Assembly: GCF_013387475.1 (NCBI RefSeq)
Contig: NZ_VWNB01000006.1
Span: forward strand, 1-64,000
Length of the DNA stretch: 64,000 nucleotides
Direction: 5' to 3'
Source of the DNA: Mariprofundus sp. KV
GTDB lineage: Bacteria > Pseudomonadota > Zetaproteobacteria > Mariprofundales > Mariprofundaceae
The notes under the pieces are model-generated. The model did not search any database and was not told where the DNA came from. It saw only the letters and a list, made by a program, of their open reading frames with translations. This document shows positions 1 to 64,000 of the stretch, piece after piece (position 1 is the first letter of the stretch; each line of letters begins with the position of its first letter). The translations under genes and the position numbers were made by a program.

Positions 1-24
1 TAGGGTAACTTTAGCATCGTTCAT
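1..24 (-). CDS. Possible start of an ORF leaving the window, perhaps in an insertion element
   Basis: Only eight codons are visible (MNDAKVTL), read leftwards off the window edge. An AAAGGA that could serve as ribosome-binding site lies 10 nt upstream of the ATG. Just upstream, a 9-bp inverted repeat GCGGTGTCC/GGACACCGC (about 33-84) separates this ORF from the broken kinase gene, an arrangement typical of insertion-sequence ends. No family can be named from eight residues. A transposase is only a guess from context. Confidence 0.25.
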
Positions 25-89
25 GGTCGCGGTGTCCTTTGGTCAGTTGCTTGGTGGTACAAACAATCTAACCGGGGACACCGCCCACT

Positions 90-1484
90 TTAAACTCTAT
101 TTCCCGCTAATCCGCGATGAACCAAAATTTTGGGTGCAAGATTTTCATCAACGCCATAACCATTATCTGACACAGAGAGTTGCGCATATTGACCAGCCTT
201 CACCCCTTCATAGCGGCCGGATTGAATCGCATCCACTGTCACCAAACGTAGATCCAGTGATATCTCAGGTTGCTCAACAGCGGAAACCGCATGTACTGCG
301 TTTGTGATCAAATTCATAATGACCTGATAGAACTGGTTAGGATTTACCTTTACCATCATTTCATCTTCGCCAAGCGTACAGTTAAACTCAATATCCTCCA
401 GAATTGCAGTGCGAATGAATTTATTAATCTCTTTGATGAAGGAGCTTAATGATACGGTTTCAGTCTCTACATCCTCCTTCCTGACAAATGTGAGTAGCTG
501 TTTAATCATCTCAGAGCCCTGCCTGCCAAGACTCTCTATCAACTCCAGTCGTTCCAGAAGCTTGCGATCTCCATCTGCCATTTTCCGACACAGATAGGCC
601 TGCCCAAGCATGCCACTAAGAAGATTATTGAAATCATGAGAGATTCCACCAACAAATGTCCCCAGAGCTTCCATCTTCTGAGCTTGCAGAAACCGCTTTT
701 CCATTGCATTTTTTTCGGTCATATCCTGCTGAAACGAGACAAAATGGGTAATCACTCCATCGTCATCCAAGACAGGTGAGATAGATGTTCTGGCTGGATA
801 AAAAGAGCCATCTTTGCGCTGGTCTGTAAGTACGCCTTCCCAGACCTCTCCTGCAGTAATGGTTTGCCAAAGCTCGGAATAGACCTCAGAAGGCTGCGCA
901 AGACTTTTCAATAATGAAGGCTTGCAACCCAATGCCTCTTCAAAGCTATAACCAGTGATGGTTGAAAATGCCCGATTAACGTATTCAATTGTACCATCTG
1001 GCCGAGTAATCATCACGGCTTCGGAAGATTGTTCAACGGCTGCTGAAAGTTTACGCAACATGATTTCTGTCTGATAACGTTCGCTGATATCACGCAGCAC
1101 AGCAGTAATAATGACGCGACCATCCACATCTATCGTAGAGATAGAGGCCTCAACAGGAAACGTCCTTCCATCTTTGGCGAGACCAAATATCCCTCCTCGG
1201 GAATGCTTGTAGCGAGGCGGCTCCTGAGCGGTATGAAAGTCATGCACATGCTTCTTGTGTTGATGACGAATCGCTGAAGGAATTAATATATCAAGACTCT
1301 GGCCAATCACCTCATCTCGAGAGTATCCGAAAAGTGACTCGGCAGCATTATTAAACAGCACAATGCGTTGGTCTGCACCGATAGAGACTACAGCATCAGG
1401 CACGGTATTCAGTATCTCAGAAGAGATAGCATCCACATGAGTAGAGTGGCCGTTATAGCGCTCGTTTTTCACACAAAATGCCAA
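90..1484 (-). pseudogene. PAS-PAS histidine kinase, truncated at both ends
   Basis: The frame encodes 464 residues: a PAS domain (about 20-135), a second PAS domain ending GVITHFVSFQQDMTE, a DHp helix with phospho-acceptor His in GGISHDFNNLLSG, and the first half of an HATPase domain (N-box NQFYQVIMNLITNAV and G1 box VSDNGYGVDE). Homology to the two paralogues in this window (43783-46872 and 56450-59455) stops at ENLAPKI, where they continue into EPFFTTK and the G2 box. Here the sequence changes to LVHRGLAGNRV and stops, so the ATP lid is missing. The frame begins at a TTG with no good ribosome site. The +1 frame just upstream encodes a hydrophobic stretch (VFRFVVGTLIAWHFV) ending in TGA, which looks like a lost membrane-anchored N-terminus. 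It is probably non-functional as a kinase; the PAS and DHp domains could still fold. Confidence 0.8.
101..127 (-). repeat. Copy A of the GGTTCATCGCG end repeat
   Basis: On the minus strand this reads TTTTGGTTCATCGCGGATT followed by AGCGGGAA. It matches the end repeats at 28277-28303, 63187-63214 (same motif, plus strand) and 63688-63710 (minus strand). It begins exactly where the kinase reading frame diverges from its paralogues, as expected if the repeat arrived by insertion or rearrangement. Confidence 0.6.
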
Positions 1485-1554
1485 GCAATCAATGTGCCAA
1501 CTACAAAACGGAAAACTGATCTGCCCTGTGCAACTTCATCAGCAGTTAATTTGA

Positions 1555-3024
<1,470 letters not shown>

Positions 3025-3040
3025 TTACAAAAAACATAAA

Positions 3041-3176
3041 ATCGAACCACGAATGCACACAAATCAACACGAATAAGAGAGGCTGTACTGGTTGAATATC
3101 TTTAAATTCGTGCTCATTTGTGTCTACAAGGTGAATGTACCACTGTGCAGAGAAGGTGGTCAGGGCCATTCGTGGA
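3041..3176. repeat. Gene-free inverted repeat of CACGAAT/CACAAAT units
   Basis: The left arm 3057-3074 pairs with 3106-3123 at 16 of 18 positions. The outer CCACGAATG (3047-3055) pairs with CATTCGTGG (3167-3175), with about 43 nt of extra sequence in the right arm. It has no ORF. The short stuttering units resemble the ends of the GxxExxY cassette at 12263-12704 in style but not in sequence. Confidence 0.65.
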
Positions 3177-3238
3177 TCTGAATGTATGCACTGAATTATT
3201 ACCCTCTTTTTAATATAAACCCATCAATAATAAGAAAT

Positions 3239-4165
3239 TCAGCGCAGCTCTGTGGGCAGACTGAAGGTGACATTCTCCTCACGCACCTTGAGCACTTGCG
3301 GCGTAGCAAAACCACGCGCCATCAGCCAGTTGCTCACCTGCTCCACGAGCACCTCCGGTGCAGAAGCTCCCGCCGAGATACCGATACGATCGCCAAAGCC
3401 GAACCAGCCCGGTTCGATATCATCGCAGCCATCAATCAGATAGGCGGCGCAACCGGTTCGCTCAGCAACCTCACGCAGGCGATTGGAGTTGGATGAGTTT
3501 TTGGAGCCGATCACCAGCACCACATCAGAGTTGGCAGCCAGCTCCTTCACTGCCGCCTGACGGTTACTGGTGGCATAACAGATGTCCTCACGCTTGGGTG
3601 ACTGAATGTTCGGAAAGCGCTTCTGCAGAGCCGCAATCACATCGGCAGTATCATCGACACTGAGTGTGGTCTGGGTGACATAGGCAACCCTCTGCGGATC
3701 CGCCACTTCAAGCTGCTCAACATCTTCGGGTTGTGAAACCAGCAACACTGCACCATCAGGTGCCTGACCCATCGTGCCTTCAACTTCGGGGTGCCCGGCA
3801 TGGCCGATCAGGATCACCTGATCACCATTCTGATAGTGACGCAGCAGCTCAAGATGTACCTTGGTCACCAACGGGCAGGTGGCATCAATGACACGCAGGC
3901 CGCGCTGATCAGCGCTGCTGCGCACCGCTTTGCTGACACCGTGGGCTGAGAAGATCAGCAGCGAATTATCCGGCGCATCATCCACCTCCGCGACAAATAC
4001 AGCCCCTTTCGCCTTCAACCCTTCAACGACAAATTTGTTATGTACGATCTCGTGACGCACATAAACCGGAGCGCCGTAGACCTCCAGCGCCCGCTCAACG
4101 ATCTCAATCGCGCGATCCACACCGGCACAGAAACCACGCGGCTCAGCCAACAGCACCTGACTCAT
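3239..4165 (-). CDS. ispH: 4-hydroxy-3-methylbut-2-enyl diphosphate reductase (LytB)
   Basis: 308 residues. This is the last step of the MEP isoprenoid pathway: reductive dehydroxylation of HMBPP to IPP and DMAPP by a [4Fe-4S] enzyme. The three cluster cysteines are visible: C13 in [12 protein letters not shown]97 in [10 protein letters not shown] and C196 in ICYATSNRQ, the spacing seen in E. coli IspH. HEIVHN and the C-terminal SAGASAPE motif also match. The second ATG (4165) is chosen over the one two codons earlier because GGAG lies 8 nt before it but only 2 nt before the first. It converges on purB. ispE, another gene of the pathway, is at 31355. Confidence 0.96.
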
Positions 4166-4262
4166 AAACATATCTCCATGTGGCGAAGGCTAGCATCGTG
4201 ACCTATGCTTGCGCATCCGATAATCCAGTTTTGCACTGACAACCTCAGCCAAGGAGCCTTTC

Positions 4263-4745
4263 ATGAGCACATACACGATCAATCCCGGTGATACCGCACC
4301 TGCCGATATCGAGCTGCAGACCTGGCCTGAGGGCAGACTCAAGCTGGCCGATCTGAAGGGCAAATGGATCATCCTCTACTTCTATCCGAAAGACAGCACC
4401 TCCGGCTGCACCACCGAGTCGTGTGCGTTCCGCGATGCCCTGCCCGACTTCTCCGCTGCCGATGCCGCCATCGTCGGTGTCAGTCGTGATTCCGTGAAAT
4501 CTCACCAGAATTTCGTCACCAAACAGGAACTCAACTTCCCGCTTATCTCTGATCCTGATGAAACACTCTGCAAAGCCTTTGATGTTCTGCAGATAAAGAA
4601 GAACTACGGCAAAGAGTATCTCGGCATTGAGCGCTCCACCTTCATCATCAACCCTGAAGGTGTGATTACTAACGCCTGGCGCAAGGTAAAGGTTGCCGGC
4701 CACGTTGAAGAGGTACTCAATACCCTCAAGGAAGCACAGGGCTAA
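4263..4745 (+). CDS. bcp: Thioredoxin-dependent peroxiredoxin, BCP/PrxQ type
   Basis: 160 residues. It reduces hydrogen and organic peroxides using thioredoxin. The motif YPKDSTSGCTTESCAFRD contains the peroxidatic Cys49 and, five residues on, Cys54, the resolving cysteine position of the PrxQ subfamily; the usual TPGC is TSGC here. FPLISDPDETLCKAF is also characteristic. AAGGAG (4251-4256) precedes the ATG by 6 nt. The stop is one base before the coaBC start, so the two are probably cotranscribed. Its likely electron source, thioredoxin reductase, is encoded at 47054. It is divergent from ispH. Confidence 0.95.
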   Translation: MSTYTINPGDTAPADIELQTWPEGRLKLADLKGKWIILYFYPKDSTSGCTTESCAFRDALPDFSAADAAIVGVSRDSVKSHQNFVTKQELNFPLISDPDETLCKAFDVLQIKKNYGKEYLGIERSTFIINPEGVITNAWRKVKVAGHVEEVLNTLKEAQG

Positions 4746-4746
4746 C

Positions 4747-5928
4747 ATGTTGAAGAACAGACGCATCCTCATCGGCATCGGTGGCGGCATTGCGGTCTAC
4801 CGTGTGGCCGAGCTTGCCCGCCTGCTGATCAAGGCAGGGGCAGAGGTGCGTTGCGTGATGACCCGTTCAGCCTCTGAATTTGTCACCCCGCTCACCTTTG
4901 AGGCTTTGACCGGCAACAAAGTGCATAGCGAACTCTTCGACCTCACCTCTGAGAGAGAGATGGGCCATATCCAGCTGGCACGCTGGGCTGATGCCGTAGT
5001 CATTGCCCCTGCCACAGCCAACATTCTGGCCCGGCTTGCATATGGTATCGCAGATGACCTGCTGACCACGATGATGCAGGTCAATGAGGCACCGGTACTG
5101 CTGGCCCCTGCCATGAACAGCTCGATGTGGGAGTCCGATGCCACCTGCCGCAATGTCGAAACGCTCAAAGCACGCGGTATATCATTTGTCGGCCCTGAAG
5201 CGGGGACACTGGCCTGCGGAGAGCAGGGCACTGGCCGCCTCTCTGAACCGGAAGCGATTGTCGCGGCACTGCAGCCGCTGCTCTGGGAAGATCAGGCTCT
5301 GAAAGGTCAACAGTGGGTGATCAATGCCGGGCCGACTGTCGAGGCGTGGGATGCCGTACGCGTGTTGACCAATCGCGCCAGCGGCAAACTCGGTGCACTG
5401 CTTGCCTCAACTGCCACAGCCATGGGAGCAGCGGTTACACTTATTGCAGGCCCGGGAACCCCTCATACTCATCCACAGGTGAAACGCATCGATGTTGAAT
5501 CTGCAGATGATATGCTCAGTGCATGCCTGAAAGCAGCCAAAGGTGCCGATACATTTATCGCCACAGCCGCCGTCAGTGATTTCCGTTTTCATGAGATGTA
5601 TACCGAGAAGATGAAACGCGGCGGCACAACCAGCATGCATGTCGAACTGATCGCCAACCCCGATATCGTCGCCCACATCGCCAACATGGAGAGACGCCCG
5701 TCTCGCGTCATCGCCTTTGCCGCTGAATCGTCCAACCATATCGCGTATGCAAAGAGCAAACTGTCGCAAAAAAATGTCGATGCGATTGTCGCTAACGATG
5801 TGAACAACATGGGATCGCACAATGCCAGCGGCTGGTGGATCACCCCGCAGAGTGAAACCACGATCGACACAGTCAGCAAACAGGCATTTGCCGAACAGAT
5901 TATTCAACACATTACGGAGCTAAAGTGA
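4747..5928 (+). CDS. coaBC: Bifunctional phosphopantothenoylcysteine decarboxylase / synthetase
   Basis: 393 residues, near the 406 of E. coli CoaBC. It makes 4'-phosphopantetheine for coenzyme A in two steps: the CoaB half joins cysteine to phosphopantothenate with CTP, and the CoaC half decarboxylates the product with FMN. The N-terminal CoaC half shows the FMN site [10 protein letters not shown], the His motif [11 protein letters not shown], the substrate clamp PAMNSSMW and the redox Cys157 in [10 protein letters not shown]. The CoaB half begins near residue 190 ([20 protein letters not shown]) and has the SGKLG loop. The start is one base after bcp and the stop overlaps the dut start (TGATG), so translation is likely coupled. 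Confidence 0.96.
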
Positions 5929-6380
5929 TGAGCAACCCGAAAGTACAGATTCAACGACTACCTCATGGTGAAGGTATTGATCTCCCCTTCTACGCCACCA
6001 CCCACGCGGCAGGAGCCGATCTTCGCGCAGCGGTTGATGATGATGTGATCATTCAACCCGGAGAGACAGCACTGATCAAAACCGGTTTCGCCATGGCCCT
6101 GCCTGATAATTTTGAAGCCCAGGTTCGGCCCCGTTCAGGTCTTGCCCTGAAATTCGGCATCACCGTGCTCAATACACCGGGCACCATCGATGCCGACTAC
6201 CGTGGCGAGGTGGGTGTCATCCTGATCAATCACGGCAAAGCCCCCTTCACTGTCAGCCGTGGCGACCGCATTGCCCAGATGATCATTGCCCCGTTTGTGC
6301 AGGCCGATTTCGAAGCAGTTTCAGAGCTTTCTGAAACCCAGCGCGGCAGCGGCGGTTTTGGCAGCTCAGGCAGAAAGTAG
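5928..6380 (+). CDS. dut: Deoxyuridine 5'-triphosphate nucleotidohydrolase
   Basis: 150 residues, typical of trimeric dUTPases. It hydrolyses dUTP to dUMP and pyrophosphate, keeping uracil out of DNA and feeding dTMP synthesis. All five motifs are present in order: [16 protein letters not shown], the uracil pocket [13 protein letters not shown] with catalytic Asp, RGDRIAQM, and the glycine-rich tail [10 protein letters not shown]. The ATG at 5928 shares a base with the coaBC stop; a GTG one codon earlier is possible. coaBC-dut is also adjacent in E. coli, which supports the operon. Confidence 0.96.
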
Positions 6381-6414
6381 AGGCAGCGTGCATCCGGCTG
6401 GCCTCAGATTTGCT

Positions 6415-6470
6415 TTGCATCACATTGATAACAATGCTCTAATTCACAGACGATCTGCATAAACGTCTGT
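6415..6470 (+). promoter_or_regulatory. Candidate promoter and leader hairpin for the PilP-like gene
   Basis: A -35 box TTGCAT (6415-6420) is separated by 17 bp from a -10 box TCTAAT (6438-6443). The expected transcript begins within or next to a 7-bp inverted repeat ACAGACG (6446-6452) / CGTCTGT (6464-6470), which could be an operator or a leader hairpin. An AGGGAG ribosome site follows before the ATG at 6494. Confidence 0.5.
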
Positions 6471-6493
6471 TTTATGGCAGCAGGGAGATAACG

Positions 6494-6991
6494 ATGAAGT
6501 TTTGGGCTGGTCTTCTAGCGGTATGTTTAACAGGTGCTTTTACGGCATCTGCAGAAGATGCTGTCACAGCAGAAGAGGGATCGATGCCTGATGCCATGCA
6601 GCATCTGGTTACCGCCCCTGAGATCGATTTTGCCAACCTGCGTGACCCTTTCGCCTCCTATCTGGTGCGTGTCGCTTCACGTGGCCAGAGCGCCCTGCTT
6701 GATAACAAAACCCGCCTCTCCAACCGCGAACGCGAAAAACTCGAAGATTTTGATCTGGCCACACTGAAGCTGGTTGCCATCTTCTCCATGGGTGGTGAAC
6801 GTGTAGCCATGGTTCAGGATGGAACGGCCAAGGGTTATATCGTACGTCGCGGCAACCATATGGGTAAAAACAACGGCAAGATCGAGAAGATCACCGATGA
6901 CACCCTCTTCCTCGTTGAGCAGGTGCTGAATCCTGCCGGTGAGATCATCGACCGCCAGGTCAACCTGACCCTGAACGAAGTTAACGAGTAA
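6494..6991 (+). CDS. PilP-like periplasmic protein
   Basis: 165 residues with a signal peptide (about 1-20, cleavage after TASA). Residues 55-155 resemble the PilP domain of type IV pilus assembly: RDPFASYLV, then REKLEDFDLATLKLVAIF, a beta-rich core with VQDGTAKGYIVRRGNHMGKNNGKI, and a closing strand. In pilus machines PilP links the inner-membrane PilN/PilO complex to the PilQ secretin. Here the gene stands alone between dut and nth rather than in a pilMNOPQ operon, so it may be a second PilP copy or act in another secretin system. Signal cleavage would leave an Ala/Glu-rich linker but no lipobox cysteine, unlike classical PilP lipoproteins. Confidence 0.75.
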   Translation: MKFWAGLLAVCLTGAFTASAEDAVTAEEGSMPDAMQHLVTAPEIDFANLRDPFASYLVRVASRGQSALLDNKTRLSNREREKLEDFDLATLKLVAIFSMGGERVAMVQDGTAKGYIVRRGNHMGKNNGKIEKITDDTLFLVEQVLNPAGEIIDRQVNLTLNEVNE

Positions 6992-7002
6992 CAGCCCCTC
7001 AC

Positions 7003-7653
7003 ATGGCTAAGAAAATGACTGCTGCCAATGTGCGGCGCTTCTTTGAACACCTGCAAGCCATCGACCCCGAACCGGTCACCGAACTCAACTACAGCAATGA
7101 TTTCGAACTGCTTGCCGCAGTGATGCTCTCCGCACAATCCACCGATGTGGGTGTCAACAAAGCAACCGCCAAGCTCTATCCGGTTGCCAACACACCGCAG
7201 ATGATTCTCGATCTCGGTGAGGAGGGGCTGAAATCCTATATCGCCACACTCGGGCTTTATAACAGCAAAGCCAAACATCTAATGGCCACCTGCGCGATGC
7301 TGGTTGAGCTACACAATGGTGAAGTGCCGCGTACTCGCAAAGAGTTGGAAGCCCTGCCCGGTGTAGGCCGCAAAACCGCCAACGTGGTGCTCAATATACT
7401 GTTCGGTGAACCCACCATGGCTGTGGACACCCACATCTTCCGCGTCGGCAACCGTACCGGCATCGCACCGGGCAAAACCCCGCTGGATGTAGAGAAGGGA
7501 CTACTGAAAAGAATTCCCAAAGAGTTTATGCAGCATGCCCACCACTGGCTGATCCTGCATGGCCGCTACACCTGCACTGCCCGCAAACCCAAATGCCACG
7601 CCTGCGCTGTAGCCAACGAATGCACCTGGCCCGAAAAACCAACTGCGATTTAA
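7003..7653 (+). CDS. nth: Endonuclease III
   Basis: 216 residues. It is a bifunctional DNA glycosylase/AP lyase for oxidised pyrimidines. The helix-hairpin-helix LPGVGRKTANVVL carries the catalytic Lys124, and AVDTHIFR carries the catalytic Asp142. The [4Fe-4S] loop C-x6-C-x2-C-x5-C is complete (C191, C198, C201, C207). The ribosome site before the ATG is weak and an in-frame ATG lies four codons on. It starts 11 bp after the PilP-like gene and is probably cotranscribed with it. Confidence 0.97.
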   Translation: MAKKMTAANVRRFFEHLQAIDPEPVTELNYSNDFELLAAVMLSAQSTDVGVNKATAKLYPVANTPQMILDLGEEGLKSYIATLGLYNSKAKHLMATCAMLVELHNGEVPRTRKELEALPGVGRKTANVVLNILFGEPTMAVDTHIFRVGNRTGIAPGKTPLDVEKGLLKRIPKEFMQHAHHWLILHGRYTCTARKPKCHACAVANECTWPEKPTAI

Positions 7654-7715
7654 TAGCTCTCACGCATATTCACATCCATTAAGATGGCATAGCGATAAAA
7701 TCCTGAGAATTTTAT

Positions 7716-9977
7716 TCAAGAAGTCTGAACAAAGAACCCTTTGGCAGTAAAAAGTAACAGACATGCATCAGCGACATCTGCATCATAGTGAGTACCCCTA
7801 TTGGTTCTGATTTCATCCAGAGCCCGATCAATGCCCAGCCCGGCCCGATAGGGACGATGGTTACTCATCGCTTCAACCACATCGGCCACAGCGACAATGC
7901 GAGCTTCCAGACAGATCTCTTCCCCCTTCAGCCCATGAGGATAACCCGAGCCATCGACACGTTCATGATGCTGCTGTGCAATCAATGCTATAGGCCAGGG
8001 GAAAGCAACATCCTTGAGGATATCATAGCCCGTCTGGGCATGTGTCTGGATCAGTGAATACTCAATCCCTGTCAGTCTTGATGGTTTGCTTAATAACTCT
8101 GCAGGTGTCTGAATCTTACCAATATCGTGGATAATGGCTCCCAGATAGATACCTTTGATACGATCTGAATCCAGCCCCATCTCATGGGCAATCGCTACAG
8201 CTATCTCTGCCACTCTATTCTGATGACCAGAAGTGTATGGATCTCTTGCCTCAACCGCCTTGGCTACTGCAGAAACTGTGCCTTCCAAAGAGACTCGAAG
8301 ATACTCATGACTCTGTTTCAGATCCTGTTTAGTTTTGATGGTCTCGGAAATATCTAGGAATGTGACCACACTGCCTGCGATCTTATCGCCTTTATAGATC
8401 GGGTGTGTCCAATAAGAAGCTGGGAAATAGCTGCCATTTTTTCGCCATATCACCTCATCATCAACATGAGACTCCTCTCCTGTCTCTAATGCTCGATACA
8501 CAGGGCATTCATCTATGGGATATATTGTCCCATCTGAACGGCTATGGTGAATCAACTCATGCATATTTTTCCCTATTAACTCAGAGTGATCTTCATAACC
8601 CAGTATTTCCAAACATGATGCGTTTGCGAGAAAACATAGACCATCTCTATCAATACCATAAATTGCTTCTGCAGTAGAATCGAGAAGCAGACGAGTTCTC
8701 TCTTCACTTGCCTTGAGTGCCCGTTCAGCAAATTTTCGTTCAGAAATATCCCGAATTGAAGCCAAGAGAAGATCTCCACCATTCAAGATGGTACTCGTTA
8801 ACAGAACCTCTGCTGAAAACTCTTCGCCTGAACTCTTTTTACATATCCATTCAAACTGAATAGAGCCCTCTTTATATGCTTCATCGATTCGCTCACATGC
8901 AGCTGTTTGCGAACAGCTACCATCCAATTGAACCTCTGGAGAAAGATCAGCCAAGTGCTGACCAATCAACTGCTCCTTACTTGAATATTCAAACAAGCCT
9001 AGCGATGCACTGTTACAATCTAAAACACCCACATCATCGAGCAGAAACAACACATCGGCGGAAGCATCAAAGATTGTGTGGAACTTCGCCTCACTTTTTG
9101 AGTGTTCAACCTCCGCGATTTCACGAATGCGAATCTCTCTGACCAGATCATCTCGAGATACAATCGCTTTCCTTAAACCTTTAGCCATACTATTAATGGA
9201 CTGTGCAATATCTCCAATCTCATCACCTGACAAAGAATCAACCCTGCTATCAAGGTGGCCTGAACCTATCTCTTCAGTCACCTGCTTGAGTTTAACTATT
9301 CTGCTCATAATTCCGCGTGAGAGCAGCAAACCAAACAGAATAGCGGCAAGCAATACGCCAATAACAAGCTGAATAGTCAATGTAATGTTGGACTCAGTAT
9401 CATCTCTAGCCCTCACCAACGCATTTTTCATCTCATTGGAGGCATCAATTCTCAGCTTAAAAGAGATCGATAAAATCTCCGCCACTAGCGGATTGATCTT
9501 ATTATTGAGTAACTGATGAGCTTGCAAATAGGCACCCGAATTGAGCAATAACCCCAATTGCTCATTAATGGCATCAAATTGCGTTGATCGCCGCTTAAGG
9601 TCATTGATTTCTTTGATTTCTTGTAGTTCATCTTCATGATCAACCCACGCCATCTGCATTCGTGAAATTTGTTCCAGCGACAGGAGCGATTCATTCAGAT
9701 CTAGAATGTTTTTTTTCACACCCTCTCTGGCCTTAGCAATATCAGCTGGATGTTGAGCAACCTGAGTTTCAAATATCCATGCCAGATAATTTAATTTGAG
9801 GCTTTGAATAGCACCATCAATTTTCTCTGTTAACTCTATTTCATGGGTGTTTGTATGAATAATCTGATCAATCTGGTGGAGAGAGTCATAGTGGCGTGTA
9901 AGACTATAGCCTCCGACTACAGCTACCAATGCACCCATTATTACGAAGCCCGAAACAACCTTATGACCAATTCTCAT
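7716..9977 (-). CDS. Membrane sensor with HAMP, two PAS domains and an HD-GYP phosphodiesterase domain
   Basis: 753 residues. Predicted order: TM1 (about 8-28), a helical periplasmic sensor domain (about 30-195), TM2 (about 197-217), HAMP (SRGIMSRIVKLKQVTEEI), PAS 1 (about 285-415), PAS 2 (about 420-540) and a C-terminal HD-GYP domain (about 560-750). The HD-GYP residues are intact: IHDIGK, THAQTGYDIL, the HHERVDGSGYP signature and ARIVAVADVVEAMSNHRPYR. HD-GYP proteins with this signature hydrolyse cyclic di-GMP to GMP, so the protein probably links an envelope signal to cyclic di-GMP levels. The ATG at 9977 is chosen (AAGG upstream, then a normal membrane start); a start at 10034 would add 19 non-hydrophobic residues. 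Monocistronic. Confidence 0.9.
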   Translation of the reverse strand: MRIGHKVVSGFVIMGALVAVVGGYSLTRHYDSLHQIDQIIHTNTHEIELTEKIDGAIQSLKLNYLAWIFETQVAQHPADIAKAREGVKKNILDLNESLLSLEQISRMQMAWVDHEDELQEIKEINDLKRRSTQFDAINEQLGLLLNSGAYLQAHQLLNNKINPLVAEILSISFKLRIDASNEMKNALVRARDDTESNITLTIQLVIGVLLAAILFGLLLSRGIMSRIVKLKQVTEEIGSGHLDSRVDSLSGDEIGDIAQSINSMAKGLRKAIVSRDDLVREIRIREIAEVEHSKSEAKFHTIFDASADVLFLLDDVGVLDCNSASLGLFEYSSKEQLIGQHLADLSPEVQLDGSCSQTAACERIDEAYKEGSIQFEWICKKSSGEEFSAEVLLTSTILNGGDLLLASIRDISERKFAERALKASEERTRLLLDSTAEAIYGIDRDGLCFLANASCLEILGYEDHSELIGKNMHELIHHSRSDGTIYPIDECPVYRALETGEESHVDDEVIWRKNGSYFPASYWTHPIYKGDKIAGSVVTFLDISETIKTKQDLKQSHEYLRVSLEGTVSAVAKAVEARDPYTSGHQNRVAEIAVAIAHEMGLDSDRIKGIYLGAIIHDIGKIQTPAELLSKPSRLTGIEYSLIQTHAQTGYDILKDVAFPWPIALIAQQHHERVDGSGYPHGLKGEEICLEARIVAVADVVEAMSNHRPYRAGLGIDRALDEIRTNRGTHYDADVADACLLLFTAKGFFVQTS

Positions 9978-10157
9978 TGGGCTTGCACCTTCAAAAGAAG
10001 CACCATCATAGTGATACACTCTATTTCGCAACAATTAGTCATAATTTCATTATAGCAGCTTATTTTTCACTTGCTCTTGAACATAGCCCTGCATGTATTA
10101 TGGATATCAGGCCTTATGGATCACGCAAGAAAGTTTTATAAAACACAACCCGAATGA

Positions 10158-11228
10158 TTAAATCGCTCGCTCTGGAGAATCAGCCAGCACCTGCGGTTCG
10201 GGTTTAGAACTCTCTTTCACAAGCTGGACATCCTTGCCAAGCAGCATATCAATAAAGGCCTGATGGGTGGCATCAGATGCATCGTGAAACTGATTGAAAG
10301 GCGTATGTCGCTGCTGATCGGTCAAATCCAGTTCAATGCCCCAGATCGGTTTGGTGGAGGTTGGCAGCATCGAGTAGCGAGTATCACCAATCAACAGCTT
10401 TTCACCCGGAAACAGGGAGATGTAACCATCAGAGAAAAACTCAAAGCGTTTAATATCTGCTGCCAATACAGAGTCTTCGGATACCTCTGGAAGATCGGTC
10501 AATTCGAAACGTTTCACCGATTCACCGGCATAGAGCTTCTCTTCACCGGGTAGTCCGGCACGCACGGCATCCATATAGAAGTGGCCATCCGCCTCATAGA
10601 TCGAGCGCCACAAAATCAGATTGCCCATTGTCGGTTTAATCTCGATGCGATCTACCTGATGGCCTCGTGTTTCAGCCAGCGCCAGCGCCATCGCTTCAAC
10701 CCGTTCATGCTGGCCAAATCCGATCAGCAGATAGGATATGGCAAAGCAGAGGCCAAAAGCGGCATAGCGCGATGTACGTTTCACGGCTGCAAAAGCAATC
10801 GCGGTAATCAGCGCAATTGAGAAGAGCGGATCAAGAATAGAGATGATATTCCATGAGATGCGCTCATCAGTCAGCGGCCAGAGCAGAGAGGTTCCATATG
10901 AGGTGCAGGCATCAATCAGGCCCGATGTGCCGTAACCGGCGGTCGTAAACAGTAGTGCACGCTTAAACGGCAGCACCTTTTTCAGCACCGGCCACATCAG
11001 CAGTGCCGCAATCAGGCCGCCGAAAGGGATAAAGAAGATCGAGTGGGTAAAGTGGCGATGAAAATCAAGCTGCAGCAGTGGATCAAATTGGGAATGGGTA
11101 AACAGCGCATCGATATCAGCAAGCAGCCCTGCCAGAAACCCGATCACCATAGCAGTGCGCGTCTCATCCTTTTTGGAGAAACTCTGCGCCAGTACAGCAC
11201 CAGCCAACCCCTGCGTTACAATATCCAT
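10158..11228 (-). CDS. YdjM-family membrane-bound metal-dependent hydrolase
   Basis: 356 residues. The N-terminal 190 residues match the YdjM/DUF457 family: MDIVTQGLAGAVLAQ, the acidic LLADIDALF, the histidine cluster FHRHFTHSIFFIPFG and LIDACTSYGT, with about five membrane helices up to residue 185. The conserved His and Asp residues are thought to bind metal; the substrate of the family is unknown, though envelope lipids have been suggested. The C-terminal 170 residues are soluble, contain no motif I recognise and probably face the periplasm. No clear ribosome site. It is divergent from ribF, about 98 bp away. Confidence 0.8.
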   Translation of the reverse strand: MDIVTQGLAGAVLAQSFSKKDETRTAMVIGFLAGLLADIDALFTHSQFDPLLQLDFHRHFTHSIFFIPFGGLIAALLMWPVLKKVLPFKRALLFTTAGYGTSGLIDACTSYGTSLLWPLTDERISWNIISILDPLFSIALITAIAFAAVKRTSRYAAFGLCFAISYLLIGFGQHERVEAMALALAETRGHQVDRIEIKPTMGNLILWRSIYEADGHFYMDAVRAGLPGEEKLYAGESVKRFELTDLPEVSEDSVLAADIKRFEFFSDGYISLFPGEKLLIGDTRYSMLPTSTKPIWGIELDLTDQQRHTPFNQFHDASDATHQAFIDMLLGKDVQLVKESSKPEPQVLADSPERAI

Positions 11229-11326
11229 AGCGCGGAATCGTGCCGTGTTACAGGCGATGGCTCAAGCCCCGACAAGATTAGGCCTGCTCCCTGTTCTATT
11301 TTTCAATCAGGCGATAGTGTTCGCCC

Positions 11327-12262
11327 ATGCAGATATTTAACTCATGGGATGAGGCCAAAGTTTCAGAGATTAAAGGCGGTGCTATTACTGTCGGTAATTT
11401 TGATGGCGTACATATGGGCCATGAACAGGTGCTGGCTGAAACCAATGGTCACGCCAGCGCAGCCGACGGGCCGACGATTGTCGTCACCTTTGAACCGCAC
11501 CCGCGCGCTGTTCTCTACCCTGAGGAGGCACCACGTCGCCTCTGCCATGTGCAGGAGCGTATGCAGTATCTCCAGGCTGCTGGCGTAGATGCTGTGCTAC
11601 TGCTGGAGTTCACCAAAGAGCTGGCGACATGGTCAGCTGAAAGATTCTCCAACACACTGCATGAGACATTTGCCTTCAAACATATCCATGTCGGATACGA
11701 TTTTGCCTTTGGCCATGATCGACAGGGCCATGTCGATGATCTGCGCAGGCTTGGCGATACCCAGCACTTCACTGTAACTGAAGCCTCTGCCTTTGAGATG
11801 ATGGGCGCTGTGGTCTCCAGCTCGCGTATCCGTTCAGCTGTTGAGGCGGCCGATTTCAAACTGGCCAAAACACTGCTCGGGCGTGATTACTCGATAGCAG
11901 GCAAGGTGCTGCATGGTGAGAAGCGTGGGCGTGAGATGAATTTCCCTACCGCCAATGTTGATGTGGCTGATCTGGCCCACCCGCCGGTTGGTATCTACGC
12001 CGTGCGTGCCAACAATATCGACAGATCAAAAACGTGGAATGGTGCCGCCTACCTCGGCTACCGCCCCACCTTCAATGGCCGCACCCTGCTTCTGGAGACG
12101 CACCTGCTGGATGACTCTCCTGATCTCTACGATCACTGCCTGAATGTCAGTTTTATCAAACGCATTCGCGAAGATCGCAAATTCACCGGCCACGCCGATC
12201 TGGCTGCCCAGATCGCCAAAGATTGTGATATGGCCAGACAGATTTTAGAAGACACTGAGTAA
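11327..12262 (+). CDS. ribF: Riboflavin kinase / FAD synthetase
   Basis: 311 residues, standard for bifunctional RibF, which phosphorylates riboflavin to FMN and adenylylates FMN to FAD. The FAD synthetase half has ITVGNFDGVHMGHEQVL (the HxGH-type nucleotidyltransferase site), TFEPHPRAV, GYDFAFGHDRQG and SSSRIRSAV. The riboflavin kinase half begins near residue 187 with GKVLHGEKRGREMNFPTANV and contains the flavin-site GIYAV and ETHLLD. ribF is next to ileS in many proteobacteria; here a GxxExxY cassette sits between them, so it probably inserted into the ribF-ileS gap. Confidence 0.96.
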   Translation: MQIFNSWDEAKVSEIKGGAITVGNFDGVHMGHEQVLAETNGHASAADGPTIVVTFEPHPRAVLYPEEAPRRLCHVQERMQYLQAAGVDAVLLLEFTKELATWSAERFSNTLHETFAFKHIHVGYDFAFGHDRQGHVDDLRRLGDTQHFTVTEASAFEMMGAVVSSSRIRSAVEAADFKLAKTLLGRDYSIAGKVLHGEKRGREMNFPTANVDVADLAHPPVGIYAVRANNIDRSKTWNGAAYLGYRPTFNGRTLLLETHLLDDSPDLYDHCLNVSFIKRIREDRKFTGHADLAAQIAKDCDMARQILEDTE

Positions 12263-12704
12263 TTTAGACACAGATGAACGCAGATTGACGCAGATAAATT
12301 CAAATTCAAGGAACTGACTGAGCAGATTATTCGAGTGGCATATACTGTCCATAACGCACTGGGCTCAGTGCTTTCTGGAAAAAGTTTACGAGAATGCAAT
12401 GGTGATTGAACTCGGCAAGACGGGTCTGAAAATCGATCAACAGGTTCCCTTACAGGTACAATATGATGACTTGATTGTAGGTGAATATTTCGCAGATCTG
12501 GTGGTGAATGATAAAATCATAGTGGAATTGAAATCAGTATCGCATATCCTGCCGGTTCATGAAGTGCAACTGGTCAACTATCTCAAGGCAACTGGCCTTG
12601 AAATCGGACTACTGATTAACTTCGCAGAGAAACGGGTGGAAGTCCGACGCAAGATTGAGAGCAGAGGTTAAATCTGCGAATATCTGCGTTCATCTGCGTC
12701 TAAA
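12263..12704 (+). mobile_element. GxxExxY cassette bounded by 35-nt imperfect inverted repeats
   Basis: The left end (12263-12297) and the reverse complement of the right end (12670-12704) agree at 29 of 35 positions. Both are built from the unit CAGATGAACGCAGAT and start TTTAGAC. The only gene inside is the frameshifted GxxExxY gene, whose stop lies at the inner edge of the right repeat. The cassette lies between ribF and ileS. No transposase is present. Confidence 0.7.
12291..12671 (+). pseudogene. GxxExxY protein, frameshifted
   Basis: Two frames together give a GxxExxY-family protein (PD-(D/E)XK nuclease superfamily, function unknown). Frame 1 reads KFKELTEQIIRVAYTVHNALGS; after one extra base near 12371-12376, frame 2 continues FLEKVYENAMVIELGKTGLK and on to the family core with GEYFADLVVNDKIIVELK, HEVQLVNYLKATG and GLLINF. 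The family motif G-F-L-E-x-x-Y is split by the frameshift. No in-frame ATG precedes frame 1; a stop lies just upstream. A shorter product starting at ATG 12399 (90 residues) keeps the VELK strand but loses the first two helices. Probably decayed. Confidence 0.75.
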
Positions 12705-12720
12705 CAAATGGAGCCACACT

Positions 12721-15492
12721 GTGTCTGAACAAGAAGTATTCGATTACAAATCTACTGTTTTCCTGCCAAAAACTGACTTTCCCATGCGTGGCAACCTGCC
12801 GCAGAGCGAGCCTACCCGCCTGCAGAAATGGGAAGATGAGAACCTCTACGCGCAGATTCGTGAGGCGCGCAAAGATGCGCCGAAGTTCGTGCTGCATGAT
12901 GGCCCGCCATACGCCAACGGCAGCATCCATATCGGTCATGCCCTGAACAAGGTACTTAAAGATGTTGTGACCCGCTCCCGTACCATGCTCGGTTTTGATG
13001 CCCCTTACGTACCGGGATGGGATTGCCATGGCCTGCCCATTGAGTTGAAGGTGGAAGAGAAGTTCAAAAAGAAGAAGCGCAAAAAAGAGGATATCTCCGA
13101 CTCTGAATTCCGTGCCGAGTGCCGCGACTATGCCAAAGGGCAGATCGATGTGCAGCGTGAAGAGTTCAAACGTCTGGGTATCACCGGTGATTGGGAAAAC
13201 CCGTACGTCACCATGGATTATAACTTTGAGGCCAACACCGTTCGTGAGATCGGCAAGTTCCTCGACAATGGCGGCCTCTATAAGGGGGCCAAACCTGTGC
13301 ACTGGTGTGTCTCCTGCGCGACTGCGCTGGCAGAGGCGGAGGTGGAGTATGAGGATCACACCTCACACTCGATCTATGTGAAATTCGCTGCCGGTGAAGA
13401 TCTGACCGATATCGCACCTGAACTGACCGGTGATCTCTCTATTGTTATCTGGACCACCACACCGTGGACGATCCCTGCCAATCTGGCTGTCTCTGTCGGC
13501 CCATCTATCGAATACTCAGCTGTGAAGATCACCGATGCCGCTGATAACCGCAATCTCAAAGTCGGAGAGATCATTATTCTGGCAGAGGATCTGCGTGCCG
13601 GTGTGATGCAGGCGATCGGCGCTGCCGGTGAGGTTGTCGCAACATTCAGCGGCGACAAACTGGACAAACGCAACTTCCGCCACCCCTACCTCGATCAGCA
13701 TGCTCCGATTCTGGTCGGCGATCATGTCACACTGGAGGCGGGTACAGGATCGGTGCATACCGCACCCGGCCATGGTCAGGAAGATTACGAGATCGGCATG
13801 AAATATGGCCTGAAGGCTTTCAACCCTGTCGGTGATACCGGCCTGTTTGATGAGGCCACCCCTGTTGTTGCCGGTCGCCACGTCTATCAGGCCAACGCCA
13901 TCATGGTTGAGCATCTGCTTAACTGTGGCGCCCTGCTTGAGACCAGTGAAGTTCGCCACTCCTATCCGCACTGCTGGCGCTGCCACAAACCTCTGATCTT
14001 CCGTGCCACACCGCAGTGGTTCATCTCCATGGATGCCAATGATCTGCGCAGCAAAGCACTGGCCGAGATCAAGAAGACAACCTGGACACCGGAATGGGGT
14101 GAAAACCGCATTCGTGCGATGGTGGAGCAGCGCCCTGACTGGTGTGTATCACGCCAGCGCAACTGGGGTGTACCGATCACCGCCATCCGCTGTGCCTGTG
14201 GTTCACATAAGGTGACCACTGCCGAGGTCGTTGAAGGCATCGCCAAACAGGTAGAAGAGGGAGGTGCAGATGTCTGGTTCGCCAAAGATGTCAGCGCATT
14301 CCTGCCTGCCGCTGCAACCTGCCCCGATTGCGGCGGCACTGAATTTACGAAAGAGACCGATATCCTCGATGTATGGTTCGACTCAGGCAGTACGCACGCC
14401 TGCGTGCTGGAACATCGTGATGATCTCTCCAGCCCTGCCGATCTCTACCTTGAGGGCTCTGATCAGCATCGCGGCTGGTTCCAGTCCTCGCTGCTGGAGA
14501 GTGTCGGTACCCGCGGCGTGGCACCGTTTAAAGGTGTGCTCACGCACGGTTTTGTGGTCGATAAAAACGGCAACAAGATGTCCAAATCCAAAGGCAATGT
14601 TGTAGCGCCGCAGAAGATTATCCAGCAACTCGGCTCAGATATCCTGCGCCTGTGGATCGCATCTGCCGACTATTCAGCAGATATCCGTATCTCTGATGAG
14701 ATTCTCAAACAGCTGGCTGAAGCCTATCGCCGCATCCGCAACACCATCCGCTTCCTGCTCGGCAATCTCGATGGCTTTGATCCGGTTCGTGATGCTGTTG
14801 CTCTGGCCGATCGTACGCCTCTGGATCAGTGGGCCAGCCACAGGCTTTCTCAGGTTGAGCACGTGGTGCACGATGCTTATGAGCACTACCAGTTTCACCG
14901 TATCCATCAGGAGATTCACAACTTCTGTTCGGTTGATCTGGGTGGCTTCTATCTCGATATCATCAAGGATCGTCTCTACTGTGATGCAACCGACTCCAGA
15001 CGTCGCGCCTCAGCCCGTGCCACCCTGTATGATCTTGCCGATACACTGATTCGACTGATTGCTCCGATTGTGCCATTCACAGCCGATGAGGCGTGGGAGT
15101 TCCTGCCCGGCTCTGATGAGAAGAGCATCCACCTGCAGCGCTTCCATCCGGTTGCTGATATCACTGTCGATGAGAAGGCGTGGGAAGCCTTCTTTGCCCT
15201 GCGTGAGCAGGTCAACACAGCGATGGATCAGGCCAAGAAGGATAAGATCATCGGTTCATCCATTGCAGCGACGGTGACAGTACCAAATCTGGATAGTGCA
15301 TTTGCCAAAGCTGTGGGTGAGAGCTGGGAACAGCTGTTCATCGTTGCCAAAGTGGAAGCCGGTGAAACCATCACAGTCAGGGCTGCAGATGGTGTGAAAT
15401 GCCCACGCTGCTGGAACTTCAGCGCACCAGCCGAGCCAACCCATGCTGTGCATAACGAACTCTGCCCACGCTGCTTTGAAGCCGTAGCATAA
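12721..15492 (+). CDS. ileS: Isoleucyl-tRNA synthetase
   Basis: 923 residues (E. coli 938). It charges tRNA-Ile and edits misactivated valine. The class I signatures are [11 protein letters not shown] (H70-H73) and KMSKS (619-623). The editing domain shows [14 protein letters not shown] and [12 protein letters not shown]. The C-terminal zinc finger ([10 protein letters not shown]...CPRCFEAVA) is complete, the bacterial type 1 form. GTG at 12721 is chosen: GGAG lies 7 nt upstream and the next residues match the family N-terminus, with [18 protein letters not shown] following. An ATG upstream at 12655 would start inside the neighbouring repeat. lspA, a frequent downstream partner, is absent here. 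Confidence 0.97.
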
Positions 15493-15645
15493 GGGCGGAA
15501 CCTGTGCGGCCCACGACGGGTCGCAGTAGCACGATGCGATGCGTTAAAAGCGTGTACGCATCCCGGCTCGCAACAATTTCCATTCGGTCGGGGAGAGGGC
15601 GAATGGATCTGCCGCATGGATGCAGCAGAAATTTCAGGATGAAAA

Positions 15646-15675
15646 AAAGGCCCCGCATTTGCGGGGCCTTTCTAT
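15646..15675. terminator. Bidirectional terminator between ileS and the cytochrome b gene
   Basis: An 11-bp perfect stem AAAGGCCCCGC / GCGGGGCCTTT with an ATTT loop (15646-15671) has A and T runs on either side. It is placed to stop transcripts of ileS and of the convergent cytochrome gene. Confidence 0.85.
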
Positions 15676-15695
15676 TGCACTTTACGGCTTTCGCA

Positions 15696-16433
15696 TTATC
15701 CGTTGAGATCTTCCGGCTCTTTGGAGAGCGCCTTACGACCTGTAATCATCGCTGAAACCAGGCCACCACCCTCTTTGATCTCGGTACGTACCACGACAAA
15801 GATATGCAGAAGAATCAGGAACATCAGGAAGTAGGATGTGTAGATATGCACAGTGCCGAACGGGCCTTTGAATGCGCTCAGGGCTTTGGCTTTCTCTGCA
15901 TCAGTACCTGTTTTGTCATACGGTTTGATCGTTGCAGGATCAACACCTTCTGCTGCGATCTGTGCGGCAAACGTGGAACCAAACGGCGGGTAATAGATAT
16001 CGGTACCGGCACGAACCAGACCGGTCACCGCCATCACAGAGAGTGAGAGCATAATCACCGCTACAGCCAGACGACCCAGCGGATTGTGACCCACATACTG
16101 TTTTGGCTCACCAGCTTTGATGCTGCCCAGATAGGCGCTCAATTCACCGATATAACCTTTACCGGGAAAGATATTCATCCAGCGCGAGTAACGACCACCG
16201 ACAAAACCCCAGCCAATACGCACTGCCAGATTCAGAACAAACACATAACCGATCAGCACATGGATGGTTTTCAGGGTGATCTTCGCCTCCAGGCTGGTGA
16301 TGCCCATATCCTTCTTGAACAGCATCATCAGACCCATAAAGATCAGTAGCAGCACGGTCGTGAAATTCACCCAGTGGAAAATACGCGTAGGGAGATCCCA
16401 CGCCTTGTACGACTTCAAAATCTTCTCTTTCAA
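15696..16433 (-). CDS. Cytochrome b561 / Ni-Fe hydrogenase-type cytochrome b
   Basis: 245 residues from the TTG at 16433. It is an inner-membrane di-haem b-type cytochrome of the four-helix family. It begins KAWDLPTRIFHWVNF, has further His-bearing helices TLKTIHVLIGY and YVGHNPLGRLAV, and ends with HIYTSYFLMFLILLHIFVVVRTE, supplying the histidines that usually bind two haems. An insert of about 50 residues (PPFGSTFAAQI to KALSAFKG) lies before the last helix. TTG is preferred because AGGAG sits 7 nt upstream and the family starts near this point. The ATG at 16484 has an SD-like GGGAGGG that is really the arm of the upstream terminator. Redox partner unknown; no hydrogenase or periplasmic cytochrome c gene is adjacent. 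Confidence 0.85.
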   Translation of the reverse strand: MKEKILKSYKAWDLPTRIFHWVNFTTVLLLIFMGLMMLFKKDMGITSLEAKITLKTIHVLIGYVFVLNLAVRIGWGFVGGRYSRWMNIFPGKGYIGELSAYLGSIKAGEPKQYVGHNPLGRLAVAVIMLSLSVMAVTGLVRAGTDIYYPPFGSTFAAQIAAEGVDPATIKPYDKTGTDAEKAKALSAFKGPFGTVHIYTSYFLMFLILLHIFVVVRTEIKEGGGLVSAMITGRKALSKEPEDLNG

Positions 16434-16483
16434 TTCAGATCTCCTATCTCTTATCAAAGTCATGTGTGACTTCGATTGTTTCA

Positions 16484-16516
16484 TAAAAATAACCCTCCCC
16501 CCATACAGGGGAAGGG
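16484..16516 (-). terminator. Terminator of the FKBP gene
   Basis: On the minus strand the arms CCCTTCCCC and GGGGAGGG pair with one bulged base (16493-16516), followed by TTATTTTTAT. It lies 65 bp after the FKBP stop. Its right arm mimics a ribosome site for the cytochrome gene, which affects the choice of that gene's start. Confidence 0.7.
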
Positions 16517-16580
16517 CAGCAATGTTATTTGTGAATTGTGACAAAATGATGAATCATTTCGATGCATCATGCATAGCTCT

Positions 16581-17354
16581 CTACTTGTTGGCTTCTGCCT
16601 GTGCCGCCTTGGCAGCCTCTTCCAGCTTGGCAGCAGCTTCTGCTTCTGCCTTCTCATCAACGATCGCAACCAGTTCAACCTCGAAGATCAGTACGCTGTT
16701 GGGACCAATCTTGGCACCGGCTCCACGCTCGCCATAAGCAAGCTCAGATGGCAGAACAAGCCTGTATTTGGAGCCGACATTCATCAGCTGAACGCCCTCC
16801 TGCCAACCGGCAATCACGCCAGCCAGAGGGAAGGTGATCGGCTCACCACGGCTGTAGGAGGAGTCGAACTCAACACCATCAATCGTTGTACCTTTGTAGT
16901 GAACGGTAACTTTATCGTTGAGGGTCGGCTTGGCGCCCTCACCCTGCAGAATCACCTGATAGTGCAGACCACTCGGCGTTACAGTCACGCCCTCTTTGCC
17001 TGCATGCTCAGCAAGAAAAGCGGTGCCTTCGGCCTTGTTCTTTTCAGCTGCCGCTTTCTGCTCAACTGCCTTCTTCTCAGCCTGCTTTACAAAAAAGGCC
17101 TGTTTCACCTTGTTGGCATCTTCCTGAGTCAGTTTGGTCTCGACGCCATCAAGCCGATCATTGATCGCGGCTATCATTACAGCCCGATCCAGATCAGTAC
17201 CCAGCGTTTTTAGTGACATGCCGATATCCATACCGATGGCATAGGCAAGTTTGGACTCCTCACTATCAAGTGTTAGTGCCGGAGCTTTTTTCTCCTCCTG
17301 CTGACTGCATGCTGCAAGCAGAACAACACAGGCAAGAATAAATACCTTTTTCAT
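16581..17354 (-). CDS. FKBP-type peptidyl-prolyl isomerase lipoprotein (Mip/FkpA-like)
   Basis: 257 residues. The signal peptide ends in the lipobox LLAAC (Cys16), so the mature protein is probably a lipoprotein facing the periplasm. Residues 30-110 form the helical dimerisation domain of Mip/FkpA proteins (SKLAYAIGMDIGMSLK). Residues 120-230 are the FKBP domain (VTVHYKGTTIDGVEFDSSYSRG, LAGVIAGWQEGVQLM, LAYGERGAG, LIFEVELV). An Ala/Glu/Lys-rich tail of about 25 residues follows. It would isomerise Xaa-Pro bonds and act as an envelope chaperone. The ATG at 17354 is chosen for the AGGGAGAG just upstream and the normal signal-peptide start; an ATG five codons earlier is less likely. Confidence 0.93.
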   Translation of the reverse strand: MKKVFILACVVLLAACSQQEEKKAPALTLDSEESKLAYAIGMDIGMSLKTLGTDLDRAVMIAAINDRLDGVETKLTQEDANKVKQAFFVKQAEKKAVEQKAAAEKNKAEGTAFLAEHAGKEGVTVTPSGLHYQVILQGEGAKPTLNDKVTVHYKGTTIDGVEFDSSYSRGEPITFPLAGVIAGWQEGVQLMNVGSKYRLVLPSELAYGERGAGAKIGPNSVLIFEVELVAIVDEKAEAEAAAKLEEAAKAAQAEANK

Positions 17355-17455
17355 GATCTCTCCCTTCATAAGAAACTGTTAACTACCCGCTTATCAAAGC
17401 TGATATATCTGAAGATGGCAAGGTCAAACTTCTCGCTGCAACCCTGCAGTTGTTT

Positions 17456-17469
17456 TATTCCCACTCAAT
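17456..17469. repeat. attL core (displaced guaA tail)
   Basis: TATTCCCACTCAAT, identical to 22903-22916. Read on the minus strand it encodes IEWE followed by TAA, so integration leaves guaA with an intact C-terminus and strands the original tail here. Confidence 0.85.
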
Positions 17470-17712
17470 AGCGCCACCGTTGCTATTTAACAAAAACAAG
17501 GGGGTTTGTAAGTTCTTTGTAACACGATCGAGGATTTCGACTGAAACACAGAACTTCTAACCCCTTGATTTTAAAGAACTTTCAAAATCACAACTTACAA
17601 ACTTTGCAACATAGTACCGCTACACCCTGCTACTGCAATCCCTTCGTACTTCCTGCGCTAATTCTACAACATTTTGTATATCTGCCTATAAGCACGATCA
17701 TAGGAGAACGAC
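17470..17712. other. Left arm of the element: integrase arm-site repeats and an inverted repeat
   Basis: No gene is seen in 17355-17712. GTTTGTAAG (17504-17512), CTTTGTAA (17515-17522) and an inverted copy CTTACAAAC (17594-17602) match repeats beside the integrase gene at 22782-22862, as expected for arm-type integrase sites. A 7-bp inverted repeat TGATTTT/AAAATCA (17566-17590) lies between them. Confidence 0.6.
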
Positions 17713-17943
17713 ATGCTGTATATCAAAGGAAGAGTGAACTCATCAAAGCTGGTTGAGCCGGATGGTAAGAAGCCATACTACAACGTCCAATTCATCAGCG
17801 AGGCCGCAAGCGGTGCGCTGATACCAACATGGGCGAGGGTCTATTCAGGATCAGCAATCAATATTGGCGACGAGCTGGAAGTTCAGGTCAAGGTGAATGC
17901 CTGGGACAAGGACAAGTTCCAGCTCATCGGCTTCATGGACTGA
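17713..17943 (+). CDS. Small beta-rich protein, possible ssDNA-binding OB-fold
   Basis: 76 residues, first gene of the element's rightward operon, behind AGGAG. The sequence is a run of predicted beta strands (YIKGRVNSSKLVE, YYNVQFISEA, TWARVYSG, ELEVQVKVNAWD, FQLIGFMD), the pattern of a single OB-fold and of the gene V-like ssDNA-binding proteins encoded beside Rep genes in rolling-circle elements. There is no signal peptide or membrane segment. Function is inferred from fold pattern and context, not from a recognised family. Confidence 0.5.
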   Translation: MLYIKGRVNSSKLVEPDGKKPYYNVQFISEAASGALIPTWARVYSGSAINIGDELEVQVKVNAWDKDKFQLIGFMD

Positions 17944-17978
17944 GGGAGTCGGGGAGGCCAATGCCTCCCCGTTGTCTT

Positions 17979-18176
17979 ATGATGAAGCGACTGACACACC
18001 TTCATGCCTTCAATGTGGATGAGCGAACAGCTCACCACCTGCATCTGCTTTGTAATCGCTACGAGCTGAGCGAGAACGAACTCATTGCGAAGGGTCTCGA
18101 ACTCGCGGAGCTGAAACTGGCCGAGTTTGAGATTCGTCTCGCCGTACAACTGGAGGATTGGCCGGATGAAGCTTGA
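17979..18176 (+). CDS. Ribbon-helix-helix-like small protein
   Basis: 65 residues (ATG 17979, a second ATG immediately after). The pattern is that of an RHH DNA-binding protein: a short N-terminal strand (LTHLHAFNVDE), helix A (RTAHHLHLLCNRYE), a turn and helix B (SENELIAKGLELAELKLAE). The acidic C-terminus follows. In plasmids and integrative elements such proteins act as repressors or relaxosome accessory factors. It overlaps the next gene by 11 nt, indicating coupled translation. No named family recognised. Confidence 0.5.
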   Translation: MMKRLTHLHAFNVDERTAHHLHLLCNRYELSENELIAKGLELAELKLAEFEIRLAVQLEDWPDEA

Positions 18177-18369
18177 GAAGTGCAAACCAATCGAAATTCC
18201 CATCGACCCAGCCAAGTTCTCGGCGGAACGCCGCGCGAAGAGAAAGGCGTTCGCCGAGATCCTGTTCAGGCTCCTCATAGGTGCTGCGGTTCTCTATTTC
18301 CTAACCCATCCAGCCGACCTCATGGCGACCATCACCTACCTGCAGAAGCTGTTCTCGTCGCCATGGTAG
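18166..18369 (+). CDS. Small single-pass membrane protein
   Basis: 67 residues, with GGAGG 9 nt before the ATG. A hydrophilic, basic N-terminus (AERRAKRKAF) precedes one membrane helix (about 31-47, LFRLLIGAAVLYFLT) and a short C-terminus, so the N-terminus should be cytoplasmic. The stop overlaps the start of the ATPase gene (ATGGTAG), suggesting that the two proteins are made together. It could anchor the ATPase, which has no membrane segment of its own. It lacks the signal peptide, acidic head and basic tail of filamentous-phage major coat proteins. Confidence 0.55.
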   Translation: MKLEKCKPIEIPIDPAKFSAERRAKRKAFAEILFRLLIGAAVLYFLTHPADLMATITYLQKLFSSPW

Positions 18370-19382
18370 TAAAATCAATTCCGAATCACCTGCTGGAGCA
18401 ATGCCTCGTGCTGTTTCGCGCTCTGTCGCTCTACTCTGTGGAGAGCGAGAGCTACATGTTCCCGAATATCGTGAGATCGAAGCAGAATGAGTTGGTGGTC
18501 GTGGCTCCGTATTCGATCAGCAGAGAGAAGTTCGAGAAGGCATTGGACGGGCTGGGAAGCATCTTCGGTCGCAAGTTCATCGGGCTGGAGGATTTGGGCA
18601 ACCACCGATGGCTGCTTCAGGAGTACAAGCTCCCTGAACTGGTGCCGTACTCTTCCCGCCCCGCGAATATCCCTGTCGAGGACTACTGGCTGGGCACCTA
18701 TGAAGATGGCTCGCCTGTCGTTCTGAGATTTGAGCATAGTCCGGTGCTGCTCGTTGCTGGTGCATCAGGATCGGGAAAAACCGAGCTGTTCAAGGTGCTG
18801 CTGCGGGAGATCGAGCAAGCATGGGGATCGGATGTGATCACTATCGCCGAGGGAGCCAAGGCCGGAAATGACTTCCGGCATCAGCCTTGCAAAAAGCTAG
18901 TCACCGAGACAGATGAAGTGCTAGCGGTGTACGAGCATATGCTCTCGCTCTATGAGAAGCGAAAACAGCTCATCAAGAAGCTCGATGTGGACAACTGGCT
19001 ACAGGCTCGGGAGAAGGGAGTTGAGTGGCGGCCTCACTATTTCCTGATCGATGAGTGCCCACTATTCCTGTCAGCTCCGAAAAAGGGCGATGATGACTTC
19101 AACGAACGAACAAGAATCATCAAAATCGCTTCTCATCTCGCCGCACGTGGTCGCTATGTCGGTCTATTCCAGATTCTCGGAACTCAGGACCCATCCAGTA
19201 CAGGGCTGCCCTCGGATATCATGAACCAAGTCAGGCTCAAGATTGGCTACTCAATGCGAACCGCTGAGATGAGCCGAGCCTACTTTGGTCAGGCAAGCGC
19301 ACATGCAGCTGACCTCGTGAGAGGCAAAGGTATCGCGATGCTCGGTAGTGAGCCTCGGATTTTCAGAGGCGCATTAAATTAG
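18363..19382 (+). CDS. FtsK/SpoIIIE-like DNA translocase ATPase
   Basis: 339 residues. A N-terminal domain of about 110 residues has no motif I recognise. The ATPase domain starts near residue 112 (NIPVEDYWLGTYEDGSPVVL, the strand before the nucleotide site in FtsK/TraSA-type proteins). Walker A is GASGSGKT (133-140) and Walker B is HYFLIDECPLF (Asp230, Glu231). The stretch HLAARGRYVGLFQILGTQDP matches the FtsK sensor region. There is no membrane helix and no zonula-occludens-toxin pattern, so it differs from inovirus pI. FtsK-like ATPases move double-stranded DNA in AICE and Tn916-type conjugation, which suggests a DNA-transfer role here. The start overlaps the TM-protein stop. Confidence 0.75.
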   Translation: MVVKSIPNHLLEQCLVLFRALSLYSVESESYMFPNIVRSKQNELVVVAPYSISREKFEKALDGLGSIFGRKFIGLEDLGNHRWLLQEYKLPELVPYSSRPANIPVEDYWLGTYEDGSPVVLRFEHSPVLLVAGASGSGKTELFKVLLREIEQAWGSDVITIAEGAKAGNDFRHQPCKKLVTETDEVLAVYEHMLSLYEKRKQLIKKLDVDNWLQAREKGVEWRPHYFLIDECPLFLSAPKKGDDDFNERTRIIKIASHLAARGRYVGLFQILGTQDPSSTGLPSDIMNQVRLKIGYSMRTAEMSRAYFGQASAHAADLVRGKGIAMLGSEPRIFRGALN

Positions 19383-19402
19383 GCGTGCTAGCCGCCACAA
19401 AC

Positions 19403-19427
19403 AAAAAAGCCACCCCGAAGGGTGGCT
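19403..19427 (-). terminator. Terminator of the secreted-protein gene
   Basis: An 8-bp stem AGCCACCC/GGGTGGCT (19408-19427) with, on the minus strand, a TTCG loop and a following T-run. It also separates the convergent ATPase gene. Confidence 0.8.
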
Positions 19428-19443
19428 CGATGCGATCAGGTGA

Positions 19444-20427
19444 TCAATCCTCCCAAGGCGAGGGATACAGACTAGGATTACGGGTCATGGAGATGTATTG
19501 CGCGAGAGCCGTGATAAGACGCGGGGTACCAAAAAGGTACATGTCTCGGCTATTAACCCAGTCATGCTCATGATTCTGTCGCTCACCATCATTAAAAGCC
19601 ACCCAGATACGATCATCTGACTTAACCTCACCACGGTGGCGGCCTACTGTAAAATAAGTGCATTCAACTTGATGCTCATCGTCGCAAGCCACCCAGATAC
19701 GATCATCTGACGTATCAGCAGATTTAACAGAAGTTACGCCAATAATCCATCCCTTCTGTGTTCCTGCCAACAGAGGATCACTTTCGAGGTACATGCGAGT
19801 TGTGAGTTTCTGGGGGACTGATTTACCCCAACCCTCGCCATAAAAGACAACCTCGAGCGGATCAGAGACTCCCTTGAGATCACCAATCTTATACTGTCGA
19901 TCGGTATCGACCTTATTCTGCACCGCCACATAGTAATCATTAGCTACCTCAGCCAAACGAAGTTCGATAGTCGCAATATCGGCCCCCTTAAGACTCTTGG
20001 CATACTCAGGAAACTTCATACAAGTGTCGTAAAAGATTTGACGAAATCCTTCAGGCTTGACCCATGCTTCCTTCGGGATAGAAGCCTGACCCTTACAATA
20101 ATAAGAAAGGTCCATAGCCGGATACAACCATGTTGAAATAAAGCTACCAATTTTGCGGTCATAATCAATGTCATCAAAACTCAACCAATAATCCGGATAA
20201 CGTGACAAGTTCTCCTTCGCAAGTTTATAATCCTCCCTGAAAACCTTCTTCCGTTCCTTAAGAATAGCCGCCTCCCTAGCAGCTAAAAGCTTCGCTTTAT
20301 CTGACTCCGTTGCAATAACGCGCTTAGTTGGCGGGGGCACAAGGTCCGAGGGGCCAGCTGACGCCGAGAGTGGCGCTGCCAGCGTGAGTGTAAATAGAAT
20401 AGTTAGTGATGTGATCAATCGATGCAT
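19444..20427 (-). CDS. Secreted protein of unknown function (element cargo)
   Basis: 327 residues with a clear signal peptide (1-24, LAAPLSASA), hence probably periplasmic or exported. I recognise no family. The mature protein is rich in Asp, Tyr and Trp, has a charged helical stretch (about 45-80, KAKLLAAREAAILKERKKV) and five cysteines in the mature part, two of them in the central region. Near the C-terminus SDDRIWVACDDEHQ and SDDRIWVAFNDGER form an internal repeat, encoded by a 24-nt exact DNA repeat about 90 bp apart. It is the only gene of the rightward half read leftwards and has its own terminator, so it is probably a cargo gene with its own promoter rather than part of the replication operon. 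Confidence 0.6.
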   Translation of the reverse strand: MHRLITSLTILFTLTLAAPLSASAGPSDLVPPPTKRVIATESDKAKLLAAREAAILKERKKVFREDYKLAKENLSRYPDYWLSFDDIDYDRKIGSFISTWLYPAMDLSYYCKGQASIPKEAWVKPEGFRQIFYDTCMKFPEYAKSLKGADIATIELRLAEVANDYYVAVQNKVDTDRQYKIGDLKGVSDPLEVVFYGEGWGKSVPQKLTTRMYLESDPLLAGTQKGWIIGVTSVKSADTSDDRIWVACDDEHQVECTYFTVGRHRGEVKSDDRIWVAFNDGERQNHEHDWVNSRDMYLFGTPRLITALAQYISMTRNPSLYPSPWED

Positions 20428-20588
20428 TAAATGAAGTTCCTTTTAGGATTGTTGTGCAATTTTCAGGAATTAAAGCACAAAAAAAGCAAACATCAAGTCG
20501 CTCCCTTGATATGTATGCCATAACTCAAAAATTATGACGATTCATACAGATTAAAGTACATAGACCATGCACCAGCAAGCTCATTCCC
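20428..20588. other. Intergenic region before rep, candidate origin
   Basis: It separates the divergent secreted-protein and rep genes, is AT-rich, and contains the inverted repeat ATCAAG (20492-20497) / CTTGAT (20505-20510). A Rep-binding or nicking site could lie here, but nothing in the sequence proves it. Confidence 0.35.
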
Positions 20589-20612
20589 TTGAAAAACCTA
20601 CAGCGTTTTGTA

Positions 20613-21530
20613 ATGGCTGGAATGAGTTACCAATTCCAACCATCCAAGAAGCCAGGAGGCTTCATTCATTTTCAAGTCGGCGAGAATGATGTGTCATTCA
20701 AATGCTCGGAAAAATATTACAAGACGCGAAAAGAGACATCAGAGAAAACAGGCACTCGCGGTTCCATTGTGTTGTTCTCCAACAAGTCGAAGCACGGACT
20801 CCGTCATAAAATTAGAAATACTCAACACACTTTCAAACAGTTTATAACGTTGACCTATCCGGCCAAATTTCCGATGGATGGTGCTACAGCAAAGCAGCAC
20901 ATTAATAATTTCACAACTAGAATGCGTCAGGAATTCCCTGGCATCCAGTATTGCTGGGTATTCGAAGCCCAGACTCGTGGTGCTCCGCATTTTCACATTA
21001 TTATTGATACAGAACTTCCGAATGAGAATCATCAAGATAAGGATGGGGAATACTTCTACTCGGAGAAGTGGTCAAAAATATGGTCAAAAATCACAGGTAA
21101 TGCAGAAAACAAGCAGCATCTGCGCCGTGGACTCCGAATTGATCCGATCTGGAGATCGGATTCCAAAAAGTTGGCCAACTATTTTGCGAAATACTACACG
21201 AAGAACGAGCAGAAGGAGTTTACTGCTGGATTCACTAATATCGGCAGGTTCTGGGGAACATCGAAAGGGTTTTGCGAGCCTCGATCAGAAGGAGTCTACC
21301 GAGCAGAAGACCTGAGGTGGATGCTCAAGCTCTGCTTTCACTACGCCAATCTCGAACGGGATCGCAAAGGGCTCAAGCGATACCGATACAGTACCGAGGC
21401 AGGATGCTCCCTCTGGGATTTCCGCGAAATCCTGTTCGGCAAGGTGCTGCCACAGATGCCAGCATCCGCATCTGTTAGGCTGGCGATGCCGTATCAGGGA
21501 CTGAGCAGGCCGCCGACCATCACGAGCTAG
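20613..21530 (+). CDS. HUH rolling-circle replication initiator
   Basis: About 305 residues from the first ATG (20613); an in-frame TTG at 20589 would add eight, and neither start has a good ribosome site. The three HUH-endonuclease motifs are present, numbered from 20589: FITLTYP (85-91), GAPHFHIII with the metal-binding H134 and H136, and YFAKYYTK with candidate nicking tyrosines Y198, Y202 and Y203. Such proteins nick the double-strand origin and stay covalently bound to the 5' end. The arrangement resembles Rep proteins of inoviruses and small rolling-circle plasmids. The gene is more AT-rich at its 5' end than its neighbours. It converges on the integrase gene. Confidence 0.8.
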   Translation: MAGMSYQFQPSKKPGGFIHFQVGENDVSFKCSEKYYKTRKETSEKTGTRGSIVLFSNKSKHGLRHKIRNTQHTFKQFITLTYPAKFPMDGATAKQHINNFTTRMRQEFPGIQYCWVFEAQTRGAPHFHIIIDTELPNENHQDKDGEYFYSEKWSKIWSKITGNAENKQHLRRGLRIDPIWRSDSKKLANYFAKYYTKNEQKEFTAGFTNIGRFWGTSKGFCEPRSEGVYRAEDLRWMLKLCFHYANLERDRKGLKRYRYSTEAGCSLWDFREILFGKVLPQMPASASVRLAMPYQGLSRPPTITS

Positions 21531-22780
21531 CCTTCTTTTTCCAACAGCAGGCCGAAATCCGGGTTCTTAGCATCCTCGTACTGTTGCAGTGCTGCCGACT
21601 TCATCATTTCATCCATTGCATGGCCATAATGGTTCTCGATAAAAGCCACTCCGGTGCCAGCAATCTTAGACATATTCCAAACCGTCACACCAGCAGCCAG
21701 TCGCATTGTGATTCCAAAGTGTCTCAGGCTGTAGAACGACAGCTTACGGCTCTTGTGATCGACTCCGATCCCAACCATCAGCTCTTCCCAGTATCTGTAG
21801 AGCTTGGTCTTGTCGAACTGCTCCGAAGCGTCCAACGATGAGAAAACAAAATCATCATTGGAGCGGTAGGGAGTCCGCTCTTTCAGTCGTCGAAAATATT
21901 GCCCTCCTCGGGTGATGATATCTCGCCGCTTGCGATTCTTAGAAGTCACCGCGCGAACACCTATATGAGCGAGTGCTGTCCTCCTCTCCGCGTCATATTC
22001 GTGATCTTCTACCCGCACATCCCCCCACTTAAGCTGCCTTGCCTCACCAATTCGCATGAAGGTGTTCGACAATATCAAAACAAAATCTCTGACTAACAGC
22101 TTTTCCAGCCTGACTCGCTCATCCGGATTGTGTTTCTTACTCGACCACGACCGCATAAAGCGAGTCAGAGCATCATACTCATCGGGTGTAAATACATCCC
22201 GCCGACCCGCCTCAGTAATGCGCGGCATGACGTCGAACTCCAGCTTGGGAAGTGAACAATGTCCATTCTCGAATGCCCAACGGATCAGAGCATTGATTGT
22301 AGATTGCTCATTTCGGATGGTGATATCCTGAGCCTCATCCTTGATACGGAAGTCCCTATATTCGAATGCCGACTTTCGCTCCAGCTCACTGAGCTTGGTT
22401 GGTGCTCCCTTGTAGCGGAGAAAGTGACGGAGCTGGCTGTCAATGGTTCTCAACCGACCTGCGGTAATGACTCCCTTCTCGACGTGCTTCTCGCGATGCT
22501 CAAGGTAAGCGTTCACGAGCTCCCGCAACGTCATGCTGAAAATCTTTCTTCCGGACTTGATATCAGAGTGGATTTGAAGGTACTCATCCCGAGCTCTGAG
22601 AATTGCGGCTCCCTTATCCCGAGTGCGAAGCGACTTCCTGACGTACTTGCCCTCTTCCGAGACATAGCAGCGAAACTGCCACACCCCATTGGATGCCTTG
22701 GTTTGGAGAATATGGGCAGCACCATCGAGAATTTCGTGGTGGTTCATCGTCCAGCGATCATTGTTTTCAATAGAACTCAT
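21527..22780 (-). CDS. Tyrosine recombinase (element integrase)
   Basis: 417 residues. An N-terminal arm-binding region (about 25-80) and a SAM-like core-binding domain (85-180) precede the catalytic domain. Active-site residues: Arg243 in FMRIGEARQLKW, a Lys in TSKNRKRRDI, the YSLRHFGIT box (Arg353, His354; the usual first His is Tyr350) and the nucleophile Tyr385 in IENHYGHAMDE. It lies 123 bp from the guaA junction, and its first codons are beside the right-arm repeats, so binding of the protein there may also repress its own gene. Its last four bases overlap the rep stop. Confidence 0.93.
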   Translation of the reverse strand: MSSIENNDRWTMNHHEILDGAAHILQTKASNGVWQFRCYVSEEGKYVRKSLRTRDKGAAILRARDEYLQIHSDIKSGRKIFSMTLRELVNAYLEHREKHVEKGVITAGRLRTIDSQLRHFLRYKGAPTKLSELERKSAFEYRDFRIKDEAQDITIRNEQSTINALIRWAFENGHCSLPKLEFDVMPRITEAGRRDVFTPDEYDALTRFMRSWSSKKHNPDERVRLEKLLVRDFVLILSNTFMRIGEARQLKWGDVRVEDHEYDAERRTALAHIGVRAVTSKNRKRRDIITRGGQYFRRLKERTPYRSNDDFVFSSLDASEQFDKTKLYRYWEELMVGIGVDHKSRKLSFYSLRHFGITMRLAAGVTVWNMSKIAGTGVAFIENHYGHAMDEMMKSAALQQYEDAKNPDFGLLLEKEG

Positions 22781-22781
22781 A

Positions 22782-22902
22782 GTTTGTAAGCCTCTTTGTA
22801 AGCCGAAATCCCAAGTGGTTGAAAACTTAATGATTTACGAGCACTTTGTATAGAGTTTGTAAACTATGAATCCTTATATAACAATTACTTAAGAGCGAAT
22901 TC
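22782..22902. other. Right arm of the element: integrase arm-site repeats
   Basis: GTTTGTAAG (22782-22790), CTTTGTAAG (22794-22802), CTTTGTA (22844-22850) and GTTTGTAA (22855-22862). The first pair has nearly the same spacing as the left-arm pair at 17504-17522. The stretch also holds the integrase promoter. Confidence 0.6.
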
Positions 22903-24450
22903 CTATTCCCACTCAATCGTGGCAGGCGGCTTGCCCGAAACATCATAGACCACACGGTTGATGCCGCGCACCTCATTGATGATACGGTTGGATACCCTGG
23001 CCAGCAGCGCATGCGGAAGCTCTGCCCAGTGTGCGGTCATAAAGTCCTGTGTCTCCACTGCACGCAGTGCAACGACCCACTCATAGGTACGGCCATCACC
23101 CATCACACCAACCGATTTCACCGGTAGAAAAACGACAAAGGCCTGACTGGTCTTCTCATACCAGCCGGATGCGCGCAGCTCATCAATAAAGATGGCATCA
23201 GCACGGCGCAGAAGATCGGCATACTCTTTTTTCACTTCGCCGAGAATGCGGACGCCAAGACCCGGCCCCGGGAATGGATGACGATAGACCATATCGTGCG
23301 GCAAACCGAGTGCTACCCCCAATTCACGCACCTCATCCTTGAACAGGTCACGCAGCGGCTCCAGCAGTTTCAGGTGCAGGGTATCAGGCAGGCCGCCGAC
23401 ATTATGGTGACTCTTGATGGTGTGCGCCTTCTTGGTTTTGGAACCGGCCGACTCGATCACATCAGGGTAGATGGTTCCCTGCGCCAGCCATTTGGCTTTG
23501 GGCATACCCTCAGCCTCTTTCTGGAACACATGCACAAATTCGCGACCGATAATCTTGCGCTTGGCCTCCGGATCAGCGACTCCTGCCAGCTCACTGAGGA
23601 ACTTATCAGATGCATCGACATGATCCACCTTGACGCCAAGGTTACCGGCAAACATCTCCATCACCTGTTCAGCCTCGTTCAGGCGCAACAGACCGTTATC
23701 GACAAAGATACAGGTCAGCTGATCACCAATAGCGCGATGCAGCAGCGCTGCGGCTACAGAGGAGTCAACGCCACCGGAGAGGCCGAGAATCACATCTTCA
23801 CTGCCGACCTGCTCACGAATCTTTGCTACCGCCTCATCAATATAGTGCGGCATCGTCCATTCACGACCGCAACCACAGATATCATGGACAAAACGGGAGA
23901 GCATCGCCTTACCCTGATGGGTATGGGTCACTTCCGGATGGAACTGCAGCGCATAAAAACGGCGCGACTCATCAGCCATACCAGCGATCGGTGTGGAGTC
24001 ATTACTGCAAAGCACCTCGAAACCATCCGGAAGCGCGGAAACCTTATCGCCATGGCTCATCCAGACATCGAGAATACCACCCTCTTTATCTTCAATACCG
24101 CGAAGCAGCGGAGAATTACCTGAAGCTTTAAGCTCTGCATAACCGAACTCACGCACATGGCCTGTTTCAACCGCACCACCAAGCTGCATGGCCATCGTCT
24201 GCATGCCGTAACAGATGCCCAGTACAGGCACACCCAGTTCAAACACCACTCCGGGTGCCTTAGGGGTCTCATCTTCATAGACTGAGTTAGGACCACCGGA
24301 GAGAATAATACCGGAAGGTTTAAAGGCGCGGATATCAGCCTCTGACATATCCCAGGGGTGCAGCTCGGAATAGACCTGCGCTTCACGCACACGCCGCGCA
24401 ATCAGCTGCGTATACTGTGAACCAAAATCCAGAATTAATATTTTATCCAT
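22903..24450 (-). CDS. guaA: GMP synthase (glutamine-hydrolysing)
   Basis: 515 residues (E. coli 525). It converts XMP to GMP. The N-terminal class I glutamine amidotransferase has its nucleophile Cys80 in VLGICYGMQ and the His-Glu of FHPEVTHT. The ATP pyrophosphatase domain begins near residue 200 with the PP-loop GLSGGVDSS. The C-terminal dimerisation domain ends in PPATIEWE. The final codons and stop form the right attachment core of the adjacent element, which supplies a TAG in place of the original TAA and leaves the protein sequence unchanged. It lies downstream of guaB on the same strand with a 297-bp gap. Confidence 0.96.
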
Positions 24451-24747
24451 TGAGTTCCCTTCACCCGCAAAATATATCCGTATATTTTGCTTAAATCGTT
24501 ACGCAAAAGCGTCGTTTTGCTTCACTCACAGCCTCATTTCATTTGGCCGCCACCCATCCATGGGTGGATATAAAGGAGCTTTGTTGCAAAGCCCATGACA
24601 ATTCAATCCGCGCGGCAAACATACTATCACACGTTGAAACTATCGATCCCCACCCATGGATGGGTGGCTTTAGTGAACCTTATGAAAACCGCGCTTTTCA
24701 TGAGGTATTTAAGGCAGAGGGCAGGAGCCCGATGCCATATCAAGCAA
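24451..24747. repeat. guaB-guaA gap with paired inverted repeats
   Basis: No gene. CCACCCATCCATGGGTGG (24550-24567) and its exact reverse complement CCACCCATGGATGGGTGG (24650-24667) are 100 bp apart; each is itself nearly palindromic. Closer to guaA, GCAAAATATA/TATATTTTGC (24467-24490) forms a perfect 10-bp stem. The 82 bp between the two 18-mers contain GCTTTGTTGCAAAGC, another hairpin. The layout suggests a small inserted repeat inside a guaB-guaA operon. Confidence 0.65.
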
Positions 24748-26313
<1,566 letters not shown>

Positions 26314-26318
26314 TCAGG

Positions 26319-27161
26319 TCAGGCATCATCCTCATGGAAAACCTCGGGCTGGGCATCCTCCTGCGCAGTTGCGCAGTGCGGACAGAAGAGATAATCCGGT
26401 GCGATACCATGATTACAGGAGGTGCACTTGGCAGAGTTATTGATCATGCGCCCCACCTTCACGGAGATCACCGCGGTTACCATCGCAAACATGCAGATAC
26501 CGGACATGATCAGACTTGCCGCCAGCACCTTGCCGAGAGCAGTCTGCGGCACAAAGTCACCATAACCCACCGTACTCATGGTCACCAGCGACCACCATGT
26601 ACCTTCAAACGCATTGGAGTAGGTCTGTGGCTCAAGGATATAGATCATATTACCCACCATCACAGAGATCAGGCCGATGGTTCCCAGTACACCCATAAGC
26701 AGCTTCAGTGAGCCACGAAGCGAGGCAAACAGGGATCGAACCACGGGGAATGAGATCGCCACCCTGATCACACGCGCCAGACGCAGCAGTCGCACCAGCA
26801 CAAAGGAGTCGCCGACAACAAACAGCGGCAGCACCGTAATCAGATCGACAACACCGTTAAAGCTGAGCATGTAGTGCTTACGATTGCGCGCCGCGTATAC
26901 CCGCAGCACATATTCAATCGCAAAGGCGTAGAGTACCCAGCGCTCAAACTCATAGATCTGCTCACCCCACTGCGCATTGTAGGCATCTACAGTGTTAACC
27001 ATGGAGCCAGTCACCACAATCATAATCAGGGCGAGCATGCTCCAGTTAGTGATCCGACCTACCAGCGTGCGCGTATCAAAAAGTATCTCATTAAGAACCT
27101 TTCGCACTCCGCTCAGGTGCAGATGATGGTCATCCAGATCCTTCAGATCCTTGCTTTGCAT
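26319..27161 (-). CDS. Voltage-gated-type potassium channel with C-terminal zinc ribbon
   Basis: 280 residues. Six membrane segments: S1 (about 32-52), S2-S3, an S4-like arginine helix [18 protein letters not shown]5, then a pore loop with the potassium filter TVGYGD and S6. After S6 comes a short soluble tail with [18 protein letters not shown], two CxxC knuckles forming a zinc ribbon, and an acidic end. The family conducts K+ across the inner membrane. The zinc ribbon is an unusual tail and might serve in assembly or redox/metal gating (inference). The ATG at 27161 follows AGGGGAAA. It is divergent from rplM, sharing a 229-bp control region. Confidence 0.9.
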
Positions 27162-27289
27162 AAGAATTTCCCCTATATCGAAGTCTCGGCGAAAAATTAG
27201 CAAGAAGTTCGCCAAAACACGAGCAAAACAGGATCTGTCCCCCAAACGTGGGACAACAGGGGAGGGTTCGCATCTTCTGCATACAGTGT

Positions 27290-27317
27290 TTGACAACCAC
27301 CACCCCCAACTTATAAT
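27290..27317 (+). promoter_or_regulatory. Consensus sigma-70 promoter of rplM-rpsI
   Basis: TTGACA (27290-27295), a 16-bp spacer and TATAAT (27312-27317): both hexamers are perfect consensus. Transcription should start near 27324. Confidence 0.85.
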
Positions 27318-27336
27318 GCGCCGCCCTTGCACGGCA

Positions 27337-27357
27337 GACCACCTTGAAAAAGGGGTC
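27337..27357 (+). promoter_or_regulatory. Leader hairpin of rplM, candidate L13 autoregulatory site
   Basis: GACC, a bulged A, CCTT, a GAAA tetraloop, AAGG and GGTC form an 8-bp stem with one bulge in the predicted 67-nt leader. In E. coli L13 represses rplM-rpsI through its leader RNA; whether this hairpin is that site is inference. Confidence 0.5.
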
Positions 27358-27390
27358 AACGCAACACTCGCAAACATGGAGAAATTTTTT

Positions 27391-27822
27391 ATGCGTACTT
27401 GGACTGTTCGCCCCGGCGATATTGAACGCAAATGGTATATTGTAGATGCCAATGATCTTATTCTGGGCCGTCTGGCAACTCAGGTAGCAACTGTTCTGCG
27501 CGGCAAACACCGTCCGCAGTACACTCCGCATGCTGATTGTGGCGACCATGTTATTATCATCAACGCCGATAAAATTGCTGTAACCGGCAATAAAGAGAGC
27601 GCCAAAACCTATTACCGTCATACCCGTTTTGCCGGTGGCCTGAAAAGCATCACGCTGGAAAAACAGCGCGAAAAGTTTCCTGAGCGCATCATTGAACTGG
27701 CTGTTAAAGGCATGATGCCAAAAGGTCCTCTGGGCCGCGCTATGCTGAAAAAACTGAAGGTTTACGCTGGCAGCGATCATCCGCATGCCGCGCAGCAGCC
27801 TGAAGTAATGAAACTGAATTAA
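27391..27822 (+). CDS. rplM: Ribosomal protein uL13
   Basis: 143 residues, a 50S subunit protein. It matches E. coli L13 throughout: the [17 protein letters not shown] start, [28 protein letters not shown], the signature [23 protein letters not shown] and HPHAAQQPE. The ATG at 27391 is chosen by family alignment; an in-frame ATG five codons upstream is possible, but the GGAG there suits the later start. First gene of the rplM-rpsI operon, 13 bp before rpsI. Confidence 0.98.
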
Positions 27823-27835
27823 GAGGAAAGTGAAG

Positions 27836-28228
27836 ATGGCAGAGACAATGTATCGCGGCACTGGTCGCCGTAAACGTAGCGTAGCCCGTGTAATCATCCA
27901 GTCCGGTAAGGGCAATGTGCTGGTTAATGGTCGTGAAGTAGAAAACTACTTCCCGGTTGAGATTGTTCGTCAGCAGGCTCTGTTGCCACTGACTGCAAAT
28001 GATCTGGCAGGCCGTATCGATGTGCGTGTTAATGTTCATGGTGGCGGCACATCCGGCCAGGCTGGCGCAATTCGCCACGGTATCGCTCGTGCTCTGCTTG
28101 AATATGATTCCGGTCTTCGTCCGGCACTGAAAGCGGCAGGCTTCCTGACTCGTGACTCTCGTAAGGTTGAGCGTAAGAAGGCTGGTCTTAAGAAAGCACG
28201 TCGCGCTCCACAGTTCTCCAAGCGTTAA
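27836..28228 (+). CDS. rpsI: Ribosomal protein uS9
   Basis: 130 residues, the same length as E. coli S9. The start [28 protein letters not shown], the signature [19 protein letters not shown] and [14 protein letters not shown], and the C-terminal QFSKR, whose Arg contacts P-site tRNA, are all present. The ATG at 27836 follows GAGGAAAG; a GTG two codons earlier is less likely. A strong terminator follows 20 bp after the stop. Confidence 0.98.
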
Positions 28229-28249
28229 GTTTCGCAAGAGACATTTTAA

Positions 28250-28280
28250 AAGGGAAGGCATTGCGCCTTCCCTTTTTTTT
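28250..28280 (+). terminator. Terminator of rplM-rpsI
   Basis: An 8-bp stem GGGAAGGC/GCCTTCCC (28252-28272) followed by eight T. Its T-run merges directly into copy B of the GGTTCATCGCG repeat. Confidence 0.92.
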
Positions 28281-28439
28281 GGTTCATCGCGGATTTGCGG
28301 AAACGATGAATTGCACTCTTGTTTTTTGATCCCCCGTTAGCAGGCTGACTGGACAAATCAGCAGGAGAGCTGATTTGTTAGAGTGCAGGATCGGGAACCC
28401 GACAGGAGTAAGCGGCGCTGTCCCGCCGCGCGATGAAGC
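28277..28439. repeat. Structured repeat element, locus 1
   Basis: No credible gene lies in 28229-28579. Copy B of the end repeat (28277-28303) starts the element and a degenerate inverted copy, TCCCGCCGCGCGATGAAGC (28421-28439), ends it. Inside are GATCCCCCGTTAGCAGGCTG (28328-28347), a perfect 10-bp hairpin ACAAATCAGC/GCTGATTTGT (28353-28378), and TGCAGGATCGGGAACCCGA (28384-28402). The two blocks recur exactly at locus 2 (63187-63710) around a hairpin of different sequence. TGCACTCT (28312-28319) also pairs with AGAGTGCA (28380-28387). Confidence 0.7.
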
Positions 28440-28579
28440 TTTTTTTGGCTGTATTATATCCTGCAACATGCCGATGGTTGGCAACGCCCGGTCAGACGAT
28501 AGGCTAAGCGCTGATCCATGTTCAAACTCTGAACTCATCGCAGGTGCCGATTGCACTACTACCGACACGGAGAACCACT

Positions 28580-29083
28580 TTGATCCCATCCGTTTATGAA
28601 CCTGAACGCTTCAGCAGTCCGGAATATCTCGCCGTTCTTGATGACAGCCAATCGCCGGCAACACTCTCTCTGCCCGCCTCCTGCATCGAGGCGATTCAGA
28701 ATCAGGGGGAAGCCGGTTATCCGCATGAGATATGCGGCCTGCTCATTGGCAGCATCACTGAAAACGGCTGGATGATCACTGAAGTCAGACAGGTTGAAAA
28801 TCTTAACACTGCGCGGGCAGCCGACCGTTTCGAGCTCGATCCGGCAGCCTACCAGCGCATTGACAGGGCGTTGCGTGGCACCGGCCATGAGATCGTTGGC
28901 GTCTATCACTCCCATCCTGATGCTCCGGCAAAACCTTCACCGACCGACCTTGGCAGCGCCTGGGAGGGCTTCGCTTACCCCATCATCAGCATCTGTGATG
29001 GCAAAGTTGCTGATCTGCGCTGCTGGTCAATCAATGAAAGCGGCGACCGCTTTCAGCAAAACGCTATTGTGGATGCTGCATGA
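28580..29083 (+). CDS. JAB1/MPN (JAMM) metalloprotease-like protein
   Basis: 167 residues. A JAMM domain with all zinc/catalytic residues: Glu in HEICGLLIG and GVYHSHPDAPAKPSPTDLGSAW, the HxHPx(7)Sx2D motif. Bacterial single-domain members (RadC-unrelated, Mec+/MoeB-partner type) cleave C-terminal extensions from ubiquitin-like sulfur carriers such as CysO; no sulfur-carrier gene is beside it, so the substrate is unknown. TTG at 28580 is preferred because GGAG lies 7 nt upstream; a GTG at 28544 is the alternative. The stop overlaps the TPR-gene start (ATGA), placing it at the head of a JAMM-TPR-lolB-ispE run. Confidence 0.82.
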   Translation: MIPSVYEPERFSSPEYLAVLDDSQSPATLSLPASCIEAIQNQGEAGYPHEICGLLIGSITENGWMITEVRQVENLNTARAADRFELDPAAYQRIDRALRGTGHEIVGVYHSHPDAPAKPSPTDLGSAWEGFAYPIISICDGKVADLRCWSINESGDRFQQNAIVDAA

Positions 29084-30813
29084 TCAGCTGTTTGAGAAAG
29101 GCCGCCACACTGCTGCTCTGCAGCGCCCTGCTTGGCGCCTGCAGTATCCAGAAATCCGACCGGGGATCAGAAGCTCACGAATCTGAAGCGGCGCAAAAGA
29201 GGCAACAGCAACAGATTGAGCAGATGGATCCCCCGTTTCTCTATCTGGCTGCGCAAAATGCACTGAAAGATGGCAACCGTCCTCTGGCAGCACGCTTCCT
29301 CACAGCCCTAGTCGAGAAAGAACCGGAGGCGATTGAGCCGCAGATCCAGCTGACCAGCCTGCTACTACAGCTGGGCAAAACCGAAGAGGCAGAGAGACAC
29401 ATTGCCCTGCTGCTCAAAAAAGAGCTTAAAAAGGAAGACCTGGAACAACTGCTGCTGACTCAGGCGCGCATGAAGGTAGCAAAAAACAAGCAGGATGAGG
29501 CACTGCCGCTTCTTGATCAGCTGTTCAAAGAGAATCCGGCCAACCTCTCCGGCCGCGACCTGCAAGCCCGCATCCTCTCCGGCCAGAGCCGCTATGCCGA
29601 AGCTCTTGCCGCTATCGATGTGGCAATCCGCAGTGAAGAGCTGCCTGAATTCCGTCTTCTGCAGGCGCAACTGTTTCTCAAGCAGGAGGATAGCAAAGCC
29701 GCCAGAGTATCACTGCAGCGCATGCGTCTGCTGGCGCCTGAAAACGATACTGCTGTACTGCTGCTCAGCAACATCTCCCTGCAGGATAATGACACAGATA
29801 GAGCCGAGAAGGAGCTGCGTGATTTCCTCAATGCCTATCCGGATGCCATTCGGGTGGGCCACGCCCTTGGTAAACTGCTCATTCAGGAGAACCGCATAGC
29901 AGAAGCCATTCTGATCTATCGTGATCTGGCCAACCAGAGCGGCCAGAATCCGGAGATCCTGAAAACACTCGGCATACTCTATTTCCGCTACAAGGACTTT
30001 GAGAAGTCTGAAGCAACCTTCAAAAAACTGAACCAGAACAGTCCGGACGATCAGAGCCGTTTCTACCTTGCTGCCAGTCTTGAGGCGCTGGAACGGCCTG
30101 ATGAAGCCCAACCGCTTTATGAGCAGATCGACCCGAAAGGGGCAATGGGGGATGCTGCGCAGATACGCCTGGCAGGCATTGATTTCGCCAATGATGATCT
30201 TAAAAGTGCGCTAACACGGCTGCAGACTGTTCTGAAATCGAAACCATCCGACACCGAAGCCCATCTGATGCGCTCAGCCATTCGCCTGGCCCAGAAACAG
30301 TACAGCCTGCTGCTTGAGGAGACCAGTGAGCTCTCCACCATGAACAAGGTGCATCCGCAACTGCTGTTTAACCGGGCTGTCGCCTTTGATCATCTGAAAC
30401 AGTATGACCAGCTGGAGTTGATGCTCTCTCAGCTGCTCACCCACGCTCCGAAGCACTCCGAGGCGATGAACTTCCTCGGCTACAGCTACGCCATTCAGGG
30501 CATTGAGCTGCATAAAGCTGAAAAACTGATTCTTAAAGCGCTTGAGCTGAAGCCGGATGATGGCTACTACCTTGATTCGCTGGCATGGGTCTATTTTAAA
30601 CGTGGTGAGTTCAAAAAAGCCCTGACCACCCAGAACAGAGCCCTCAAACAGATCAGTGATGATCCGATTATGTTTGAGCACCTTGGCGACATTCTCTGGA
30701 AAAATGGTGATCAACCTGCTGCACGAGAGGCATGGGAGAAGTCCCTGCAGATGAACAGTGACGATTCCGACGCCATTAAACATAAAATTAAACATGGTCT
30801 GGATGGCGACTGA
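29080..30813 (+). CDS. TPR-repeat lipoprotein
   Basis: 577 residues. The signal peptide ends in the lipobox LLGAC (Cys21), so this is probably an envelope lipoprotein. After a Gln-rich segment (RQQQQIEQM), the whole protein is made of tetratricopeptide-type helical pairs, the clearest being YLAAQNALKDGNRPLAARFL, ILYFRYKDFEKSEATFKKL and LAWVYFKRGEFKKALTTQNRAL. Such superhelices scaffold protein complexes; proteins of this shape occur next to lolB in other proteobacteria. Overlaps with the JAMM gene (ATGA) and lolB (TGATG) indicate a translationally coupled operon. Partner unknown. Confidence 0.85.
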   Translation: MISCLRKAATLLLCSALLGACSIQKSDRGSEAHESEAAQKRQQQQIEQMDPPFLYLAAQNALKDGNRPLAARFLTALVEKEPEAIEPQIQLTSLLLQLGKTEEAERHIALLLKKELKKEDLEQLLLTQARMKVAKNKQDEALPLLDQLFKENPANLSGRDLQARILSGQSRYAEALAAIDVAIRSEELPEFRLLQAQLFLKQEDSKAARVSLQRMRLLAPENDTAVLLLSNISLQDNDTDRAEKELRDFLNAYPDAIRVGHALGKLLIQENRIAEAILIYRDLANQSGQNPEILKTLGILYFRYKDFEKSEATFKKLNQNSPDDQSRFYLAASLEALERPDEAQPLYEQIDPKGAMGDAAQIRLAGIDFANDDLKSALTRLQTVLKSKPSDTEAHLMRSAIRLAQKQYSLLLEETSELSTMNKVHPQLLFNRAVAFDHLKQYDQLELMLSQLLTHAPKHSEAMNFLGYSYAIQGIELHKAEKLILKALELKPDDGYYLDSLAWVYFKRGEFKKALTTQNRALKQISDDPIMFEHLGDILWKNGDQPAAREAWEKSLQMNSDDSDAIKHKIKHGLDGD

Positions 30814-31358
30814 TGTTTGCCGCAGTCAGGTCTCGCGTTGCACCTTTAGCGTTACTGTTGATCTGCACAGCCATGCTTACATCGGCATGTGTTAAGCAGC
30901 CTGTTACCACGACTGAAAAAACCTCTATCGGCCCCTACAGCGACTTTGCAGCCCGGCTTATTGTCATCGAACCCAAACGTCGCTGGCAGGTGATGCTGCA
31001 GTGGCGTGCCGACTCCCCTGACAGAGGCGATGTGAGACTAACCCATGCTGCCACCGGCACCGTCATCGAACTGCGCTGGTTCGCCAATCAGATGCAGCTG
31101 CGCAGCACAGCGTCGCGGATGTGGGAGCCCGTCGATTCGACACAACTGGGAAGTCAGGGCATTGTTATTCCGCCGCAACAGCTGGCCTCCATTCTACTGG
31201 GGCAGATGCCCAGCCACTTCATCCATAAAAAAGAGGGGTTATGGGAGAGCAGAGCATCGGGAAGTCCGATCCGCCTGCAGTGGACTGCATCGATGCACAA
31301 ACTGACCATGACCGACATTAAACATGGACGTCGGGCAACGATGTTGATTCAGCCATGA
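30813..31358 (+). CDS. lolB: Outer-membrane lipoprotein receptor LolB-like
   Basis: 181 residues with a lipobox LTSAC (Cys26). LolB takes lipoproteins from periplasmic LolA and inserts them in the outer membrane. Sequence similarity is modest (WQVMLQWRADSPDRGDVRLTH, then a hydrophobic loop region and IRLQWTASMHKLTM), but the position directly before ispE and prs is the one lolB holds in E. coli. A one-base overlap with the TPR gene and a four-base overlap with ispE support the operon. Confidence 0.75.
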   Translation: MFAAVRSRVAPLALLLICTAMLTSACVKQPVTTTEKTSIGPYSDFAARLIVIEPKRRWQVMLQWRADSPDRGDVRLTHAATGTVIELRWFANQMQLRSTASRMWEPVDSTQLGSQGIVIPPQQLASILLGQMPSHFIHKKEGLWESRASGSPIRLQWTASMHKLTMTDIKHGRRATMLIQP

Positions 31359-32242
31359 AATTGAGACTTCCTGCGCCGGCCAAAATCAACCTGCACCTGT
31401 TGGTCACTGCGATTCGCGAGGATGGCATGCACGAGCTTGATACCAGCTTCGCCTATACCGACATCTGCGATGAGCTGCAGATAGAGCCTTGCGATACGCT
31501 GACAGTCAGTTGCTCCACGCCTGAGCTCTCAGGTGAAAAGAATCTGGTGTATAAACTGCTTGATGCTTTCAGAAAACAATACGGCATCTCGCAGGGGCTT
31601 GCCGTTCATATCGTCAAGAATATCCCTGCGCAGGCGGGACTGGGTGGCGGCTCCTCCGATGCTGCCACCGCACTACTGGCTGCCAACCGGCTTTGGCAAC
31701 TGGATATTCCGACAGCGGAGCTGATCACTTTCGCAGCCCCCTTCGGCGCTGATATCCCCTGCTTCCTCTATGGCAAGGCGAGCTGCGCTCGCGGTATCGG
31801 TGAAAAACTCAATGATTACCCGGATTCACTACCTGAAAAGGCACTGCTTCTGGTCTGGCCCGGCACAGGACTCTCTACCGCAGAGGTCTTTCAACACTTT
31901 GATCATCAGATAAATTCGGGGGATCGCACATTGACCCCGCCAGAGGGGCTGGATACCATCCGGCGCGATTCAAGCTGCCTCGGGAAAAATGATCTCGAAG
32001 GTAGCGCATGCAGCCTGAGTCTTGAGGTTTCGCAGCTCCTACAAGCGTTGCGCAAACATTCAGATACAGTATGGATGAGTGGAAGTGGCTCAACATGTAT
32101 TGCCCTGTTTGATCATCCTGAACAGGCCAGAGCCGTGGCAGCACATCTGAAGATGCAGAACCCGGCAAACTGGACGTTTGTCGGCACAATGCAGCAGCAA
32201 CATCAGCTGGATGAGAAATATTGGGACGTAGCCAAGCGGTAA
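31355..32242 (+). CDS. ispE: 4-diphosphocytidyl-2-C-methyl-D-erythritol kinase
   Basis: 295 residues (E. coli 283). A GHMP kinase that phosphorylates CDP-ME in the MEP isoprenoid pathway. It begins PAPAKINLHLLVT (catalytic Lys), has the ATP loop QAGLGGGSSDAATALL, APFGADIPCFLYG with the catalytic Asp, and the third motif WMSGSGSTCIALF. The last seven codons including the stop (WDVAKR, TAA at 32240-32242) lie inside the tRNA-Gln gene, so maturation of the tRNA would cut the ispE message before its stop codon. Overlaps lolB by four bases. Confidence 0.95.
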   Translation: MKLRLPAPAKINLHLLVTAIREDGMHELDTSFAYTDICDELQIEPCDTLTVSCSTPELSGEKNLVYKLLDAFRKQYGISQGLAVHIVKNIPAQAGLGGGSSDAATALLAANRLWQLDIPTAELITFAAPFGADIPCFLYGKASCARGIGEKLNDYPDSLPEKALLLVWPGTGLSTAEVFQHFDHQINSGDRTLTPPEGLDTIRRDSSCLGKNDLEGSACSLSLEVSQLLQALRKHSDTVWMSGSGSTCIALFDHPEQARAVAAHLKMQNPANWTFVGTMQQQHQLDEKYWDVAKR

Positions 32243-32296
32243 GGCAGCGGGTTTTGATCCCGTCATGCGCAGGTTCGAATCCTGCCGTCCCAGCCA
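32222..32296 (+). tRNA. tRNA-Gln (anticodon TTG)
   Basis: 75 nt including an encoded CCA. The acceptor stem TGGGACG/CGTCCCA, the D arm GCC/GGC, the anticodon stem GCGGG/CCCGT around the loop TTTTGAT, and the T arm GCAGG TTCGAAT CCTGC all pair. The anticodon TTG reads CAA, and CAG by wobble. Its first 21 nt are also the end of ispE on the same strand, so it is probably transcribed as part of that operon. Confidence 0.97.
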
Positions 32297-32315
32297 GTTA
32301 TTTTTTCGGGATGCT

Positions 32316-32461
32316 CTGAATAACTACATCCGTGTAGGCATTCAGCAGGCAAAGGAAAAAGTGTCACTGTTCCTTTGCTCACAACATCAGGCACTTAGCG
32401 TGCATGATGTTGGCAGGCCATCCATAGCCTGCTCGGATACGCTGACTTTTTCAGCGCATCC
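32316..32461 (+). ncRNA. Five consecutive hairpins before prs (candidate structured leader RNA)
   Basis: Five stem-loops follow each other with 0-3 nt between them: 32316-32345 (CTGAAT + CTACA stems, TCCG loop), 32349-32378 (GCAAAGGAA/TTCCTTTGC), 32382-32412 (CAACATCA + GCAC stems), 32413-32432 (GCAGGC/GCCTGC), 32435-32461 (GGAT + CGCTGA stems). No ORF or repeat explains them, and the hairpins differ in sequence. They lie between tRNA-Gln and the prs start. A cis-regulatory leader or small RNA is possible; no known riboswitch class is recognised. Confidence 0.6.
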
Positions 32462-32528
32462 TTAGCAGAACCCAGGGTAGAGGTGATCGATGAGCGCTTA
32501 CACTATCGAACAGAGGAGTGATCACACT

Positions 32529-33479
32529 ATGGTCTACGAGAAACTGCGTCTCTTTTCAGGCACCTCAAATCCACCGCTTGCACAGGCGATCTGCGAACAT
32601 ATCGGTAAACCTCAGGGTGAGATCTACACCCAGCGCTTCTCTGATGGCGAAATCTTCATACAGGTCAAAGAGACCATTCGTGGTCTGGATGCCTTCTTTA
32701 TCCAGAGCACATCTGCTCCTGCCAACGACAACCTGATGGAGCTGCTTATCTTTATCGATGCAGCCAAACGTGCCTCAACCCGTAACATCTGTGCTGTCAT
32801 CCCCTACTTCGGCTATGCACGTCAGGATCGTAAAAGTGCCGGACGCACCCCTATTTCAGCCAAACTGGTTGCCGATCTTATCTCCCGTGCCGGTGCAACT
32901 CGCGTATTGACCCTCGACCTGCACGCCACCCAGATTCAGGGCTTCTTCGATATTCCGGTGGACAACATCTTTGCTATCCCGCTGTTTTCCAAGGATATTG
33001 AAGAGAAAAACAATATGGATAATGTGATGATCGTCTCCCCCGATGTGGGTGGTGTGGTTCGTGCCCGCGCACTGGCTGCTCGCTTGCATGTGGATATGGC
33101 GATTGTGGATAAACGTCGCCCTGCCCCTAACGTTGCCAAAGTGATGAACATCATTGGTGATGTGGCTGGCAAACACTGTATTCTCATCGATGATATGGTG
33201 GATACTGCCGGAACCCTCTGCGGCGCTGCCGAAGCCCTGCTTGAGCGTGGTGCGACCAAGGTCAGTGCCTACGCCTCCCACGGTGTCCTCTCTGGACCTG
33301 CGGCAGAACGACTGGTTAAGTCCAATCTGCATGAGCTGGTGATTACTGACAGCATTCTGCAACCGCAGCGAATTCTCGATACCGGCAAGGTTCGCACAAT
33401 CTCAATTGCCCCTCTGATGGGAGAGGCGATCACCCGCATCTACGACGCCCGTTCAATCAGCAGCCTCTACGAGGATTAA
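32529..33479 (+). CDS. prs: Ribose-phosphate pyrophosphokinase
   Basis: 316 residues (E. coli 315). It makes PRPP from ribose-5-phosphate and ATP for nucleotide, His and Trp synthesis. Signatures: LRLFSGTSNPPLA start, the ATP-binding PYFGYARQDRK, the metal site LDLHATQIQGFFD, and the PRPP loop CILIDDMVDTAGTLCGAA. The ATG at 32529 matches the family length and has GGAG 10 nt upstream; the ATG at 32490, with GAGGTG upstream, would add 13 residues and cannot be excluded. In E. coli prs also follows ispE. Confidence 0.96.
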   Translation: MVYEKLRLFSGTSNPPLAQAICEHIGKPQGEIYTQRFSDGEIFIQVKETIRGLDAFFIQSTSAPANDNLMELLIFIDAAKRASTRNICAVIPYFGYARQDRKSAGRTPISAKLVADLISRAGATRVLTLDLHATQIQGFFDIPVDNIFAIPLFSKDIEEKNNMDNVMIVSPDVGGVVRARALAARLHVDMAIVDKRRPAPNVAKVMNIIGDVAGKHCILIDDMVDTAGTLCGAAEALLERGATKVSAYASHGVLSGPAAERLVKSNLHELVITDSILQPQRILDTGKVRTISIAPLMGEAITRIYDARSISSLYED

Positions 33480-33525
33480 TTTCGATGACGCATCGGCACA
33501 GAGAGATGCCGAAGTCACAATAAAT

Positions 33526-34851
33526 ATGAAGCTGATCTCTGTTGATACTGAAGCTATTGAGCAGCACTACGCGGTACTGAACCGGATCGGCCCTGTCGAC
33601 GGTGATCCCGACAACGGTTTTCTTCGCGCCCCCTACTCCGCTGCTGAAACTGCAGCCATCAGCTATATCCAACAGGTTGCCAGAGCGGCAGGCCTGAACT
33701 GCCGATTCGATGCTGTCGGCAACCTGATCGTTGCAACCCCCGGATCGTTCTCCGCATGGGTAGAGACAGGTTCGCATATCGATACTGTTCCGGGTGGCGG
33801 CAACTTTGATGGCACTGCCGGTGTGGTGGCAGGACTAGCGGCACTGCTGGCCATCCACAGCTCCGGAACTGTTTTACAACGCGGTCTGCGCCTGCGTATC
33901 TGGCGTGGCGAAGAGTCCGCCTGCTTCGGTGTCACCTCTATCGGTTCCAGAGCTGCCTTTGGCAGACTCGATGCATCAGCTCTTATGCATAACTATGCCG
34001 GAAGATCACTTGCTGAGGCAATGCTTGAGCAGGGGGCAGACCCTGAGCTGATTCGTGCAGGCAGACCGGCAATAGATAAGCATGAACGTGATAGCATCGC
34101 CGCCTTTCTCGAACTGCATATTGAACAGGGCAAGGTGCTCGAAGCTTGCGGCAAGGATATCGGTATCGTCACCGCCATCCGCGGCTCCAAACGCAGCTGG
34201 GTTAATCTTCACGGCACCTTTGATCACTCTGGAGCCACGCCGATGGGGCCTGAATTCCGGCAGGATGCCAATCTGACTATGGCATATATTATGGTACGGC
34301 TCGATCAGCTACTCAGACAGGCCAACAGTGAAGGTGCCGATCTCGTACAGACCGCGGGTCTGGTGAATCCTCCGCAGCAACCCGGCTCCAGCCTTCCTCT
34401 TGGTGAAAATGCCATTACCAAAATAAGTGGAGCCGCCTGCTTCTCATATGAGGTGCGTGGTTGCGATGCAGAGAGCGTGGAGAGCTACTGTGATCGCGCC
34501 TTTGCACTGATCCGTGAAACTGCAGAAGAGTTCGGCACCACTGTTGCGATAGAGACCTTCTCCGATCAGGCTGGCATCCCAAACCTGAACCCTGAACTCC
34601 AGAAACTAATGACAGAAAGCTGCATGGCACTGGATCTCAGCTACACATCTCTGCCCAGCGGCGCCTGGCACGATGCAGGCACACTGGCACAACAGGTAAG
34701 AGGCGATGGCACAACCATCCCGGTCGGCATGATATTTATTCCGTGTTACAACGGCATCAGCCACTCACCAGATGAACGCTCTACCCCCCTGCAGATCGCC
34801 AGAGGGGCATCGTTGCTCGCCACAACCATGATCGAGCTGGCCTCTATCTGA
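33526..34851 (+). CDS. M20-family amidase, hydantoinase/carbamoylase type
   Basis: 441 residues. A Zn-dependent amidohydrolase of the group containing N-carbamoyl-L-amino-acid hydrolase, allantoate amidohydrolase and beta-ureidopropionase. Metal and catalytic motifs: TGSHIDTVPGGGNFDGTAGV (His and Asp), WRGEESACF, FLELHIEQG, the dimerisation-domain substrate motif FDHSGATPMG, PSGAWHDAGTLAQ and CYNGISHSPDE. The exact substrate cannot be told from sequence; no hydantoinase or pyrimidine-catabolism genes are adjacent. No clear ribosome site. It lies 46 bp after prs and may read through from it; its 3' end overlaps the convergent acyltransferase gene by 8 bp. Confidence 0.88.
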   Translation: MKLISVDTEAIEQHYAVLNRIGPVDGDPDNGFLRAPYSAAETAAISYIQQVARAAGLNCRFDAVGNLIVATPGSFSAWVETGSHIDTVPGGGNFDGTAGVVAGLAALLAIHSSGTVLQRGLRLRIWRGEESACFGVTSIGSRAAFGRLDASALMHNYAGRSLAEAMLEQGADPELIRAGRPAIDKHERDSIAAFLELHIEQGKVLEACGKDIGIVTAIRGSKRSWVNLHGTFDHSGATPMGPEFRQDANLTMAYIMVRLDQLLRQANSEGADLVQTAGLVNPPQQPGSSLPLGENAITKISGAACFSYEVRGCDAESVESYCDRAFALIRETAEEFGTTVAIETFSDQAGIPNLNPELQKLMTESCMALDLSYTSLPSGAWHDAGTLAQQVRGDGTTIPVGMIFIPCYNGISHSPDERSTPLQIARGASLLATTMIELASI

Positions 34852-35506
34852 CCTGCTCAACCGAACCGGTCTGCTTGAAAAAACTGTCCGCTGCCTGCTG
34901 TGTGGCATCCATTGCCTGCTGAACAGACAGCAGCGCTTCATGATCATCAGCATCTGCCGCAACGCTCACAGCTTCACCATAGACGATAACGCCAGCAGTA
35001 AAAGGCTTGGGGATATAGAAGTGATCCCATGATGAGGTGATGCGCCACTGCCGTTTTGTTGCCCAAATCACAGGGCGAATCGGCAGCCCGGTCTTTTTAG
35101 CCAGTTGAATGGTGCCGAGCTGCACCCTCTCACGCGGCCCCTTCGGCCCGTCCGGTGTAATGCCGAAATCGCATCTCTCTTTCTGATAGGTTCGCACCAT
35201 CTGCAACAGTGCTCTGGCTCCGCCGCGCGTGGACGAGCCGCGTATGGTTCTAAATCCCTGCAACTGCAGTGTATCAGCAATATAACCGCCATCACGATGT
35301 TCGGAGATCAGCGTATAACCACGACACCCTCGCAGGGCCACCCCCATCATCAGGATGCGTGCATGCCAGAATGCGAAGATATGGCGCTCAGGGGCCGCCG
35401 GATCGTAACAACCTCCCAGACGCTGCCAGCGAATCGTAAGCGACAGAAAGGCGATGATCAGCCTGATCAAGCGCGGCACCAGCCAAATCAACAGTCGCTC
35501 TCTCAT
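34844..35506 (-). CDS. DUF374 lysophospholipid-acyltransferase-like protein
   Basis: 220 residues. One N-terminal membrane helix (about 10-27) precedes an LPLAT-fold domain of the DUF374 type: the histidine motif IFAFWHARILM, ISEHRDGGYIA, RGSSTRGGARALLQM and the conserved GITPDGPKGPRE. DUF374 proteins are inner-membrane acyltransferase homologues, probably acting on lipid A or a related lipid; the substrate is not established for this one. No lpx or waa genes are adjacent. Tail-to-tail with the amidase gene. Confidence 0.85.
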   Translation of the reverse strand: MRERLLIWLVPRLIRLIIAFLSLTIRWQRLGGCYDPAAPERHIFAFWHARILMMGVALRGCRGYTLISEHRDGGYIADTLQLQGFRTIRGSSTRGGARALLQMVRTYQKERCDFGITPDGPKGPRERVQLGTIQLAKKTGLPIRPVIWATKRQWRITSSWDHFYIPKPFTAGVIVYGEAVSVAADADDHEALLSVQQAMDATQQAADSFFKQTGSVEQVR

Positions 35507-35605
35507 CCGTTTTACTACCCTCTCCCCAAAAAAACGTTTTTCTGTTCAACCCTAAACTTATCACCAAATCCGGAACGACGTTAGAGCCTTCTCATCTTAA
35601 CGTGG

Positions 35606-35664
35606 CTCTGATTCAGAATCAGAGTCCTGAAATGCAAAAAAAGGTCTGACTTGCGCCAGACCTT
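35606..35664 (-). terminator. Terminator of the Ala-rich lipoprotein gene, with adjacent palindrome
   Basis: On the minus strand the stem AAGGTCTG/CAGACCTT (35641-35664) runs into seven T. Just beyond it, CTCTGATTC A GAATCAGAG (35606-35624) is a perfect 9-bp inverted repeat of unknown role. The rest of 35507-35692 holds nothing I recognise. Confidence 0.75.
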
Positions 35665-35692
35665 GATCACTTCATCGTTGCTGCGAACCTGC

Positions 35693-36034
35693 TTACTTCA
35701 TCACAGCCGCAGCCGCATCAACAGCTTCGGAACTTTTTTCACTGACAACCTCTGCAGCGTCGGAAGCCACTTCAGCAGTGGCATCAACCGCATCAGATGC
35801 AGCTTCACTAACGACCTCTGCAGCATCAGAAGCCACTTCAGCAGCTGCATCAACAGCTTTAGAGGCGGCCTCGCTTACAGCTTTCGCTGCATCTGCTGCA
35901 GTATCAGAAGCAGCCTCTACAGCACTGGACGCTGCAGCCGGAATAGTACGTTCTGCAGGTTTTTCGCTTGAACAAGCCGCCAACGAAAATGAGACTACAG
36001 CTGCGACGGTTATAATCAGGGTATTCAACTTCAT
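35693..36034 (-). CDS. Ala-rich repeat lipoprotein
   Basis: 113 residues. Lipobox SLAAC (Cys21). The mature part is a low-complexity alpha-helical repeat of Ala, Val, Ser, Asp and Glu with an 11-residue/22-residue period (AEVASDAAEVVSEAASDAVD, then a near copy). The DNA repeat is about 66 bp. The pattern recalls LEA-like and Lpp-like helices: a long amphipathic rod tethered to the membrane. Function unknown. Own terminator, monocistronic. Confidence 0.7.
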   Translation of the reverse strand: MKLNTLIITVAAVVSFSLAACSSEKPAERTIPAAASSAVEAASDTAADAAKAVSEAASKAVDAAAEVASDAAEVVSEAASDAVDATAEVASDAAEVVSEKSSEAVDAAAAVMK

Positions 36035-36189
36035 CAGGTTTATTCTCCTTTTTTACAATGCTCAATCATTTTTTGAACAGTGCCTCTATCAGGTGCAGTT
36101 CATAGCGTATGACAGCGCATCAAATAGTCAATCAATCCGCTGCATTGATTAAATTCATGCGTGCAAAATATGATCACCTTACAGCTCAT

Positions 36190-36465
36190 CTAGAGCGCAG
36201 AAAACAGCTCCGATAGCAGCAACAGCGAGATCGCAACAGTCAGGCCGGAGAACAGAAACAGTTTCCTGCCATAACCGTTGAGTTTGGAGAGTGGAGGCAG
36301 GCGCTCTTTATAACGCCTCTGCTCCTCTTCAGGCAGTTCAATCATGAACAGCTGCTTAGGTCCGAAACGAATATAGATATAGAGCCCGAAAGCGCTATTC
36401 ATGGTCAGCAGCAACAGCATGATCATGACAGTTTCAGCTGTCATCTCAAATTCTGCTGCCGGCAT
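36190..36465 (-). CDS. Small two-TM membrane protein, unknown
   Basis: 91 residues (or 84 from the internal ATG at residue 8). Membrane helices lie at about 13-32 and 67-88, joined by a charged cytoplasmic or periplasmic loop (PEEEQRRYKERLPPLSK). No family recognised and no ribosome site stands out. Codon use is like the neighbours', and no convincing alternative ORF overlaps it. Divergent from rplY. Confidence 0.55.
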   Translation of the reverse strand: MPAAEFEMTAETVMIMLLLLTMNSAFGLYIYIRFGPKQLFMIELPEEEQRRYKERLPPLSKLNGYGRKLFLFSGLTVAISLLLLSELFSAL

Positions 36466-36564
36466 TTATTTTGCTCAATGTCCAACTCCCTGGAACTCTT
36501 TCAGTCGCCAACCCTCAACCGATAGTCGAAATCTGTATAGTCCCAAGAGGGGGGATAAGACAAA

Positions 36565-36658
36565 TTGGACTTTTATGTTGCAATGCATAGAGTGCGCGCC
36601 CGCGTTGAAAACCTGTATCAACGCCGCCGTCACGGGATAACCCGACGGTGCATTTTTT
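36565..36658 (+). promoter_or_regulatory. rplY promoter and terminator-like leader hairpin
   Basis: TTGGAC (36565-36570), a 17-bp spacer and TAGAGT (36588-36593) form a promoter. About 25 nt into the leader, CCGTC-ac-GGG-ATAA-CCC-GACGG (36627-36648) is followed by CATTTTTT, a terminator-like structure ending 1-3 nt before the GGAGG ribosome site. This arrangement suggests attenuation or feedback control of rplY. Confidence 0.55.
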
Positions 36659-36670
36659 GGAGGATATACT

Positions 36671-37306
36671 ATGACTGATTTTATTGTAGAAGCTGAGCTT
36701 CGCGAAGAGACTGGCCGCAGTGCAGCACGCCGTCTGCGCCGCGCCGGCAAACTGCCCGGCATTATTTATGGCGGCGACAAGCCTGACCTGCCGATCACTA
36801 TGGACTACAACACTGTTTCCAAGCTGTTGAATGAAGAGCTGTTCCACACCTCTATGCTGGAAGTTAAAGTAAAAGGCTCACGTGGTAAAAATACCGTGAT
36901 GCTGAAAGATTCCCAGTATGATCCTCTGAAAGATACTGCAACCCACCTCGACTTCATGCGCGTATCTGCCTCTGACAGCATCACCATGGACGTTCCAGTT
37001 GTAGCGATCAATACCGAGAAGTGCCCTGGTGTTGCCATGGGTGGCATGGTTTCCATCATCCGTCACTCTCTGGAAGTCAGCTGCCGTGCGGACTCCGTAC
37101 CTGAGCACATCGAGATCGACTGTGGTGCACTGGAGCTCGGCGCTTCTGTTCACATTGAAGACATCACGCTGCCAGCAGGCACAGAAGTGCATCACGATGT
37201 AAACTTCACCATTCTGAACATTGCTGTACCGAAGGGTGCAGGCAGCGCTGAATCAGAAGAAGAAGATGCAGTAGAAACCGAAGTAGAAAACGGCTCAGCT
37301 GAGTAA
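36671..37306 (+). CDS. rplY: Ribosomal protein bL25, Ctc form
   Basis: 211 residues: the long form with an N-terminal 5S-rRNA-binding L25 domain (1-95, EETGRSAARRLRRAGKLPGIIYG) and a C-terminal TL5/Ctc beta domain (100-185, DVPVVAINTEKCPGV, LPEHIEID-like and HHDVNFTILNIAVP), then an acidic tail (SEEEDAVETEVENGSAE). It is part of the 50S central protuberance. GGAGG precedes the ATG by 7 nt. rplY-pth-ychF order is common in bacteria. Confidence 0.95.
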   Translation: MTDFIVEAELREETGRSAARRLRRAGKLPGIIYGGDKPDLPITMDYNTVSKLLNEELFHTSMLEVKVKGSRGKNTVMLKDSQYDPLKDTATHLDFMRVSASDSITMDVPVVAINTEKCPGVAMGGMVSIIRHSLEVSCRADSVPEHIEIDCGALELGASVHIEDITLPAGTEVHHDVNFTILNIAVPKGAGSAESEEEDAVETEVENGSAE

Positions 37307-37313
37307 AGCTTAA

Positions 37314-37889
37314 GTGAAGCTGCTTGTCGGCCTGGGTAATCCGGGTAGCAAATACGAGCAGACGCGCCATAACATCGGCTTTCGTTTTCTCGATCTGCTG
37401 GCGAAATCGGAGGGGCTGCGCTTTGACGCAGCCCCTCGTTTTCATGCCGAGACAAGTATCTGGAACCGCTCACCCAGCCAGCGTGTTCTACTGATTAAAC
37501 CCCAGACATTCATGAACCATAGCGGTGAAGCTGTGGGTTCTCTGGCCCGCTATTATCAGGTCGATGATGAGGATATCTTCGTTGTCTATGATGACCTTGA
37601 CCTGCCCAGCGGCAAACTGCGCATCAAACAGGGTGGTGGCCATGGCGGCCATAACGGGTTGAAATCACTCAATGCCCACCTGAGCACACCTGAATATACG
37701 CGCATTAAAATCGGTATTGATCGCCCCTCTCACGGCGATGTCAGCGCCTGGGTGCTTGGCAAAGCGGATGAGGGCGATCGTGCTGATGAGAACCGCATCT
37801 TTGCTGCCCTGCTGGATGAGATCGGCACCCTGCTCGATGGCCAGAGTGACAAAGCGGCTAATCGCATTCACCTGGCACTACAGGATTAA
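37314..37889 (+). CDS. pth: Peptidyl-tRNA hydrolase
   Basis: 191 residues (E. coli 194). It recycles peptidyl-tRNA released from stalled ribosomes. The catalytic His19 is in GSKYEQTRHNIGF. The other conserved residues are in KPQTFMNHSG (Asn), VVYDDLDLPSGKLRI (Asp) and GGGHGGHNGLKS (Asn). GTG start 7 bp after the rplY stop, with only a weak ribosome site; translation may be coupled to rplY. Confidence 0.96.
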   Translation: MKLLVGLGNPGSKYEQTRHNIGFRFLDLLAKSEGLRFDAAPRFHAETSIWNRSPSQRVLLIKPQTFMNHSGEAVGSLARYYQVDDEDIFVVYDDLDLPSGKLRIKQGGGHGGHNGLKSLNAHLSTPEYTRIKIGIDRPSHGDVSAWVLGKADEGDRADENRIFAALLDEIGTLLDGQSDKAANRIHLALQD

Positions 37890-37898
37890 AGCCTTATC

Positions 37899-37977
37899 CA
37901 CTAAGGCACAGAGGCACAAAGATATTACACCAAAGACATACGAATTCATTCCGGCTTTGTCTCTTCGTGTCTTTGTG
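37899..37977. repeat. Gene-free inverted repeat between pth and ychF
   Basis: 37899-37921 and the reverse complement of 37955-37977 match at 17 of 23 positions, built from short CACAAAG/CACGAAG units. It is similar in style to the repeats at 3041 and 48065 and to the GxxExxY cassette ends. Confidence 0.5.
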
Positions 37978-37999
37978 GTGAAAAAGAGGTTATAACAAC

Positions 38000-39094
38000 A
38001 TGGCACTGAGTATTGGTATTGTGGGTCTTCCCAATGTAGGTAAATCCACGCTTTTTAACGCACTTAATGGTGGCGGCGCAGAGGCGGCCAACTATCCGTT
38101 CTGCACGATTGATCCCAATGTCGGCATTGTGCCGGTACCGGACAAACGCATTGATGCTCTGGCTGCCATTGTTAAACCGCAGGCAATCCAGCACGCTATC
38201 GTTGAATTTGTTGATATTGCCGGTCTTGTGGCTGGTGCAGCCAGTGGTGAAGGGTTGGGCAATAAATTCCTCGCCAACATCCGCGAGTGTGCAGCCATCG
38301 CCCATGTAGTGCGCTGTTTTGATGATGAAAATGTAACCCATGTTGCAGGCAAGATTGATCCGCTTTCCGACATCGAGATCATCGATACCGAATTGATGCT
38401 CAAGGACATGGAGGGTGTTCAGAAAGGCCTGATCCGCATTGAGAAGCTGGCCCGTACCGGCGACAAGGATGCAAAGAATCAGGTTGAGGTGTTCAAAAAG
38501 GTCAATCAGGGGCTGGAGGATGGCACACCAGTGCGCCGTCAGGGACTGAGCCGTGATGAGCTGGCCATGGTCAAAGAGCTCTGTCTGCTGACTGCCAAAC
38601 CGGTTCTCTACGTCACCAATGTTGATGATGGTTCACTGCCCGATGGCAACGCCTATGTCGATAAGGTGCGTGAGTACGCAGCCCAGGAGGGTGCCGGCGT
38701 TGCGGTTGTCTCCGCCCAGATCGAAGCCGAACTGATTGAGATGGATGAGGAGTCCCGGAGTGAATTTCTCGCTGATCTCGGCCTCACCGAGCCCGGTCTG
38801 AACACTGTGATTCGGGAGGCATATACGCTGCTGGATCTGATCTCCTACTTTACTGCAGGCGTCAAAGAGGTGCGCGCATGGACTATTCATCGTGGTGATA
38901 CTGCCCCCAAAGCGGCAGCAGTGATTCACAACGATTTTGAGAAAGGGTTTATTCGTGCAGAGACCATTGCCTATGAGGACTATGTCACCTTTGGCGGCGA
39001 AGCCAAATGCAAAGAGGCGGGCAAGATGCGTCTGGAGGGCAAGGATTACATCGTTAAAGATGGCGATGTGATGCATTTCCGATTTAATGTGTAA
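38000..39094 (+). CDS. ychF: Ribosome-binding ATPase YchF
   Basis: 364 residues, near the E. coli 363. Obg-family P-loop protein that prefers ATP: P-loop [13 protein letters not shown]3 DIAGLVAGA, and a degenerate NKxD (TNVDDGSL) as in YchF. A coiled coil (about 140-200) and a C-terminal TGS domain ([25 protein letters not shown]) follow. It binds ribosomes and responds to oxidative stress. Third gene of rplY-pth-ychF, after a 110-bp repeat-containing gap. Confidence 0.96.
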
Positions 39095-39194
39095 GGGGTA
39101 AGGTGAGAAGCGCACCGCCGACAATACTCTTCGTGTACTTCAAGAGCGTCGTGGTGAATAATTACGCCATCAACAATCAAAAGGGAGAGCAATC

Positions 39195-39728
39195 GTGGAT
39201 ATTTCTAAAATTCCTGTAGGGGCTGATATGCCCAATGACATCAATGTTGTGATCGAAGTGCCGCAGCACGCCGATCCGATCAAGTATGAGCTGGATAAAG
39301 AGTCCGGTGCTGTATTTGTCGATCGCTTCATGCACACCGCCATGCACTATCCGTGCAACTACGGTTTTGTGCCCAACACCCTCTCCGATGATGGTGATCC
39401 GGTAGATGTGCTTGTTGTAAGTCAGTACCCGCTGATTCCCGGTTGTGTCATCCCTTGCCGCCCTGTCGGCGTATTGCAGATGGAAGATGAGGCTGGTATG
39501 GACGCCAAGATCTTGGCTGTACCTGCGTCCAGACTCAAACCCTACTACTGCAACGTGAAAGGCCCTGAAGATCTGCCTGTGTTCCTTATCGATCAGATCA
39601 AACACTTTTTCGAGCACTACAAGGATCTGGAAAAGAACAAGTGGGTGAAGGTGACCGGCTGGGGTGACGCAGAAGAGGCCAAGAAAGAGATCATCGATTC
39701 AGCGGCACGCTATCAGGCAGAAGCTTGA
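39195..39728 (+). CDS. ppa: Inorganic pyrophosphatase, soluble family I
   Basis: 177 residues (E. coli 176). It hydrolyses PPi to phosphate. Signature [11 protein letters not shown] with the metal-binding aspartates, [17 protein letters not shown] at the active site, and [12 protein letters not shown] near the C-terminus. Start GTG 39195 after AAGGGAGAG. Its own terminator (39752-39782) separates it from hppA, which encodes the membrane counterpart 87 bp further on. Confidence 0.97.
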
Positions 39729-39751
39729 CGGTTCCGTTTTAAAACTTCATA

Positions 39752-39782
39752 AAGGCGGTTGAGTAATCAACCGCCTTTTTTT
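39752..39782 (+). terminator. Terminator of ppa
   Basis: An 11-bp perfect stem AAGGCGGTTGA/TCAACCGCCTT with a GTAA loop, then a T-run. Confidence 0.9.
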
Positions 39783-39814
39783 ATGGCTATTCAAATGTCG
39801 CTGGGGAGGTTCTT

Positions 39815-41818
39815 ATGACTACAACAATGATTCCGGTCATGTTTGGTATGCTGGGACTGGCCTGCGCCTGGTATATCTTCGTGGCCGTCAAACGATACCC
39901 TGCAGGTGAAGGTAAAGTCACCGAAATCGCAGCAGCCATCCATCTTGGCGCCATGGTCTTCATGCGCCGTGAATATACGATTCTTGCCATTTTTGTCGCC
40001 ATCGTTGCATTCGCCCTGGGTGTAAGCCTGGGCAGCCACACCACCATCGCATTTCTGGTTGGTGCAGCCTGCTCAGCGATGGCCGGATACTTCGGCATGT
40101 TTGCCGCCACAAAAGCCAATGTACGTACGGCTGTAGCTGCCCAGCATGAGGGTGCAGGCACAGCGCTGACCATCGCTTTCTTCGGCGGCTCTATCATGGG
40201 GCTCACTGTTGCTTCACTCGGACTGCTTGGGCTTGGTACCCTCTATCTCTTTTTCGGCGGCGACCCGGTCACAGCACACGCCATCCACGGCTTTGGCATG
40301 GGCGCATCATCGGTTGCCCTCTTCTCACGTGTCGGCGGCGGTATCTTCACCAAAAGTGCCGATGTCGGTGCCGATCTGGTGGGTAAAATAGAGGCGGGTA
40401 TCCCTGAAGATGATCCACGCAACCCCGGTGTGATTGCCGATAACGTCGGCGATAATGTCGGCGATGTGGCGGGCATGGGCTCCGACATCTTTGAATCCTA
40501 CTGTGGTGCTATTATTGCAACGATCGCTATGGCATCAACACTGGCGGCAGATATTCTCGATCCACTCGGCAATCAACAGTCTCTGATGTTTCTGCCCCTG
40601 GCGCTCGCCTCAACCGGCCTGATCTGCTCCATCGTCGGTATTGGCGTGGTCAAAGTGTTATCATCCCATCAGGCAGAGGCAGCGCTGCGTGCCGGCACCA
40701 TTGGTGCCTCACTACTGTTTATTGCAGCGGCCTACTTTGTTATTTCTCTCAGTGGAATCTCCTCTCATGTATGGGGCGCGGTTATCTCCGGAGCGATTGG
40801 CGGCATCGTCATTGGACTTATTACAGAGTATTATACCGGTGACCAGCCGGTTCGCGATATTGCCAAGTCCGGTGAAACCGGTGCTGCGACCGTCATCATC
40901 TCCGGTCTGGCTATCGGCATGCAGTCGGTCATTATCCCCGTACTCACTATTGCCACGATCATCTTCATCTCCACGAAACTCTGTGGCCTCTACGGTGTTG
41001 GTATTGCCGCTGTCGGTATGCTGGCCACCGTCGGCATGACCATGGCCATCGATGCCTACGGCCCGGTCGCTGATAATGCAGGCGGCATCGCCGAGATGGC
41101 TGGTCTCGGTGATAAGACACGAGGCATTACCGACTCGCTCGATGAACTGGGTAACACCACTGCCGCCATCGGCAAAGGTTTTGCCATTGGTGCAGCAGCG
41201 CTTGCCGCTCTGGCAATCATCACCGCCTATGTACAGACCGTTTCAGTCAATGTTCCCGACTTCAGCCTTGATCTCTCCCATCCCATTGTACTGGTCGGCA
41301 TGTTTATCGGTGCCCTCTTCCCCTTCTGGGTCGCATCCCTGACCATGACAGCGGTTGGTGATGCCGCCTTTGAGATGATCAAAGAGATTCGTCGCCAGTT
41401 CCGTGAAATCCCCGGCTTGATGGAGGGTACGGCCGAGCCGGATCATGCCCGTTGTATTAATATCGCCACCAATGCGGCACTGAAAAAGATGGTACTGCCC
41501 GGCATACTGGCTGTGGCAGCACCGGTGCTTGTCGGCTTCGGATTGGGGCCGGAGGCACTCGGCGGCATGCTCGGTGGCGCACTGGTCTGCTGTGTACTTC
41601 TGGCGCTGACCATGGCCAATGCCGGTGGCGCCTGGGATAATGCCAAAAAATATGTCGAACAGGGCAACCTCGGCGGCAAAGGTTCGGATGTGCACAAAGC
41701 CGTGGTGGTTGGCGATACTGTGGGTGATCCGTTCAAAGACACCTCCGGCCCTTCGATGAATATTCTGATTAATGTGATGGCCATCGTTTCTCTGGTGATC
41801 GCACCTCTGCTAGGATAG
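39815..41818 (+). CDS. hppA: Membrane-bound ion-pumping pyrophosphatase
   Basis: 667 residues, about 15-16 membrane helices. It couples PPi hydrolysis to H+ (or Na+) export. The substrate-site motifs are intact: [42 protein letters not shown], and the distal DNAGGIAEM and [10 protein letters not shown]. The stretch [14 protein letters not shown] has Ala where K+-independent enzymes have Lys, so it should be the K+-dependent class; H+ versus Na+ specificity cannot be told here. GGGGAGG precedes the ATG. Having it beside the soluble ppa means PPi energy can be either saved or discarded. Confidence 0.96.
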
Positions 41819-41864
41819 CCCGAACCGGTCTCTCAGCAGACCATAATTACCAGGAGTTAATATC

Positions 41865-42359
41865 ATGAGTGATGATCTCAAAGAAAATGTGATGGATACC
41901 AATATCTGGCTGCGGCTGGTTTTCATGCTGCTGTTTGCCGTGGTGTTTGCTGCTACACGCGTGGTGCTGGTAGCCGTCATTGCAATACAGTTCCTCTGGG
42001 TGCTGTTTACCGCCAATCGCAATGAAAAGCTGCTCTCCTTCGCCTCCCAGCTGGCCACCTTTCTCTATCAGATCTACCGTTACCTGAGCTTTAATACCGA
42101 AAAGCGTCCGTTTCCTTTTGATGATTTTCCATCCGATGAAGCCCTGCTGGATGACAATGAAGCTGAGGTAGCCGTTGCAGCCGAAGAGGCTGCTGCTGAG
42201 CCGGAAACTGCCGCCGAAGCAGAAGTCGTCGAAGAGAAGAGAGCGGCTGCAAAGCGTAAAGCACGCAAGCCGGCCACCGATAAGCCCGGTGATGAGGCAG
42301 CTTCTGACGACGCATCAGATGTAGCATCTGAAAGCGGTATCGAAGCAGACAAAAGCTGA
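41865..42359 (+). CDS. DUF4389 membrane protein with Ala/Glu-rich tail
   Basis: 164 residues behind AGGAG. Residues 1-85 match DUF4389: NIWLRLVFMLLFAVVFAATRVVL with two membrane helices, QFLWVLFTANRNEKLLSFASQLATFLYQIYRYLSFNTEKRPFPFDDFP. The following 75 residues are a low-complexity Ala/Glu then Lys/Ala/Asp tail, unusual for the family and probably disordered. Function unknown. It lies 46 bp after hppA without a terminator between them, so cotranscription is likely; a link to the pump is inference. Confidence 0.85.
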   Translation: MSDDLKENVMDTNIWLRLVFMLLFAVVFAATRVVLVAVIAIQFLWVLFTANRNEKLLSFASQLATFLYQIYRYLSFNTEKRPFPFDDFPSDEALLDDNEAEVAVAAEEAAAEPETAAEAEVVEEKRAAAKRKARKPATDKPGDEAASDDASDVASESGIEADKS

Positions 42360-42377
42360 TCAAACACCTTAACCTCA

Positions 42378-42411
42378 AAGGGCGGCCCGATACCGGTGCC
42401 GCCCTTTTTTG
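42378..42411 (+). terminator. Terminator after the DUF4389 gene
   Basis: Stem AAGGGCGGC/GCCGCCCTT (42378-42406) followed by six T. Its A-run side also serves weakly for the convergent plsC gene. Confidence 0.85.
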
Positions 42412-42441
42412 TCTGATTGCTCATAAACAGAGCCGTGAATA

Positions 42442-43158
42442 TCAACCGCCGAGTTCTCGGGTGGCAGCTTCGATATCTCTCTCCAGCTTCTTAAGCAGAT
42501 CATTACGCCGCACCGCATTCACCTCTTCTGCAGGAATATAGGGGAGAAAACGGAAGGTGATGGTGCCCGGCTTTTTGATGAATCCGCGTTTGGGCCAGAG
42601 GGCTCCGGCATTGTGTGCCATCGGCAGAATACCGGCCTTCGCCTTCTGCGCCAGAATCACGCCGCCGGGCTGATAGTTACCTGTAGTACCCACAGCTGAG
42701 CGTGTCCCCTCGGGAAAGATCACCACCCAGCGCTGTTTCTCAAGCATGGCTGTGCCATCCTGAATCACCTGCTTGATCGCCTCGCGAGGGCTTCCCCTGC
42801 GAATGCCGATCGTGCCCATCAGTGCCAGCGCCCAACCGAAGAATGGAATATTGAACAGCTCGCGTTTCAGTATCCATGTGTAGGGCGGAACCAGAATCGG
42901 CATGGCCACGGTCTCTGCCGCCGACTGATGTTTGGCTACCACCACACAAGCATGATCCGGCATATGCTCTTTTCCCTCAATGACAATGCGAATACCACAG
43001 AGCACCCTTAAGAGCAGGAAAATGCTCTTCGACCACATCTTTGCCCAGATCCATGAGGCTGAAAAACCAAACGGGCGAAACAGAATCACCAGCAGCGAAA
43101 AGAGCGGCGTGAGAACCATAAAACAGAGATTAAACAGGGCTGATCTTATGGTCAGCAT
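42442..43158 (-). CDS. plsC: 1-acyl-sn-glycerol-3-phosphate acyltransferase
   Basis: 238 residues with N-terminal membrane helices (about 8-28). Acyltransferase motifs: VVVAKHQSAAETVA (an HX4E version of the usual HX4D, a variant seen in related proteins), IFPEGTRSAVG, and PMAHNAGALWP. It makes phosphatidic acid from lysophosphatidic acid in the inner membrane. The start overlaps the end of gmhB by 7 bp, so the two are coupled. Symbol assigned by family; a second PlsC elsewhere is possible. Confidence 0.85.
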   Translation of the reverse strand: MLTIRSALFNLCFMVLTPLFSLLVILFRPFGFSASWIWAKMWSKSIFLLLRVLCGIRIVIEGKEHMPDHACVVVAKHQSAAETVAMPILVPPYTWILKRELFNIPFFGWALALMGTIGIRRGSPREAIKQVIQDGTAMLEKQRWVVIFPEGTRSAVGTTGNYQPGGVILAQKAKAGILPMAHNAGALWPKRGFIKKPGTITFRFLPYIPAEEVNAVRRNDLLKKLERDIEAATRELGG

Positions 43159-43736
43159 GCAGCCCCCCCTAAAACAGCATCAACGGCAGCGCCCAGATCG
43201 GCAAAAGCGCTGATCTCCGGCATCAGCAACTTCGATCTCTGCAAAATCTTTTCACTCTCACCATAACCGCTCTGCACCAGCATGGCAGGCACACCTGCTG
43301 CAAAGGCAGCCTCAACATCACGGATCGAATCACCGATAAACAACGCCTCTTCAGGCGAGCCAGAGAGCCCCAGAGCAGCAAGGGAGTCGATCACCATGCC
43401 CGGCAGTGGTTTGCGACAGACACAGCCATCATCCGGCCCGTGCGGGCAGTAAGCGACATGCGAGATAAAGCCCCCGGCCTGCTCAATGGCCAGCATCATC
43501 TTGGCATGGATATCATTGAAAGTATCTTGATCCATCATACCTCGACCCAGGCCGGACTGGTTGCTGACAATAGCCACGCTGATTCCTGCGCCATGCAGAC
43601 GGGCAATCGCCTCAAGAGAACCGGGAATTGCATGCCACTGCTCAGGGGCAAGAATATAATCGGGTGAATCAAAATTGATGACGCCATCACGATCCAGCAG
43701 TACGGCTTTTGGTCTCTTCAGATCAGACATATCCAT
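43152..43736 (-). CDS. gmhB: D-glycero-beta-D-manno-heptose-1,7-bisphosphate 7-phosphatase
   Basis: 194 residues. HAD-family phosphatase of ADP-heptose synthesis for lipopolysaccharide core. Motif I LLDRDGVIN (Asp15, Asp17), motif II IVSNQSG, the zinc loop CPHGPDDGCVCRKP typical of GmhB, and motif IV FIGDSIRDVEAAF. Start is the first ATG (43736) or the third codon (43730); neither has a clear ribosome site. First gene of gmhB-plsC. No other heptose genes in the window. Confidence 0.93.
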   Translation of the reverse strand: MDMSDLKRPKAVLLDRDGVINFDSPDYILAPEQWHAIPGSLEAIARLHGAGISVAIVSNQSGLGRGMMDQDTFNDIHAKMMLAIEQAGGFISHVAYCPHGPDDGCVCRKPLPGMVIDSLAALGLSGSPEEALFIGDSIRDVEAAFAAGVPAMLVQSGYGESEKILQRSKLLMPEISAFADLGAAVDAVLGGAAC

Positions 43737-43782
43737 AGCGGAACAATACGCGTTACAACGAGCAGAGAAAAGCGGTGACCCG

Positions 43783-46700
43783 TTATGAAGATTTCAGCAT
43801 TTGATGCATCAGCCGACTAAGCTCATGAATCGCCACCGGTTTATTCAGCAGAGTAAAGTGCTCAAACCTCTCCACCTCTTCGCCACACGATGAGAAGTCA
43901 TAACCGGTCATCATGATCACCGGCACATCACTACCGGACTGGCGAATCTGTTGCACCAGTTCAACGCCACCCATCACCGGCATCACCATATCGGTGAGCA
44001 CGATGGCAATCTTATCCTGATGCTCACGATAGCAATCCAGAGCAATAGCGCCATTACTCGCCTCAACCACCAGATATCCAAGCGTTCTTAGCACCTCAGC
44101 CACCGTACCAAGAATACCTGCGTCATCATCCACCAGCAGCACAGTTTGCCCCGAACCGGCAACCGCCTTCTCATTGCTCTCTCTCTCTTCACTGCGCTGC
44201 TCCTGCAGCAGCGGCAGATAGATATGGATGGTTGTGCCCTGCCCCTCTTCACTCTCAATCTCAAGCAGGCCACCATGCGTCTGCACCGCCCCATAAACCA
44301 TCGCCAGTCCAAGGCCGGTCCCCTTCCCCACCCCTTTGGTGGTAAAGAACGGCTCAACCACTTTACCGATCAGCTCAGAGGGGATACCGCTGCCGTTATC
44401 CGCCACAACAAGATGGGCGAATCGGTCGCCTGCCACCTCAGGGTGTAGCTGATGGAAGGCTTCAGTTGCCTCATAGCATTCAAGACTGACTGAGATACTG
44501 GGATTCTCACTGCCAGCCACCGCATCATGGGCATTATTCAGCAGGTTCATCACCACCTGCTGCAGCTGGGTAGCATCCCCTTTGACCAGCATCTTCTGCT
44601 CTGTCACAGCCTTGCTTACCCTGATATTTTCAGGAATTGCACTACTGGCAAGCTTCAATCCCTCTTTGATAAATGTATTGATTGGAAGCGCACGCAGCTC
44701 AACCATATCCTTGCGGGCAAAGGTGAGCAGTTGATGCACCATATCCGCCGCCCGTGCACTCAACTTATCTACTTTCTCCAGCTTATCAGCCACAACGTCC
44801 GGATCATCAACCTTACGCTTTGCCAGATAGACGTTGCCCTGCAGAGCAGCCAGCATGTTATTGAAATCGTGGGCAATACCACCCACCAGCGTGCCGATCG
44901 CCTCCATCTTCTGGGCCTGCAGGAACTGCGCTTCAAGCTTCTCATGCTCAGTCATATCCTGCTGCAGGGATACAAAATGGGTGATCTCTCCATCTTCATT
45001 ATGAATCGGAGCCACACTCATCAGCGCCGGATAGAAACTGCCATCCTTGCGTCGGTCAACCAGCGTTCCATGCCAGACATTGCCGGATGTAATCGTCTGC
45101 CAGAGCTCTTTGTAAAAGGCCGGGTCCTGAGCATGGCTTTTCAGCACGGATGGGTCCTTGCCGAGCACCTCTTCAGATTGATAACCGGTCATCTCACAAA
45201 ATGCCGGATTCACATACTCAATCACTGCATTGCGATCGGTGATCATCACCGCCTCACCTGCCTCTCTGATCGCCATCAACATTTTTCGCTGCTCAGCCTG
45301 CGCTGCTACCTGTTCAGACATATCGCGAATCATGACTGTCATAATAACATCGTTTCCAACAACAACCTTAGAAATCGAAATCTCAACAGGGAACTCTTCA
45401 CCACTCTTTCGCAGTCCATACAGACCACTACTCCGGTGGTGCACCGTGCTTTCTGAGTCATCTCTCTTAAATGCCTCAACACCACGGCCATGCCCTTCTC
45501 GGAATCGCTCTGGAATCAATTGATCAAGATGATTTCCCAATAGATCAGCTTCTGAGTAATCAAACATAATCTCAGCCGCTCTGTTAAATAAAATAACTTC
45601 CTGATGCTGGTTAATAGAAATGATCGCATGTTCTGCCATCTCTACGATACTGGAAAAACGATCTCTGCTGGCGATCACCTCCAGCTCAGCCAATTTGCGC
45701 CGGGTAATATCCTGAACAGTACCAATTGAGCGAATCGCTTTACCTTCACTGTATTCGGTTCGGCACTGCTCATGAACCCATTTCACGGCGCCATCAGCCA
45801 TCAACAGGCGGTGCTCGATATTGTATGCCGTCCGATTATCAAGCGAGGCGGTGAATGCTGAATTTACATCATCCAGATCATCAGGATGTACCCTCTCTAA
45901 AAAGGTCTCATAGGTGTTCACACTTCCTGGCTCAACACCGAAAATACGATAGTTCTCATCGGACCAAAAAAGTTTATCATTGATAAGATCAAGCTCCCAA
46001 TGACCAATATGGGCTACAGATTGCGCCTCCTCATGGAGTGTTTCTGCTTTCAGCAACATCTCCTCAGTTTGTTCGCGCTGCTGATTAAGATTAATTGCTG
46101 AGATAATTTGAGCGCATGCTTTGATGAACGGATTGAGCACTTCGGTTAATGACTCATCAAACCCTCCTGGCCTGTTAGCAATACCTATCATACCGATAAA
46201 CTGACTACCCATGGAGATAGGAATACCCATATATGCATTGAGTGACGGATGCCCCTTGGGAGTGCCGCAACCTCTCGGATCACTGGCAGGATCATTGGCG
46301 ATAACCAGTTCTCCTGTCCTGATTGTCTCACCAAACAGCGAATTCAGGTTATGAAACTCCATGCCCGACTGTTTATTCTTCGCATACAGCGCCTGCGTCT
46401 CTTCATTCCAGGCAATATTTGTCAGTGCAAACACCTTCAAGTAGGGGCTGTTCTCTTCGCCATGAAGAATACGTCCGACAAACCCGTACTCGCTTTCAGT
46501 TACAGCCAGCACCTCATTAAGCAACGACTCAAACAGCTTCTGTGGCTCTTCATTGGCGATATACATGCCCTGTGCCTTAGTTACCGCATCAAGCAATCGC
46601 CTTTCCAGCTTCAACTTTTCTTTGGAGCTCTGCGCACGCTCAAATTGAAAGATGGTCTCCTGCCAACGCCTGTAAGAGAACCAGATACCCAGCAGTGAAA

Positions 46701-46872
46701 TTGAAAGAAGAACCAGCATGATCTCAACAAGCTGCCAATGCTCATGGCTATGCAAAAGGTCATGCAGTAATTCAAACAGATCCAGATTCACTGCTGCGAC
46801 CCACACCACAACTGCGACAGAGGCAACAATGATCAGATCACGTCTGAATCTAGTGTGGATAGATTTATCCAT
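43783..46872 (-). CDS. Hybrid histidine kinase: 2TM-GAF-PAS3-HisKA-HATPase-REC
   Basis: 1029 residues. Two membrane helices (about 11-30, 47-67) enclose a small periplasmic loop. A GAF domain (90-265), three PAS domains (about 285-395, 400-520, 525-650), DHp with the phospho-His in [12 protein letters not shown], a complete HATPase ([37 protein letters not shown]) and a C-terminal receiver (LLVDDDAG, phospho-acceptor in [17 protein letters not shown]) follow. Ligand unknown. A 7-codon upstream ORF with AGGAGG ends on its ATG (see 46872-46895). It has no adjacent response-regulator gene, so output probably goes through its receiver. Confidence 0.93.
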
Positions 46873-46906
46873 CAGAGGAACTCATAACAGCCCATGCAAA
46901 CCTCCT
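46872..46906 (-). promoter_or_regulatory. Leader ORF coupled to the hybrid kinase start
   Basis: On the minus strand AGGAGG (46901-46906) precedes, by 5 nt, an ATG opening a 7-codon ORF (MGCYEFL, 46895-46872) whose TGA overlaps the kinase ATG as TGATG. The kinase ATG has no ribosome site of its own, so reinitiation from the leader ORF is likely. Confidence 0.5.
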
Positions 46907-47002
46907 GAGAATGCGCTCAACTCACATCATCACTTATGAGCAATGATGATGCCAATAATCATTATGCACAGTTAATTGCTTACATCCTGTTTTTCAGGCA
47001 CA

Positions 47003-47030
47003 AAAAAAGGGCCGCCAATGGCAGCCCTTT
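47003..47030 (-). terminator. Terminator of trxB
   Basis: On the minus strand AAAGGGC-t-GCC / GGC-g-GCCCTTT forms a stem with an ATT loop, followed by a T-run (complement of 47002-47008). Confidence 0.85.
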
Positions 47031-47053
47031 TACTATCCGTGTATATATTACTC

Positions 47054-48022
<969 letters not shown>

Positions 48023-48064
48023 CTAGCGCAGCCCCCCCGAATCGCAATGACAGAAAATCATTTT

Positions 48065-48239
48065 CCGCAAGGGCCCAAAGAGCGCAAAGTATTTGAAGAG
48101 GCAATCAACTGCAAATGTAATGGCGGAGACCGTGGCTGACCTGTCGCCAGCTGCTAAATAATTTATTTGCCTTTGCGTACTGAAAAACTACATGGACCTG
48201 GTTTTTCAGAGATTTCCTAACCTTTGCACCCTTGGCGGT
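48065..48239. repeat. Gene-free inverted repeat between trxB and mgtE
   Basis: CCGCAAGGG...CAAAG in 48065-48089 corresponds, with one gap, to the reverse complement of 48221-48239. An inner GCGCAAAG (48082-48089) pairs with CTTTGCGT (48171-48178). Built from CGCAAAG units, with no gene inside. Confidence 0.5.
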
Positions 48240-48246
48240 GCAATCC

Positions 48247-49608
48247 TCAGATAAGGAAAAGTGTTGCCAGACCGAGAAAGGAGAAGAAACCGACCACATC
48301 GGTCACCGTTGTCAGAATCGTGCCTGATGCCAGTGCCGGATCGATGTTCAACCGCTGCAAGGTCAGCGGTATCAGGGAGCCGGCAAGGGCAGCAGCAAAC
48401 AGGTTGATCATCATCGCTACTGCAATTATCCAGCCCAGGCGAAGACCAAGATCAGGGAACCAGAATGAGGCAATGGTGCCGATCACCACGGCAAAGGTGA
48501 TACCGGAAACCATACCAACGGAGACCTCTTTGATCAGTGTTCGGCGGGCATTGGCAAAGGTGATTCGCCCCAGCGCGATACCGCGCACAATCACCGTCAG
48601 TGTCTGGGTACCGGCAATGCCACCCATACTGGCAACAATCGGCATCAACACAGCCAATGCGACCACCTGCGCAATGGTCGCTTCAAACTGGGCAATCACA
48701 ACAGAGGCGGCAATAGCCGTAAGAAGATTCACCGCCAGCCAGACTCCACGCCTGCGAGCAGTGATGCCAACAGGCTCAGAGAGGTCATCCTGATCCGAGA
48801 GGGCTGCCAGTCGATACATATCCTCGGTAGCCTCTTCCTGAATCACATCGATCACGTCATCAGCAGTAATGCGACCGACAAGCACCCCCTGTTCATCAAC
48901 AACCGGCAGCGCCAATACATCATATTTCTCAAAAATATGCGCCACATCCTCCTGATCCTGCCCGGCTAAAGCGCGTGGAAAATCAGTTTTGGCAACCCCC
49001 GAAACGATCACATCAGGTTCAGCAAACAGCATCTCATGCAGCGACATGACCCCCACCAGACGATCATCATCATCAACAACATAGACGTAGTTGAGGTTTT
49101 CGATCTCCCTGCCAAAGCGGCGCAACACCTGTAGCACCTTCTCTACCGACCAGTTATCACGCACCTTAAACAGCTCGGCCTGCATCAGACCACCGGCGGT
49201 CTCATCATCATGAGTCATGAGCTGTTCGATCTCGCGTCGTTCAGCCGGGTCAAGATGCTCAATGACCTCGTCGGCCACCTCTTTATCCACAGCCTGCAGA
49301 ATATCCGCGGCATCATCCGAATCGAGATGGGCTACAAACTCCTCAACTTCACCGGCCTTATAATCGGCAAGCAGATCCTCCTGCATACCTTCCGGCAGTT
49401 CGAGCAGCACTTCACCCAGCATCTCATCGGGAATGAACTCGATCAGAGTATGGCGTTCACTATCCTTACGACAGGCAAGCAGAAGCTCACCCAGTTCAGA
49501 GCCGTGCATCGACGATAACAGCTCTTCAAGCCGCGACTCATCCCACTTGGCGAGATGCAGTGCTTCCTTGCTGCTTAGCAGTTCCGGGCCGTTCTCATGG
49601 TTATGCAC
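48247..49608 (-). CDS. mgtE: Magnesium transporter MgtE
   Basis: 453 residues. An N-terminal superhelical domain (1-120, EFIPDEMLGEVLLELPE, HLDSDDAADIL), two CBS domains (125-250, SVEKVLQVLRRF, VYVVDDDDRLVGVMSL, LPVVDEQGVLVGRIT), then five membrane helices carrying the selectivity region (VLMPIVASMGGIAGTQTLTV, with P-x-G-N-like GG-x-G-T). The CBS/N domains sense Mg2+ and close the channel. GTG at 49608 is chosen because AAGGAGG lies 6 nt upstream; the frame is open 14 codons further. Confidence 0.94.
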   Translation of the reverse strand: MHNHENGPELLSSKEALHLAKWDESRLEELLSSMHGSELGELLLACRKDSERHTLIEFIPDEMLGEVLLELPEGMQEDLLADYKAGEVEEFVAHLDSDDAADILQAVDKEVADEVIEHLDPAERREIEQLMTHDDETAGGLMQAELFKVRDNWSVEKVLQVLRRFGREIENLNYVYVVDDDDRLVGVMSLHEMLFAEPDVIVSGVAKTDFPRALAGQDQEDVAHIFEKYDVLALPVVDEQGVLVGRITADDVIDVIQEEATEDMYRLAALSDQDDLSEPVGITARRRGVWLAVNLLTAIAASVVIAQFEATIAQVVALAVLMPIVASMGGIAGTQTLTVIVRGIALGRITFANARRTLIKEVSVGMVSGITFAVVIGTIASFWFPDLGLRLGWIIAVAMMINLFAAALAGSLIPLTLQRLNIDPALASGTILTTVTDVVGFFSFLGLATLFLI

Positions 49609-49775
49609 TGCACTCCTCCTTAGAGCCTGTGACCAGGCACTTGTGAACAACGCAAGGCTACACCACTGCCGATAGCCTTGAAATGGTCACTTGTTCAACA
49701 GTGCAATCAGAAGCATCTATACAAAGCTGAATTTATTGCCTACGTTTAGGTCATATGCACTACAGGATGAAATAG

Positions 49776-50420
49776 ATGAGCAGAACACCCCTGATTCTTA
49801 TCGTTGATGATGAGGAGATCATCCGCAATATCCTTGAAAAACTGATCCGGGCGCTCGGCTTTGAGGCCATCACTGCTGCCAGCAGCAGTGATGCGCTAGC
49901 CATGATCGACCAGCAGAGACCCGACCTTATCCTGCTTGATATTATGATACCCGGCTCCAACAGCATGGAGATCATCGAGACAGTCAGGGAGGATCAGGCA
50001 CTCAATAAAACTGCCATTGTGATGATCTCCGGCACCGATGATCTCAATGCTATTGCCTCTTTTATCAAAGCAGGGGCCGATGATTTTCTTCTCAAACCAT
50101 TCAATGCCACCCTGTTCAAGGCTCGCATTGTCAATGTGCTGGAGCAGATATCCATTCAACAGGAGAAACGGGGACTGCTCTCTGCCATTGCTGATGGAAA
50201 ACTTAAACTGACAAAGGCTGAGAGCGCTCGCGACCAGTTCTGCTCCAAGCTCTCTCACGATCTCAACAATGCCCTCACCGGCATCATGATGGCAGGTGAT
50301 CTTCTGCTCATGGGAGAGCTGCCGGATCATGTCACAAAAGGCATAGATAACATCCTCGAATCAACCGAAGAGATGACCAGGATCATCAAGCAGGCCAGAG
50401 AAAAAATATCTCCCCGCTAA
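49776..50420 (+). CDS. Response-regulator receiver fused to an orphan DHp-like domain
   Basis: 214 residues. Receiver (5-125): DDEE, phospho-acceptor Asp in PDLILLDIMIP, MISGTDD and LLKPFN. The rest (150-210) is a DHp-like helical hairpin with the H-box FCSKLSHDLNNALTGIM, but there is no HATPase domain. It could be a phosphorelay intermediate (as in HPt-like use of DHp) or a decoy dimeriser. AGGA lies 8 nt before the ATG. It precedes mfd by 52 bp; a functional link to mfd is not suggested by anything else. Confidence 0.82.
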   Translation: MSRTPLILIVDDEEIIRNILEKLIRALGFEAITAASSSDALAMIDQQRPDLILLDIMIPGSNSMEIIETVREDQALNKTAIVMISGTDDLNAIASFIKAGADDFLLKPFNATLFKARIVNVLEQISIQQEKRGLLSAIADGKLKLTKAESARDQFCSKLSHDLNNALTGIMMAGDLLLMGELPDHVTKGIDNILESTEEMTRIIKQAREKISPR

Positions 50421-50472
50421 CAGGCCTAAGCCCGTAGAAGAGCAGCCCACTTTCCGGCAGGATGCGCGCCCG

Positions 50473-53400
50473 ATGAATGCGACCAGTCAAGACAATACCC
50501 CGGCCAGATTATCGTCAATGACAGGGCTGGCGTGGCAGCTGGCCACCCTTGCCCGCAGTGGCAAACTCTCGCTCTGGATCTGCCCTGATTTGCGCAGCTA
50601 CCGGCAACTGGCTGAAGAGGTTGCTTTTTTTCTGCAGGATGAGCCCGATCTGCTGTGGCGATTCCCGGCCTGGGAGGTACTGCCCTATGACCGTGTTTCT
50701 CCGCACCATGCTATCGTCGGCCAGCGCTTTGCAACCCTTGGTCGGCTACTCAACACCCCTGATCCGCATGGTCTTATCCTCACCGCCCTGCCCGCCTGGC
50801 TGCAGCGCATCGCGCCACCGGAAACGGTAGCTTCGCATGTCTGGCAACTGGAGGTTGGAGCTCCCTTTGATATCAGCAGCCTCAAATCACGCCTGACTGA
50901 AGCGGGCATGATCGCCTCAGAACGTGTACTGGCTGCCGGTGAGTTTGCTGCCCGAGGCGGCCTGTTCGATGTCTGGCCAGCCACCGAAACCACCCCGCTG
51001 CGCATCGATCTGTTTGGCGATGAGATTGAATCGATCCGCCGCTTCGACCCTGAAACCCAGCGCAGTGGCGAGGAGCTTAATCGCTTCACCTCGGTACCTG
51101 TACGCGAAGTGATCCTCGACAAGCCCGGACAGGAGATTTTCGCATCGGCATTCAGGGCACGATTCCCGCAACTGCGCAAACACCCGATGCTCTCCGCAGC
51201 CATGGCCGGCCGGCCTCATCCGGGCATTGAAGCACTGCTGCCACTGGCCTACCAGAGTAGCGCCCGCCTGCTTGATTACCTGCCAAAAGCAACAGCGATC
51301 TACGCCGCCGAAGGTCTTGAACAGCAGCGGCTTGCCTTTGCCGGACAGGTACGCGCCCAGTTTGAGATGGTCAAAGCCAGCGCCGAACCGAGCATCTCTC
51401 CGCAGGAGCTCTACGCAGTTGATACAGCCACCAGCTACAGCGCCCTGCATGGCAGAGCTGTTGAAGCAGCACCATCCATCACCGATTTCAGCAACCGCAG
51501 GCAACCACTGCATGCGCTGCTGGAGTCACTGAGCGAGCGCATCAAGGCAGGCTGGTCGATCAGCCTGATTGCCCACGGTCTGGGCCAGCAGGAGCGCATG
51601 CTTGAAGCGTGTGCCGGACTCGGGCTCCCCATTACTGAAATGCATCCACAGCAGGTTGGCAAACAGCAGCAAATAAGCAGCTGTATCGGCTATCTCGACA
51701 GCGGCTTTGCCCTGCCGGATAAAAAGCTGCTGCTGCTCACCGGCCGTGAACTGCTTGGTCAGCGTCTGCCACGCAAACGCGGCCACAGCACTACGGTACT
51801 GCGAGCCGACATCTTCAACTCTCTTGCCGAATTGAGAGTCGGTGATCCGGTCGTGCATGAGGATCACGGTGTCGGCCGCTATCAGGGCCTTGAGACGATG
51901 GGAGATGCCGATGAACTGGCAGATTTCATCAAAATTGAATACGCCTCCGGTTCTCACGTCTTTGTACCGGTGGAGGAGCTCTCCCGCCTGCACCGTTATA
52001 CCGGTGAAGAGTCACCCAAACTCAATACACTCGGCTCTGAAAAGTGGAAGCGTACCCGTGAACGGGTAGAGCGCGATCTACTGGCTATGGCCCATGAGTT
52101 GATCGAAATTGAAGCCGAACGAACCGGTGCACGCCGCCCGGCAATTAAGCTGAAGGGTGAACTGTTTGATGCCTTTGAGGAGTTTGTGACCCGCTTCCCC
52201 TTTGAGGAGACCGATGATCAGGCCGAAGCAATTGATGCGGTGCTGGCCGATCTGGCACTGGACCGGCCAATGGATCGTGTTGTCTGTGGTGATGTCGGTT
52301 TCGGCAAAACAGAGGTGGCCATGCGTGCTGCTTTTGTGGTTGCCCAATCGGGGCGGCAGGTGGCTATTCTCGCCCCGACCACTGTACTGGCCAACCAGCA
52401 CTTCTCCAGCTTCAGCGAACGCTTCTCCGGCACCGGCCTGAAGGTAGAGATGATCTCCCGTCTGCAGGGTAAAAAAGAGGTGGATCGTATCAGACAAGGG
52501 GTCAGCAGCGGAGAGGTTCGCCTGCTGGTCGGCACCCATCGTCTGCTCTCCGAACAGTTTGAGTTCGCGGATCTCGGCATGGTCATTGTTGATGAGGAGC
52601 AGCGCTTCGGTGTGAAACACAAACAGAAGCTCAAGGCACTCAACACAGCCGTTGATCTGCTCACTCTTACCGCCACGCCGATTCCGCGCACCCTGCATCA
52701 GACCCTTTCCGGCTTGCGCTCGGTTTCGATCATCAGCACACCACCGGCTGAGCGCGAGGCGATCCGCACCATGGTCTCCAGTTTTGATACCCATATCGCC
52801 AATGAGGCGATCCGGCGTGAACTCTACCGTGGCGGGCAGGTCTACTATCTGCACAACCATGTTAAGAGCATCGAACGCATCACCGCACGCCTGCGTGAAG
52901 ATATTCCCGAGGCGGAGATCGGCATTGCCCACGGGCAGATGAGTCCGGCTGAACTCGATCGCCAGATGATGGCCTTCTACGAAGGGCGCCTGCACATTCT
53001 GGTCTGCACCACGATTGTCGAATCAGGGCTGGATGTGCCCAATGCCAACACACTGATTATTGAACGTGCCGATCTGCTCGGACTCTCACAACTGCATCAG
53101 ATTCGTGGCCGGGTCGGGCGCAGCCATCGTCAGGCCTACGCCTACCTCTTCACCCCCGATGCCCGCGCCATGACCGCCGATGCCCGCGAACGCCTGCAGG
53201 CGATTGCCGAGCATACCGAACTTGGTGCCGGATTCCTGCTGGCCCGTCAGGATATGGAGATTCGCGGTGCTGGTAATCTTCTCGGTGCTGAACAGAGCGG
53301 CAAGATCGAGGAGATCGGCCTGGATATGTATATGGAGATGCTCAGTGAAGCGGTCGCTGAAGCGCGCGGGATGGCCAAAAAAGCTGTGCAACCAACCGAT

Positions 53401-53838
53401 ATGCATCTTGGTGTGAATGCCATTCTGCCACCGGATTATGTGCCGCAGCCGGGTGAACGTCTGAACCTCTACCGTCGCATCTACCGCGCGGTTGATGACA
53501 ATCAGATCAGCATGCTCTTTGAAGAGATGACCGACCGCTTCGGCCGCATGCCTGATGAGGTGAAATATTGTCTGGAGACCGCCCGTATCCGCTGGCGCGC
53601 ACAGGCGCTGGCACTGGCATCAATCCGTGCCTCGAATCAGGGCATCCGCCTCAACTTCACCGCCGCCTCACCGATTGAACCGGTTGATCTATTGATGCGC
53701 GTGCAGGCGGAGCCCAACCGTTTCCGTCTTACACCCGATGGCAATCTCACACTGCTCCAGCACGAGCCGGATATTCGCCAGCGCCTTAAAGGTTGCATTG
53801 CCTTTCTCGATTCCCTGCTGAATAGTTCAGCATCATAA
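50473..53838 (+). CDS. mfd: Transcription-repair coupling factor
   Basis: 1121 residues (E. coli 1148). It removes stalled RNA polymerase and recruits UvrA. UvrB-homology modules at the N-terminus (WRFPAWEVLPYDRVSPH), the RNA-polymerase-interacting domain (VGDPVVHEDHGVGRYQGLE, 455-520), a RecG-like SF2 motor with Walker A GDVGFGKTE (606-614) and DEEQRFG (from Asp707), ATPIPRTL, motif VI GRVGRSHRQAYAYL, and the C-terminal TRCF domain (PPDYVPQPGERLNLYRRIY). The ATG at 50473 is weakly preceded by AGGA. Confidence 0.97.
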   Translation: MNATSQDNTPARLSSMTGLAWQLATLARSGKLSLWICPDLRSYRQLAEEVAFFLQDEPDLLWRFPAWEVLPYDRVSPHHAIVGQRFATLGRLLNTPDPHGLILTALPAWLQRIAPPETVASHVWQLEVGAPFDISSLKSRLTEAGMIASERVLAAGEFAARGGLFDVWPATETTPLRIDLFGDEIESIRRFDPETQRSGEELNRFTSVPVREVILDKPGQEIFASAFRARFPQLRKHPMLSAAMAGRPHPGIEALLPLAYQSSARLLDYLPKATAIYAAEGLEQQRLAFAGQVRAQFEMVKASAEPSISPQELYAVDTATSYSALHGRAVEAAPSITDFSNRRQPLHALLESLSERIKAGWSISLIAHGLGQQERMLEACAGLGLPITEMHPQQVGKQQQISSCIGYLDSGFALPDKKLLLLTGRELLGQRLPRKRGHSTTVLRADIFNSLAELRVGDPVVHEDHGVGRYQGLETMGDADELADFIKIEYASGSHVFVPVEELSRLHRYTGEESPKLNTLGSEKWKRTRERVERDLLAMAHELIEIEAERTGARRPAIKLKGELFDAFEEFVTRFPFEETDDQAEAIDAVLADLALDRPMDRVVCGDVGFGKTEVAMRAAFVVAQSGRQVAILAPTTVLANQHFSSFSERFSGTGLKVEMISRLQGKKEVDRIRQGVSSGEVRLLVGTHRLLSEQFEFADLGMVIVDEEQRFGVKHKQKLKALNTAVDLLTLTATPIPRTLHQTLSGLRSVSIISTPPAEREAIRTMVSSFDTHIANEAIRRELYRGGQVYYLHNHVKSIERITARLREDIPEAEIGIAHGQMSPAELDRQMMAFYEGRLHILVCTTIVESGLDVPNANTLIIERADLLGLSQLHQIRGRVGRSHRQAYAYLFTPDARAMTADARERLQAIAEHTELGAGFLLARQDMEIRGAGNLLGAEQSGKIEEIGLDMYMEMLSEAVAEARGMAKKAVQPTDMHLGVNAILPPDYVPQPGERLNLYRRIYRAVDDNQISMLFEEMTDRFGRMPDEVKYCLETARIRWRAQALALASIRASNQGIRLNFTAASPIEPVDLLMRVQAEPNRFRLTPDGNLTLLQHEPDIRQRLKGCIAFLDSLLNSSAS

Positions 53839-53872
53839 TTCCCATTGCCTTTTCCACCTCAGGAGCCCTGTC

Positions 53873-54961
53873 ATGCTGAGTAATTTCCTGCTACCACCAG
53901 AGTATGCGTTGCCGATCCCGGTCAACTCGCCGCTGTTTGTAACGCCCGGTGGTGGCCGACTCCTGCTCTGCAGCACGCATGACGCCTATCGCCTGCGCGA
54001 ACATTATGGCTGTGCAACACTTGAAGCGGTTCAGATGCAGATCAATCTGCAGGAGGGGAAACGGCTGGATATCTGGCAGTCCGAGCTGGAGGCGGCGCAT
54101 ATGAACGCCCATATCTTCGGTTGTGACGATTTCAATGCCTTCAAGGAGATTTGCGAATCGCTGATGCTGGAGCGCATCGGTGTACTGCAGGTGAGCACAC
54201 AACCCGGCCACTGCCGCATGCTGCTGGCAGGCTCCGCTGATGCCACAACCATGACCACCCGCCTGCGCCCGCTCTCAGAGCGCCTGAAGGTGGATATCGC
54301 TGTCACCGCACTGAAACCGTCTCCGAATCTTGCTGAACCCGGCCTGCTGCTGATGGATATGGACTCCACCCTGATCCAGAACGAATGTATCGATGAAATT
54401 GCCGACTTTATGGGTATCAAGGAGCAGGTCGCCGCCATTACCCAGCTCTCCATGGAGGGTAAACTCGATTTCGTGGCCTCCTTCACCGAGCGCGTCAAAC
54501 TGCTCAAAGGGTTGGATGCCTCTGTGCTGCAACGCGTGCTGGATGAACGTATCAGGCTCACTGATGGTGCCGAAGCGCTGATCAAAGGGCTGCAGGCCCA
54601 CGGCTGGAAAACCGGACTAGTCTCGGGCGGCTTCACCTTCTTTACCGACTACTTTGAAAAAACATTGGGGCTGGATTTCTCCATGGGCAATCAACTGGAG
54701 ATCGTTGATGGCAAACTGACCGGTGGTTTTATCGGTGAGATTGTTGATGCCAGAAGCAAACGCACTGCTCTGCTGAGCAAAGCGAAAGAGTGGAATATCC
54801 CAATGGCGCAGACCATTGCCATCGGTGATGGTGCCAACGATCTGCAGATGATTGAGGTGGCGGGCATGGGTATCGCCTTTCACGCCAAACCGCGTGTGCG
54901 TGAACTGGCCCCCTACGCCCTCTCCTATGGTGGTCTGGATCGGACGCTTGATCTGCTTTAA
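53873..54961 (+). CDS. serB: Phosphoserine phosphatase
   Basis: 362 residues, 40 longer than E. coli SerB at the N-terminus, where an ACT-like regulatory domain (about 60-150) precedes the HAD domain. Motif I DMDSTLIQNECIDEIAD (nucleophile Asp162, acid Asp164), motif II LVSGGFTFF, motif III Lys in ARSKRTALL, motif IV IGDGANDLQMI. It dephosphorylates phosphoserine to serine. AGGAG lies 8 nt before the ATG. Converges with 3-bp spacing on the DUF1015 gene. Confidence 0.95.
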   Translation: MLSNFLLPPEYALPIPVNSPLFVTPGGGRLLLCSTHDAYRLREHYGCATLEAVQMQINLQEGKRLDIWQSELEAAHMNAHIFGCDDFNAFKEICESLMLERIGVLQVSTQPGHCRMLLAGSADATTMTTRLRPLSERLKVDIAVTALKPSPNLAEPGLLLMDMDSTLIQNECIDEIADFMGIKEQVAAITQLSMEGKLDFVASFTERVKLLKGLDASVLQRVLDERIRLTDGAEALIKGLQAHGWKTGLVSGGFTFFTDYFEKTLGLDFSMGNQLEIVDGKLTGGFIGEIVDARSKRTALLSKAKEWNIPMAQTIAIGDGANDLQMIEVAGMGIAFHAKPRVRELAPYALSYGGLDRTLDLL

Positions 54962-54964
54962 CGC

Positions 54965-56206
54965 TTAATCAAGCAGATGGGAGACCACGCCATCAGCAAG
55001 CTTGGGTTCAAACCATGTCGATTTGGGCGGCATCACCTCACCGGAATCCGCAACGGCCATCAGATCATCCATTGAGGTCGGGAACATCGAGAAGGCAACA
55101 GCCATCTCACCTGAATCGACGCGCTTTTCAAGTTCGGAGAGACCGCGAATGCCACCGACGAAATCGATACGCGGATCACGGCGTGGATCGGAGATACCCA
55201 ATAGCGGCTCGATCAGATTGGCCGCCAGCAGCGATACATCAAGGCGGGCCACCGGATCATCCTGAGGGATCAACTCATCCCGGATAGTCAGTGCATACCA
55301 CGAGCCATCGAGATACATACCAAAGCTGTTCGCACTCTCCGGATGTACAGCTTCATCGGTCATCTCAATATCGAAAGACTCCCCGATCCTGGCAACCAGT
55401 GTATTGGCATCCAGACCATTCAGATCACGAATCACACGGTTGTAGTCGAGGATATACATCTGATCATGGGGAAAGATCACAGAGAGAAAGTAGTTGTACG
55501 CTTCATCCCCGGTATGAATGGGATTGGCTGCTTTGCGGGATGCGGCTACGCGTGATGCAGCAGCAGAGCGGTGGTGGCCATCGGCAACATAGAGTGCATC
55601 CATCGCTTCAAATGATTGAGTAATAGCCGCTATCTGGCCGGCATCTCGGATCACCCAGAGCGTATGCTGAACACCGCTATCGGCGGTGACATCCATATCG
55701 GGTCTCCCACTTGCAACATCGGCAAGGATGCCATCCACCACCGCATTGGCGCGGTAAACAAGAAATACCGGCCCGGTCTGGGCACTGAGTGCATCAATCT
55801 GGCGTACCCGGTCATCCTCTTTAACAGGACGGGTGAACTCATGCTTTTTGATGCGTCCTGCATCGTAAGCATCCACAGATGCCGCAGCGGCGATACCGGT
55901 CTGCAGATGTTCACCCATCTTCAGGCGGTAGACGTAGTAGCACGGAGCCTCATCCTGAATGAGCACATGCTCCGCAAGCATACGATTAAAGTTTTCTGCC
56001 GATTTTGCGTAGACAGATGCATCGAAAGGGTCGGTATCCTCAGGCAGATCAATCTCCGCTTTGGATACATGCAGGAAACTCCATGGTTTGCCCGCCGCCT
56101 GCTCTCTCGCCTCACTGCTGTTGAGCACATCATAGGGTGGTGCCACCACAGCCTCGGCAGAATTGGCAGCAGGCCGCAAACCTGAAAATGGACGGATTAA
56201 AGACAT
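54965..56206 (-). CDS. DUF1015 family protein
   Basis: 413 residues, full length for the family: IRPFSGLRPA start, VVAPPYDVLNSSE, YYVYRLKMG, RIKKHEFTRPVKEDDR, LYVADGHHRSAAA, and the C-terminal FVGGIRGLSELEKRVDSGE. The DGHHR motif resembles the ParB/Srx-fold serine kinases (SbnI, SerK) that phosphorylate free serine. DUF1015 genes frequently lie near serine-synthesis genes, and serB is beside it here. A serine-related role is inference. No signal peptide. Confidence 0.9.
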   Translation of the reverse strand: MSLIRPFSGLRPAANSAEAVVAPPYDVLNSSEAREQAAGKPWSFLHVSKAEIDLPEDTDPFDASVYAKSAENFNRMLAEHVLIQDEAPCYYVYRLKMGEHLQTGIAAAASVDAYDAGRIKKHEFTRPVKEDDRVRQIDALSAQTGPVFLVYRANAVVDGILADVASGRPDMDVTADSGVQHTLWVIRDAGQIAAITQSFEAMDALYVADGHHRSAAASRVAASRKAANPIHTGDEAYNYFLSVIFPHDQMYILDYNRVIRDLNGLDANTLVARIGESFDIEMTDEAVHPESANSFGMYLDGSWYALTIRDELIPQDDPVARLDVSLLAANLIEPLLGISDPRRDPRIDFVGGIRGLSELEKRVDSGEMAVAFSMFPTSMDDLMAVADSGEVMPPKSTWFEPKLADGVVSHLLD

Positions 56207-56449
56207 GAAAACTCCAGAAAAACAGTTCAGATATTAAGGACTCAGGATACAACAGACCTTCTGGAAATCCTGTTCCGATTGAGCGAAATCGGCAAGTGAT
56301 CAGTCATCCAAATCCAATTGCACAAACAAGCAGCAACAAGACATTTGAATTGCCCAGTTTTTACGCTCTCTTTAGAAAAAACAACAGTATGGCAAAGCAC
56401 CTGATCAGTTCACGCTTACTGGCATAAAACCTGCTTACTTTATCCTACC

Positions 56450-59400
56450 ATGCAGGATCACACGCAAAGAACTCTGAACAACCATAGTAACAGCCAGTTC
56501 AAGACTGGTATTTTACGCTATTTTCTTGCGGCATTTTTACCACTTGCGCTACTGATTGTCTCTGCTGCCTACGCCATCTATGTGGTTGATTCCAATGGCC
56601 AAATCAAACTGAAGGTTCAACAGAATCAGAGCATGATCAAGCTACAGACGGCAGCCATTACTCAGGATTTCACACTGATCGCTTCCGACATCCTCTTCCT
56701 GGCTGCAGAGAGCGAGCTGCAGGAGGCCTTTGAAGAGGGTGACACCGAACACCTTCAACAGGCCTCCATCGAGTTGAAAAATTTCGTCAAGGCGAAAAAG
56801 ATCTATGATCAGATTCGATTTATCGATAACAACGGCATGGAACGTATCCGTATCAATTTTGACGGAACAGATGCGAGTATCGTGCCTGTTGATAAACTGC
56901 AATCCAAAGCTGACCGCTACTACTTCACTGAAGCCCTGAAACTTAAAGCTGGTGAGATCTATATTTCACCCCTAGATCTGAATATCGAGAATGGTGAGGT
57001 CGAGCAGCCTTATAAACCGATGATCCGCTTTACCACACCGGTGATGGATAGCCGTGGAAATCGACTGGGCTTCCTGGTCAGTAACTATTACGGGCAGGTG
57101 ATGCTTGATCATTTCATTGGCATTCACACAGAGGATCCTGAGCTATCACATCTGGTCAACAGCGACGGCTACTGGCTGCACAGCAATCCACACGGGCTTG
57201 AGTGGGGTTTCATGTTTGCCGACAAAAAGCAGGTAAGCTTTAAGCACGCTCATGCCGAAGCCTGGCAGCAGATCAACACAAGAGAGAACGGCCATATCGA
57301 ACTTGATAAGGGCATCTACTGCTTTACCACCATAAACCCACTGCACAGAGTTTTACCTGACTACCAAATCACCAGCCTGCATCAGGTCGGTGAGTGGAAG
57401 GTCATCTCTTTCGATTCACGCGCTGATCTCAATGCCATGCTGGCCAACACAAAAAACATCATCTCCATCTGGACTATCATCTCTCTACTGCTTGCCAGCA
57501 TCATCTCCGGTCTGCTTGCCCGCGCCATCAGTAGCCGAAAAATAGCCGAAGCGACTGCACATCAAGCTGATCTCAGGATGAAAGAGGCGGTACGCACAGC
57601 ACTGGATGGCATCATCACCATTGACCATGATGATCTTATTGTTTCGCTTAACCGCTCTGCTGAAACAATATTTGGCATCAGTAGTAGTGAAGTTATCGGC
57701 AAATGCCTCTCTGAAACCATCATGCCCGAACGCTTTCGTGAAATGCATCGCAAAGGCATGGCCCGCTATCTTGAGGATCGGGAATCACTGCTGCTCGGCA
57801 GAAGAATGGAAGCTATTGCCCGGCACAGCGATGGCCATGAGTTTCCCATCGAGCTCTCCATCACCGTCATTGAAGGTGAAGCGCAACCGCTGTTCACTGC
57901 TTTTATCCGTGATCTTACTGAACAGAAAAAAGCCGATGACAAGATACGAAAACTATCCCGGGCCATTGAGCAGGCCGGTGAATCGATCATTATCACCGAC
58001 CACCAAGGCAGCATCGAATATGTGAATCCCGCTTTCTGCGACATCACCGGCTACCAGTCCGATGAGATCATTGGCCAAAACCCCAGAATCCTCAATAGTG
58101 GTGAACAGAATCGTCGATTCTATCAAGAGATGTGGAGAACCATCAAAGCTGGCGAAAACTGGCAGGGCAGGATTGTTGACCGGCGCAAGGATGGCTCTGT
58201 TTTTCCGGCCATACTCAACATCTCACCGATCTTTGATGAGAACAACAACATCACCCACTTTATCGGACTGCAACAGAACCTGCAGGAGTATGAGGAGTTG
58301 GAGGAGCGCTTTCAGCAGGCCCAGAAGATGGAGGCGATCGGAACGCTGGTGGGAGGCATCGCTCACGATTTCAACAACACGCTGGCAGGTATTATCGGTA
58401 ACCTCTATCTGATCAAACGAAAGGTATCGGACCAACCCACTGTAGTTTCCAGGGTTGAGACCATTGAAACCCTCGCCTCCAGAGCATCCGAGATGATCCA
58501 GCAGTTGATGGCATTTTCACGCCGTAGCGTGATCAATATGCAGCAGATCAATCTGCCCCCATTCATCAAAGAGACAGCCAAGCTGCATGAGGTGTCCATC
58601 CCTGAAAACATCAAACTCGAGTTGACCATCAAAGAGGAGGCGATGTATATCCATGCTGATGCCAATCAGCTACAGCAGATGCTCTTCAATCTGGTCAATA
58701 ACGCCCGCGATGCACTTGATGACATCGACTCCCCTGTGATATCGCTCTCTCTGAAGCGATATATCGCAGATAATAAATTCCAGGAACGGCATCCTGAAAC
58801 AGAGATCATGGAATTTGCGCTGATCTCGGTTGCTGATAACGGCGCAGGCATCGAGGCTGAAAACCTTGAACATATTTTTGAACCATTTTTCACCACCAAA
58901 GCCGTTGGTCAGGGCACCGGCCTTGGCCTCTCGATGGTCTATGGCGCCGTGCAGGCGCATGGCGGTTGTATTGAGGTTGATTCCCGCAAAGGTAAAGGAA
59001 CCTGCTTTAACATCTATCTGCCACTGCTCAGCAGCAATATCGAAGAGACCGCCACCTCCTCACTTTATGTAACTGAAATCATGGATGGAGAAGGTGAAAC
59101 CATCCTGCTTGTTGATGATGACACACTCCTCGTCAATACCGTCCGTGAGATTCTTGAAGATATGAAATACAACATCATCACCGCCAGCAATGGACGGGAA
59201 GCTATCGATGCATTTATTGCTCATCGTCATGAGATCAAGCTGATTATTATGGATGTGGTCATGCCGCAACTTGGCGGTGTTGAAGCGCTGCTGGAGATTC
59301 GCAAAGTTGAGCCGGCTATCCCCTGTATTTTCACTACCGGCTATGACAGATCGAAGGTACTGGAGCAGCATGGCATGGCAAATGTGGAGAGTGTACTGAC

Positions 59401-59455
59401 CAAACCCTATGAGGTTTTTGATCTGGCCCGACTGGTCAATGAGAAATTAAGGTAG
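56450..59455 (+). CDS. Hybrid histidine kinase: dCache-PAS2-HisKA-HATPase-REC
   Basis: 1001 residues. TM1 (about 23-45), a periplasmic double-Cache sensor (50-335, YFTEALKLKAGEIYISPLDL and FTTPVMDSRGNRLGFLV), TM2 (345-365), two PAS domains (about 385-500, 505-620), DHp His in [12 protein letters not shown], HATPase (NLVNNARDAL, ADNGAGIEAE, EPFFTTKAVGQGTGLGL) and receiver (LLVDDDTL, IIMDVVMPQLGG, LTKPYE). dCache domains bind small ligands such as amino or organic acids; the ligand is unknown. It shares the PAS-DHp module with the kinase at 43783 and the broken one at 90, so the three are paralogues. No ribosome site is clear. Confidence 0.93.
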   Translation: MQDHTQRTLNNHSNSQFKTGILRYFLAAFLPLALLIVSAAYAIYVVDSNGQIKLKVQQNQSMIKLQTAAITQDFTLIASDILFLAAESELQEAFEEGDTEHLQQASIELKNFVKAKKIYDQIRFIDNNGMERIRINFDGTDASIVPVDKLQSKADRYYFTEALKLKAGEIYISPLDLNIENGEVEQPYKPMIRFTTPVMDSRGNRLGFLVSNYYGQVMLDHFIGIHTEDPELSHLVNSDGYWLHSNPHGLEWGFMFADKKQVSFKHAHAEAWQQINTRENGHIELDKGIYCFTTINPLHRVLPDYQITSLHQVGEWKVISFDSRADLNAMLANTKNIISIWTIISLLLASIISGLLARAISSRKIAEATAHQADLRMKEAVRTALDGIITIDHDDLIVSLNRSAETIFGISSSEVIGKCLSETIMPERFREMHRKGMARYLEDRESLLLGRRMEAIARHSDGHEFPIELSITVIEGEAQPLFTAFIRDLTEQKKADDKIRKLSRAIEQAGESIIITDHQGSIEYVNPAFCDITGYQSDEIIGQNPRILNSGEQNRRFYQEMWRTIKAGENWQGRIVDRRKDGSVFPAILNISPIFDENNNITHFIGLQQNLQEYEELEERFQQAQKMEAIGTLVGGIAHDFNNTLAGIIGNLYLIKRKVSDQPTVVSRVETIETLASRASEMIQQLMAFSRRSVINMQQINLPPFIKETAKLHEVSIPENIKLELTIKEEAMYIHADANQLQQMLFNLVNNARDALDDIDSPVISLSLKRYIADNKFQERHPETEIMEFALISVADNGAGIEAENLEHIFEPFFTTKAVGQGTGLGLSMVYGAVQAHGGCIEVDSRKGKGTCFNIYLPLLSSNIEETATSSLYVTEIMDGEGETILLVDDDTLLVNTVREILEDMKYNIITASNGREAIDAFIAHRHEIKLIIMDVVMPQLGGVEALLEIRKVEPAIPCIFTTGYDRSKVLEQHGMANVESVLTKPYEVFDLARLVNEKLR

Positions 59456-59466
59456 CGACTGGAAGA

Positions 59467-60264
59467 TTACAGTGATGCCGTCAGCATTTTCAGCTCACTT
59501 TCACTAAAACCTGCCTGCGCTCTGGCATCAAGATTAAACGGACCGAACAATCCCTTGGGATAGTGCTTCTCCAGTAGTTCAAGAAAGAAAGGCACAGGCT
59601 CAAGACCCCGCTGCTGACAGAGATAGCTGTACCAGCGGTTACCAATAGCCACGTGGCCAATCTCATCACGCAGAATAATATCCAGAAGACTCACCGCATT
59701 ATCATCACCGGCCTGCGTGAGTTTTTCCTGAATGCCCGGTGTCACATCAAGGCCTCTGGCCTCCAGCACACGCGGCACCAGCGCCATACGCACCAGCACA
59801 TCATATTCGGTCTTCTCGCACATCTCCCACAAACCACCATGGGCAACATAATCACCGTACTCTGCCCCCAGGTGACGCATATGACCGCGAATCAACTCGA
59901 AGTGGTAGGCCTCTTCATGGGCCACGCGCAGCCAATCGCTGTAATACTCTTTTGGCATGTCTGAAAAGCGCTGCACAGCATCAAGTGCCAGATTGATGGC
60001 GTTAAATTCAATATGGGCAACGGCATGCATCAGGGTTGCCCGCCCCTCGGCTGTACCAAAACCACGTCGTTTTACCCGACTGGCTTTGACCAGTTCGGGA
60101 AACTCGGGTCTGCCCGGTTTTCTGATCGGCTCAGGAGTCCACGCAGGGTCCAACGCGAGCCCCCCCTGCAGCCACAGTCGATTCAGCTCGCGCACCGCGG
60201 CAAGCTTCTTATCCACATCATTGATCAACAGGGCGTGGCAAGCACCGTCTCTAAGTTCATTCAT
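59467..60264 (-). CDS. DUF455 ferritin-like protein
   Basis: 265 residues. The family is a four-helix ferritin-like fold with a presumed di-iron site: HAVAHIEFNAINLALD (His, Glu), WLRVAHEEAYHFELI and LRDEIGHVAIGNRWY. Members are predicted oxidoreductases; the reaction is not known to me. The protein is soluble, with no signal peptide. It is divergent from the hflD-like gene, 30 bp away. Confidence 0.88.
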   Translation of the reverse strand: MNELRDGACHALLINDVDKKLAAVRELNRLWLQGGLALDPAWTPEPIRKPGRPEFPELVKASRVKRRGFGTAEGRATLMHAVAHIEFNAINLALDAVQRFSDMPKEYYSDWLRVAHEEAYHFELIRGHMRHLGAEYGDYVAHGGLWEMCEKTEYDVLVRMALVPRVLEARGLDVTPGIQEKLTQAGDDNAVSLLDIILRDEIGHVAIGNRWYSYLCQQRGLEPVPFFLELLEKHYPKGLFGPFNLDARAQAGFSESELKMLTASL

Positions 60265-60294
60265 CGCTTGAGCATCTCCCTCTCTAACACCAGC

Positions 60295-60975
60295 ATGTCG
60301 GCCATGACCGCATCTTCACCATCCAATAGCACTCAGGTTACGCCACTACAGCGGCGGGCGATTGCCCTTGCCGCGCTCACGCAGGCAGTCTATCTGGTCG
60401 ACTCGATTGCCCGCAAAGGCCTGGCTGATGCCGAGGATAGCAGAGCATTGATTGAAAGTATTTTCAACGATCCGGCAGGCAGTGACTCACCAGCCGAAGT
60501 CTACGGAGGAATAAAGCAGCTCTCTACCGGCATCCGCATCAGCCGTGAAATCCTGCAGGGCAAGTCCATGCCGCAAACCAAAGCCCTGATGAGCTACAGT
60601 GCCGGTCTTCTCACTATTGAGCAGCGCCTGAACAAAGATCATGAGATGCGTAGCAAGTTGGGCGAAGGCATGGCCCGCATCGATAAACAAAAACACTATT
60701 TCGGTAGTGCCGTGCATCCCAGTGTCTGCGCCGCCATTGCTGATCTCTACGGAGAGACCATCAGCACCATGAAACCACGCATTATTGTGCGTGGCAAAAG
60801 TGAACATCTCAGTCAAAGTGAGAATACACGGCGCGTCAGAACACTGTTGATGGCAGGCCTGCGTGCTGCCCATCTTTGGCGTTCTAACGGCGGTGGCCAT
60901 CTGACGCTGCTGTTGAGAAGAAAAGCGATTCTGCGTGAACTGGAACTTCTGCAAAAGAGTATCAGCCTCGATTAG
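60295..60975 (+). CDS. hflD: HflD-like protein (YcfC family)
   Basis: 226 residues from the ATG at 60295 (or 223 from 60304), near the 213 of E. coli HflD. Helical protein: TPLQRRAIALAALTQAVYLVD, AEVYGGIKQLSTGIR, RYLMSYSAGLL-like TKALMSYSAGLLTIEQRL, and RVRTLLMAGLRAAHLWRSNGGG. In E. coli the gene lies between mnmA and purB, and the protein lowers phage lambda CII activity; its normal role is unclear. Here it is 58 kb from purB. No ribosome site is evident. Confidence 0.85.
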   Translation: MSAMTASSPSNSTQVTPLQRRAIALAALTQAVYLVDSIARKGLADAEDSRALIESIFNDPAGSDSPAEVYGGIKQLSTGIRISREILQGKSMPQTKALMSYSAGLLTIEQRLNKDHEMRSKLGEGMARIDKQKHYFGSAVHPSVCAAIADLYGETISTMKPRIIVRGKSEHLSQSENTRRVRTLLMAGLRAAHLWRSNGGGHLTLLLRRKAILRELELLQKSISLD

Positions 60976-61158
60976 GAGCTGTTCACACTAACGCAACGGC
61001 CCTGACCATCGATGTGTGAAATAGTTCACACGCCGCTTTTGCTATTTGCATCTAAAGTTCGCACTATACAGCACAATGTAGCCTGGGCTTTTGATATGCA
61101 CACCTATCAATGCTTATCGCTGCAGAGTTTTGCATAACTATAGAACGGAGGCGTACGA

Positions 61159-61413
61159 ATGAGGATCACTTTACTTTTATTTACGTTATTTGCTTTTAGC
61201 CTGCCAGCCAATGCTGGCATGTTTTCAACCATTGATGACAGGGCAAATCAAATCTCAGCACAACTGGAAGGGAACAACAGCTACCACGCACATCTGGCGC
61301 GTGAGCTGGCCAATGTGGCTGTCGAAGAGAAAGGACAGCACGATGTGACTGCCGCACTCGAATTTATCAGAATGGCTGAAGATCACGCAGCACAGGCCGG
61401 AGGTTCAAAATGA
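61159..61413 (+). CDS. Small secreted protein, copy 1 of tandem pair
   Basis: 84 residues with a signal peptide (1-19, LPANA). The mature 65 residues are helical (STIDDRANQISAQLEGNN, ARELANVAVEEKGQHDVTAALEFIRMAEDHA). Family not recognised. GGAGG lies 7-8 nt before the ATG. It overlaps the following OmpA gene by four bases (ATGA), and the pair is duplicated at 62224, 1065 bp away. Probably made together with, and a partner of, the OmpA lipoprotein. Confidence 0.8.
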   Translation: MRITLLLFTLFAFSLPANAGMFSTIDDRANQISAQLEGNNSYHAHLARELANVAVEEKGQHDVTAALEFIRMAEDHAAQAGGSK

Positions 61414-62066
61414 TTAAACGTATGATAGTAGCAACTGCTGCCCTCTCACTTGCCGCATGTGCAGGTGGACACAGCAATATCGATATTGATGAACTGTCAG
61501 AAGCCAGAGCAGCAGTAGCGGCCTCAAAAGCTGCAGGTGCTGAACGCTGTGCACCGAAGCTGCAGGCACAAGCCGTTGCATCCCTCTACTGGGCAGCGCA
61601 TGAAATTCAGGAAGGCGGCCATGCCACTGAGGAGACCGAACTGACTGAACGGGCTATCTCAAAAGCCAATGCAGCCCGCACTCAGGCCAAGGTCAACTGT
61701 GCCCCCAAAGCAGCGCCAAAAGTGGTTGAGATCATCAAACTCTCCGGCGTTAACTTTGCCAACAACAGCGCTGATCTGACACCTGAATCGATCGCTATCC
61801 TTGATGGTGCGGTGGCAACACTCAAACGTCGTGCCGATATCAAAGTAGAGGTAGCTGCACATACCAGTAGTCGTGGTGCCGCTGCATACAACCTCTCACT
61901 CTCCAGGAGCCGTGCTGCAAGCGTGATGGATTATCTGGTTTCTCACGGTATCGCTGCTGATCGCCTGACCTCTAAAGGTTATGGTGAAACTCAGCTGATC
62001 GCAGATGAGAGTACACGTGCCGGTGAAGCACAGAACAGGCGTGTTGAGCTTCGTGTAATGAACTAA
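61410..62066 (+). CDS. OmpA-domain lipoprotein, copy 1
   Basis: 218 residues. Lipobox SLAAC (Cys17), a DUF4398-like helical region (DELSEARAAVAASKAAGAE, about 28-100), then an OmpA peptidoglycan-binding domain (110-218: NFANNSADLTPESIAILDG, LSRSRAASVMDYL, RLTSKGYGETQLI, NRRVELRVMN). The DAP-contacting Asp, normally in HTDS, is Ser here (AHTSSRG), whereas copy 2 keeps it, so binding may be altered. Followed by a terminator. Cotranscribed with the 84-residue protein. Confidence 0.92.
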   Translation: MIKRMIVATAALSLAACAGGHSNIDIDELSEARAAVAASKAAGAERCAPKLQAQAVASLYWAAHEIQEGGHATEETELTERAISKANAARTQAKVNCAPKAAPKVVEIIKLSGVNFANNSADLTPESIAILDGAVATLKRRADIKVEVAAHTSSRGAAAYNLSLSRSRAASVMDYLVSHGIAADRLTSKGYGETQLIADESTRAGEAQNRRVELRVMN

Positions 62067-62094
62067 ACGGCCTCATTAATAAGAGGTGATTTCG

Positions 62095-62128
62095 ATACGG
62101 GCCGCACTTGTGTGGCCCGTATTTTTTT
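62095..62128 (+). terminator. Terminator of OmpA pair 1
   Basis: Stem ATACGGGCC/GGCCCGTAT (62095-62122) followed by a T-run. The same sequence, lightly changed, ends copy 2 at 63158-63190. Confidence 0.9.
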
Positions 62129-62223
62129 GCCATAAAGAAAGTTTTATATTCCCATACTATGCGCCACCTTTCGACTACTGATCTTTCTGCTATACTTGGA
62201 TAACGTACACAGGAGGCGTATCT

Positions 62224-62478
62224 ATGAGGATTACTTTACTTTTATTCACACTGTTTGCTTTCAGCATGCCGGCCAGCGCTGGCATGTTTTCAACGATTGA
62301 TGAGAGGGCAAATCAGATTTCAACACAACTTGAAGGCAACAACAGCTACCATGCACACCTGGCTCGTGAACTGGCCAATATTGCTGTTGAAGAGAAGGGC
62401 CAGCACGATGTTACTGCCGCACTCGAATTCATCAGAATGGCCGAAAGCCATGCCGATCAGGCTGGAGGTGCCGAATGA
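62224..62478 (+). CDS. Small secreted protein, copy 2
   Basis: 84 residues, about 90 percent identical to copy 1 at 61159, with the same signal peptide (SMPASA) and mature helices (changes include D27E and D74S). AGGAGG lies 8 nt before the ATG. Four-base overlap with the next gene. Its function is as unclear as that of copy 1. Confidence 0.8.
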   Translation: MRITLLLFTLFAFSMPASAGMFSTIDERANQISTQLEGNNSYHAHLARELANIAVEEKGQHDVTAALEFIRMAESHADQAGGAE

Positions 62479-63131
62479 TCAAACGTATCATAACATTGAC
62501 AGCATCTCTCTCACTCGCGGCTTGTGCCGGTTACACTGACATCAATATTGGGGTCGATGAACTGGCAGAAGCCAGAGCAGCCATTGCCGATGCCAAGACA
62601 GCCGGTGCTGAGCGCTGTGCTCCGAAACTGCAGGCCCAGGCCGTTGCATCCCTCTACTGGGCAGGCCATGAACTCGAAGAGAGTGGCAACTATGATGCAG
62701 GCGATCATGCTGAAGAAGAGGCCATGCTGGTTGCACGGGCCGTTGCAAAAGCCAAAGAAGCCAAAGCAGCGTCCAAAGGCGCTTGCATGCCTGAGATCAT
62801 CAAACTTTCCGGCATTCAGTTTCCGCATGACAGTGCGAGACTGACTCCTGCTGCAACTGCTATTCTCGATAACGCGGTCAAAACACTGCAGAAACGCTCC
62901 ACAATCAAAGTGGAGGTGGCAGCCCATACCGATAGTTCCGGTAGTAATGAGTACAATCTGGCTCTCTCTGAGCGCCGTGCTGCCAGTGTGATGAACTATC
63001 TGGGAACGCATGGTATCAGTAGCAGCAGACTGACCTCGAAAGGTTATGGTGAATCACAGCCTATCGTTAGCAATGCCACCAAAGAGGGGCGCACAGCAAA
63101 CCGTCGTGTTGAACTGCGTGTCATGAACTAA
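62475..63131 (+). CDS. OmpA-domain lipoprotein, copy 2
   Basis: 218 residues. Lipobox SLAAC (Cys17), a DUF4398-like region with a His/Glu-rich insert (YDAGDHAEEEAMLV), and an OmpA domain with the canonical AHTDSSGSNEYNLALSERRAASV, so DAP-binding Asp and Arg are both present. It differs from copy 1 in the middle linker and in the peptidoglycan-site residues, while the two ends are highly alike. Probably anchors the outer membrane to peptidoglycan. Confidence 0.93.
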   Translation: MIKRIITLTASLSLAACAGYTDINIGVDELAEARAAIADAKTAGAERCAPKLQAQAVASLYWAGHELEESGNYDAGDHAEEEAMLVARAVAKAKEAKAASKGACMPEIIKLSGIQFPHDSARLTPAATAILDNAVKTLQKRSTIKVEVAAHTDSSGSNEYNLALSERRAASVMNYLGTHGISSSRLTSKGYGESQPIVSNATKEGRTANRRVELRVMN

Positions 63132-63157
63132 AGCAGTTCTAGCTCTGCATCACCCCG

Positions 63158-63190
63158 ATACGGGTCGCCTCTGGCGGCCCGTATTTTTTT
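63158..63190 (+). terminator. Terminator of OmpA pair 2
   Basis: Stem ATACGGG-t-CGCC / GGCG-g-CCCGTAT, with a short loop, then seven T that run straight into copy C of the GGTTCATCGCG repeat. Confidence 0.88.
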
Positions 63191-63710
63191 GGTTCTTCGC
63201 GGAAGTCCGGGAAAACAGTCTTAGTAAATCAAAACTGGAGGCGTATCCTCTCCTGCTATAATGGTAGATTTATCTGTTCATTTCTTTTCCAGAAAAGAAA
63301 CGAACCAAAGAAAGCTGCCCGGCAATCTGCTTCTCCCTGCGTATTTATCGTTCAATGGGGCGAAACTATTTTCGCCTCTTTCCATTGAACAATAAATACT
63401 CCGGCGCATCTTGGAGCGGGATTAAAAGGCAACTCAATCTTGCGGCTGGAACAGTGTCGTTTGATCCCCCGTTAGCAGGCTGCCGAGACAAATATTCAAA
63501 ATCGGAGAAGAGCGGCGGAGCCGTGGCCGATTTTTAATATGCAGGATCGGGAACCCGAAGGGCTGGCTGGTTCCGGGGGGGCTTTCTTTCGTTCTTTCTT
63601 TGCCATCAAAGAAAGGACAAGTGAATATATATATTCACTTACATTGCCTTTGGTTTGATTGAAGCAACTCAGTTCCTATGAGGATCATTCCCGTAATTGC
63701 GCGATGAACC
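63187..63710. repeat. Structured repeat element, locus 2
   Basis: The 670 bp between the OmpA pair and sulP hold no credible gene. End repeats C (63187-63214) and inverted D (63688-63710) bracket a heavily structured region: TTTCTTTT/AAAAGAAA (63281-63300); a 59-nt hairpin at 63341-63399 with 17 of 18 outer pairs; GATCCCCCGTTAGCAGGCTG (63463-63482); a 13-of-14-bp hairpin at 63492-63540; TGCAGGATCGGGAACCCGA (63540-63558); CTTTCTTTG/CAAAGAAAG (63594-63615); and a 22-bp perfect palindrome (63619-63640). Only the two blocks and the ends are shared with locus 1. Confidence 0.7.
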
Positions 63711-63801
63711 ATTTTTTTATCCGCATCGTTTTTGCTGAACGGAAGCCGCCTTGCACTCCTCTGCCCCTCCTTTAGAGTGCCGCCCCCAACAGGAGTACCC
63801 C

Positions 63802-64000
63802 ATGTTTCAGCTCTATTATGATCACGCCGCCAAAGCCAAAGACGATGTTCTCTCCGGTCTCACCGTTGCTCTGGCACTGGTGCCGGAAGCTGTAGCGTTC
63901 GCATTTGTTGCCGGTGTAAACCCGCTGGTTGGTCTCTATGGTGCTTTCCTGATGGGGCTGGTGACATCACTCGTTGGTGGGCGTCCCGGCATGATCTCCG
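63802..64000 (+). CDS. SulP-family anion permease, N-terminal part
   Basis: 66 codons are visible; the gene runs off the window. [34 protein letters not shown] and [29 protein letters not shown] are the start and first helices of SulP (SLC26-type) transporters, which carry sulfate, bicarbonate or other anions across the inner membrane. AGGAG (63791-63795) precedes the ATG by 6 nt. Whether a STAS domain or a fused carbonic anhydrase follows cannot be seen. Confidence 0.9.

Follow-up and report, generated by a model that had tools for sequence, protein, structure and literature searches.

The five consecutive hairpins that lie between tRNA-Gln and prs in the window (the whole 64,000-nt stretch of DNA that was analyzed) form the interior of a mobile element. 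Judged by its ends, flanks and dispersed copies, this 153-bp unit (32309-32461, plus strand), which carries no transposase gene, is a non-autonomous MITE, and comparison of the copies demonstrates both that the unit moves and that its structure is maintained. On balance, we favor the reading that the element is an IS5-moved MITE whose interior is a selected five-hairpin RNA, with a putative minus-strand transcript that would present two CsrA/RsmA hairpins.

Folding of the region 32300-32480 gives the five hairpins with an MFE of -75.5 kcal/mol, compared with -47.3 +/- 3.9 kcal/mol for dinucleotide shuffles (z = -7.2; 0 of 200 shuffles as low). On the plus strand, HP1 (hairpin 1; 32316-32345) has 6+5 bp with a 2x2 internal loop, HP2 (32349-32378) has 10 bp and is extended inside, HP3 (32382-32412) has 8+4 bp with a 1x1 mismatch, HP4 (32413-32432) has 6 bp, and HP5 (32435-32461) has 4+6 bp with a 1x1 mismatch, the linkers among them being 0-3 nt long. 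The original prediction had placed five stem-loops of these sizes at these positions, and had argued that random sequence would not form them; the fold bears out both statements, as does RNAalifold, which recovers the same five stems when run blind on 68 related copies. The hairpins themselves have the extent that was predicted, whereas the repeat unit to which they belong starts 7 nt earlier, at 32309. Its limits are given by the target-site duplications of the 68 copies, and a covariance-model match covers all of it (1-153/153, 163 bits). The left TIR (GGATGCTCTGAATAAC, 32309-32324, plus strand) is common to IS5-family IS ends, and the 3' arm of HP5 is the right TIR (TCAGCGCATCC). Rfam, at gathering and at relaxed thresholds, recognizes tRNA-Gln alone and gives no match for the hairpin region, which agrees with the earlier view that the structured RNA belongs to no known class. 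The upstream neighbor is tRNA-Gln (TTG; 32222-32296, plus strand) and the downstream neighbor is prs (32529-33479, plus strand), the start of which is most likely the ATG at 32529, after an AGGAG kept in relatives, and not the longer-ORF start at 32490.

Insertion at this locus can be read directly from relatives. In G012 and G001, whose Prs proteins are the most similar among the relatives, the tRNA-to-prs gap is only 33 and 29 nt long, respectively, and both have an empty site without hairpins. The G012 sequence GTTTTTTTAGCAGAACC aligns to GTTATTTTTTCG[153 bp]TTAGCAGAACC in the window, revealing a 4-bp duplication of TTAG; the right copy (32462-32465) is TTAG, which conforms to YTAR, and the left copy (32305-32308) has one mutation, reading TTCG for TTAG by comparison with TTTTTTTAGCAGAACC, the empty site of G012. 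Moreover, the 193-nt tRNA-prs gap, used as a query against its own genome, finds about 12 near-complete copies (75-96% identity) together with many fragments, all at unrelated loci, and relatives carry many further matches. A set of 68 distinct copies of full length, collected from this genome and its relatives, defines a unit of about 153 bp that runs from GGATRCTCTGAATAAC to TCAGAGYATCC. YTAR is present at the left flank of 45 and at the right flank of 54 of the 68 copies; of the 38 copies with YTAR on both sides, 35 have identical flanks, compared to 12.4 expected by shuffled pairing, and exact target-site duplications are seen for 36 of the 68. YTAR is the target rule of IS5 (PMC10359306), and the features by which IS5-family MITEs are recognized are all found here, namely the 4-bp YTAR duplication, shared TIRs, a length below 600 bp, multiple copies and the empty site at prs.

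The GGATRCTCTGAATAAC end word also occurs at about 15 IS ends that lie roughly 100-200 bp away from the ends of contigs in the same assembly, one side of which leads into a frame starting MDQLSFAEAEYDHKRRKTRREAF. A scan of this assembly for the parent IS with DDE_Tnp_1 and DUF772 found just an unrelated 487-aa frame, presumably because the multi-copy IS is collapsed at contig ends, and the parent IS was recovered from relatives. A related IS of 1144 bp in G016 has CTAG/CTAG flanks, like ends and a disrupted frame, and a second related IS, in G020, has a transposase that matches the IS5 family (NF033581, E 1e-100; PF01609, E 1e-34). Presumably, an IS5-type transposase of this kind is able to move the MITE in trans. 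Because the IS is without inner hairpins, the element is not just an internally deleted version of the IS recovered here. It shares with bacterial IS5-family MITEs its short length, lack of coding capacity, IS TIRs, 4-bp YTAR and many intergenic copies, but differs from such MITEs in general by an interior of five hairpins that are conserved and covary, and in which two loop motifs are fixed.

A covariance model (R1) gives 36-50 matches in the genome that contains the window, a number that depends on the filter and includes some weak reverse-strand echoes, and the genome is estimated to have about 35-50 copies or remnants. R1 matches are present in 40 of 78 Zetaproteobacteria genomes, often with 20-39 per genome among the candidates scored, of which there were no more than 39 for each genome. 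Plasmid, phage and viral collections contain no match to the element, and about 20 other genomes of the phylum, from outside the Zetaproteobacteria, gave no convincing matches. In addition, R1 matches a distant family of elements, with 57 matches in G038, 41 in G040 and 7 in G032; G038 and G040 represent another family of the order. The common layout of this distant family is HP1, HP2 (AAAA-GCGCGG-TTTT), a TTACAA linker, HP3, HP4 and HP5, without the GGATRCTCTGA ends, and several copies are flanked by 7-bp direct repeats (ATCCTTG, AATAATG, AATCAAG, AGCTTTG, ATAAACG and ATGATTG). Among loci L375-L404 these 7-bp duplications have the form A-N5-G, and the end hairpins are GATGACTTC...GAAGTCATC.

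The aligned copies show that the hairpins are maintained by compensatory changes. In the blind RNAalifold prediction for the 68 copies, double compensatory changes are observed in 25 of 29 predicted pairs. When all 52 pairs of the structure are considered, 91.1% of cells are paired, compared to 84.3% after shuffling, and changes on both sides affect 34 of 52 pairs and 217 cells, compared to 18.9 pairs and 65.6 cells in shuffled alignments. The covariation score is 0.208, as opposed to 0.096 for shuffled alignments, none of 500 of which scores as high, and controls in which pairing partners were slid give 0.04-0.06. This last control is the more telling one, since shuffles ignore the relatedness of the copies. 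Support comes from all five helices. Mismatched cells on the plus strand are more often A.C (157) than G.T (84), a lean toward G.U on the minus strand, but the strand preference by column (26 versus 16) is not significant (p 0.16).

The apical hexaloops of HP1 and HP4 share a motif. Their plus-strand reading is N-T-C-C-N-T and their minus-strand reading A-N-G-G-A-N, with C-G closure. In the prs copy, the minus-strand loops are ACGGAT for HP1 (32328-32333), which is C-G closed (CACGGATG), and ATGGAT for HP4 (32420-32425), which is closed by a U-G wobble on the minus strand. Across the 68 copies, the fixed loop positions are held in 59-65 for HP1 and 62-67 for HP4, compared to 35 and 35 (HP1) and 52 and 57 (HP4) for the two N positions; ATGGAC and ATGGAT are the commonest minus-strand hexaloops, with ACGGAC and ACGGAT also being frequent. 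When the HP1 loop is one base shorter, CAGGATG, CAGGACG, CAGGAAG or CAGGAGG results. Published rules for CsrA/RsmE describe an ANGGAN hexaloop with variable N and the CAGGA(U/A/C)G repeats of CsrB (PMC7652899), the SELEX consensus is RUACARGGAUGU with six-nt loops and AC/GU pairing (PMC7652899), and a further published binding motif is CANGGANG (PMC6849547). By comparison with these rules, the predicted minus-strand loops of HP1 and HP4 match the published motif of CsrA/Rsm binding hairpins.

We scored 119 distinct full-length copies for a strict form of this motif, namely CA(N)GGANG within a stem of 4 bp or more. HP1 has it in 72 copies and HP4 in 67, and the rest of the minus strand has none in any of the 119 copies, the frequency in shuffled sequence being 0.0025 per copy. 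Both hairpins carry it in 47 of 119 copies, one does in 45 and neither in 27, so that 92 copies have at least one site. GGA has been lost from some copies, and in the main group of the genome under study the U-G closing pair of HP4 is the sole reason for failing the strict C-G rule. In the most diverged third of the copies, differences from the consensus amount to 10.9% at the A/GGA positions, compared to 47.9% at loop N positions, 41.7% in the HP2 loop, 33.3% in the HP3 loop, 26.4% in linkers and 18.8% in stems; the left and right TIRs differ at 28.6% and 11.1%, respectively. Moreover, in 23 of 24 distant-family copies examined, both HP1 and HP4 have a minus-strand CA(N)GGANG in spite of quite different stem sequences. 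The core therefore outlives a change of transposition machinery, perhaps implying that the core is what is selected.

If the minus strand is transcribed, either from a neighboring gene or as antisense, HP1 and HP4 would be exposed as CsrA sites, and HP2-HP3 could serve as a spacer that allows one CsrA dimer to bridge them; the two loops are separated by about 90 nt, and the element thus offers the two sites on which such bridging depends. Many copies in UTRs or antisense RNAs could then titrate CsrA as sponges; where a copy lies beside a start codon, it might become a CsrA-controlled leader. Transcription, CsrA binding and any benefit are steps that we infer from sequence. Among the points against the CsrA reading are that SELEX ligands favor short stems whereas those of the element are long, and that compensatory changes in inverted repeats can also arise from template switching without selection.

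A candidate for such a leader is the old copy before guaA. This degenerate copy (24453-24596, plus strand; R1 18 bits, E 0.005) is located in the guaB-guaA gap directly upstream of guaA, with its end 2 nt short of the guaA start. Its minus strand corresponds to the direction of the guaA mRNA and both ANGGAN hexaloops survive; it is possible that this copy has been co-opted as a CsrA-controlled leader of guaA (GMP synthase).

The distribution of csrA is consistent with the proposed role. PF02599 (csrA) is detected in 63 of the 78 genomes, and twice in the genome that contains the window; of the 40 element-bearing genomes, 38 have a detectable csrA. Among high-quality genomes, the element is carried by 24 of 33 with csrA and 0 of 6 without it (Fisher p 0.0015), and at the level of genera the figures are 13 of 14 and 0 of 4 (Fisher p 0.0016). 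G096 and G097, which have elements and in which csrA was not detected, are MAGs that are 74% and 69% complete, and csrA is present in further genomes of that genus. The lineages that lack csrA are scattered on an rpoB tree, which has many weak forks, and shared ancestry as an explanation of the link is therefore lessened, although not removed. The CsrA of the element-rich genome G024 keeps L4 and R44.

The main rival is a role at the DNA level, in which a MITE that has nothing to do with CsrA would form single-stranded or cruciform structures at replication or transposition, its loops would be read by a DNA-binding protein, and the compensatory changes would stem from template switching or from selection for extrusion. 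The absence of a clear strand preference among mismatched pairs and the inconsistent orientation beside genes are both in keeping with this idea, as is the fact that HP5 is a palindrome of the terminal repeats and that 27-bp palindromes made up of TIRs only exist. It does not predict, however, an asymmetric ANGGAN/AGGAN loop with free N in two unrelated stems, the persistence of these loops in a family whose ends and duplications are different, or the link to csrA, and we consider it rather unlikely. An ordinary selfish MITE, in which the structure of a single ancestor has decayed neutrally and the GGA motif is due to chance, is disfavored and appears improbable. The copies are indeed mobile, dispersed and variably decayed, and stable stem-loop transcripts are common products of MITEs (PMC10969869). 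Neutral decay is nevertheless difficult to reconcile with compensatory changes that far exceed those in the shuffled and slid controls, with old copies that differ by 11% at A/GGA sites and by 33-48% at other loop sites, or with a core that is kept across families with different ends.

Orientation beside genes bears on which strand would be functional. For co-directional genes, as called by a simple codon-usage script, the plus strand of main-family elements is in the mRNA in 23 cases versus 8 (p 0.01), or 21 versus 8 by distinct loci (p 0.02). The distant family exhibits no such bias (7 plus versus 9 minus), and with both families pooled (p 0.08) a strand preference beside genes is not established. 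The lean in the main family could reflect selection against insertions that put the GGA strand into mRNAs, or could mean that CsrA is not involved. It would also fit a function of the plus strand, in which NUCCNU loops pair with the GGA of Shine-Dalgarno sequences or Csr-type RNAs, as antisense or anti-SD hairpins. We regard this as very improbable, given that three-base complementarity is weak, that the variable N positions fit the CsrA rules on the other strand, and that the distant family is without orientation bias.

Least probable is the original prediction of a regulatory leader for prs, be it riboswitch-like or an attenuator, which is refuted as an ancestral prs function: the hairpins are on the sense strand in the prs 5' region, and the element was independently inserted at the same place in G019, but nearly all other relatives lack it in their prs leaders, the nearest has the exact empty site and a gap of about 30 nt, the same unit is found beside dozens of other genes, and no terminator follows the hairpins. 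The compensatory changes expected of such a leader are abundant, yet they occur in copies of the mobile element and not in prs leaders. An mRNA for prs would carry UCC loops in place of GGA; this copy being opposite in sense, prs itself is probably not controlled by CsrA through the element, the direct effect of which on prs is probably that of an inert structured spacer only.

The favored reading, that of a MITE with a selected CsrA-type RNA interior, places the element near several known systems. CsrB/CsrC and RsmX/Y/Z also display GGA hairpins with ANGGAN or CAGGANG loops, which bind CsrA dimers, but each is a single-copy sRNA gene that has many sites as well as a promoter and terminator of its own, whereas the element is multi-copy and mobile and has two sites. 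A stand-alone sRNA of the CsrB/RsmZ type was considered for the prs copy and rejected, there being no promoter or Rho-independent terminator in the copy and its surroundings (32150-32650) and no Rfam match. The Correia/NEMIS elements of Neisseria are likewise dispersed MITEs with folded transcripts, for which an effect on neighboring mRNAs via RNase III has been proposed (PMC2229807); they reportedly work through stem-loops that RNase III cuts, in contrast to an element with five local hairpins and a loop motif of a protein-binding type. CIR of Caulobacter are intergenic repeats of about 110 bp with a conserved secondary structure and a GANTC protein motif at the terminal loop (PMC2229807). 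The element resembles them in being an intergenic repeat with a conserved fold and a protein motif displayed in a loop, but the CIR motif is a DNA methylation site and that of the element is of the CsrA type for RNA, accompanied by five hairpins and IS-type duplications. BOX elements of Streptococcus pneumoniae (PMC3049150) are similar in being small mobile repeats of modular build whose RNA folds stably. Their sequence and modules are apparently unrelated to those of the element.

A full-text search of the open literature found no paper joining MITEs with Zetaproteobacteria and none joining CsrA sites with a MITE, and a MITE with a conserved five-hairpin core and CsrA-type loops is apparently of an unusual, undescribed sort. 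MITEs are usually seen as decayed passengers. Here, interior loop bases vary less than the left end that is needed for jumping, and they match the motif to which a global RNA regulator binds. The copies are also candidate CsrA-binding RNAs in Zetaproteobacteria, and the element may be spreading regulator-binding sites around genomes. Whether mobile elements seed bacterial post-transcriptional networks can thereby be tested directly, with a single protein and a single RNA. More tentatively, and with a likelihood somewhat below even, Zetaproteobacteria might possess a transposon-borne, structurally conserved CsrA-binding RNA, present in tens of copies per genome and with at least two types of ends, whose insertions would continually add or rewire nodes of the Csr network, both as sponges within transcripts and as CsrA-controlled leaders, the old guaA copy being an example of the latter.

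Several variants of the element were also observed. A second degenerate copy in the window (48080-48216, minus strand; R1 37 bits, E 1e-7), upstream of a thioredoxin reductase-like gene, has an HP2 that is interrupted by unrelated sequence. The G019 insertion, in the same tRNA-Gln/prs gap, is larger than the copy in the window (L159 1202-1469). Units of 27 bp that consist of two head-to-head TIRs only (GGATACTCTGACTTTTTCAGAGTATCC), with YTAR flanks (L138 739-768 and L139 767-799), apparently represent the minimal element, equivalent to HP5 by itself. Longer variants, about 220 bp in length, have extra hairpins between HP3 and HP4 or inside HP2 (L124, L276, L286, L314, L319 and L328), and the extra hairpin of L286 again has AGGA in its loop. 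G002 contains head-to-tail arrays of two or three elements spaced about 5-9 bp apart (L328 1501-2034, L319 1501-1873 and L327 1501-1939). Finally, many insertions adjoin the stop codon of the upstream gene (L338, L341, L343, L339 and L313), and insertion into a stop codon restores the stop because the YTAR target contains TAA or TAG.
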